A DNA stretch of 39,492 nt from Candidatus Falkowiibacteriota bacterium (GTDB taxonomy: Bacteria; Patescibacteriota; Patescibacteriia; UBA11705; JABHMO01): the NCBI GenBank assembly GCA_018693855.1, contig JABHMO010000046.1, positions 1-39,492 of the forward strand, given 5' to 3'. The position numbers and the translations under genes were made by a program. Positions within the stretch are counted from its first letter, which is position 1; the number at the start of each line of letters is the position of its first letter. Below are positions 1 to 39,492 of this stretch, in pieces. The notes beneath the pieces are model-generated. The model was not told the DNA's origin and did not search any database. It saw only the letters and a program-made list of their open reading frames with translations.

Positions 1-106
1 ATAGCTTGCTTCCCGGTTGCTGTAAAATGAGGCGAAGCAGTTTGTGTGCGAAGGCGTCAAGGTGTTCCGTGTCTTCTGGTCCGTACTCGTAAACAGAGTG
101 TCCCAT
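1..106 (-). CDS. Partial CDS running off the window start (MGHSVYEYGPEDTEHLDAFAHKLLRLILQQPGSKL...), unknown
   Basis: Open minus-strand frame from ATG at 104-106 with AAGGATCC about 8 nt upstream; truncated. Confidence 0.4.
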   Translation of the reverse strand, partial: MGHSVYEYGPEDTEHLDAFAHKLLRLILQQPGSKL

Positions 107-266
107 GTCAAGGATCCTTTTCTTTTTGCCTGATGCGTATCAGGACGTTTGCCAAGGCGTAGTTGCCTCGGGGATAGCCCTTCGAGATGAAGGGGGACTT
201 TTATGTTAGTGGATCTTGTTCGTTTTGTCAATTGCTTGAGTGCTTTTTTGTGCAAAATTACAGCTA

Positions 267-296
267 GAAAAGACGGCCATGAGTGGTCGTCTTTAC
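267..296 (-). terminator. Intrinsic terminator of the 337-672 gene
   Basis: Minus strand AAAGACGACC-actcat-GGcCGTCTTTTC. Confidence 0.55.
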
Positions 297-336
297 TTTT
301 GTTATTGCGCTACGCGGCAACGACAGAGAGGTTGCC

Positions 337-672
337 CTAGAGTTTTGAAATTTTTATTACTAGTTTCCAGTCTGTATATCCTTCCTCGTCCATTGCTTTT
401 CTTGCAAGAGCTTTTACCGTGTCGTAATCGTATAACCCGAAACGAACACTCGCATCATAAATCGTAATTTTTTTGTCGTGTTCTTCAATGCTGATTTTCC
501 CGCCCCCGTTTGGGCGACCAATTATGTCTCCAAATTCGGCTTGGTACTGATTTGCCAGCTCTTCATGGCTGAGTCCTCTCTCTTGCGCGGAGAATAAGCA
601 GAATGTTCCGTCCTTTCTCTTGACAACGATAAACTTAATTCCAAAGGGTTTTCCCTTGAATAGGGTGTTCAT
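337..672 (-). CDS. Small orphan protein (MNTLFKGKPFGIKFIVVKRKDGTFCLF...)
   Basis: The 251-aa ORF call reads through tRNAs; ATG at 670-672 has an AGAGGAAACA Shine-Dalgarno and leaves a 111-aa product. Confidence 0.7.
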   Translation of the reverse strand: MNTLFKGKPFGIKFIVVKRKDGTFCLFSAQERGLSHEELANQYQAEFGDIIGRPNGGGKISIEEHDKKITIYDASVRFGLYDYDTVKALARKAMDEEGYTDWKLVIKISKL

Positions 673-782
673 TGTTTCCTCTTTCCTTTTTGAGTGAGCA
701 TTTATAATTGAATTCTTTGTTATTTTAGTAAAGAAGTGTTTTTTTGTCAAACAAAAAAGCCCCAAATCAATTGAGGTTCTTT

Positions 783-870
783 TGGTGCCGCGGGCCGGAA
801 TTGAACCGGCACGGTTTATGCAACCACTGGATTTTAAGTCCAGCGTGTCTACCAATTCCACCACCGCGGC
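783..870 (-). tRNA. tRNA-Leu (anticodon TAA)
   Basis: GCCGCGG...CCGCGGC acceptor, long variable arm, CTGGA-CTTAAAA-TCCAG anticodon arm, encoded CCA. Confidence 0.95.
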
Positions 871-921
871 GTATTGTGTTTTTTTCGACCTACTCACGTC
901 TGTTACAAAAGAGGATGGCCG

Positions 922-959
922 TGCCATTCGTAGCTCCGTGAAACAGGCGCGAAGAATGG
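922..959 (-). repeat. tRNA-tail hairpin element, copy 1
   Basis: Minus strand CCATTCTTCGCGCCTGTTTCACGGAGCTACGAATGGCAC; begins at a CCA. Confidence 0.8.
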
Positions 960-975
960 AGCGGGAGACGAGACT
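957..975 (-). repeat. Duplicated 19-nt 3' end of tRNA-Gly
   Basis: TGGAGCGGGAGACGAGACT identical to 1048-1066. Confidence 0.9.
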
Positions 976-1047
976 TCCCGTATCTTCGCTTTGCTCGCAC
1001 GGGACAGGCTTCTCGTCTCGTCCTATTATCTTAGACAAGTTTTTTCC

Positions 1048-1123
1048 TGGAGCGGGAGACGAGACTCGAACTCGCGACCTCAACCTTGGCAAGGTTGCGC
1101 TCTACCAACTAAGCTACTCCCGC
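1048..1123 (-). tRNA. tRNA-Gly (anticodon GCC)
   Basis: GCGGGAG acceptor, CAACC-TTGCCAA-GGTTG anticodon arm, GTTCGAGTC T-arm, encoded CCA. Confidence 0.95.
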
Positions 1124-1286
1124 AAGATCAAATAACCAAATCTTAATAACCAATCATCAATTCAGTTCTAACAGTCTCAATCATTTCCATACCTCTTAAG
1201 ATGAGGCCATTGTAGCAAAACTACCGATAAAGTCAATTCTTTTTGGATATTGGTTGTTTCTGTTTTGTTCCTGGGATCAGGCGCTA

Positions 1287-1315
1287 TTCTTGACAAGGGA
1301 GACTGTGCATGTTAA
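1287..1315 (+). promoter_or_regulatory. sigma70-type promoter for the 1404 gene
   Basis: TTGACA-17-TAATAT. Confidence 0.65.
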
Positions 1316-1403
1316 TATAAAGCGTCGCTAGTAAGGCGGTGTTTCCATGTTCTTGGCGTGGTTCAATGCTACGCCAATCATTCAAACAATGGAGGAACGT
1401 AAG

Positions 1404-2516
1404 ATGGACAAGGTGCAACGATTGGACATTATCAATTCAGAGTCAGATTATCAGAAACGACTCGAGTTGTTAGTCCTTTACGGTTTCAAAAGGGAAGCTA
1501 GTCGATTGATCGGGGATCTGGCGAGTATGCATTCGGTCATTTTGTTTCATGCCGCTTTGAACACGGCGCTGATAGTGGGTCCAGATCGATCGACTGTGGG
1601 CGTCTTGATTACCTCGAGTACTCGGCGCGGTTATCATCCCGACGGACAAAAAGAAGGCGAATGGCATGTTGTCTTTGAGCTTGGCTGGGAGACAAAAGTA
1701 CTTGACTGGAGCGCTGAACAAAGAGATCAGCTTTTGCTTACTGCTTTTGGCCAGGCGTTGGCTAGGCCGTTGAATCAGTGGTCAATTAACCAAGCAGAGG
1801 GAACTGCTCGGGCAGCTCGAAGATTCTTTTCTCTGGAGACGCCTATCGCTCGCGAGATTGCTGCTTGGCATTTGGTGTTTCACTTGAGGCAAGCTGATTT
1901 CGGTCGTATAGGTTGTTATCTGTCTGAAATAGACGGATTCCCCGCAGATCAGTCAGAGAGATCAATTGTCAATTGGATCGTTGACCAACTAATTAAACTT
2001 GGTTGGACAAGGGATCGTATACGCAAAGAGCTTGTTGAATGGATTTGGTTAAAAGTCGACACATGGCCACAATGGGTGGTCGTTGTGGCTGAAGCCAAGA
2101 TCTTTAATAAGGGGGACGTTTCTCTTGCGGCGACTGTTCGTCGCTGGATTCTTCAACGATTTGACTATTTACTAGAAGACGTTCAGTGTCGGAGAGATCG
2201 GCGAAAAATCGCGGATGCCTACAAAAGGCTTTTTTCGATAGCTCGTTTTGGCAATGCAGAACAATCTTGGGTCGATGAAAGGTTGGTTGAGCTTTTGGTA
2301 CAAGGTGCGCTTTCGAACGTAAAATTCATCGAACTACACTTTTCCGATGTTTTCTCGTTGGACTTTAAGGATCTGGCGACCCGCGCTATGAACCAGGCCA
2401 GTCGCGTAGGTGATTTCGGTATTGCGGTTGCCCTTGCTGAGCATTTTCTTTTATTCCAAGACCCTTCTTGGGCTGAGATTGTAGAGCTTCGTGGTCTCTC
2501 GACGCAGCTTACGTAA
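1404..2516 (+). CDS. Orphan protein of unknown function
   Basis: ORF with GGAGGAACGTAAG Shine-Dalgarno before ATG 1404; upstream in-frame ATG at 1347 less likely. Confidence 0.75.
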   Translation: MDKVQRLDIINSESDYQKRLELLVLYGFKREASRLIGDLASMHSVILFHAALNTALIVGPDRSTVGVLITSSTRRGYHPDGQKEGEWHVVFELGWETKVLDWSAEQRDQLLLTAFGQALARPLNQWSINQAEGTARAARRFFSLETPIAREIAAWHLVFHLRQADFGRIGCYLSEIDGFPADQSERSIVNWIVDQLIKLGWTRDRIRKELVEWIWLKVDTWPQWVVVVAEAKIFNKGDVSLAATVRRWILQRFDYLLEDVQCRRDRRKIADAYKRLFSIARFGNAEQSWVDERLVELLVQGALSNVKFIELHFSDVFSLDFKDLATRAMNQASRVGDFGIAVALAEHFLLFQDPSWAEIVELRGLSTQLT

Positions 2517-2535
2517 CCAGAGCATTTCATTTTGC

Positions 2536-2581
2536 CCCATAGAGCAATTTCACCCCGGTGAATCCTCTATGGGGTTTTTTC
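2536..2581 (+). terminator. Intrinsic terminator
   Basis: CCCCATAGAG...CTCTATGGGG followed by TTTTTT. Confidence 0.85.
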
Positions 2582-2617
2582 TTTTACAAAAAAAGAGCCT
2601 CTGCGGCTATTTTTTAT

Positions 2618-3136
2618 TTAGATTGCGATTTTCTTCGATTTACCTCGACTCGCTTCGATACACTTCGATTTACTTACTAGATAATATCCTATCGCCCCAA
2701 ACGCCACCGAAACATTCAAACTCTTTTTCTCCCCACCCATCGGCAAATGAACCACTTTATCGCATTTTTTTAATAGTTGAGTTGAAATTCCGGTTACTTC
2801 ATTTCCTAGAATGATCGCAACCTTCTTTCCAGGCTTCCAATCTCGATAGTCCTGACTGGTTCCCTCTTTTTCTTCCAGTGCCACGATCTCAAAACCTTGT
2901 TTTTTAAGTTTGTTGATTAATGGCCCAACTGTTTTTGCATGTTCCCAGTCAACTGTTTCATCTGCGCCCAAAGCTGTTTTGTGAATTTGGATGGGCTTGG
3001 TTTTTGGTGTAGCTGTATACCCAATTAAGTACAATTTTTTTGCTCCAATTCCATCACAAGTACGAAAAATAGAGCCGACATTGTAGAGGCTGCGAATTTT
3101 GTCCGCTATCACTATGATTTGCGTTTTATTTGACAT
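2618..3136 (-). CDS. SpoU/TrmH-family RNA 2'-O-methyltransferase
   Basis: NVGSIFRTCDGIG, ILGNEVTGI and LPMGGEKKSLNVSVAFGAIGYYL motifs. Confidence 0.9.
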   Translation of the reverse strand: MSNKTQIIVIADKIRSLYNVGSIFRTCDGIGAKKLYLIGYTATPKTKPIQIHKTALGADETVDWEHAKTVGPLINKLKKQGFEIVALEEKEGTSQDYRDWKPGKKVAIILGNEVTGISTQLLKKCDKVVHLPMGGEKKSLNVSVAFGAIGYYLVSKSKCIEASRGKSKKIAI

Positions 3137-3182
3137 AAATGTAAAATGAATAATAGCTTATTCTAATAAAAAGTTCAAGGTT

Positions 3183-4202
3183 ATGAATGAAGATTCTAAC
3201 AATCGAATCGTTGATCCTAATTTGGACGAACAAGAGTCAAGTTTGGACAAGACTTTACGTCCGCAAACTTTAGATGAGTTTGTTGGGCAGGATTTGATTA
3301 AAGCAAATCTAAATATTGCGATGCAAGCCGCTCGAAACCGGACAGAACCGATTGAACACGCACTTCTTTACGGTCCTCCCGGACTCGGTAAGACAACTCT
3401 GTCTCATATTATCGCAAAAGAGATGGGCGGCAATCTTCGTGTGACAACTGGCCCGGCAATTGAGAAAAGTGGAGATCTTGCCGCTATTTTAACAAATTTA
3501 GAAGATGGTGATATTTTATTTATCGATGAAATTCATCGATTAAATAGAGTTGTTGAGGAAGTTTTATATTCTGCAATGGAGGATTTTGTTTTAGATATCG
3601 TAATTGGGAAAGGTCCATCTGCTAGAACTCTTCGTTTGGATGTGCCAAGGTTTACATTGCTTGGAGCAACAACGAAAATTTCAAAAGTCTCCTCCCCTCT
3701 TCGTGATCGGTTTGGTCACCATTTTAATTTAGAGTTTTACGAAGACGATCATATTAAACAGATTGTAAAAAGAGCTTCAACTATCCTGAATGTTTCAATC
3801 GAAGACGACTGCTCAGCGGAAATTGCGAAACGAGCAAGACGAACACCGCGTATTGCAAATCGGATTTTGAAACGAGTGCGTGATTTTGCGGAAGTGAAAA
3901 ATAATAGCCTAATTGATAATAACGTTGTTCATGAAACATTAAAAATGTTGGACATCGATCATCTAGGATTAGACTCTGTCGATCGAAAAATACTTTTAAC
4001 CATCGTTGATAAATTCCAGGGTGGTCCAGTTGGATTAAACACAATAGCTGCAGCAACCAACGAAGAGATGGATGCAGTCGAAGATGTTTACGAACCATTT
4101 CTATTGCAACTCGGTTTTCTAAACAGAACCAGCCGCGGCCGAATCGTAACCAACCAGGCCTACAAACATTTAAACCGCAAAAAAGACGGCGCTTTGTTGT
4201 GA
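3183..4202 (+). CDS. ruvB: Holliday junction branch migration helicase RuvB
   Basis: [54 protein letters not shown]-terminal winged helix. Confidence 0.97.
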
Positions 4203-4227
4203 TTCTGCTTTTATGATATAATTATTG

Positions 4228-4385
4228 AGATACGAATCTGCGAATTACATGCGAATGCTGCAAACGCTTCGCTATGCAAATTGGCGAATTACGCGAATAG
4301 TTAATTTGCGGCATTCGTGTAATTCGTGAATTAGCATCTCAGATAATTTTCGCATCATTCGCGTAACATTCGCGGATTAGCATCG
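4228..4385. repeat. Quasi-periodic intergenic repeat (GCGAAT/ATTCGC words)
   Basis: Recurrent degenerate words such as gcgaattacgcgaat and ttcgtgaattagcat. Confidence 0.7.
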
Positions 4386-4390
4386 TTTCT

Positions 4391-4642
4391 ATGGAGATTA
4401 CACTTTCAGCATTCCTATTCCTCTACCTACTGTTCATCGCAGCTTTTTTGTTTTTTAGTTTTTTTAATCTATTCCATATGATCCGATTTGGTTTTGTAAG
4501 TCCCCTTGCATACGTTGTCACTGTTGGATACATCATTGTAACATTACTTGCCTTATTTATTTCTTATTTTTATATAGCTCAAGTTGATTGGACTTACACC
4601 TTCAATCTCTTTGATAGTTCGTCTAGTTTTTCTATTGAGTAA
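4391..4642 (+). CDS. Small hydrophobic membrane protein
   Basis: 83-aa ORF with several hydrophobic segments. Confidence 0.6.
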   Translation: MEITLSAFLFLYLLFIAAFLFFSFFNLFHMIRFGFVSPLAYVVTVGYIIVTLLALFISYFYIAQVDWTYTFNLFDSSSSFSIE

Positions 4643-4799
4643 CCGTAATCGAAGGAAATTAAGTTGAAATTGAGGATATAGAGTTGAAATTAAGGGTAGA
4701 AAAGTTAAATTATCTTTATTCCCTTAATCTCCTTTATCTCCTTAATCCCCTCAGTCTCCTCTGTATCTTTTTTATCCTCCATTTTCACCTTTCTAATCT

Positions 4800-5339
4800 A
4801 TGTATAGTCGACGACATTTTCCAAATCAAAAACCAAATGAACACGTAATTATGTTTTTACGTCGACATTGGATTGTTCCTCTAAAAGTTTTTTTAGTAGG
4901 TGCTCTTTTGTCACTTGTTCCGTTGGTCATTTATTTATCGTTGGCGAAGACAGAGCTTTTGCAAAGTGAAATGTACTACGCAGTATTCATTCTTTTGTCC
5001 AGCGCTTATTATTTATTTATTGTTTTGTTTACGTTCACAAACTTTGTTGATTACTATTTGGACGTTTGGATTGTTACAAACATGAGAATAATAAACATTG
5101 AACAGAAAGGTCTTTTTTCTCGAGTGATTTCAGAAAAAGATTTAGACATCATGCAAGATGTAACTTCTGATGTGTCAGGTTTTCTTTCTACCCTACTCGA
5201 ATATGGTGATGTCTTTATTCAGACAGCTGCCGAAACAGAAAGATTCATTTTCAAAGAAGTGCCTTTCGCACAAGAGGTTTCTCGTCGTATCAGCAACTTA
5301 GTTTCTGAATACAAAAAGATTAACAAAACGATTGAATAG
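4800..5339 (+). CDS. Membrane protein with bacterial PH domain (DUF304/bPH2-like)
   Basis: Two TM segments then DVWIVTNMRIINIEQKGLFSRVISEKDLDIMQDV. Confidence 0.75.
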   Translation: MYSRRHFPNQKPNEHVIMFLRRHWIVPLKVFLVGALLSLVPLVIYLSLAKTELLQSEMYYAVFILLSSAYYLFIVLFTFTNFVDYYLDVWIVTNMRIINIEQKGLFSRVISEKDLDIMQDVTSDVSGFLSTLLEYGDVFIQTAAETERFIFKEVPFAQEVSRRISNLVSEYKKINKTIE

Positions 5340-5341
5340 AG

Positions 5342-5410
5342 GCGCAGAAATTCTAAATACTAATTTCTAAATCCTAAACAAATTCTAAATTCAAAACTCT
5401 AAGCATAAAA
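5342..5410. repeat. AAATTCTAAA-type repeat, inverted relative to 7787-7858
   Basis: ggcgcagaaattctaaatactaatttctaaatcctaaacaaattctaaattc. Confidence 0.75.
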
Positions 5411-5503
5411 CAACAAATTAAAATCAAATAAAAAAACGGGCAATCATAGCCTCGTTTTTATTTTAATTAAAGTTAAAGGTCAAAAGTTACATGTCAAATG
5501 TTC

Positions 5504-7099
5504 CTAGTAAATCTTTTCTAATTCAATCCCTGTATAATAATATTTTAGAATTTCTTCAAATGTCCAATCTTCTTCGCTGGCACGGTTCATTGCGTCGACC
5601 ATATCTATTCCAAGAGCGTGTCCCCACATGCTTGAATCTGCCGTGTACGGAGTTTTTACAGCTTTTAGGTATGGCAAATAGCTGTGATTGATTGTCGAGC
5701 CACCACTGCGCGCGCTGTAGTAAGATAAAATGACCTGATTATCAAATGTTGCAACTACTCCTTTTGTCTCTTCAACGATTCTTGTTTGAGTTGGCATGAC
5801 TTCTTTTGCTGAGTAACCTTTGTATACCTGATCTCGTTCGTCATTGTATAGGTCAAAGAATGGTTCTGTTCCAAAATATCTATTTGCATGATAGAGTGCA
5901 TATGTTCTGGCCGCAACGGTCATTGCTTTCTGATACTCTTCATGATTTGACTCTGAGGTTTCTTTAATTCCAGTTAAATATGTTTCAAGAGGTAGTTCTT
6001 CAATTAGCCAGATTCGATCTTTATAATCATTGTAGTCAATCTCAAGATCTCCGGTGTATCTATTATAATTAACAGACGTGTTCCAACTTGGTCGATCTTC
6101 GTAACTTGTTACTTCGAATATTCCATTGAACTTATTTTTGAATCGTAGATCTTTAGTAGTTTTGACCGTTTTTTTATTGGCATCAAATGCAAACTGCTTT
6201 GTCTTGTTGATGTATGTAAATGTAACTTCTGTGTTTGATTTGATCTCTGCTAATAGTTCATCGTCCTCATCGTAAATGGTCCAAGGTCGATTGTTTATTA
6301 TGGAAATTGGGTCTTCACTATGAAATAGTCCTACTTTTAGATCCGGGCCATCTTCTGGTAAATTTAGCGTATCCACGCAACTTTCATTATCAACTGAGAC
6401 GGCTGTGTTTGTGCCAGCTATTTTTAAGTTTAGTGTGCAAACAGTTTTTTTATCCTCTTCTGCTGTTTTTGCAACGGTTGCTTCTGTTTTTTGTTCTATA
6501 TTTGCTAGATATTTTGCAACATCTTCTACCACATTCATCGAAATTTCGGCAGAACCTCCGGCAATCATTTTATTATTATTAACTAATAAAAATTTCCCAG
6601 AATAATCGTTATACTTACTTGGTGATTGAAGCGCAAAGATAAAAGTGCCTGTTTCTCCGGGGGCAACTGATTCTTCTTTCAGCTGTGCCGGATGAAATCC
6701 GTCTGGCCAAAATTCATGTTTGAATTTAAGCGCAGTTGTTTTTGATTTCAAGTAAACAGAGTCTTTTGTCCATGTACTTGTCCCTGTGTTTTTGTATTTT
6801 AATGTGAAAGTAAAGCCTGCGTCTGGCGTTATATTAACATATTCATGTGATTGCTCTATTAAGGTTGCTTGATTCGTTGTTTCCGCCGCTAACACGCTCT
6901 GTGCGTAAAGTAGGTTGTTCTGTGGATCTGTTAAACCACTTTCTAATGTTTTTAATCCATACGACGTACCTACTACAATCAAAAAAGCAAACGCAATATT
7001 AAAAAACAGCATTAACTTACCATCTTTGTTAACATTAAAAAATCGATGCTTATTTTGTTTCGCTAGTTGCTGATAATGAATACAATACTTGTCCGTCAT
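5504..7099 (-). CDS. SpoIID/LytB-domain protein with N-terminal TM and NBR1-like Ig domain
   Basis: ELPLETYLTGIKE...MTVAARTYALYH...SARSGGSTIN...GHALGIDMVDAMNRA; YKNTGTSTWTKDSVYL Ig-like segment. Confidence 0.85.
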   Translation of the reverse strand: MTDKYCIHYQQLAKQNKHRFFNVNKDGKLMLFFNIAFAFLIVVGTSYGLKTLESGLTDPQNNLLYAQSVLAAETTNQATLIEQSHEYVNITPDAGFTFTLKYKNTGTSTWTKDSVYLKSKTTALKFKHEFWPDGFHPAQLKEESVAPGETGTFIFALQSPSKYNDYSGKFLLVNNNKMIAGGSAEISMNVVEDVAKYLANIEQKTEATVAKTAEEDKKTVCTLNLKIAGTNTAVSVDNESCVDTLNLPEDGPDLKVGLFHSEDPISIINNRPWTIYDEDDELLAEIKSNTEVTFTYINKTKQFAFDANKKTVKTTKDLRFKNKFNGIFEVTSYEDRPSWNTSVNYNRYTGDLEIDYNDYKDRIWLIEELPLETYLTGIKETSESNHEEYQKAMTVAARTYALYHANRYFGTEPFFDLYNDERDQVYKGYSAKEVMPTQTRIVEETKGVVATFDNQVILSYYSARSGGSTINHSYLPYLKAVKTPYTADSSMWGHALGIDMVDAMNRASEEDWTFEEILKYYYTGIELEKIY

Positions 7100-7349
7100 A
7101 AATTAAAAGGATACTATCGTCGTTAGGCTTTAATAATTCAAATTTTGAATTTGGTGTTTGCTGTTTGTTTCGAATTTAATAATTTCGAGTTTCGAATTTC
7201 GTTCTTAAATCACCACTTTTGTAATTTTACCATACTTTTTTTATTATATAAAATTTATAAACAGAAAAATGCGCTTTTTGGGCGCACTCTCTCTATTTAC
7301 TTAATCATTATAGCAGACTCTTTTCACTTTGTCAAGTAGTTTACTAACA

Positions 7350-7375
7350 AAAAACCAGCTTTACAGCTGCTTTTA
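7350..7375. terminator. Hairpin CAGCT-TTAC-AGCTG followed by CTTTTA
   Basis: ccagctttacagctgctttt. Confidence 0.35.
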
Positions 7376-7418
7376 TGGCGCGCCATTCGTAGCCTCATGA
7401 AATAGAAGCGAAGAATGG
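7376..7418 (-). repeat. tRNA-tail hairpin element, copy 2 (starts at CCA of tRNA-Lys)
   Basis: Minus strand CCATTCTTCGCTTCTATTTCATGAGGCTACGAATGGCGCGCCA. Confidence 0.85.
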
Positions 7419-7491
7419 TGGGTGCAGGGGGACTCGAACCCTCGGCCAAGAGCTTAAGAGGCTCCTGCTCTACCAACTGAGCTATGCACCC
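7416..7491 (-). tRNA. tRNA-Lys (anticodon CTT)
   Basis: GGGTGCA acceptor, GGAGC-CTCTTAA-GCTCT anticodon arm, encoded CCA. Confidence 0.95.
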
Positions 7492-7591
7492 AAGTCTTTA
7501 ATCGCAAAAATTACAAATAGCAAATTACAAAATACAAACAAATTCTAAATTCAAATATCAAAATTTAAAATAAATTCCAAAATTAAAAAGA

Positions 7592-7635
7592 TGGCGGTGC
7601 CATTCGAAGCTTACGCTAGTAAAAGCGAAGAATGG
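7592..7635 (-). repeat. tRNA-tail hairpin element, copy 3 (starts at CCA of tRNA-Arg)
   Basis: Minus strand CCATTCTTCGCTTTTACTAGCGTAAGCTTCGAATGGCACCGCCA. Confidence 0.85.
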
Positions 7636-7708
7636 TGCAGCCGGCAGGAGTCGAACCTGCAACCCCTTGGTCCGAAGCCAAGTGCTCTATCCATTGAGCT
7701 ACGACTGC
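7633..7708 (-). tRNA. tRNA-Arg (anticodon TCG)
   Basis: GCAGTCG/CGGCTGC acceptor, CTTGG-CTTCGGA-CCAAG anticodon arm, encoded CCA. Confidence 0.95.
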
Positions 7709-7786
7709 TTAATTAAGTTGAAAGTAAAAAGTGTAAAGTGAAAAGTTAATTTGTGTCTTCGCTAAATAATCTGTTTGAACTTATTT

Positions 7787-7858
7787 CGTATTTTAGAATT
7801 TGGAATTTGGTGCTTGTTTAGGATTTAGAATTTAGAGCTTAGAATTTCTGCGCTTCTA
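7787..7858. repeat. AAATTCTAAA-type repeat, inverted copy of 5342-5410
   Basis: gcttgtttaggatttagaatttagagcttagaatttctgcgc. Confidence 0.75.
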
Positions 7859-8548
7859 GCTCCACCCTTTCGCTTCAAGTCCATTCTTAGCAGCATCTTC
7901 TTGTGCTTCTTGTTTACTAGTTCCCTTTCCTTTCGCAATTAATTCTGATTTAAGGTAAACTCCAACTTCAAAAATCTTTTCATGATCTGGGCCTACTTCA
8001 CTGAGAACTTTATATGATGGAGTAATGCCTGCTTTTTCTTGTGAAAGTTCTTGAAAGTTGCTTTTTGGATCTACGTAAAGTTTCTTCTCAAGGATTTCTT
8101 CAAGTTCAACTATCATGAAAGTTTCAATAAACTTTTTTGACGGTTCCCAACCATTGTCAACGTAGATTGCTCCGATCACAGCCTCAACTGCGTTTGCAAG
8201 GATAAACTGTCGTGCTTTACCTGTGTCTTTTTGTTCTCCTTTGCTTAGTAAAATATAGTCTTCAAGATTAATCTTCTCTGCAACTTTACTTAGCATCTTA
8301 CTGTTCACTAGGCTAGCTCGCCAGTTTGTCATCTCTCCTTCTGGATTGTTGAATCGGAAAAATAAATTTTCAGTTACAACAAGTTCTAGCACAGCGTCAC
8401 CTAAAAATTCTAATCTTTCATTATGATTAATTCCAAAACCAGGATGCTCGTTTAGGTATGATCGATGAACAGTGGCTTCTTTTAGATGATCTTGGTTTTT
8501 GAATGTGTAACCGATGATTTTTTCAAACTCTTTTAGATCTTTTTTCAT
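7856..8548 (-). CDS. rnc: Ribonuclease III
   Basis: NERLEFLGDAVLELVVTENLF signature; C-terminal dsRBD; start MKKDLKEFEK at 8548. Confidence 0.95.
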   Translation of the reverse strand: MKKDLKEFEKIIGYTFKNQDHLKEATVHRSYLNEHPGFGINHNERLEFLGDAVLELVVTENLFFRFNNPEGEMTNWRASLVNSKMLSKVAEKINLEDYILLSKGEQKDTGKARQFILANAVEAVIGAIYVDNGWEPSKKFIETFMIVELEEILEKKLYVDPKSNFQELSQEKAGITPSYKVLSEVGPDHEKIFEVGVYLKSELIAKGKGTSKQEAQEDAAKNGLEAKGWS

Positions 8549-8614
8549 AATGAAAAACAAAAAACAGAAATTAGAAAACATTCTACTGTTTACTAATTAC
8601 TGCCTTCTGTGGGA

Positions 8615-9130
8615 TTATTTATCCTGTGAAAGTTTTTTGTCTTGTGAAGGCTCCTTAGCTGTCGCTTTCTCTTCTTTTGCTTTTGGTGAGGTTTCTTTGT
8701 CTTCTGTCTTGGCTGTTTCCCCAAGATCTTTGAAAATAGAACCTAGTACACCGTTAACGAATTTACCAGAAGATTCTCCTCCGAATGTTTTAGCAATCTC
8801 AATTGCTTCGTTAATCGCAACTTTTGACGGAATGTCTGGATCAAACTTTAATTCGTAAATTCCAATTCTTAAAATATTTCTATCAACAGTTGTAATCTGT
8901 TCGATTGGCCATTCTGGTGCGTATTTTGTAATAATAGCATCAATTTTTCTCAGATTACTCATTACACCTTTGACTAATTTTTCAGAAAAACTATGATCAC
9001 CGTATTCAGGCGCAAATGACCCAAAACAGTACTTAACTATTTCGTCAATCATCTCAGTGTCTTTGCCTTTGTAGTCCCATTCGAAAAGTGACTGCATGGC
9101 AATTGTTCTTGCTAAATGTCTATTTGACAT
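8615..9130 (-). CDS. nusB: Transcription antitermination factor NusB
   Basis: [16 protein letters not shown]...[13 protein letters not shown]...[29 protein letters not shown]. Confidence 0.93.
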
Positions 9131-9235
9131 AAATGAAAGGATCAAAAGATCAATTTATTAATTTGTTAATTATAGTATATCATACTTTATACTACACGAT
9201 AATAATAAAAAAATCAAGGATTATTCAATATTCTT

Positions 9236-9318
9236 GTGGGGTCAACTGGTTAACGGATTAACTGGTTAACGAATTAATTTGGTTAACTGATTAACTTGGT
9301 TAACAATCGATTGTTAAC
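9236..9318. repeat. GGTTAACTGGTTAAC quasi-tandem repeat
   Basis: Repeated variants of TGGTTAAC / TGATTAAC. Confidence 0.85.
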
Positions 9319-9374
9319 GGCCTCTTCTTACTTGCTAGAATGTTGCTAATTTGCTATATTGATAGGGTCAAAAT

Positions 9375-10745
9375 ATGAAAATAAAGACGTTATTAATCAG
9401 GATTGCGGCGAAAACTTTGCGAATTTTAGAGAAATTTGGTCGTTTCCTGTTTAGGATTATACTAAAGATTGGCGTCCCATTTAGAAAAATAATGGTCTTT
9501 TTTGTTAGGTTTTTCTTTCTTCCCATCTATCGATTTTTATACTTCATAAAGCATAAGGCTGTTAATATTTACGCACCAGCTCGAAGTAAGATTTTTTACT
9601 TATTGAACAAGTCTTATTTTATTCATCTGTTTATAATCGCGATTGGGTGTTTGATTGTTGTTAATAATATTACAGCGCAAGAGATTCGATCAGAAGGGTT
9701 TGGTGAGCAAACAGTTGTTTATTCAATTATTACAAAAGAAAACTATGAAGAGTTAACTGAAGAAAAAGCAGTCTATCAACAACAGACAAAAATTCTTAGT
9801 TTTCTTGATGAGTCATCAACCGCTGATAGTAATAAAGCCGTAGTTCAAGTTGATGAGTCTAATCAGCTGATTACTGACTTAACAACCGTAACAGAGGGCG
9901 GTTCTGCGATTGTTAAACCAAATATCATGGAAACAATTGACAGCTCAGAGGTTGCAAAGGTTAATCCAGGCAGAGAAGACGTTGTTGTTTACACTGTTCA
10001 GTCTGGAGACAACGTAACCGTTATCGCAAACAAGTTTAATGTTTCAGTTGAAACGATTTTGTGGGAAAACAATCTTCCATCAAGAGCGTTTTTACGTGTT
10101 GGCGATACACTTTCAATCTTACCAACAACTGGAGTAACTCATAAAGTAGCAAGTGGTAATACTATCCTTGCCATCGCTAACAAATACGATGTAGATAAAG
10201 AAAAAATTGTTGAGTTTAATAATTTATTTGATGAAGGTGATATAAAAATCGGTCAAAGTTTAATTATTCCTGGAGGTCGAAAGATCGTCCCATATCAAGC
10301 AACGACTAAATACGTTTCTCAACCCAAAACGCAAGTGTCTTCTGTTACTAAACTGTTCATTCCCCCATCAACTTCAGCTGCAAACACAAGTGGAATGTAT
10401 TGGCCAGCAAATGCTCGTGTAATTTCTCAATACTATAGTTGGCGACATACTGGTCTTGATATCGCAGCTCCGACCGGAACTGCGATTTACGCTGCTGACG
10501 GTGGAACCGTTACTCTGTCTGGTTGGACAAGAGGTTATGGTAATAACATTGTGATTGATCATGGCAATGGAGTGAAAACGCGTTACGCTCATCACAGCAA
10601 ACTGTATGTTTCTGTCGGCGAACAGGTCTCAAAGGGACAAACAATCGCAGCCATGGGATCAACCGGTTGGTCAACTGGTCCCCATCTTCATTTCGAAGTT
10701 ATCATTAGCGGCGTGAAGAAAAATCCACTTAGCTACATCAAGTAG
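9375..10745 (+). CDS. LysM-repeat M23 peptidoglycan endopeptidase
   Basis: Two LysM domains (YTVQSGDNVTVIANKFNV; HKVASGNTILAIANKYDV); HTGLDIAAPTGTAIYAADGG...GPHLHFEV. Confidence 0.93.
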   Translation: MKIKTLLIRIAAKTLRILEKFGRFLFRIILKIGVPFRKIMVFFVRFFFLPIYRFLYFIKHKAVNIYAPARSKIFYLLNKSYFIHLFIIAIGCLIVVNNITAQEIRSEGFGEQTVVYSIITKENYEELTEEKAVYQQQTKILSFLDESSTADSNKAVVQVDESNQLITDLTTVTEGGSAIVKPNIMETIDSSEVAKVNPGREDVVVYTVQSGDNVTVIANKFNVSVETILWENNLPSRAFLRVGDTLSILPTTGVTHKVASGNTILAIANKYDVDKEKIVEFNNLFDEGDIKIGQSLIIPGGRKIVPYQATTKYVSQPKTQVSSVTKLFIPPSTSAANTSGMYWPANARVISQYYSWRHTGLDIAAPTGTAIYAADGGTVTLSGWTRGYGNNIVIDHGNGVKTRYAHHSKLYVSVGEQVSKGQTIAAMGSTGWSTGPHLHFEVIISGVKKNPLSYIK

Positions 10746-10920
10746 AATAAATGTGAAAATGAGAAAAAGCAAAAATGCAAGAAAACAAGAAAGCAATAAT
10801 GAGAAATAGTTAATGACAATATTGTATAAACTAAAAAAGAGTCTAAGCGACTTCTTTTTTAATTATGTTTTGTTTTCAGTTCTTTGCTTTTTGGCTTTCT
10901 TGCTTTCTAGCTTTCTTGCT

Positions 10921-12426
10921 CTACTTCTTCCTATACTGCAAAGCTTCAGCCACATGCCCAGTTTGAATAGCTACCGACTCTTCGAGATCAGCAATCGTTC
11001 TCGCCAGTTTCATTATTCGGTAATATGATCGTGCTGAAAGATGGAACTGCGTTAGCGCAGATTTAAGTAGGTTGATTGATTCATCGTTTAATAAGCAGAA
11101 CTCTTTGATCTCTTTGCCGCTCATTTCATAATTTGTTTTTGATCGGCCAAACCTTTTTGCTTGGATTGCGCGTGCTTGCTCAACTCGAGTCCTTATTTTA
11201 TCAGACGATTCGCTACTCGATTCATCTTGCAGTTTCTCAAATGGAACGCGTGGTACTTCGCAGAACATATCGATTCGATCAAGGATTGGGCCTGAGATCT
11301 TTTTTTGATAATTTACAATTTGAGACGGACTGCAAGTGCAATGTTTTTCATTGTCAGTTGAGTATCCACATGGACATGGATTTTGACTGGCGATAAGAGT
11401 GAAACTTGCAGGAAAGGTCAGCGTTCCTTGTGCGCGAGCGATTGAGATCATACCGTCTTCTAGTGGTTGACGTAAATTCTCTAGAACCTGTCGGGGGAAT
11501 TCTGAAAACTCGTCTAAAAAGAGGATTCCTCTATGAGATAAACTTATTTCTCCTGGTTTTGGCATGTTTCCGCCACCAACTAGAGACACGCCTGAACTGG
11601 TATGATGTGGCGCTCGAAATGGTCTTGTGTTAATGACTGGTTGATCTTTTGGTAGAAGTCCTGCAATAGAATATATCTTTGTAACTTCTAATATTTCTTC
11701 TTCTGTCATTCTTGGCAGAATTGTTTGCATGGTTTTTGAGAGTAAGGTTTTTCCAGAACCAGGTGGACCGTTTAAAATTAAGTTATGTCCACCAGCGGCC
11801 GCTATTTCTAGTGCTCTTTTTGCTTGTTCTTGACCTTGCACATGAGCCATGTCTAGATCAGTGACAAAAGAAGTTTCATTTAAGTCTTGGTAATTATTGA
11901 TCGGCTCAAGTCTTTTTTTGTTTGTTAGATGATCAACAAGTTCTCGTAAAGAATTAACAGGATAGATATTTACGTCGCTAATTAAAGAAGCTTCGATTGC
12001 ATTAATTGCGGGGATAAATAAATTTTTGTAACCTTTTTCTTTTGCAAAAAGAGTGATTGGTAAAATGCCGTTTGTGTGTCTTAATTTTCCATCTAGTGAA
12101 AGTTCTCCAACAAAAAGAGAGTCGTCAATGTCGACTTTAAGTTGTTTGGTTGTTTTAAGAATGCTGACTGCGATTGGTAAATCATAAGCAGGGCCTTCTT
12201 TTTTTACGTCAGCAGGTGCTAGACTAACTGTCACTTTTGGTCGAGGGAATTCAAAGCCGGAATTCTCAACTGCAAACCTAACTCTTTCCTTTGCTTCTTG
12301 GATTGCAGCGTCAGGTAGTCCAACAATTATAAAATTCGTTTGCTGTCGATGAGCAATGTCTGTTTCGATTTCAACTTTTTCACAGTTGAGGCCGATGTTG
12401 GCGCATGAGTTGATTTTTGTAAACAT
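10921..12426 (-). CDS. YifB/ComM-family Mg-chelatase-like AAA+ ATPase
   Basis: GLPDAAIQEAKERVRFAVENSGF, GGHNLILNGPPGSGKT, GILFLDEFSEFPRQVLENLRQPLEDG, NPCPCGY. Confidence 0.96.
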   Translation of the reverse strand: MFTKINSCANIGLNCEKVEIETDIAHRQQTNFIIVGLPDAAIQEAKERVRFAVENSGFEFPRPKVTVSLAPADVKKEGPAYDLPIAVSILKTTKQLKVDIDDSLFVGELSLDGKLRHTNGILPITLFAKEKGYKNLFIPAINAIEASLISDVNIYPVNSLRELVDHLTNKKRLEPINNYQDLNETSFVTDLDMAHVQGQEQAKRALEIAAAGGHNLILNGPPGSGKTLLSKTMQTILPRMTEEEILEVTKIYSIAGLLPKDQPVINTRPFRAPHHTSSGVSLVGGGNMPKPGEISLSHRGILFLDEFSEFPRQVLENLRQPLEDGMISIARAQGTLTFPASFTLIASQNPCPCGYSTDNEKHCTCSPSQIVNYQKKISGPILDRIDMFCEVPRVPFEKLQDESSSESSDKIRTRVEQARAIQAKRFGRSKTNYEMSGKEIKEFCLLNDESINLLKSALTQFHLSARSYYRIMKLARTIADLEESVAIQTGHVAEALQYRKK

Positions 12427-12574
12427 AGAATCGCAATGAGGCCAGCCCGCAATGTCTACGCATAGCGTTGCTGGCGGGCTAGACGAGGCTAAACGAGGCT
12501 ATAGAAGGCTAATCACTTTCTAATCTATCTTAACAAATAGTTTGTAAAACAGAAAATAGCTTTTGCACAGGTGT

Positions 12575-12612
12575 AAAAAATAACCGAGACGGTGAACGCT
12601 CGGTTATTTATT
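12575..12612 (-). terminator. Intrinsic terminator for 12629-13147
   Basis: Minus strand TAACCGAG...CTCGGTTATTTTTT. Confidence 0.8.
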
Positions 12613-12628
12613 TGTATAGAAGTAGTAA

Positions 12629-13147
12629 TTATTTGTTTCGGAATCTATTGCCGAAGAAGGCTGTAAATAAGATGATAGCTAAAGCTCCTAGCACAACAGC
12701 CCAGGCAATTAATTTGTTGTCTCCAATGATTGAGAAGTCGGCTGCTGGTAATTTAATCGGGGTGCCGGCTATCTCCTCAGGGTTTTTACAGCTATTAGTT
12801 GCGCAATACTCTAGTGCGTCTTTTATCTCTTCAACGTTGTAACCAACAATGGCAAAAGGCCCGATAAACGAGACAGGTGCTTTGTCTTTTTGAATGTCGT
12901 ACGCCTCAGCTAACTCTAAAAATCGTGGATAGTATTTTTCATCATCTGAAAAAGGGAAAACATTCACAATTGCTTGTGGATATTGCTCTTTAGTTACAAT
13001 GTCAAAGTAGTTAACGGTGTTTTCACAATACGGACAACCAGTTGACGTAAAAACGTAGACGTCAAAGTCTGATGCGGCTTGAATGGTTGGAGAAAAACAT
13101 AAAAAAAGAAGTAAGCAAGAAAATAAAAGAAGAAATGTTTTTTTCAT
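12629..13147 (-). CDS. Thioredoxin/glutaredoxin-fold membrane protein (CPYC motif)
   Basis: Signal peptide, YVFTSTGCPYCENTVNYFD, C-terminal TM. Confidence 0.7.
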   Translation of the reverse strand: MKKTFLLLFSCLLLFLCFSPTIQAASDFDVYVFTSTGCPYCENTVNYFDIVTKEQYPQAIVNVFPFSDDEKYYPRFLELAEAYDIQKDKAPVSFIGPFAIVGYNVEEIKDALEYCATNSCKNPEEIAGTPIKLPAADFSIIGDNKLIAWAVVLGALAIILFTAFFGNRFRNK

Positions 13148-13151
13148 ATAG

Positions 13152-13619
13152 TTATTTTTCAGAATTTTTATTGAATGTTATAAAGATTAAAATAATTGCG
13201 CTTACAGTTATAACTATATCAGCAAAATTAAAAGAAGGCCATGTAAAGCTGTTGATTTGAATCGACACAAAGTCCACTACTCCACCGCGAAAGAGTCTGT
13301 CAGTAAAATTTGAGAGCGCTGCGGCGGTGACTAGACTGATTAAAAAGCTTGTTAAATAAAGTCGCTGTTTGATCTGATTAATCAACAAATAAACCAATAA
13401 ACCAATCAACCCCACTGTTAGAACTGTTATCGTCCAACTCGGAAGCAGTAAGCCAAACCCAATCCCGTAATTAAAGGTTAAGTTAAAAGACAAAAAATCT
13501 TCAAGCAAAAAAATCCCTGTCTCTGGGATTTTTTTTATAATTAAGTATTTTGAAATTTGGTCAATTACTAAAACCGCTAAAAAACTAATGCTTGAGATTA
13601 TCAAAAACCGCTTTTTCAT
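13152..13619 (-). CDS. lspA: Lipoprotein signal peptidase II
   Basis: VIDQISKYLI, NYGIGFGLL, ALSNFTDRLFRGGVVDFV, FNFADIVI. Confidence 0.93.
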   Translation of the reverse strand: MKKRFLIISSISFLAVLVIDQISKYLIIKKIPETGIFLLEDFLSFNLTFNYGIGFGLLLPSWTITVLTVGLIGLLVYLLINQIKQRLYLTSFLISLVTAAALSNFTDRLFRGGVVDFVSIQINSFTWPSFNFADIVITVSAIILIFITFNKNSEK

Positions 13620-13620
13620 T

Positions 13621-14004
13621 TTATAGTGATTTTAACTTTGTTTTACATGGAATGCAGGCTGATGAAGTTGGTCTAGCTTGCAATCTTTTCATTCCTATCT
13701 GTTCGTTACAGTATTTACATGTACCGTAATCATTCTTTTCAATTCTGGCTAGTGATTTTCTTACATCTTTCAATGATTTTTCTAATGTTTTTTCAAGAGT
13801 TAAGTTTAATCCATATTTAACAACTTCAGATGTGTTATCTGATTCGTCATCTCCATAATCTTCGAATTGAGCTTCGTAATCATCTGGATTATGTGGATTT
13901 ACTTTTGCAATCTTTGAAAGCTCTTCTTCGAGATGTTTCTGTTCTTCAAGTAGAGTTGCTTTTATTGCTTCTAATTCTTTTTTTGTTAATTTCTTTATTT
14001 TCAT
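13621..14004 (-). CDS. DksA/TraR-type zinc-finger protein
   Basis: GTCKYCNEQIGMKRLQARPTSSACIPCK. Confidence 0.9.
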   Translation of the reverse strand: MKIKKLTKKELEAIKATLLEEQKHLEEELSKIAKVNPHNPDDYEAQFEDYGDDESDNTSEVVKYGLNLTLEKTLEKSLKDVRKSLARIEKNDYGTCKYCNEQIGMKRLQARPTSSACIPCKTKLKSL

Positions 14005-14064
14005 AATCTTTTTATATTATCAATAACAATTGTATTATACTAATATTTTATAATATTATCAATA

Positions 14065-14451
14065 TTAGCTCTTTCCTTGGCACTGTTGGCATTTCCCAGC
14101 AACGCTTAGGTTGGTTCTTTTTAATATACCAAAGCTCTTAATGTTTTTTTGAATGTATGTTGTCACTACGTCCATTGCACCTTCGTTTATAACAAAATCT
14201 CTAACAATTCCGCATTCATCGCAGATGAAATGGAAATGAGGTCCCTTTTCTTTTCCGTAATGATACTTTTTGTCAGCTGAACTTATCGCGTAGATCTGTT
14301 TTTCTTTTTTCAGTTCTTGCAATGTGTGCAAAAAGTGTTTTGGTTCAACTTCAACTTGGGCTTTTACTGTTTCATAAAGTTCCTCAGCCGTTGGATGAGT
14401 TTCTGGGTATTTAAATGACCGTAAAATTATATTTTTTAGATCTTCTTTCAT
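14065..14451 (-). CDS. Fur-family transcriptional regulator
   Basis: HPTAEELYETVK, HFHFICDECG, CQQCQ. Confidence 0.88.
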   Translation of the reverse strand: MKEDLKNIILRSFKYPETHPTAEELYETVKAQVEVEPKHFLHTLQELKKEKQIYAISSADKKYHYGKEKGPHFHFICDECGIVRDFVINEGAMDVVTTYIQKNIKSFGILKRTNLSVAGKCQQCQGKS

Positions 14452-14518
14452 ATATTACTGTATTTATCTCTTTAACCTATTTTAGCAGATAAATGCAAAT
14501 CAATCAAGGTTTCTGTGT

Positions 14519-14575
14519 AAAAAAAAATGCGCGGTCGGAAGCCCGTTATGTTGAATTATTGGCGCGACCGCGCAG
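14519..14575 (-). terminator. Intrinsic terminator
   Basis: Minus strand TGCGCGGTCG...CGACCGCGCATTTTTTTTT. Confidence 0.8.
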
Positions 14576-14851
14576 TATGATCTTTGTTGTTCGCGGCTAC
14601 ACATACAGAAAAAATCCGTATGCAAGGCCACATCAGAACGCAAAGACATGATCGTCGATACCCTTCTTCGGCAACATGGTTGCCTCTAGTTGTTTCGTTT
14701 TTATTTTTGTTTTTTTATGATGAAAGGAGAGTCTTGACGATAAAGGAAGTTTTGTAAATTCGTAGAGTGAATTCCCTTTTGTAAATTGTAACAAATGAAC
14801 AGAATGAACATTTTTTGTGTACAGCATTTTGTGGTGTGTGAACCTCTGTAC
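14528..14851 (-). ncRNA. Candidate small RNA or leader-peptide transcript
   Basis: Near-consensus promoter at 14858-14886 and intrinsic terminator at 14519-14575; no substantial ORF except a 14-codon ORF MLPKKGIDDHVFAF with upstream GAGG. Confidence 0.55.
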
Positions 14852-14857
14852 TCCTAT

Positions 14858-14886
14858 ATTATAGCATTTATACAATTGCCGGTCAA
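14858..14886 (-). promoter_or_regulatory. sigma70-type promoter
   Basis: Minus strand TTGACC-17-TATAAT. Confidence 0.8.
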
Positions 14887-14967
14887 TAATTCTACTGAAT
14901 TTTTCTGCAAAATTAAATAAAAACAATAAATTTATTCAAAAAAACGACCTTTGATGTAATAAAAAAC

Positions 14968-15004
14968 TGTGGATAAGTCTGTGTGTAACTTGTATTTATC
15001 CACA
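14968..15004. promoter_or_regulatory. Inverted pair of perfect DnaA-box-like 9-mers
   Basis: TGTGGATAA (14968) and TTATCCACA (14996); TCTGGATAA at 15032. Confidence 0.5.
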
Positions 15005-15008
15005 GTTG

Positions 15009-15030
15009 TTTGTATAGACTAGTGTATACA
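15009..15030. promoter_or_regulatory. Palindromic operator-like repeat, copy 1
   Basis: TTTGTATAGACTAGTGTATACA. Confidence 0.6.
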
Positions 15031-15063
15031 TTCTGGATAAGTAGTAAAAAGTTACTCGAAATC

Positions 15064-15090
15064 ATTTGTATAGACTGGTGTATACAAATG
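15064..15090. promoter_or_regulatory. Palindromic operator-like repeat, copy 2
   Basis: ATTTGTATA-gactggtg-TATACAAAT. Confidence 0.65.
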
Positions 15091-15188
15091 AAGAGGTGGG
15101 AAAAGGGAAGTTTGAGGATAGATTGAGCGCAGGGAGAATAAAAAATAGCACAAAACTGTGTGCTATGAGTTAGAAATAATAAAAATTA

Positions 15189-16382
15189 TCAATCTATACA
15201 AATTGAGATACGATTTTTGTTGATGTTTGAGATTAGAATGTTGTTTGTAGTGTCTTGTGTTGCAATTTTCGTGTAGATTGTTTGATTAGATCTCTTAATG
15301 TTACAGTTTTTCGCAATTTGGTCTAGTTTTATAGTGTTGTTGGCGAAGTTTGATCCTTGAATAGCGTTTGTAACAAGTAAATGTTCGTTTAAGTCGTAAA
15401 TGTACAGCTCAGGATCGTTAATTTTATATCCATTGATAGAATGACTCTCAAATTGCCAATTATCTTTGTTTGCGATTAATTGTTTTGCAATAGAATTGTC
15501 TGGTAATAGTTTATTTTCTTCAGTTGGATAGGTAAAAGCTAGTATTTCTTTGATCTTTTCTCCAAAATTTTCAAGTGAAACGTCTTTTTTGTCTAAATAT
15601 AGTTGAAATGTATCATCTGTTTCAACGTATTCAAATGGAATAGCAAGGCTTTGTGTCAGTATATATGGAAAATTTTCTGATGTATAATCTGATTTCTGGC
15701 TTAATTTAGAAAAAGTGAGTCCAGATATGTATAATTTAGTGTCTTCTGGTAGTTCTTGTACTTGTCTTTTGAATTTTAACTTTGATTGTCCTAGTTTGCC
15801 ATACAGTTTTATTCGTAGATTTTCATTAACAAGATCCATTTTAGCTAAAATTGGTTCATTGTCTTGAATTTCGGGAAAATTTACATTAAGTAGAGATGAA
15901 TTTTGTGCAAGTAAAGTATATTTAGAGAAATTTATTGTAGTATTTGTCTTTTTGAACCAGTCTTGATCAGTTAGTTTTTCATTTGAAACGTTAATTTTAG
16001 GGAAAAACAGAACTTCATCAGTTTGTGAAAACGGAATATTCTGTGAATTTAGCAAAGAAACATTGTTTTCTGTCTGCTTTATCATTCCAAAAGCTTGTTT
16101 TTTAACTGAAAACAGTGCAAATTCATCATTTACATTGCTCAGTGATTCGTTCCATTTAGTTTTATTTAAGCTGCTTTTTTGTTCTAAGTACTTCAAAAAG
16201 AGATTTTTCTTACTTTCTGGTAGTTTGTTAAAGCTTTTTGATGTTGTATGTAGATAAGCAGTCGCTTCACCTGGAGCAAATGTAATTAGAGTGTCTTTGT
16301 GATGAAATATTAAAAACAATAAACCAGAAATTATAAAAATAACAGCAATAGTTGCAATAATTAGTTTGTTTGTGTAGTGCAT
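15189..16382 (-). CDS. Membrane-anchored protein of unknown function
   Basis: 397-aa ORF with N-terminal TM helix. Confidence 0.75.
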   Translation of the reverse strand: MHYTNKLIIATIAVIFIISGLLFLIFHHKDTLITFAPGEATAYLHTTSKSFNKLPESKKNLFLKYLEQKSSLNKTKWNESLSNVNDEFALFSVKKQAFGMIKQTENNVSLLNSQNIPFSQTDEVLFFPKINVSNEKLTDQDWFKKTNTTINFSKYTLLAQNSSLLNVNFPEIQDNEPILAKMDLVNENLRIKLYGKLGQSKLKFKRQVQELPEDTKLYISGLTFSKLSQKSDYTSENFPYILTQSLAIPFEYVETDDTFQLYLDKKDVSLENFGEKIKEILAFTYPTEENKLLPDNSIAKQLIANKDNWQFESHSINGYKINDPELYIYDLNEHLLVTNAIQGSNFANNTIKLDQIAKNCNIKRSNQTIYTKIATQDTTNNILISNINKNRISICID

Positions 16383-16445
16383 ACTACCATTTTACCTGAA
16401 ATTCTTGATTTGGTAAATAAAAAGAGCAAGTTTTGTTTGCTTGCT

Positions 16446-17177
16446 CTATGTTCTTGGAACATTTGGATTTTCATTAGACAGATCAAGGCAGGTTTGCCTT
16501 AAGTCTGGCGTCCATACTAAATTGAAGTCTGGAACTTTTCGACAAAGCTCGTCAAGAGATGGAAGATGGTGGTCGATTGTGCTCACAGCTACTTCCAGAA
16601 TCTCTCTTTTAAAGTACTGTCGAAGGCCAAACAGAATGTACTCCAATCTTTCGATCAGTTTAAAAAAGAAAGCTTCGTCTCGCTTTTCTCTTTCAAGTGA
16701 TTTTATGATGTTGATTGCGTTTCCATTTTCAACACGTAGGAGATCTTTAACTTCTTCTGCGAAGCAGTATTGAAGTAGATACGCTCTGAGTGTGCGATTG
16801 TATTCTATCGGATCAGTTTTATCTTGATTAGAGGCAAAGGCTAGAAATTCGTGTACAACATTATGACTTTGCTTGAATCTAGTTGAAATATCAACTGCTA
16901 GTATTCCTTCGCCGTCATCATGAATCAATGCAGCGTCGGTTAGCAATGACAGATCAAGTTTGTTGTCGTCGTTTCGCTCTGCATTGACTATTCTCGTACA
17001 ACGACGAATAAGTTTTGTTAGAGAAAGAACGTGCTCGGCAACCGTTTGCCTTTCTATCGGTAATTGTGCAAAATCTTCCCATCTGCGAACGGCAATCAGT
17101 CCAGTTACGGTCATTGAGCCGAGAAAAGGTTTTGTTAATTCAGCCAAGACTGTTTTTGTTGTTTTATGTTCTGTCAC
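16446..17177 (-). CDS. HD-domain hydrolase (paralog of 17164-18102)
   Basis: QTVAEHVLSL...DAALIHDDGEG; likely GTG start overlapping the upstream stop (longer ORF to 17237). Confidence 0.75.
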   Translation of the reverse strand: MTEHKTTKTVLAELTKPFLGSMTVTGLIAVRRWEDFAQLPIERQTVAEHVLSLTKLIRRCTRIVNAERNDDNKLDLSLLTDAALIHDDGEGILAVDISTRFKQSHNVVHEFLAFASNQDKTDPIEYNRTLRAYLLQYCFAEEVKDLLRVENGNAINIIKSLEREKRDEAFFFKLIERLEYILFGLRQYFKREILEVAVSTIDHHLPSLDELCRKVPDFNLVWTPDLRQTCLDLSNENPNVPRT

Positions 17178-18102
17178 TTGGCACCCCCGGAGCGTCGATT
17201 GGAACATCTGGATGGTCGGTTCGGAACTGTTTTGCAAGAGCGCTCATTTCCGGTGTCCAGGTCTTCGATAGAGCGGGTAGCTTTTTGACAAGCATATCAA
17301 GAGGCTCTACATTGCTGACGCATACGCTTTTGAAGGCGTTCATGTGGCCTGTTATTCTATACATACTCACAGTATAGCGCCAGTAATCTATGTTTTCAGT
17401 AAACATGAATACGATTGCTTCTTTGTAGTGAAATCGAATTAAGTTTTGGATGACTGTTTGAGCTTCTTCTGGGAAATGGTGTAAGTCTGGATTCTGTTCT
17501 AATGTTTTTGAACATAGACAGAATTGAAGTAGGAAGGCTTTAACAAGTTGTTTCTTTGTGTCTAGTTCAAATCCTAAATTGTCTATGAATTCCACAAACA
17601 GATTGTATTCTGCAACATCATCTTCCCAGCTTTTGTCATAGTACAGTTTTTCAAATTTTCTGAGTGGTTCGCCTACGTCGTGAAGCAAGAGAGCTTTGAT
17701 CATCAAGGATAAATCAATGTTTTCTGCTTCGCCTTTTTGTGTGAGACTGTCATGTATTTCAAGATACGTCCAGAGTTGCGACAGCGTATGCATCAAGCCG
17801 TCCTGATACATTATTTCGGGATCGTTTTCTCTATAATTTTTCCATCGTTGAATGATTGGTAACAATGTTTGCAATTGTAGCCAAAGCAAATACGATGGGC
17901 CATGACCGTTGATAGGAAAACGAGCCTCCATTTCATCTGGCGTGGTGTCAAATGTAAAAAGATGATCTAAGTTTGGTGTTCCGTTTTGTTTTCCGTTGGA
18001 TTTGCTCATAATTTTGTGTCTTAAAGAAGTTATCCAAGCTAATGCTTTCACGACGTCCTCCTTTGTATTGTTCGGAGTTGTCAATGTACCTCTATTGTAC
18101 AT
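17164..18102 (-). CDS. HD-domain hydrolase (tandem paralog)
   Basis: GLMHTLSQLWTYL...IKALLLHDVGEP; C-terminus KTWTPEMSALAKQFRTDHPDVP matches LVWTPDLRQTCLDLSNENPNVP. Confidence 0.75.
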   Translation of the reverse strand: MYNRGTLTTPNNTKEDVVKALAWITSLRHKIMSKSNGKQNGTPNLDHLFTFDTTPDEMEARFPINGHGPSYLLWLQLQTLLPIIQRWKNYRENDPEIMYQDGLMHTLSQLWTYLEIHDSLTQKGEAENIDLSLMIKALLLHDVGEPLRKFEKLYYDKSWEDDVAEYNLFVEFIDNLGFELDTKKQLVKAFLLQFCLCSKTLEQNPDLHHFPEEAQTVIQNLIRFHYKEAIVFMFTENIDYWRYTVSMYRITGHMNAFKSVCVSNVEPLDMLVKKLPALSKTWTPEMSALAKQFRTDHPDVPIDAPGVPSDRT

Positions 18103-18248
18103 CTTTTCATTAATTTTCCATCATAACAAACTGACTTGTGGATAATTTATGGATAAGTGGAGACTATTGACAAAAGATTCGTTTTGTAATAAAGTGAATT
18201 TATCTTAGGTTCTTTGATAATTCCTCTCTAATTTTTAGGAGAAAAATT

Positions 18249-18917
18249 ATGCCATTGCACGTGACAAACGGGATGAAAAAGTTGTTTGAATTTGCGCACG
18301 AAGACATTGAATTTGCAAGAAGAGCGTTAAAGGTGGTTGAGCCAAGCGACTACTTGAATTTTGACGAGCTCGTTATCCAATTAATCAAAGTTGAAAATCA
18401 AGTAGTTGTTGATTTTGCCTTTGAAATTGCTGCGCGTATTCCAAGAACACAAGTTAGTTTCTCAAAAGCTGGTTCATATATAACCGATGCGTGTGGGGCT
18501 GTAAGAGATTTAGCAAGATTTATTTTATTGACAAATTATTCTTGTGAAACAATCAATAAATTGAAGATGTTTAGCAAGTTTATGGAATCTGGTAGAAAAG
18601 AAATACGTGATTTAACTCGAAAATCCATACTTAAAAACACTAACTTACACGAGATCCTTCACATTAACCCGGTTCCAATTCTTGTTGAGTTGATCCGAAA
18701 GAACGATAAAGATGTTCGCCGACTAGTTTATGATTTGGCTGATGTTGTTTTGCTGTTTGACCAGATTCGTGAGTATAAAAGAGCGCTTTTGGATTATGCG
18801 GAATCAAGTAATTTGTATGTTAGGGAATTTGTCGAACATTATTTAAGGAAGGTTATGCAGCAAGAGGAACTTGATGAATTTGTGTTAAGATATTATTCAA
18901 GGGGGAGGATGCTTTAG
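18249..18917 (+). CDS. HEAT-repeat-like alpha-helical protein
   Basis: Helical ORF with repeated DxxxRxL patterns; promoter TTGACA-17-TAAAGT upstream. Confidence 0.6.
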   Translation: MPLHVTNGMKKLFEFAHEDIEFARRALKVVEPSDYLNFDELVIQLIKVENQVVVDFAFEIAARIPRTQVSFSKAGSYITDACGAVRDLARFILLTNYSCETINKLKMFSKFMESGRKEIRDLTRKSILKNTNLHEILHINPVPILVELIRKNDKDVRRLVYDLADVVLLFDQIREYKRALLDYAESSNLYVREFVEHYLRKVMQQEELDEFVLRYYSRGRML

Positions 18918-18937
18918 GGCATTTCTTTAACAAAAGC

Positions 18938-18968
18938 ACCTTACCATTGTATAAGGGCTTTTTTTTGA
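18938..18968 (+). terminator. Intrinsic terminator
   Basis: AGCaCCTTA...TAAGGgCTTTTTTTT. Confidence 0.7.
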
Positions 18969-19182
18969 CGTCGTTTATCTTGGCTGGCGTTATCAAGGTC
19001 TTTCTGCCGTACTTTTTTTCATCATAACAAACTATTTTGTGGATAAGTTGGGAAAATCTTTAGGTAAGTTGTTCAAAACAAAAACTCCCCCACTAAACCG
19101 TGAGGGAATTTTTTATTTTAGCAACTAATTATGCAATTCACTTTTTAAGTTGTAATTCTGAGTTTCGCGTTTTGCGTTCTGC

Positions 19183-19247
19183 TCTCTGCGACTCGCTTCG
19201 ATTAACTGGATTAACCGGTTAACTGATTAACTGGTTAACTGCGACTA
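19183..19247. repeat. GGTTAACTGGTTAAC quasi-tandem repeat
   Basis: gattaactggattaaccggttaactgattaactggttaactgcgac. Confidence 0.85.
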
Positions 19248-21389
19248 AACCTTTTTAATTGACAAACTAATCTTCCCACTACCTGCATCAACTTTTAGAA
19301 CTTTAACTTTTACTGCCTGACCTTCTTCTAAGTATTTATTCACATCCTCAACTCTTTCTTTATCCGTAATCTCAGAAATGTGAACCATTCCGTCAGTGCC
19401 AGGGAAAATTTCTACAAAAGCTCCGAAGTCCATGATCTTTACAACTGTTCCTTCATAAACTTCTCCAACCTTTGCTTCTTTTGTTAGGTTTTGAATCCAT
19501 TCAATAGCGTCTTCGCTGCCTCGTTCGTTTGTTGAAGTAATCATAACTGTTCCATCGTCTTCGATATCGATTTGAACCCCAGTTGTATCAATGATTTCAT
19601 TAATAGTTTTTCCACCAGCTCCAATAACAGATCTGATTTTATCGGGATTGATTTTTAAAGCAGTGATTCTAGGTGCGTATTGAGACAGATTATCCTTTGG
19701 TTTTGGAATCTCTTTTTCAATCACGTCAATAATTTCATTGATAGCTTTCATTGCTCGAGGTAATGCTTCTTTAATTAGCGGTAATGTTAAACCATCTGTT
19801 TTTGTATCCATTTGAATAGCTGTTACTCCGTCTCTAGTTCCTGTTACCTTGAAGTCCATTCCGCCATCACCATCTTCAAAGTCTTGGATATCAGTTAGAA
19901 CCTTGAAATCACCTTTTTCGTTTGAAGCAATTCCGATTGCGATTCCAGCAACAGGTTTTTTAATTGGTACACCAGCTGCCATCAAGGCAACAGTTGACCC
20001 ACAGGTTGAACCCATTGAACTTGATCCATTTGATCCTAGTACTTCTGAAACCACTCTGATTGTATATGGGAAATCTTCTTTGCTTGGTAATACTGGAACA
20101 AGTGCTTTTTCTGCTAATGCTCCGTGACCAATGTCTCGTCTGCCAGCTCCTCGAAGTGGTTTTGCTTCTCCGACAGAAAATGGAGGAAAATTGTAATGGT
20201 GCATGTAGCTTTTCTTGAAATTTGTTTCCATTCCGTCTACTGTTTGTTCGTCACCAGGAGATCCAAGTGTTACGATTGATAATACTTGAGTTTCGCCTCG
20301 ACTAAACAGTCCAGATCCGTGAGTTCTTGGAAGTAAATCGATTTTTGCTGATAAAGGTCTGATCTGATCTAATTTTCGACCATCGATTCTTTGGTCTCTA
20401 TCTAAGATTGCTTTTGTAATTTGTTCGTCAATGAAAGGATAAAAGAATTTCATTACTTTTTTCTTTCTATCTTTTCCAACTTGTTTTTCTGTTAAGAATT
20501 CATCAAGTGCAACCTTTACATCTTTTAATGCTTCTTTTCTTTCACCTTTACTTCCGTGAGGAATGTTGAATAAATATTTATCAAGCATTGATAATGTTTT
20601 TTCTTTACACTCTTTTTCTAAATCTTGCAGTTGTTGTTCGCTCATCTTTTGATTTTCATCAAGTTCTTCTTCAACTTGCACTTCGTCATTGATAACTTGT
20701 TTTTCTGTTCCTACTTTTTTTCGAATATCATCGATGAACTTAACAATCTTTTTACCTTCCTTAATAGCTAATTCAAATGCTTCGTACATTGTTGCTTGAT
20801 CAACGTCATTCGCTGATGATTCAACCATCAAAACTTTATCTTCAGAAACTGATAAAGTAAGGTCAAGGCTTGATTTTTCTCGAACTTCGTAAGTTGGATT
20901 TACAATCCATTCATTCTCAACCTTTCCAACTCGAATTCCGGCCAAGGGACCTTTCCATGGAATGTCTGAGATGTGCAGTACTGTTGAAGCTGCGATGATT
21001 GCAGGAATGTCAGCATCGTTTTCTTCGTCAAATGACAAAACACTAACGATAACTTGAACGTCTCGTCTGATTGATTGATCAAAAAGTGGTCGAAGACCTC
21101 GATCGATCATTCTACCTGTTAGGATTGCTTCGTCTCCAGGTCGAGTTTCTCTTTTAATAAATCTTGACCCTTTAATTTTCCCAGCTGCGTACATCTTTTC
21201 TTCGTACTCGACCATTAAAGGAAAGAAATCTAATCCTTCTCTGGCTTCTTTGTTCATAACAGCTGTTGCAAGTACAACTGTGTCGCCGTAACGAACAGTA
21301 CAACTAGCGTTTGCTTGAAGTGCAAGTTCACCAGTTTCAACAATAAGTTTTTTACCGGCAAACTCCATTTCAAAAGTCTGTTTTTTCAT
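19245..21389 (-). CDS. pnp: Polyribonucleotide nucleotidyltransferase
   Basis: Two RNase PH domains (RRDIGHGALAEKAL, EVLGSNGSSSMGSTCGS), KH and S1 domains; start MKKQTFEMEF. Confidence 0.98.
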   Translation of the reverse strand: MKKQTFEMEFAGKKLIVETGELALQANASCTVRYGDTVVLATAVMNKEAREGLDFFPLMVEYEEKMYAAGKIKGSRFIKRETRPGDEAILTGRMIDRGLRPLFDQSIRRDVQVIVSVLSFDEENDADIPAIIAASTVLHISDIPWKGPLAGIRVGKVENEWIVNPTYEVREKSSLDLTLSVSEDKVLMVESSANDVDQATMYEAFELAIKEGKKIVKFIDDIRKKVGTEKQVINDEVQVEEELDENQKMSEQQLQDLEKECKEKTLSMLDKYLFNIPHGSKGERKEALKDVKVALDEFLTEKQVGKDRKKKVMKFFYPFIDEQITKAILDRDQRIDGRKLDQIRPLSAKIDLLPRTHGSGLFSRGETQVLSIVTLGSPGDEQTVDGMETNFKKSYMHHYNFPPFSVGEAKPLRGAGRRDIGHGALAEKALVPVLPSKEDFPYTIRVVSEVLGSNGSSSMGSTCGSTVALMAAGVPIKKPVAGIAIGIASNEKGDFKVLTDIQDFEDGDGGMDFKVTGTRDGVTAIQMDTKTDGLTLPLIKEALPRAMKAINEIIDVIEKEIPKPKDNLSQYAPRITALKINPDKIRSVIGAGGKTINEIIDTTGVQIDIEDDGTVMITSTNERGSEDAIEWIQNLTKEAKVGEVYEGTVVKIMDFGAFVEIFPGTDGMVHISEITDKERVEDVNKYLEEGQAVKVKVLKVDAGSGKISLSIKKV

Positions 21390-21464
21390 AATGTTTTGAG
21401 TTGCAGACCCATTTAGAGATTTTATAACATCTAGAAGAGGGCTAAAGATAAGCACAAGAAAGTT

Positions 21465-21590
21465 TTAGTTAGGTTAACTTGGTTAACGTTTCGATTAACT
21501 GGTTAACCGGTTAACTGCGACTAACTTGGTTAACTGCGATTTACTGCGACTAACTGCGATTTACTCCGATTCACTGCGACTAACTTTCTC
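21465..21590. repeat. GGTTAAC / TGCGACTAACTGCGATTTAC quasi-tandem repeat
   Basis: Long run of degenerate words between pnp and rpsO. Confidence 0.85.
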
Positions 21591-21677
21591 TCATAATTAT
21601 CTATAGCCTCCTTTTTCCGTAATTATTTAATCAAATAATAGGATCTGCAATCTAATAAATTTTAAATATGCATTTAT

Positions 21678-21712
21678 ATAAAAAACCGAAGCCTCCAAAA
21701 TCTGGAGGCTAA
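21678..21712 (-). terminator. Intrinsic terminator of rpsO
   Basis: Minus strand AGCCTCCAGATTTTGGAGGCTTCGGTTTTTT. Confidence 0.75.
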
Positions 21713-21721
21713 GGGATTTAT

Positions 21722-22120
21722 TTATTTGTTGTCGTTAGTTTCTTCTTCTTTTTCATCTTTTGCGTCAATGCTATCTGCTGAAACACTATCAGATTCTTCA
21801 GCTGCTTCTTCTTCTAAAATTCTTTTAATCTCAGCTTCTTTCTGACTTCGTTTTGAAGGTTTTAGTTTTAGTGTCTCGATAAGTTTTTTATATCCAGCCT
21901 CGTTCTCAGATTCTAAGTATCGAAGTAATCTTCGTCTTTCACCAAGCTTTTTCAAAAGACCTCGTCTTGAAGAGTGATCGTGCTTGTGTTGTTGTAGATG
22001 CTTTGTCAGCTCTTTGATTTCCTCTGACAAAATCGCGATCTGTACCTCAGCACTACCAGTGTCTTTTTCATGAGTTTTAAATTTAGCAATAATTCTTGCT
22101 TTCTTTTTTGCGTCTAACAT
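21722..22120 (-). CDS. rpsO: 30S ribosomal protein uS15 with acidic C-terminal extension
   Basis: DTGSAEVQIAILSEEIKELTKHLQQHKHDHSSRRGLLKKLGERRRLLRYL. Confidence 0.96.
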   Translation of the reverse strand: MLDAKKKARIIAKFKTHEKDTGSAEVQIAILSEEIKELTKHLQQHKHDHSSRRGLLKKLGERRRLLRYLESENEAGYKKLIETLKLKPSKRSQKEAEIKRILEEEAAEESDSVSADSIDAKDEKEEETNDNK

Positions 22121-22255
22121 AATTCTTTCAAAATCCACAGCTTAGTCGAATATTCTATGAACTATTCAATAACTAGAGCCACAGACCTGACTGTTTATTA
22201 ATGTGTTTATACTATCAAATATATAAGGAATTGTCAACAGTTTGCGAGTCAGATT

Positions 22256-23044
22256 CTAAGACCGTTTTTTTACTGTATTTTCTCCTTGTTTCCAGGCAAG
22301 TTCAAATAATCCTTTAAGAATATTAGACAATGCCTCACTTTCAATCATAACACCCATAAGATTAGGCTTTTTTAGCAACGCCATTACAACTTTGTTTTCG
22401 TAGACATTGATTTCCCCTCCGAATTCTTTAATTCCTTGCAGCTTTTCCGGTTTAATCCATCGATATGTTGTGTATTTAAGTGATCCGTGATAGTTTTTCA
22501 TCCAGTTTCTGGCTTTTGGGGTATCAAGGATTAAAACGCGTTCTTTAACTTTTTGCGCACTTCTTTTCTTGTTATATTCTTTTCCCCATTTTTGTAATTC
22601 TTCTGTGTCCCAACCTTCAATGTCTAAAATGGATAACACCTCTTCTTGTGATTCTAGTGTTTTTGAAAAAATTGATTTTAATCCTTCTATTCCTTCTTGA
22701 TATTTTATCGTTGGTTTGTCCGCAAATTTGTACAGTGAAACTAAATCTGGCAACTTGTCTTCTGCGTCTTTTAATTTTCGTTCCCAGGCGTTCTTTTTGT
22801 TTTGAATAAATTGTATGAGTCGTTGCGGATGTTCAGCTGTGAAACGAATTTTTGTTCCTTGACCTGAAACTCGGTTAACAAGACCTTGAATACTTAGTTT
22901 TTCTAAAAGTTGGTAGCCGAAAGTTCGAGCGATCCCTGCTCTTTTTGTTATTTGACTAACCGTTGAAGGACCAAGTTCGAGTAGTGCTTGGTAAACTTTT
23001 GCTTCATTTTTATCAAGTCCAAGATTGTCAGTTAGATTTTTCAT
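22256..23044 (-). CDS. TrmB-family transcriptional regulator
   Basis: LGLDKNEAKVYQALLELGPSTVSQITKRAGIARTFGYQLLEKL. Confidence 0.88.
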   Translation of the reverse strand: MKNLTDNLGLDKNEAKVYQALLELGPSTVSQITKRAGIARTFGYQLLEKLSIQGLVNRVSGQGTKIRFTAEHPQRLIQFIQNKKNAWERKLKDAEDKLPDLVSLYKFADKPTIKYQEGIEGLKSIFSKTLESQEEVLSILDIEGWDTEELQKWGKEYNKKRSAQKVKERVLILDTPKARNWMKNYHGSLKYTTYRWIKPEKLQGIKEFGGEINVYENKVVMALLKKPNLMGVMIESEALSNILKGLFELAWKQGENTVKKRS

Positions 23045-23261
23045 ATTAGACGATTTAAGTTGTTCTTATTATAGAAAAGAACTCGAATTGTGTCAATGAT
23101 TACTTACATTATTAAATTGTGTCGACTAAAGTGTCTAAGTTTAGTCGTTTTGTGATTCGTGAATTGACCTGGGCCGTTTACAGAACCTTGTTTTCTGATA
23201 TATTTTTAAGTTGTTTATTAAGGAAGGTCCGTTCATTCACAATTAAAAAGGAGAACTTGTA

Positions 23262-24065
23262 ATGCCAACTCAAATCACAGAACCTATTGTAACGACGTTT
23301 GACCTGAATGTTGATTTTCCATTTGAAGAGATTTGGGCTTTCTATCGGGGAGATCTGATTTCTGCAGGCAGGTATTACGGGTATGATGCACGAGAAAAAT
23401 TGCTTAAGGATAAGTTTGCTTTTGAGCGCAAGTTCGTTTATCCGTGCGGAAAAATAAAGCCGATTGAAGCCGTGGTTCTTGATAGGCATGAAGCTTTCGA
23501 TTGGGACGATTCTGAAGTAGATGTCTCAAGTTTATCGACTCAAGCAACAAATTTTTTACATGCTGAAGCGTTGCAATTGCTAGAAGAGCATCAACTGATC
23601 CCCGCGACTCGTTGGTCAACTTTGTGTTTTGGGTATCAGTATCGTGATTATTTTGAAAAATTGAAATATAATCCAAAATGGTTGATTGTGCTTGGCGAAT
23701 TGACAAAGTGGGAGGAAGCAGAGCTTTCTGAATTAAAATATCAATTAATTGGAGACGAGGGTGCGATTGAAATTCTGCACGTATTAATTGAGGCTTATGG
23801 TCCTGGCCGAATTTGTTCAATTCAGAGAATTTCTGAAAAGGAAAAAATTTTGATCCCCAAAGAATTGGGTGTCGAGGGGATTAATGCTTTTGTAAAAAGC
23901 AGAGTTCATCTGAAAATACATAAAGCAAGTTATCAAAACGATTTTTGTTGCGGTAGTAGCCTTTGTCCTATGGCTATTTGTACAGATCATCGTGGTGCCG
24001 TTATGTTTGGTTATAGCGAGCCAGGATATCCGCGTGTACTTGGAATTCGAGAAAAGCGGGCATAG
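23262..24065 (+). CDS. Orphan protein of unknown function
   Basis: ORF with AAAAAGGAGAACTTGTA Shine-Dalgarno and terminator at 24073-24102. Confidence 0.75.
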   Translation: MPTQITEPIVTTFDLNVDFPFEEIWAFYRGDLISAGRYYGYDAREKLLKDKFAFERKFVYPCGKIKPIEAVVLDRHEAFDWDDSEVDVSSLSTQATNFLHAEALQLLEEHQLIPATRWSTLCFGYQYRDYFEKLKYNPKWLIVLGELTKWEEAELSELKYQLIGDEGAIEILHVLIEAYGPGRICSIQRISEKEKILIPKELGVEGINAFVKSRVHLKIHKASYQNDFCCGSSLCPMAICTDHRGAVMFGYSEPGYPRVLGIREKRA

Positions 24066-24072
24066 CTCAAAT

Positions 24073-24102
24073 CTAAAAGACGAGTTTACAACTCGTCTTT
24101 TT
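24073..24102 (+). terminator. Intrinsic terminator
   Basis: AAAAGACGAGTTTACAACTCGTCTTTTT. Confidence 0.85.
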
Positions 24103-24175
24103 AAATTGTTAATAATCAAAGTTGATCAAATCTGTTTTGTGTCGTACAATGAACATATAGAGTACCATTGATTTT

Positions 24176-25036
24176 ATGACGCAAGAACAGATAAATAAAT
24201 TTTTAGATTACTTGAAACGAATAAAAAACCGTAGTGATAAGACTGTGGCTAATTATAAATTTTATTTGGAACGTTTTTCTGATTGGTTTAATAGCTCTAG
24301 TGTTAAGAAATTGGAGAAAATTAAAGAAAAACAGATTGTAGAATATAAAGAATGGTTGAAAAAACGGAAACCTCGATTGAGTAAGGAAACTCGTAATTAT
24401 CACCTGATTGCATTGAGAAATATGCTTAAGTATTTAGCTAGAAATGGTACGAACTGCCTATATTATAATAAGATAAAACTCTTCAAAACAAAAAAGAAAC
24501 CAATTGAAATAGTTGAAATGTCAGAGCTTGCTAGGTTTCTAGAGTCTCCCCTAGAGGTAGATTCTTCGAAAGTGATAAAAGCTCGAGATAAAGCAGTTTT
24601 AGAGGTTCTAATCTGTACTGGCTTGAAAGTGTCAGAGCTTGCTCGGTTAGAAATAAAAGGTTTTTTACCTAAGTCAGGTTCTCTGGTTGGTCACTCCAAG
24701 CTGGGCAAGCGAAAGTTTGCACTTTCTAATCAGGCAATTCATTGGGTCAAAGAGTACTTAAGTGCAAGAAACGACAGTCTCCCCTATTTATTTATAAGTC
24801 ATGATAAAGGAACCTCAAGTCGTACAATTAACAAAAAACAAAAAGGATTATCTCCTCGTAGTCTTGAAAGAATTGTGAAAAAGTATCAGCAAGCTGCAGG
24901 AATCTCAAAAACAATTACTCCCAATTTGCTTAGGCATTACTACGCGAAACGCTTAATCATGAAGGGTGAACATATTGATTTAATAAAACAAAAACTAGGA
25001 AACGTGGCTGATAATTCAATAGAACAGTACAAATAA
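24176..25036 (+). CDS. Tyrosine recombinase (XerC/D-like) with degenerate active site
   Basis: N-terminal SAM-like core-binding domain; CTGLKVSELARL and TPNLLRHYYAKRLI...KLGNVADNSIEQYK. Confidence 0.85.
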   Translation: MTQEQINKFLDYLKRIKNRSDKTVANYKFYLERFSDWFNSSSVKKLEKIKEKQIVEYKEWLKKRKPRLSKETRNYHLIALRNMLKYLARNGTNCLYYNKIKLFKTKKKPIEIVEMSELARFLESPLEVDSSKVIKARDKAVLEVLICTGLKVSELARLEIKGFLPKSGSLVGHSKLGKRKFALSNQAIHWVKEYLSARNDSLPYLFISHDKGTSSRTINKKQKGLSPRSLERIVKKYQQAAGISKTITPNLLRHYYAKRLIMKGEHIDLIKQKLGNVADNSIEQYK

Positions 25037-25037
25037 C

Positions 25038-25066
25038 TTGAAAAATAATATATATTCCAGTATAAT
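25038..25066 (+). promoter_or_regulatory. Promoter of ncRNA A
   Basis: TTGAAA-17-TATAAT. Confidence 0.8.
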
Positions 25067-25072
25067 TTAATC

Positions 25073-25309
25073 GTGTTCGAAAAGCTGCATTTGCCTCGAA
25101 GCGATCCCTTCTTTTCCGAGTGTGTTTTTTCAAGCTTTCACGACATCCCATTCTCTCCCGCCCAATATCGTTCCCGCGATATTCTCCGCTGGATTTCAGG
25201 ACTCTTCCCGATCGACGACTAGCCTGCATGTGAGTCCACCGAGTTTGCAGCTTTCTCGGTGGGCACTAAATTCAACATCCGATCAGCGCACCTTGTTGAT
25301 CGGATTTTT
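25073..25309 (+). ncRNA. Structured ncRNA A (putative pseudoknot)
   Basis: Promoter, AAAGCTGCA (25081) complementary to hairpin loop TGCAGCTTT (25246-25254), terminator ATCCGATCA...TTGATCGGATTTTT. Confidence 0.75.
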
Positions 25310-25367
25310 GTTTTAAATGGGATTTGTGATAATTTAATACTAATTCAGCTAACAAATGTACGTAAAC

Positions 25368-25396
25368 TTGAAAAAGTTCGTGAATTGCAATACAAT
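25368..25396 (+). promoter_or_regulatory. Promoter of ncRNA B
   Basis: TTGAAA-17-TACAAT. Confidence 0.75.
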
Positions 25397-25402
25397 GATA
25401 TC

Positions 25403-25617
25403 AACCTGAGCTAAAGCTGCTCTGCTAGCATCCCCTCTTTCGATGGCAAGGTCTTGTCTTTCATTTCTTCCCTCCGAACTGCCGGGCTTGTTCAATCGAG
25501 GCTTTGGCTCCTCAACCACAGCATAGCTTTCACAAACGGGCTTCACCGATTTTGCAGCTTATTCGGTGAGCCTCGACCACAATGCTCTGTTTCCACTATT
25601 GGCGACAGAGCTTTTTT
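25403..25617 (+). ncRNA. Structured ncRNA B, paralog of ncRNA A
   Basis: Shares AAAGCTGC...ATCCC.TCTTT, AGCTTTCAC and CACCGA.TTTGCAGCTT..TCGGTG; terminator GCTCTG...CAGAGCTTTTTT. Confidence 0.75.
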
Positions 25618-25723
25618 ATTGACAATCTCATTGAAATTTAGTATTATTTGACTACATTTTGCAGTAAATGGCCTAATTGGCTTTATGTAAAGGTCAAGTC
25701 ATATATTGGAAGATGTTGTCTTT

Positions 25724-25805
25724 GGTGATTAACTTGGTTAACGGCGAAGCGCGATTAACTGGTTAACTGCGATTGATTCTATTAATTGCGATTGATTCTA
25801 TTAAT
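25724..25805. repeat. GGTTAAC / GCGATTGATTCTATTAATT repeat
   Basis: Two exact GCGATTGATTCTATTAATT units after GGTTAAC words. Confidence 0.85.
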
Positions 25806-25811
25806 TATCAC

Positions 25812-25886
25812 GCCCCCGTAGTTCAACGGATAGAACACCAGCCTTCTAAGCTGGATACGTAGGTTCGACTCCTGCCGGGGGTACCA
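25812..25886 (+). tRNA. tRNA-Arg (anticodon TCT)
   Basis: GCCCCCG acceptor, CCAGC-CTTCTAA-GCTGG anticodon arm, encoded CCA. Confidence 0.95.
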
Positions 25887-26036
25887 TTCTTCGCTCCTGT
25901 TACACGGAGCTACGAATGGCACGCCAGTTATGCGAAGAATGTCCTTTGTAGCTTACGTTAGTAAAAGCGCAAAAGGACCACTGTTAGTCGATTCTCTTCG
26001 CTTTTGTTCTGAAGAACTACGAATGGCACGCCATAT
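25884..26036 (+). repeat. tRNA-tail hairpin elements, cluster of three (copies 4a-4c)
   Basis: CCATTCTTCGCTCC...GGAGCTACGAATGGCACGCCA; GTCCTTTGTAGCTTACGTTAGTAAAAGCGCAAAAGGAC; third partial copy. Confidence 0.85.
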
Positions 26037-26093
26037 ATAATAAATTACTAATCTGCAAAATCCGCAAAGGATCCGCATATCTGCAATATATCT

Positions 26094-26171
26094 ATGAATA
26101 AAGCAAAAAAAGTTGCAAAAAAGAAACAACTTAAAAAACGTGGAAAAAATGTGAGAATTAAATCAAGATAA
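26094..26171 (+). CDS. 25-aa highly basic peptide MNKAKKVAKKKQLKKRGKNVRIKSR
   Basis: Short ORF followed by terminator TAGGTGA-atttc-TCACCTATTTTTC; no clear SD. Confidence 0.5.
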   Translation: MNKAKKVAKKKQLKKRGKNVRIKSR

Positions 26172-26286
26172 TAGGTGAATTTCTCACCTATTTTTCTTTT
26201 TTGTTGTAATCTGAATGTTTTGCGACTCATGTTTTCTCTTTAATTCTAGAAAACATTTGAGATTGTGCTCTGTTTTGTCTACTGGT

Positions 26287-26306
26287 AATGTTCCACGTGG
26301 AACATT
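26287..26306. promoter_or_regulatory. parS-like palindrome
   Basis: AATGTTCCACGTGGAACATT. Confidence 0.8.
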
Positions 26307-26312
26307 TTGTTA

Positions 26313-26387
26313 GCTCCTTTAGTTCAATGGATAGAACAAATCCGTCCTAAGGATAAGATGGGGGTTCGATTCCCTCAGGGAGCGCCA
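26313..26387 (+). tRNA. tRNA-Arg (anticodon CCT)
   Basis: GCTCCTT acceptor, ATCC-GTCCTAA-GGAT anticodon arm, encoded CCA. Confidence 0.93.
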
Positions 26388-26521
26388 AATAACTGGAAAT
26401 TAGTAATTAGATATTGGAAGATAGAAAACGCCATAAGAAGAGGTGTTTTTTTTGTTGACAAATTTTTGGGTTTTGATATGCTTTGCTTGTGGTCTCCGTC
26501 GATACATAAAGGGAGCTTGAA

Positions 26522-26794
26522 ATGCAGAAAAGAATATCTCTATGGCAGTTTGAGGATCAGAACTCTAAGGCGCTTGCGCGTATGACGAATGTTTCCATTG
26601 TGGCAGGTGTTGTTGTTGTGTGTTTGGGATTTATTGTTGCAATGTCAATCTTGTTCCCTGGTTCAGCGCTTTTTCGACAAATGATTAGAAATCTCATTAT
26701 TTTCCTTGTCGCATACGGAACTTTCTTTGCTGGGTGGGTTGTTGCCGTGGTGGCAGGACTGTCTGTTGTCGAGGCTTCTGACGACGAATGTTGA
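26522..26794 (+). CDS. Small two-TM membrane protein
   Basis: 90-aa ORF with GGGAG SD; promoter TTGACA-16-TATGCT at about 26456. Confidence 0.65.
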   Translation: MQKRISLWQFEDQNSKALARMTNVSIVAGVVVVCLGFIVAMSILFPGSALFRQMIRNLIIFLVAYGTFFAGWVVAVVAGLSVVEASDDEC

Positions 26795-26846
26795 TTTAAG
26801 GCCGCTTTTCTGTTGATAACTTGTGGAAAAGTGTGGAAAAATATGG

Positions 26847-26873
26847 CATTTGTACACACCTGTCTATACAAAA
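26847..26873. promoter_or_regulatory. Palindromic operator-like repeat, copy 3
   Basis: Minus strand TTTGTATAGACAGGTGTGTACAAATG versus TTTGTATAGACTGGTGTATACAAATG at 15065. Confidence 0.7.
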
Positions 26874-26933
26874 CCGGAAATAATATTGTTTTGTATGGAT
26901 TTGACGCGCAAGTAGCGCGATAAGGAGAGATTC

Positions 26934-27152
26934 ATGAAGCTACTTTGAATTTTTATCGTTGTATTGTTTGCGACGTGTTTGATGTGGGGAGCATTGTTGC
27001 TGACGTTGTCGTCGAGTGAGCATTAGGCTCGTACATCCTTCACTCTGTTTTTCACAAGAAACTCAGAGGTGTATCGAGGGATGGGTCTGGCTGGCGTAAT
27101 TCTGGCTTTGACATATCTTGCCCTGGAGCCATATTTTGGGACCAAAAAATAA
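26934..27152 (+). pseudogene. Two-TM small protein frame interrupted by in-frame TGA and TAG
   Basis: SD AAGGAGAGATTC-ATG; frame MKLL*IFIVVLFATCLMWGALLLTLSSSEH*ARTSFTLFFTRNSEVYRGMGLAGVILALTYLALEPYFGTKK*. Confidence 0.6.
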
Positions 27153-27178
27153 GACCTCTCTTCGTCGAGCGGTCTTTT
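27151..27178 (+). terminator. Intrinsic terminator
   Basis: AAGACC-tctcttcgtcgagc-GGTCTTTT. Confidence 0.7.
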
Positions 27179-27196
27179 GAATAGGGAAATAATCTT

Positions 27197-27218
27197 AAAT
27201 GTTCCACGTGGAACATTT
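27197..27218. promoter_or_regulatory. parS-like palindrome
   Basis: AAATGTTCCACGTGGAACATTT. Confidence 0.8.
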
Positions 27219-27317
27219 GAATAAAAATGTGCGACTCAATATTCCTTTGTTAAATTAAACAAAAAGACTGGAAGTGAAGATTTAGCAAAAACAAAAAATC
27301 TGCAGAAACGCAGATTT

Positions 27318-27536
27318 TTATTGAATTTCGAAGATTTTCTCTCGTGAGGTTTTGCCGGCAATTATTGATATATTCGATTTGGCTGTTTTGAAATATTTAC
27401 TTAAAAGTTTGATTACCTCGTCATTTGCTTTGCCTTTTTTGGGCGAAACAGTCACCTTTGCAGTAAAAATGTGGTCAGATATGCGCATTATTTCATTTTT
27501 CGATGTATTTGGTTTGACTTTTACATTAATTCTCAT
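27318..27536 (-). CDS. DUF167/YggU-family protein
   Basis: MRINVKVKPNTSKNEI...TVSPKKGKANDEVIKLLSKYF...GKTSREKIFEI. Confidence 0.88.
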   Translation of the reverse strand: MRINVKVKPNTSKNEIMRISDHIFTAKVTVSPKKGKANDEVIKLLSKYFKTAKSNISIIAGKTSREKIFEIQ

Positions 27537-27537
27537 G

Positions 27538-28371
27538 TTATTTAATGTTTTTACTAGTCCAAGCAAGTTCAAAAATCATTCTCATCATGTCGGCTACTGT
27601 TTTTTCTTCGATAATAACACTGATAAGGACATCTTTCTGAAAATTTATTATAGAAACTTTGTTTTCTCCGTAAATCGTAATATCACAATTAAATGGAAAA
27701 TTTTCTTTTGGAATATATTTTGTCTTTGGAATGAATTTTTTTTCAATCCCAACGTAAACTTGTTTGTCGTATGTTTCGCTGAATTGTGCGTCAGGAAAAA
27801 GTGCTCTCGTTGTAATTTTGTTTTTTTGTTTTTTTCTTATGTATTTTGACACAAATTCCCTTGGCAAGGAGGGAATTAAGGCCTCAACGTTGCTTACGCC
27901 AAGCATTTCGTAGGGCTTCTCTTGAGAAACATGATCTTCGTATACGTCAAGCACTCCCTTAATTCCTTCAAAATATCTTACGCGCGGTTTATGTGGAACT
28001 AGGTTAAATAAACCTTCAATTTCTGGAAGGATCATTTTTGCTTTTTGTTCAGCCTCTTTGGCTCGACGAATCTGCATTTTTGTATAATTAATCAATTTTT
28101 TTGGTGGTTCAACCTGATAGCAACGCTTGCCTTTTTGTTCGCTTTCAGTCACAAGTCCCTTGACTGCGAGATCTGTTAGAATGTGATAAACAGTTGTTCT
28201 ATTTAATTTTGTGGTGGCTGCTATTTTAGAAGGAAAAGCTCTGCCAAATTCTAGTACTGCCGCATATACTAATGCGGCTTTTTTTGATAGTCCTATACTT
28301 AGTAGCTCTTTTGTTAATTTCTCATTATTGTCCATATAAATAATTGTATTACATTCTTGTTGTTTTGTCAA
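27538..28371 (-). CDS. TrmB-family transcriptional regulator
   Basis: LGRAFPSKIAATTKLNRTTVYHILTDLAVKGLV; similar layout to 22256-23044. Confidence 0.88.
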   Translation of the reverse strand: MTKQQECNTIIYMDNNEKLTKELLSIGLSKKAALVYAAVLEFGRAFPSKIAATTKLNRTTVYHILTDLAVKGLVTESEQKGKRCYQVEPPKKLINYTKMQIRRAKEAEQKAKMILPEIEGLFNLVPHKPRVRYFEGIKGVLDVYEDHVSQEKPYEMLGVSNVEALIPSLPREFVSKYIRKKQKNKITTRALFPDAQFSETYDKQVYVGIEKKFIPKTKYIPKENFPFNCDITIYGENKVSIINFQKDVLISVIIEEKTVADMMRMIFELAWTSKNIK

Positions 28372-28524
28372 TTTTAATGCACATATCGTTCTTGTTTGTT
28401 TTGAGTTAATTCAATTTTAGCGTAAATAGTGAGGCTTTCTTGACGAACAAAAAACACAAAAACGCTAATTCGTGGTATTGTGTGCATGTAAGTTGAAATT
28501 CAATTAACCTGCAAGGAGGATTCC

Positions 28525-28959
28525 ATGAAAGAGCTGGTTGGAAAAATTTTGTTTAAGTCAAAGGAGTTCCAGGACGGTCTTGAAAGGGAGCGCTTTTGGA
28601 GCAGAAGAGCGGGTGCTGAGCAAGTGATGAAGCTTGTCATTGAGAAATTTGGTGGCTTTTATCCTTTGTCTCCGGGGTGCACTTGCTATCACGACAAAGA
28701 GGAAACAACGCTCTATTTCAAACGAGTGTTTGACTTGGCTCACTCCCTGGGATTCTCAGACGAAGAAATTCGCGAGGGTATTTTAGAGATTGAGAACATG
28801 AACACGCGATGGAAACATGCCAGTCACCGTTTCGAGCATGAAGAGCAAAGGGAGATTGACCCAATTAATCCAAAAGATTGGTCGGGACATAGGATTTGTT
28901 TTTCCAACGACGACGCAATTCGCTTCCTTCTCGATCTATTGGAGTGTCGATCCAAGTAA
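28525..28959 (+). CDS. Orphan protein of unknown function
   Basis: ORF with GCAAGGAGGATTCC SD. Confidence 0.75.
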   Translation: MKELVGKILFKSKEFQDGLERERFWSRRAGAEQVMKLVIEKFGGFYPLSPGCTCYHDKEETTLYFKRVFDLAHSLGFSDEEIREGILEIENMNTRWKHASHRFEHEEQREIDPINPKDWSGHRICFSNDDAIRFLLDLLECRSK

Positions 28960-29075
28960 AATGCTTCGGCACACCCCGGCGCAAGTCTCACTCACTTGCG
29001 CCACTCACCGGAGCTGTTGATTTGATCGACGATTGCGGTGGGATGATTCGTTAACAACATGAAAGGAGAAATCCC

Positions 29076-29702
29076 ATGAAAGTTTTAGTAATCGACGACA
29101 GCCCTCTGAATCAGGAGTCTGCCCGTCAGACCATCACGGATCACGACTTGACGGTCGTGGGTACGTATGACGAAGCGTATGACTTGCTTCTCGTGTCTTT
29201 TCACGGAAGGCCTCAGTGTAATGAGCCCTTTGAAGTAGTCTTGACCGATTTACTCATGCCGGCTGGTTCTCGTAATCAGTGTGGTCCTGGAAAGGAGTTT
29301 GTCGGTCAGGAAATGCCGGTCGGTTTCGCTTTGGCACTCAATGCAGTTTTGCATGGTGCCAAATATGTTGGAGTGGTGTCCATGGGAGAACACCATCATC
29401 ATCCGGCATTGGCGATGTTGGATCGGCTTGGTTCTTATGGGGGCTGGAATGATCGCAGTCCGACTGGTCCAACCCCAGTTCGTTTCAATATGAACGGAGC
29501 CAAGGTCGGTTTCTTCCCGTTGTGGGGCGGGCGAATTCAGGTTGAGGGGTTTGCTTGTCCTGCCTGTAATGGGGAAGGTGAATGCCGGGTTCACGACAAT
29601 GCGGACGGCACGGTCAATTGGGATTATGGAAAGGATTGGGGAAAAATCCTAACCCATTTGATCAATTCGCCGGTAGAACCCGATGGCTACGTCCTTAGCT
29701 AA
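29076..29702 (+). CDS. Response-regulator-receiver-like protein with CxxC segment
   Basis: MKVLVIDDSPLNQES...VVLTDLLMPAG; CPACNGEGECRVH; SD AAAGGAGAAATCCC. Confidence 0.7.
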   Translation: MKVLVIDDSPLNQESARQTITDHDLTVVGTYDEAYDLLLVSFHGRPQCNEPFEVVLTDLLMPAGSRNQCGPGKEFVGQEMPVGFALALNAVLHGAKYVGVVSMGEHHHHPALAMLDRLGSYGGWNDRSPTGPTPVRFNMNGAKVGFFPLWGGRIQVEGFACPACNGEGECRVHDNADGTVNWDYGKDWGKILTHLINSPVEPDGYVLS

Positions 29703-29747
29703 GCGCACATAGGAAGCAAGCATTGCACTTACTTGTTTCCTCAAATA

Positions 29748-29782
29748 AAAGTCCTGACAGCACGTGTCAGGACTTTTCATTT
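29748..29782 (+). terminator. Intrinsic terminator
   Basis: AAAGTCCTGACAgcacgTGTCAGGACTTTT. Confidence 0.85.
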
Positions 29783-29790
29783 TTATAAAT

Positions 29791-30555
29791 TTATTTTATT
29801 AGGTTCAATAACTTTTTCTCGATCTTCCCATTAGTTGCCAAAATATCATTTGATTTGATTGTCCAGTCTTTTCCTTTCAAGTCAGAGACTTTACCACCTG
29901 CTTCACGAACAAGAATTGTTCCTGCGGCTACGTCCCAGCTTTTTACTCCGGGAATTACTATTGCGTCAGTGATTCCTCGTGCAACGTAAGCGCATTCAAT
30001 AGCAGCAGAACCTAGCTGTCTGAAGTCTCGGGCAGTCTTTTTTAGTTTCCCGTAAAAGTTTATTGCTGAATTAAGAGCCGTTAACTTATTTCCATGACAG
30101 AATGTTAAGAACGTATCTTTTATATCGGAAGTTTTTGAAACTTTGATTCGTTTTCCGTCTACGAATGCTCCTTTTCCTTTTTCCGCATAGTAGAGTTCAT
30201 CCAGGATAGGTATATAGACAACACCCATGACAACTTCGTTTTTGTAAGCTAGACCAATTGAAACTGAGAATAGGGGATTGTGCATGAAAAAGTTTGTTGT
30301 GCCGTCTAGTGGATCGATGATCCAGAGGTAGTCTGATTTCTTTTTGTTTCGCCCGGATTCTTCTGCGAGGATTGCGTGATCGGGGAACTGTTCATTAATT
30401 CCTGAGATAATAATTTTCTCAGCAAGTTTATCAGCTGTAGTCACAATCTCGTGTTTTGATTTTAGTTGAGTTGTGAATTGTCGAGAATAAAATAGTCTTT
30501 TTAATTCTTTACCTGCTTGTTTTGATGTAGATTTTGCAAGTTGAAGTGCTGTCAT
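29791..30555 (-). CDS. Inositol monophosphatase family protein
   Basis: ILAEESG, LWIIDPLDGTTNFFMHNPLFSVSIGL, VKSWDVAAGTILVREAGGKVSDL. Confidence 0.93.
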   Translation of the reverse strand: MTALQLAKSTSKQAGKELKRLFYSRQFTTQLKSKHEIVTTADKLAEKIIISGINEQFPDHAILAEESGRNKKKSDYLWIIDPLDGTTNFFMHNPLFSVSIGLAYKNEVVMGVVYIPILDELYYAEKGKGAFVDGKRIKVSKTSDIKDTFLTFCHGNKLTALNSAINFYGKLKKTARDFRQLGSAAIECAYVARGITDAIVIPGVKSWDVAAGTILVREAGGKVSDLKGKDWTIKSNDILATNGKIEKKLLNLIK

Positions 30556-30608
30556 AGTATTTTTTGTTAATGTTTATTCGTGGGGAATAAGTTTCGAACT
30601 CCGTTCGA

Positions 30609-30634
30609 CTTACTTTTTGTATCCAAAAAGTAAG
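30609..30634. repeat. Perfect 11-bp hairpin
   Basis: CTTACTTTTTG-tatc-CAAAAAGTAAG. Confidence 0.8.
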
Positions 30635-30642
30635 CAAAAAGA

Positions 30643-30713
30643 TTTGGGGGTGAATAATTCGCGGAGCATTGTTTTATTCCGTGGTTCTATTTGGGGCGAA
30701 ATTCACCCCCAAA
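30643..30713. repeat. 13-bp inverted repeat
   Basis: TTTGGGGGTGAAT...ATTCACCCCCAAA. Confidence 0.8.
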
Positions 30714-30960
30714 CCCCCGATTCTATTGTCGTCTTATCAACTAGATAACTTGATAATGTTTTCGGCATCGTCCTATCAATGTCACTCCGGACACGCCTGC
30801 CCACCGTAGTTTTCTGAATGAATGTGGGATCCGGAGTTTGGCCAGATGAAGGGCCGTATTGTGTTTCTCTCTTATGTCAGTCCAATCACATTTGTAAATT
30901 TGCCTGCCTTGCCGAAGTTTCTAACGTAGGCAGGTGACTAATTTGTAATTTTGTGTTGAA

Positions 30961-31566
30961 TTATTCGAATAAAGTGACATCCCCTTTACCTTGTCTAACG
31001 ATGACGGGGGAGTCAGTTGAAAAGTCTATCACTGTTGAAGGATCGTTTTCTAGAATTCCTGCGTCGACTATAAGATCAGCTTGATCGCCAAACAGTTTCT
31101 CAATTTCAAGAGGATCTGAAAAGTGTGGTTCTCCTGTCACGTTAATTGAAGTAGAAATGATTGGGTTGCCAAGTAGTTTAGTTATTTCTAAACAAATTTT
31201 ATTGTCAGGAATTCTAATGGCAACAGTTTTTTTATTTGGAATTAATTGTTTTGGGACGAGTTTTGTTGCTTTGAAGATAAAAGTGAACGGTCCAGGCAGA
31301 GCTCGTTTCATCATTTTGTAAGCATTGTCTGGTACGATTGCGTACTTAGAAACTTCTTTCAAGTCGGGTACGATAAAGCTGAATCCAGATGCTTTTTTCT
31401 TTTTAATTTTGTAAATTCTATCAATTGCTTCTTTGCAAAAAATATCGCAACCAAACCCATAGATTGTGTCAGTTGGATATGCTATAACCCCACAGTTTTT
31501 CAGAATATCTACAGTTTGTTTAATTTTAGGGTATTCTGGATTGTTTTGGTCTATTTCTATTAACAT
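30961..31566 (-). CDS. Sua5/YciO/YrdC family threonylcarbamoyl-AMP synthase
   Basis: GVIAYPTDTIYGFGCD, KKKASGFSFI, PGPFTFIFKA, ISTSINVTGEP. Confidence 0.93.
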   Translation of the reverse strand: MLIEIDQNNPEYPKIKQTVDILKNCGVIAYPTDTIYGFGCDIFCKEAIDRIYKIKKKKASGFSFIVPDLKEVSKYAIVPDNAYKMMKRALPGPFTFIFKATKLVPKQLIPNKKTVAIRIPDNKICLEITKLLGNPIISTSINVTGEPHFSDPLEIEKLFGDQADLIVDAGILENDPSTVIDFSTDSPVIVRQGKGDVTLFE

Positions 31567-31592
31567 ATTGACTAAATTTAGTTATTATGATA
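31564..31592 (+). promoter_or_regulatory. sigma70-type promoter
   Basis: TTGACT-17-TATAAT upstream of 31620. Confidence 0.75.
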
Positions 31593-31619
31593 TAATCTTT
31601 TATTGTATAACCCTAGCTG

Positions 31620-31961
31620 ATGGAGGGATTCATGAAATTGATTTTCAGGGAAGACGAAGCTCGTATGCTTCGCGCAAAAAAGATCCGGTTCTGTGTTCGC
31701 TGTGTCCTTTTTCTTATTCTGCTTGTGCTTGTATTCTACGCTGGCGAAGTCAGAATGGCAAGCTTGAAGGTCGAGAGCGAAGCTCTTCGTCCATTGATGG
31801 ATCAAGTCGTCCCGAATATGACGGTGGAGGCGAAGTGCCGTTTCATTGCACAACGCGACGAGATCTTGCGACAGAATCGTTGTTACGGCTTCGTCGGTTA
31901 CCGGTGGGCGATGATTAACGGTGAGTTGGAGGTCGATGGATTTATCGCCTGTCTGCCATAA
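31620..31961 (+). CDS. Small single-TM orphan protein
   Basis: 113-aa ORF; terminator AGCCGCTTT...AAAGCGGTTTTT at 31982-32014. Confidence 0.65.
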   Translation: MEGFMKLIFREDEARMLRAKKIRFCVRCVLFLILLVLVFYAGEVRMASLKVESEALRPLMDQVVPNMTVEAKCRFIAQRDEILRQNRCYGFVGYRWAMINGELEVDGFIACLP

Positions 31962-32073
31962 CTCGCACAACATGCAAAGAAAGCCGCTTTTGCTCTCAGG
32001 TGAAAGCGGTTTTTGATTAAAATTTAAATATATTTGTTAGCCGATAATCCGCATTCTCGGCTAATAAATATAT

Positions 32074-32571
32074 TTAGATCAATTCCAAAATCTTCAAATC
32101 CAACTTCCTCGTTTTCGTATCATAAACCGCGAAGCTAGCCTTTTGAAACATACCCGCAAGTGTTCCGGGATTGGCAATGTAGGTATTCTCAACTTTTTTC
32201 ATCCATGGTACATGGCTGTGTCCGTAAAATACAAGATCAAACTTTCCTTCTTCAGCAATCTTTTTCGCTTTGTCTGGATAATGAGTTACCAGTATTTTAA
32301 TACTCTCAATTTTAATTGCTAATTCATCTTCCTTTATTGTTATTTTGTGTCTCTTGGCAAATTTTTTCATCGTTTCATCATCAGCATGTACGTTCCCGTA
32401 AACTCCATAAAGTTTTCCTTTAAATCTTTTCCGATACAATTCTAAAACACTTGGTGCACACCAATCACCGCAGTGTATAATACTTTCGATTTTGTGTCGA
32501 TTGCACCAACTTAGAAATTTCTTAATATTAACCAAGTTATCGTGCGAATCTGAGCAGATTGCAACGTTCAT
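32074..32571 (-). CDS. YfcE/MJ0936-type metallophosphodiesterase
   Basis: ICSDSHDN, IHCGDWC, VYGNVHADD, VFYGHSHVP, IANPGTLAGM. Confidence 0.92.
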   Translation of the reverse strand: MNVAICSDSHDNLVNIKKFLSWCNRHKIESIIHCGDWCAPSVLELYRKRFKGKLYGVYGNVHADDETMKKFAKRHKITIKEDELAIKIESIKILVTHYPDKAKKIAEEGKFDLVFYGHSHVPWMKKVENTYIANPGTLAGMFQKASFAVYDTKTRKLDLKILELI

Positions 32572-32662
32572 ATATACGTTGACAGTTAGGTTTTAGTAAT
32601 GTAATATTCTGTTCATAGTATAGATAGCTTTGTTCACGAACAAATTAAGAAGGAGCATCTCA

Positions 32663-32989
32663 ATGCAAATCAACGTTTTCAAGGTTAAAGATCCAAAAAC
32701 CGGGAAATGGATCTATGCTTATTCTGTTTCAAGTCTAATGCGTTATCCTCAAACATTCTTAAATTTTCCACCAAATCATGAATTGTATAGCGTTGCCTCT
32801 TACGTCAAGGCTTATCTCTATGACAATGCGGTTGATTCTACAGGATCAGAGGCTAAAATTAGCTTTGATCTTTTTACTACGATTTTGTGGATAAGAGATA
32901 AGTTCCACAACGGTGCAATTTGCAGAAAATTGAATTGGTTTGAGCGACGTGCGTTTTGTCGTTATTTCTGCAACAGAAACTCTCGCTAA
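32663..32989 (+). CDS. Orphan small protein
   Basis: GAAGGAGCATCTCA SD; promoter TTGACA-17-TAATAT at about 32580; terminator 33006-33032. Confidence 0.7.
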   Translation: MQINVFKVKDPKTGKWIYAYSVSSLMRYPQTFLNFPPNHELYSVASYVKAYLYDNAVDSTGSEAKISFDLFTTILWIRDKFHNGAICRKLNWFERRAFCRYFCNRNSR

Positions 32990-33108
32990 CGTTTTTCTTG
33001 TTTCGCCGACATCACTGTCGGCGGTTTTAATTATATAAATGTTGACAGATTTATTTGTAGCGTGTAAGATTATTTATTGGTTGTTAATAAACGAACAAGG
33101 AGAAACCA

Positions 33109-33384
33109 ATGGAAGATTTTTGGGGAACATTGACAATGGTTCTTGCTTTAGCGATGGTTTTCATAGCAATCCCAAGTCAGATCATTAAGAATCACAAAGT
33201 GAAACAGTGCGGACCAAATTTCATCATGGTTACCATACCATTGGCAATATTTATTTCTAGAACTTGTTATGCGTACTGTATTGAGTCTTGGTACATTTTT
33301 ATCCCAGACTTTGTGGGTGCTATTGCTTCCGTGCTTTTGTTTACGCAGTACTTCGTATACCGTAAGACGGGGAATTTGTCATGA
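33109..33384 (+). CDS. PQ-loop/SemiSWEET-like three-TM protein
   Basis: IPSQIIKNHKVKQCGPNFIMVTIPLAIFISRTCYAY...PDFVGAIASVLLFTQYFVYRK; promoter TTGACA-17-TAAGAT. Confidence 0.55.
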   Translation: MEDFWGTLTMVLALAMVFIAIPSQIIKNHKVKQCGPNFIMVTIPLAIFISRTCYAYCIESWYIFIPDFVGAIASVLLFTQYFVYRKTGNLS

Positions 33385-33515
33385 CAGAGCAAACTAGAAC
33401 CCTTGGCGATTTTAAATTACTCTGTGTTTTTGTTACGTGTTACGTGATTCGTGTTACGTGACTAATATGTGGACAAATCCTGTTCAACCCAACTAAACTA
33501 CGCTATAATAAAAAT

Positions 33516-33687
33516 ACCAAGCTATTGTTTTCACCCCTTCACTAATATCACCGAGGAAAAGGGAAAATGGGTGACTAGGCAAAAGCACAATTAAATAGCA
33601 AGTCGCTGAAAAACCTCATCCTTCACGGATGTCAGCGACGCGCACAATAATGGACGTTAGCTTCACGAGCCGACGTTCGTTTTTTTT
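33516..33687 (+). ncRNA. Candidate structured ncRNA, class not recognised
   Basis: TATAAT at 33504; closing helix GCTATT/AATAGC; hairpin GTCGCTGA...TCAGCGAC; terminator GGACGTTAGCT-tcacg-AGCCGACGTTCGTTTTTTTT. Confidence 0.65.
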
Positions 33688-34195
33688 ATTCTTCCAACCA
33701 TTTATCTAATTCCGCAAATATTTTATCATCAAACTCTTTTGGTTTGAATTTAAGAATTGCTCTAGCATTTCTTTTGCAGTACTCGATCTGTTCAGGATAG
33801 TTTTGTTGAGTGTACCATTTGAAACTGTCTAGGATGTCAGTAGTTTTTATAATTAAGGCGTCCTCTCCTTCACTTACACATCTTTTTATCAGTTCATCTG
33901 TTTTTTCTTGCTGATCTTTTATCAAATCGTCTTTACTGTTTGCTAAAATTAATTTTAAGATCTGTTTCCCGAATTTTTCTTCCACGATTTCAGCTGTTAC
34001 ATCAGACCATTCGATAACATCGTGTAAAAATCCCGCCATTACGATGTTTTCATTGTAATTATGTTCATAAAGATAAACTCCAACTCTAATATCGTGAAAC
34101 ATAACCGCTTTTCGGCTATCACTATCCGTAATTGGAAAATTTTCCGTCATGAATCGTATTGCTTCTTCGACTTTTATGTTTAGGGCGATGTTCAT
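33686..34195 (-). CDS. HD-domain phosphohydrolase
   Basis: MAGFLHDVIEWSDVTAEIVEEKFG. Confidence 0.8.
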   Translation of the reverse strand: MNIALNIKVEEAIRFMTENFPITDSDSRKAVMFHDIRVGVYLYEHNYNENIVMAGFLHDVIEWSDVTAEIVEEKFGKQILKLILANSKDDLIKDQQEKTDELIKRCVSEGEDALIIKTTDILDSFKWYTQQNYPEQIEYCKRNARAILKFKPKEFDDKIFAELDKWLEE

Positions 34196-34196
34196 A

Positions 34197-35075
34197 TTAT
34201 TTGAGTTTATTCTTTCTGTTTCTGATCATGCTAACTATCTCTTTATATATTATAATGAAAAAATTTCTTTCTACAACTAATTCTTTTTCAATTCTAGTGA
34301 CCTTTTTCCCATTTACGATTTCATAACATTCAAGTTCTACGGTTCCGTCACTGTTTATTATTTTGTCTTGCCAATAATCATGGTATTTGTCTTTTGACAT
34401 GGACATTTCTTCGTTTATTATTTTGAAGGTTTCGGTGTCTGCGTGACTAATTTTGTTTGCGTCTTTGTAGATGGCATTTTTGTCTTTTGCGTAGTATCCA
34501 GTGCCTAAAACCTGAAAGGTGTCCTTATCCGCACCTTTGACAAGTTCTTTGCCCGAGTATACGTGGTATTTGTCTTTTGCATATAGATTTTTCAGGTATA
34601 CAAAAGTTTGCGAATCTGCCTCTTTTAGTATTTGGCCTGTGAAGTAAACATGGTTTTTGTCTTTTGTGTATCCTGATGATAAAACCTCAAAACTATCAGC
34701 GTCAGCATTTTCTATTGGTGTGCGCCAGTAATAGATGTTATTTTTGTCCCCTGTGTTTGCAGATTCAAGTAATTGAAAAGTCGCTGGGTTTGCGCCTTTT
34801 AATTTTATGCTATGCCAATAGACATGATTTTTATCTTTTGCAATGCTTGCTTTTTCGCCGCTTTCTTCTAGTATCTCAAATGTTGAGACATCTGCTCCTT
34901 TTATTTTTTGTGCATAGTAAACATTGTTTTTGTCTTTTGCGTACAACCATTTTATCACAGTGAATGTTTCGTAATCAGCCTCCTTCACGATTTTGTCTTT
35001 ATACCCCTTTTCTGTCCATGTGTGAAAGTATATATTATTGTCATCTTTTAGATAACCATTCCCTAGTTCTTTCAT
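34197..35075 (-). CDS. DKNYY-repeat protein
   Basis: Repeated YAKDKNNVYY / KDKNHVYW / KDKYHVY ...GAD..TF units. Confidence 0.88.
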   Translation of the reverse strand: MKELGNGYLKDDNNIYFHTWTEKGYKDKIVKEADYETFTVIKWLYAKDKNNVYYAQKIKGADVSTFEILEESGEKASIAKDKNHVYWHSIKLKGANPATFQLLESANTGDKNNIYYWRTPIENADADSFEVLSSGYTKDKNHVYFTGQILKEADSQTFVYLKNLYAKDKYHVYSGKELVKGADKDTFQVLGTGYYAKDKNAIYKDANKISHADTETFKIINEEMSMSKDKYHDYWQDKIINSDGTVELECYEIVNGKKVTRIEKELVVERNFFIIIYKEIVSMIRNRKNKLK

Positions 35076-35105
35076 AGGAGTTAGTGATTAAATTTTGTAT
35101 TTTTG

Positions 35106-35918
35106 TTAATACTCAATTTTTATAGTGTCACTATCTAAATATTTGCCCTTTGATATGCTCAATTTTATTTTTTGAGTTGATGATATCCCCATGGTTTCAC
35201 CATCATTCAAGGTTACATCAGAACTAATTACATAATGTGCTAAATTATATGTCATCTCACTCAGTTCACTCATCGTATGCTCTGAGTCCAGGACCTCCAT
35301 TTCCATTTTTCCAAAATCAGCAATGCCGTATGTATAAATTGATTGTTTTTCGTTTTCCTTTCTTAAACCAAAATATATCCAAATATAGAGTGGTAATTTT
35401 TCAGGAGACATTTTTTCTACGGTTTCCATGTACATGTCTTTTTTTAATACAAGTGTTCTTGCTCCAATATATATTCCAATAGCTTTGCTATTATTCATTA
35501 CCGTTGAAGCTATCTTGCTAAACAGAAAGTTTTCTAGAATAGGATTTCGTCTTACCTTCATTACTGATAGTATGATATGTCCTTTATGCTTGGAAACTTC
35601 ATTAACACCATTTTTCCAGAAGTAGTTATATTTTACGACTTCTTCAACTTCGTTTCCTGGAACTGGTGCAGGCATATATGCAATTGCAATCATGTATCCA
35701 TTGATATCAAAAACCGATGTTCCATTGTCGGATTTTATGTCTTTGGCTTGTAAGCCCCATTTATTTTTTAACTCACTGATTACATTATCAAAATCCAATG
35801 AATCCAATTCTTCTAAAAGAATCATACCCAAGATTGAAGAGCTAGACTTTGTCTCGTTTTTCTCTCCTTTTATTGGGTTGCTTTGAAACAATTTATTAAA
35901 AAAACTCATAATGTTCAC
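35106..35918 (-). CDS. DUF4261-like protein
   Basis: MILLEELDSLD...YMIAIAYMPAPVP...KHKGHIILSVM...AIGIYIGARTLV. Confidence 0.6.
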   Translation of the reverse strand: MNIMSFFNKLFQSNPIKGEKNETKSSSSILGMILLEELDSLDFDNVISELKNKWGLQAKDIKSDNGTSVFDINGYMIAIAYMPAPVPGNEVEEVVKYNYFWKNGVNEVSKHKGHIILSVMKVRRNPILENFLFSKIASTVMNNSKAIGIYIGARTLVLKKDMYMETVEKMSPEKLPLYIWIYFGLRKENEKQSIYTYGIADFGKMEMEVLDSEHTMSELSEMTYNLAHYVISSDVTLNDGETMGISSTQKIKLSISKGKYLDSDTIKIEY

Positions 35919-35944
35919 GATTAAATAATAAAAGATTTATAAAA

Positions 35945-36358
35945 TTAGATAGAAAGATCATCATGAACCTCATCACCTGTAGCAACGCACTCAATTTCAA
36001 CTAGTGCTCCCAAAGGCAACTCTTTTACAGCAATAGCTGCTCTTGCAGGAGGGGTATCACCAAATTTACTTTCATAAACATCGTTCATTTCTGTGTAATC
36101 ATCCATTGAGGTTAAGTAAATTCTAACCTTTGTAATGTTATCAAGGGTCCAATTCAACTCAGACAGTACAGCCTCAACGTTGCTAAAGGCTTGTTCTGTT
36201 TGCTCGGCAACTCCACCTTCAACAAGTTTGCTACTTGCGGGGTCTAATCCGATTTGCCCCGAAAGTTCTAAGTTATATTTGCTCGCTGTCAGTATAGCTT
36301 GCGAGAAAAAGCTAGCAGCCTTTGGAGCTTTGTCTGATGAGATAGATGTTTTTTCCAT
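35945..36358 (-). CDS. RidA-family protein
   Basis: SGQIGLDP...EQAFSNVEAVLSELNWTLDNITKVRIYLT...ARAAIAVKELPLGALVEIECVA. Confidence 0.95.
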   Translation of the reverse strand: MEKTSISSDKAPKAASFFSQAILTASKYNLELSGQIGLDPASSKLVEGGVAEQTEQAFSNVEAVLSELNWTLDNITKVRIYLTSMDDYTEMNDVYESKFGDTPPARAAIAVKELPLGALVEIECVATGDEVHDDLSI

Positions 36359-36396
36359 ATAAATTATTAATAATGTATTTTTGATTTCTAAATTGC

Positions 36397-36494
36397 GTAT
36401 AACGTTTGCGTATATCTGATGTTGCGACCGCAGGGAACAATATGGGTGAGCATTTGCCGTTAGGCAAGCGCGAACCAGATATACGCTGTTAGCT
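36397..36494 (-). other. attC-like imperfect palindrome
   Basis: Minus strand AGCTAAC-AGCGTATATCTG...CAGATATACGC-AAAC-GTTATAC. Confidence 0.4.
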
Positions 36495-36558
36495 GATGTA
36501 TTCCTTTTCTTTTGTTTTCTGAAAGAAAACTTGTTTTAAAAATTTTCAAATTTCTTTT
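36488..36558 (+). repeat. Terminal inverted repeat, left
   Basis: GTTAGCTGATGTATTCCTTTTCTTTT...TTGTTTTAAAAATTTTCAAATTTCTTTT. Confidence 0.8.
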
Positions 36559-37450
36559 TTCCACGTGAACTCCTTTTTGATTTCTCTGGAATAGCAGGTC
36601 CTGGTGATACTATTTTTTTTAGCTTAACATTCTTTAGCTTGTCAACAAGCTTTGCTAGTGGTACACCGGTTTTGTCTCTTTCTTTAAGCATCTCTGCTAT
36701 GTCGTCACCTGAGATGGTATGCCCTTCCTCGGCTTCAATAAGGATATCTGTTTTGAATAATGCATCTTCATCTGATTTGGAGTGTGTCATTAGGTCGATG
36801 ACCTCCTCGGGTCTTGTGTTATCAAGTATGGTTTGGATACCAGCCGCTCTTCCGTCATCGGGACGAAGTTTATCAAATTTCCCCTCTTTCATTGCAAAAT
36901 AGAATTCATCATAGTCAGTGAACGGAAAATGATACCCATATTTTATAACAACTAGCCCATCTTTTTTCATTAGAAAATGATAGTGAGGTTTACTACCTTC
37001 CTTGGTCCCGTGATGTCCTACCTTGTCGTTTTCAGAACAAATGAAAGACCACTCCAAGTTTTTGTACCTTATAGTCAAATCAATTATATTGGTTGACTTG
37101 CTTTCCTCTGTTAGGTCGTTGATATTAACAAAAGACTTATCGCAATTCGCAATCCAGCGAAGATAGGTGCTTATATTATGAAAGCCTTTTTGTTCAAATA
37201 ATTGTGGAAAGTGCTTTTTCTTCAAGTCTGGCGCTTTCCACAATAACCAGTGGAGACAAGGGTTTTCTTCATCAAAACAAGTAATACTCTGCGAGCAGAA
37301 GGAACATTCTTCTATCTCTAGTGCTTTTTTTAACTCATCAAAATCCTTACGAGCTTGTTTATTGTGTTCGACTGCTCGCGCTTGCAGTTCCTCAATAGGA
37401 TAGGATGCAAGTAATTCATTTGTTCTTTTGATGCTTTCTTCGGAATTCAT
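36536..37450 (-). CDS. Orphan protein with putative Cys/His zinc segment and PHYHF motif
   Basis: CSFCSQSITCFDEENPCLHW; GHHGTKEGSKPHYHFLMKKDGL. Confidence 0.7.
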   Translation of the reverse strand: MNSEESIKRTNELLASYPIEELQARAVEHNKQARKDFDELKKALEIEECSFCSQSITCFDEENPCLHWLLWKAPDLKKKHFPQLFEQKGFHNISTYLRWIANCDKSFVNINDLTEESKSTNIIDLTIRYKNLEWSFICSENDKVGHHGTKEGSKPHYHFLMKKDGLVVIKYGYHFPFTDYDEFYFAMKEGKFDKLRPDDGRAAGIQTILDNTRPEEVIDLMTHSKSDEDALFKTDILIEAEEGHTISGDDIAEMLKERDKTGVPLAKLVDKLKNVKLKKIVSPGPAIPEKSKRSSRGKKKFENF

Positions 37451-37454
37451 ATCT

Positions 37455-37525
37455 AAAAGAAATTTGAAAATTTTTTAAAACAATTGGGCGATAGCCCAGA
37501 AAAGAAAAGGAATATTTCAGCTAAC
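37455..37525 (-). repeat. Terminal inverted repeat, right
   Basis: Minus strand GTTAGCTGAAATATTCCTTTTCTTTT...TTGTTTTAAAAAATTTTCAAATTTCTTTT. Confidence 0.8.
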
Positions 37526-37531
37526 TCGTAT

Positions 37532-37638
37532 TTATACGAAGTATCTATGCATTCTTACTTTTTAACAACATCCCCAAACTCCCCGGTTTCTCCTCCCCAA
37601 CATCCAGAGTCTCAAGCACAGCATTTATCTTGCCAATT
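37532..37638 (-). pseudogene. Remnant of an endonuclease IV 3' end
   Basis: Minus strand encodes GKINAVLETLDVGEEKPGSLGMLLKSKNA*, matching KINAVLETPDVGEEKPWSLEVLLNSKNM of 38844-39492. Confidence 0.85.
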
Positions 37639-38790
37639 CTCTTCGTTAATGATTTCTATCAACTTGCTCCAGTCTTCTTCACTAATATGCGAATAATCTG
37701 ATAATGTTTTGTCATAATTCGTAAAAAATTGTTGAACCGTCGGTTGCTGCTCTTTTGATAGTTTTGACCACATGGTTTTTATTTTGTCTCGTGTGCGAGC
37801 TTCTCCTTTTTGCAAAAAATATATAGGCAAATTATATTCAAAGAATGAAATTGCTTCTGCTTGCATTATGGTAGTTGAATCTTCGTCCTTACCGTATTCA
37901 TGATTGGTAACTAGTTGCACTACTCGTTGTACGAGCTCGGTTTCAAGTCCATGTTTGTTGAGTAACTCACCTAGAAGCTCGGCAGACTTTTGTGCATGCG
38001 CCTGCTTGAATGATTTTTCGCTTGAAAACCCTTCTTTCTTCACTCGCCATTCTTCCTTGCATGTATCAAGGTCGTGCCCCAAAGAAGCAAGCTCCATCGC
38101 AAGATCTGAGTCAGGTTTTAACTGTTTTACCCATTTCAAGACGCCTTCAGCATGCTTCAAAGATTGTGGCAATCTAGAAGTACGAAGAATCTCTAATAAT
38201 TCAGATTTAAATGCTTCGGCTGTATTTTCTTTTGGCTCTTTGAATTCTACAACATTTTTTCCTTGTCGCTGATTTTCAGATTCAAGTGTTTTTAATACGC
38301 TGCTTTTATCAGCGGAGTCCTTGATCTTGCTAAAGGTGTTTTTCTCTACGAAGAATACTTGTACACCATTTTCTATCATTGCCTCAAGAGCTGATTCAAT
38401 ATCTATCTTTTCAATTGGAGTGGCAGAATCTTTGCTGACCCACTCATCATCGCCCATGCCTTTATCTGGATGTGAGGTAAAGCCATCACTTGAAAATTTA
38501 TAAATTGAGCCACCCTTGTCATGCTCCAGGAAGGTTTCTTTAGATACAATCACCATGTAAGGGATATCGTTGATCTTTCCTATTTGAGTCCACCTATCAT
38601 TTGCTTCGCTGACTAAGAATGTAGTAGCAAGTGCGAAGTCTGGGGTCGCAAAAACAACAGGGCCTTCTTCTGGGTCACGTACGTTTTCTGCTCGAGGTTC
38701 AAAACTCTCTATTCCCTTGTTGGCCGATGCGTGGTACAAAAATCTAGGCCTTTCCTTTTTTTCGGGGGAAAAATGTTGTTCACCTTCCAT
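37612..38790 (-). CDS. Fusion of ADP-ribosyltransferase-like N-terminus and HD-domain C-terminus
   Basis: RFLYHASANKGIESFEPR...VVFATPDFALATTFL; HAEGVLKWVKQL...LGHDLDTC...HAQKSAELL...VTNHEYG. Confidence 0.6.
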   Translation of the reverse strand: MEGEQHFSPEKKERPRFLYHASANKGIESFEPRAENVRDPEEGPVVFATPDFALATTFLVSEANDRWTQIGKINDIPYMVIVSKETFLEHDKGGSIYKFSSDGFTSHPDKGMGDDEWVSKDSATPIEKIDIESALEAMIENGVQVFFVEKNTFSKIKDSADKSSVLKTLESENQRQGKNVVEFKEPKENTAEAFKSELLEILRTSRLPQSLKHAEGVLKWVKQLKPDSDLAMELASLGHDLDTCKEEWRVKKEGFSSEKSFKQAHAQKSAELLGELLNKHGLETELVQRVVQLVTNHEYGKDEDSTTIMQAEAISFFEYNLPIYFLQKGEARTRDKIKTMWSKLSKEQQPTVQQFFTNYDKTLSDYSHISEEDWSKLIEIINEENWQDKCCA

Positions 38791-38843
38791 AAATATAGAT
38801 TTTATTTGAATGATATTTTGTATAACTTTTTTATACGAACTGT

Positions 38844-39492
38844 TTACATATTCTTACTATTCAACAGTACCTCTAGGCTCCACGGTTTCTCCTCACCAAC
38901 ATCCGGAGTCTCTAGAACAGCGTTTATCTTATTAATTTTTGAATAGTTCACAAATAACTCAAACGCTTTTTTGCCAATTTCACCTTCTCCAATATTTGCA
39001 TGCCTGTCTCTATGTGAATCAAACTCAGTTTTGCTGTCGTTTAGATGGAATAACTTAAGCTTATCAAGACCAATTAATTTGTCAAAATTTGAAAAGGTTG
39101 ATTTTAATGATTTTTCATCTCGAATATCATATCCAGACGCAAATCCGTGACAAGTATCATAGCAAACACCTACATTTTTGTTTTTAACTCCTTTGAGAAT
39201 AGTCGCAATTTCTTCAAAAGTCGCACCTAGTATCTGACCTGCACCAGCTGAGTTCTCGATTAAGAGTTGGCAAGACCCTTTGTAGTTTTTAAGTATTTCG
39301 TTAATACCTTTAATAACTAGTTCAACAGCCTTTTTCTCAGTATAATCTTTAGCACTACCCATGTGAAACATCATGTATTTTGCTCCCAGCTTTGTTCCAG
39401 CTTCTAACTCTTCACGCAAAATCGCAATCGATCCGTGTCTGATCCGATTACTTGATGAAGCCAAATTGATATAGTAAGGCGCATGAATATAA
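38844..39492 (-). CDS. nfo: Endonuclease IV, 5' end beyond window
   Basis: YIHAPYYINLASSSN frame open to window edge; MMFHMGS, LLIENSAGAG, GVCYDTCHGFASGYDI, LFHLNDSKTEFDSHRDRHANIGEGEIG. Confidence 0.95.
   Translation of the reverse strand, partial: YIHAPYYINLASSSNRIRHGSIAILREELEAGTKLGAKYMMFHMGSAKDYTEKKAVELVIKGINEILKNYKGSCQLLIENSAGAGQILGATFEEIATILKGVKNKNVGVCYDTCHGFASGYDIRDEKSLKSTFSNFDKLIGLDKLKLFHLNDSKTEFDSHRDRHANIGEGEIGKKAFELFVNYSKINKINAVLETPDVGEEKPWSLEVLLNSKNM

Follow-up and report, generated by a model that had tools for sequence, protein, structure and literature searches.

A tandem pair of predicted small RNA genes between a xer-type gene and tRNA-Arg(UCU) in a Candidatus Falkowiibacteriota bacterium

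Two neighboring units on the + strand of a contig from a Candidatus Falkowiibacteriota bacterium, here termed RNA A (25038-25315) and RNA B (25368-25617), each extend from a promoter to a terminator and are probable non-coding RNA genes, whose transcription we infer from these signals. The most likely reading, although a tentative one, is that they encode sibling base-pairing small RNAs that would act in trans. Judged from sequence, they probably represent a new family of a known kind of RNA. The window, that is, the whole stretch of 39,492 nucleotides that was analyzed, is one contig of a host genome of 0.995 Mb (92.9% complete).

RNA A is located directly downstream of a Xer-type tyrosine recombinase gene (24176-25036, + strand; Pfam PF00589/PF02899). 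Its sigma-70-type promoter, TTGAAA-17-TATAAT (25038-25066), matches the consensus at 11 of 12 positions, and the RNA of about 240 nt is predicted to span 25073-25315. Near its 5' end it carries the motif AAAGCTGCA (25081-25089), complementary to the loop at 25246-25254, followed by the CU-rich tract ATCCCTTCTTT (25104-25114), the UCCC of which is mostly unpaired (probability 0.86), a 3' hairpin of 8 bp with the loop TTTGCAGCTTT (25236-25262), and an intrinsic terminator (25277-25305). RNA B is organized in the same manner, with the sigma-70-type promoter TTGAAA-17-TACAAT (25368-25396; 10 of 12 consensus matches), a predicted RNA of about 215 nt (25403-25617), the 5' motif AAAGCTGC (25413-25420), seven nucleotides of which are complementary to the loop at 25554-25560, the partly paired CU-rich tract ATCCCCTCTTT (25430-25440), a 3' hairpin of 7 bp with the loop region TTTTGCAGCTTAT (25543-25569), and an intrinsic terminator (25584-25611) followed by a T-run. 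A reading made from the sequence alone, hereafter the sequence-only reading, had proposed two + strand units with their own promoters and terminators, and all four elements were located. In the surrounding 3-kb region 14 promoter-like sites were counted where 7.5 are expected and seven terminators where 2.1 are expected, so that the signals around A and B are more than noise. Thus, at the sequence level, each unit has an independent promoter and an intrinsic terminator and lacks a frame with a convincing coding signal, which supports the proposed gene anatomy. The bodies of A and B form GC islands of about 50% (in 200-nt steps), compared with 37% for the window, and are G-poor, with C and U more frequent than G and A. 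A further candidate promoter, TTGACA-17-TATTAT (25619-25647, + strand), lies between RNA B and tRNA-Arg(UCU) (25812-25886, + strand) and probably serves the tRNA.

The two units share a hairpin block (25237-25264 in A and 25544-25571 in B) that is 86% identical over 28 nt, and its Smith-Waterman score of 36 was equaled by none of 1000 pairs of dinucleotide shuffles, in agreement with the hairpin that the sequence-only reading had assigned to both RNAs. The surroundings of the -35 element, AACTTGAAAAA, are identical over 11 nt. The motif AAAGCTGC, previously described as common to both 5' ends, is indeed present in each unit (25081 in A and 25413 in B), 43 and 45 nt, respectively, from the -35 element, and is followed in both by ATCCC(C/T)TCTTT; taken alone, however, AAAGCTGC plus ATCCC(C/T)TCTTT is weak, since the combined score has a P of 0.11 against shuffles, and it carries conviction only through its collinearity with the -35 stretch and the hairpin. 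By contrast, AGCTTTCAC, which had also been put forward as a shared block, does not hold up as a homologous one, as it is matched by 59% of shuffles and occupies non-equivalent positions, far from the hairpin in A (25133-25141) and close to it in B (25525-25533); as far as can be told, it is common to both sequences by chance. The hairpin, the -35 stretch and the collinear 5' motifs together support paralogy, and it was therefore concluded from the sequences that a whole promoter-to-terminator unit was duplicated and subsequently diverged strongly. The resulting arrangement, in which homologous neighbors each carry a promoter and a terminator of their own, is that of tandem sibling small RNAs.

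Folding of the + strand is more stable than that of shuffled sequences (z of -2.54 for A and -3.20 for B), while the - strand gives weaker values (-0.66 and -1.91 for the respective regions), supporting structure on the + strand. The complementarity between loop and 5' motif that had been noted earlier was borne out at lengths of 9 nt (A) and 7 nt (B): the fraction of dinucleotide shuffles reaching such loop complementarity within the first 30 nt is 0.0002 for A and 0.021 for B, two probabilities that are not independent because A and B are paralogs. The proposed compensatory change in the hairpin stem stands for one pair, the outermost, which changes from C-G to U-A and is the sole such change, but the innermost G-C pair of A is lost as U-U in B. 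In the unconstrained ensemble the hairpin loop is free (unpaired probability 0.93 in A and 0.95 in B), and the 5' motif is mostly engaged in local pairs (unpaired 0.17 and 0.23, respectively). Freeing both partners of the pseudoknot costs 6.1 kcal/mol in A and 7.9 kcal/mol in B, and the duplexes gain -12.8 and -11.6 kcal/mol, values from which the pseudoknot penalty is excluded; by this simple estimate, with a penalty assumed, the pseudoknot would be roughly balanced in energy in A and questionable in B. Moreover, the 5' end of B competes for a different 11-bp helix, and TCGAGGCT of B (25496-25503) is the 8-nt complement of 25569-25576, with which it could form an 8-bp helix enclosing the 3' hairpin. 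The long-range pseudoknot suggested by the sequence-only reading is thus plausible and non-random in A, but it rests on two paralogs and competes with local 5' structure, and it may represent one of two states of the folded RNA.

The Rfam check that the sequence-only reading had called for, having failed to recognize the class, was run with Rfam 15 at gathering and relaxed thresholds and placed no family on A or B; the best sub-threshold match was that of the terminator of B to PyrG_leader (22.6 bits, threshold 65). BLAST of A against 93 genomes of its own kin returned, besides A itself, only short AT-rich matches resembling chance, and the pattern AAAGCTGC-N-TTTGCAGCTT had two further candidate matches among 381 genomes of the class (in G125 and G043). 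A model of the hairpin, R1, was searched in 286 genomes of the class and 380 of the phylum, two overlapping samples, and scored 41 bits for its own two copies and at most 24 bits for all others. The latter were rejected as homologs, as each of them falls within an open frame (112 to 918 codons long); one of the R1 matches, at L145, has a 9-nt upstream complement and sits in an MreB-like gene. Among 85,462 species the hairpin pattern had 27 matches, by estimate roughly the number expected by chance, and AAGCTGC was found in the 300 nt upstream of none of them. A single match in the IMG/VR viral contigs was likewise rejected, so that these gave no homolog, and there was no match to RNA A in plasmids or to RNA B in phages. 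A third copy at sites of AAGCTGCAAA was also discarded, the intergenic one (L137) being the terminator of another gene. Since no homolog was found in these searches, which covered four relatives from the family and five from the order, the A/B sequence seems restricted to the genus or a narrower group. The absence of homologs beyond this genome, which the sequence-only reading had listed as counting against it, was indeed observed within the collections searched; it makes the RNA appear confined to one lineage and does not disprove it.

The slot between xer and tRNA-Arg(UCU), which forms its downstream border, is syntenic in the order and found more widely than the RNAs themselves. The product of the xer gene matches the NCBIfam XerD, XerA and XerC models below their cut-offs, a protein search of the genome contigs yielded no named relative of it, and homologs with about 38-43% identity occur in 9/9 order relatives. 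Because xer homologs span the order, the slot does not resemble a mobile element. The gene is followed by tRNA-Arg(UCU) within about 1 kb in G001, G002, G003, G004, G006, G007 and G008, with no unit in between in G002, G003 and G007 and with small possible ORFs, seen by eye, in G006 and G008. The slot of G001 (L043, 2341-2470) contains one promoter/terminator unit of about 100 nt that carries an SD (AGGAG) and the frame MTSPEFTARR of 10 codons, whose stop lies within the terminator. In G004 (L056, G004:C44, about 3460-3775) it contains three short tandem small-RNA-like units, each with the usual build of a small RNA: a hairpin at the 5' end, a CU-rich tract free of pairing (ACCUUCC, ACCUCCUUUC and GUUCCUC, respectively) and a terminator. 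Their z values are -4.5, -3.6 and -3.2; a promoter was called in two of these units, and none matches Rfam. The tract of the middle unit, also given as ACCTCCTTTC, matches the well-known anti-SD end of 16S rRNA. In a scan of units across approximately 356 kb of fetched DNA, whose loci are not a random sample, the slot units ranked near the top of the non-coding ones in C content. No sequence likeness of the G004 and G001 units to A and B was detectable, and what they have in common is position and style.

Some other features of the window were recorded. TrmB-type HTH regulators flank the region on both sides (22256-23044 and 27538-28371, both - strand), and a promoter-like/terminator-like unit of approximately 180 nt without a long ORF lies 3' of a 91-aa ORF (33470-33678, + strand). 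At 25884-25920 a hairpin opens with the CCA of the tRNA itself (CCATTC...GAATGG), and a CCA-initiated hairpin also follows tRNA-Lys(CUU) on the - strand near position 7400. G003 (CCATAAAGT...ACTTTATGG, twice) and G004 (CCATGAACC...GGTTCATGG) show this arrangement too, with stems of different sequence, and it is absent from many other tRNAs scanned.

If A and B are sibling small RNAs, the loop of the 3' hairpin, UUUGCAGCUU, would pair with the 5' end, AAAGCUGC, within each largely structured RNA, and exposed CU-rich (UCCC) stretches would base-pair with target RNAs in trans and without Hfq, such that the pairing of 5' end and loop could close the fold or gate the pairing with the target. The common motif might also let A pair with B. 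RNA A has five UCCC motifs (shuffle P about 0.02), three of which are mostly unpaired (probability 0.86-1.00); B has neither an enrichment of UCCC nor such a set of unpaired copies. Hfq was not found in the host genome, with positive results in 5/14 control genomes. A general preference for translation starts was not supported: for pairing with the start regions of genes in the window, shuffled sequences were as good in 33/40 and 29/40 cases for the two RNAs, an SD-like motif precedes the start codon of only 6/36 called genes (starts chosen automatically), and the complement of the conserved tract, AAAGARGGGAT, occurs elsewhere in the genome mostly inside genes and not at starts. Anti-SD targeting was rejected as a general mode, given the negative duplex test on the genes of the window and the location of the exact tract sites.

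The main rival holds that A and B bind a protein, with the 3' hairpin and the 5' motif forming the recognized fold and the twin copies titrating or guiding that protein. The best-conserved block is the hairpin, whose 86% identity over 28 nt exceeds what a pure pairing stem would need, and the lack of Hfq in the genome and of support for start-region targeting points in the same direction; however, the region offers no associated protein gene, its neighbors being an order-wide xer-type gene and tRNAs, and the complementarity of loop and 5' end can be explained without a protein, so that this reading is considered unlikely. Rather unlikely, too, is a more far-reaching proposal, according to which A and B would be the founding members of a novel class of structured RNAs in candidate-phyla bacteria. 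The hallmark of this class would be a switch formed by long-range pairing of the 5' AAAGCUGC with the conserved 3' hairpin loop, and the slot between xer and tRNA-Arg(UCU) would be a site where tandem small RNA genes are acquired again and again. It would be more surprising still if the complementary segments served intermolecular kissing, by which A and B, or each with itself, would dimerize and one would act as a sponge or brake of the other: the cross pairs (5' end of A with the loop of B, and the reverse) comprise about 8 nt, compared with 9 and 7 nt in cis, but such cross-complementarity arises automatically once a unit with cis pairing is duplicated.

That the units are not RNA genes at all, and instead are short protein genes in antisense or else spurious sequence, appears very improbable. 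Open frames of 90 aa (25229-24957, over A) and 65 aa (25546-25349, over B) do exist on the - strand, the three blocks common to A and B are read in the same frame there, and the codon score of the B frame lies above that of base shuffles (P 0.009). Yet the score of the A frame equals that of shuffles (P 0.53), this frame runs antisense into xer without a Pfam match, no - strand promoter-like site precedes either frame whereas the + strand promoters and terminators are good, and the + strand folds more strongly. On the + strand the frames have poor codon scores except for one of 51 codons (0.01), which passes through the terminator of A into B. Protein coding was thus provisionally rejected for both strands on the basis of codon scores and the missing - strand promoter-like sites. 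Least probable of all is that the units control the downstream tRNA genes in cis, as leaders or attenuators. The units lie directly upstream of tRNA-Arg(UCU) on the same strand, and 7 nt in the anticodon arm of this tRNA are complementary to the loop of B, but this match is weak, each unit is ended by its own terminator, the promoter at 25619-25647 intervenes between B and the tRNA, and in G003 and G007 the tRNA occurs with no comparable unit.

Sibling small RNAs acting in trans remain the preferred reading, and together with the slot units of the related genus A and B provide a concrete place to seek RNA regulation in reduced genomes; the finding alone does not settle a long-standing question. 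The context for such regulation is a host without detectable Hfq and with few SD motifs. A search of open-access full texts yielded no work clearly devoted to small RNAs in these bacteria, which is weak evidence.

Several known RNAs invite comparison. Helix P4 of RNase P RNA joins a 5' segment to a remote 3' one, and A and B offer a comparable pairing, although Rfam assigns them to neither RNase P nor another family. To our knowledge, no pairing between loop and 5' end is known in the LhrC small RNAs. These RNAs, LhrC1-5 of Listeria monocytogenes, are multicopy, G-poor and equipped with redundant UCCC motifs, and RsaE is named as another UCCC-type small RNA (PMC4132741). They have been shown to pair at the start region of a target (PMC4132741), whereas start-region pairing is unsupported for A and B, whose host seldom uses SD-like motifs. 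A and B are also longer (about 240 and 215 nt) and without an Rfam match. The sibling small RNAs of Neisseria (PMC5362039, PMC9973317) likewise form a related pair, but they belong to another organism, and Hfq was not found in the present host. With LhrC, A and B share the existence of several related copies, a G-poor composition, and UCCC or CU-rich motifs, partly unpaired in the case of A.
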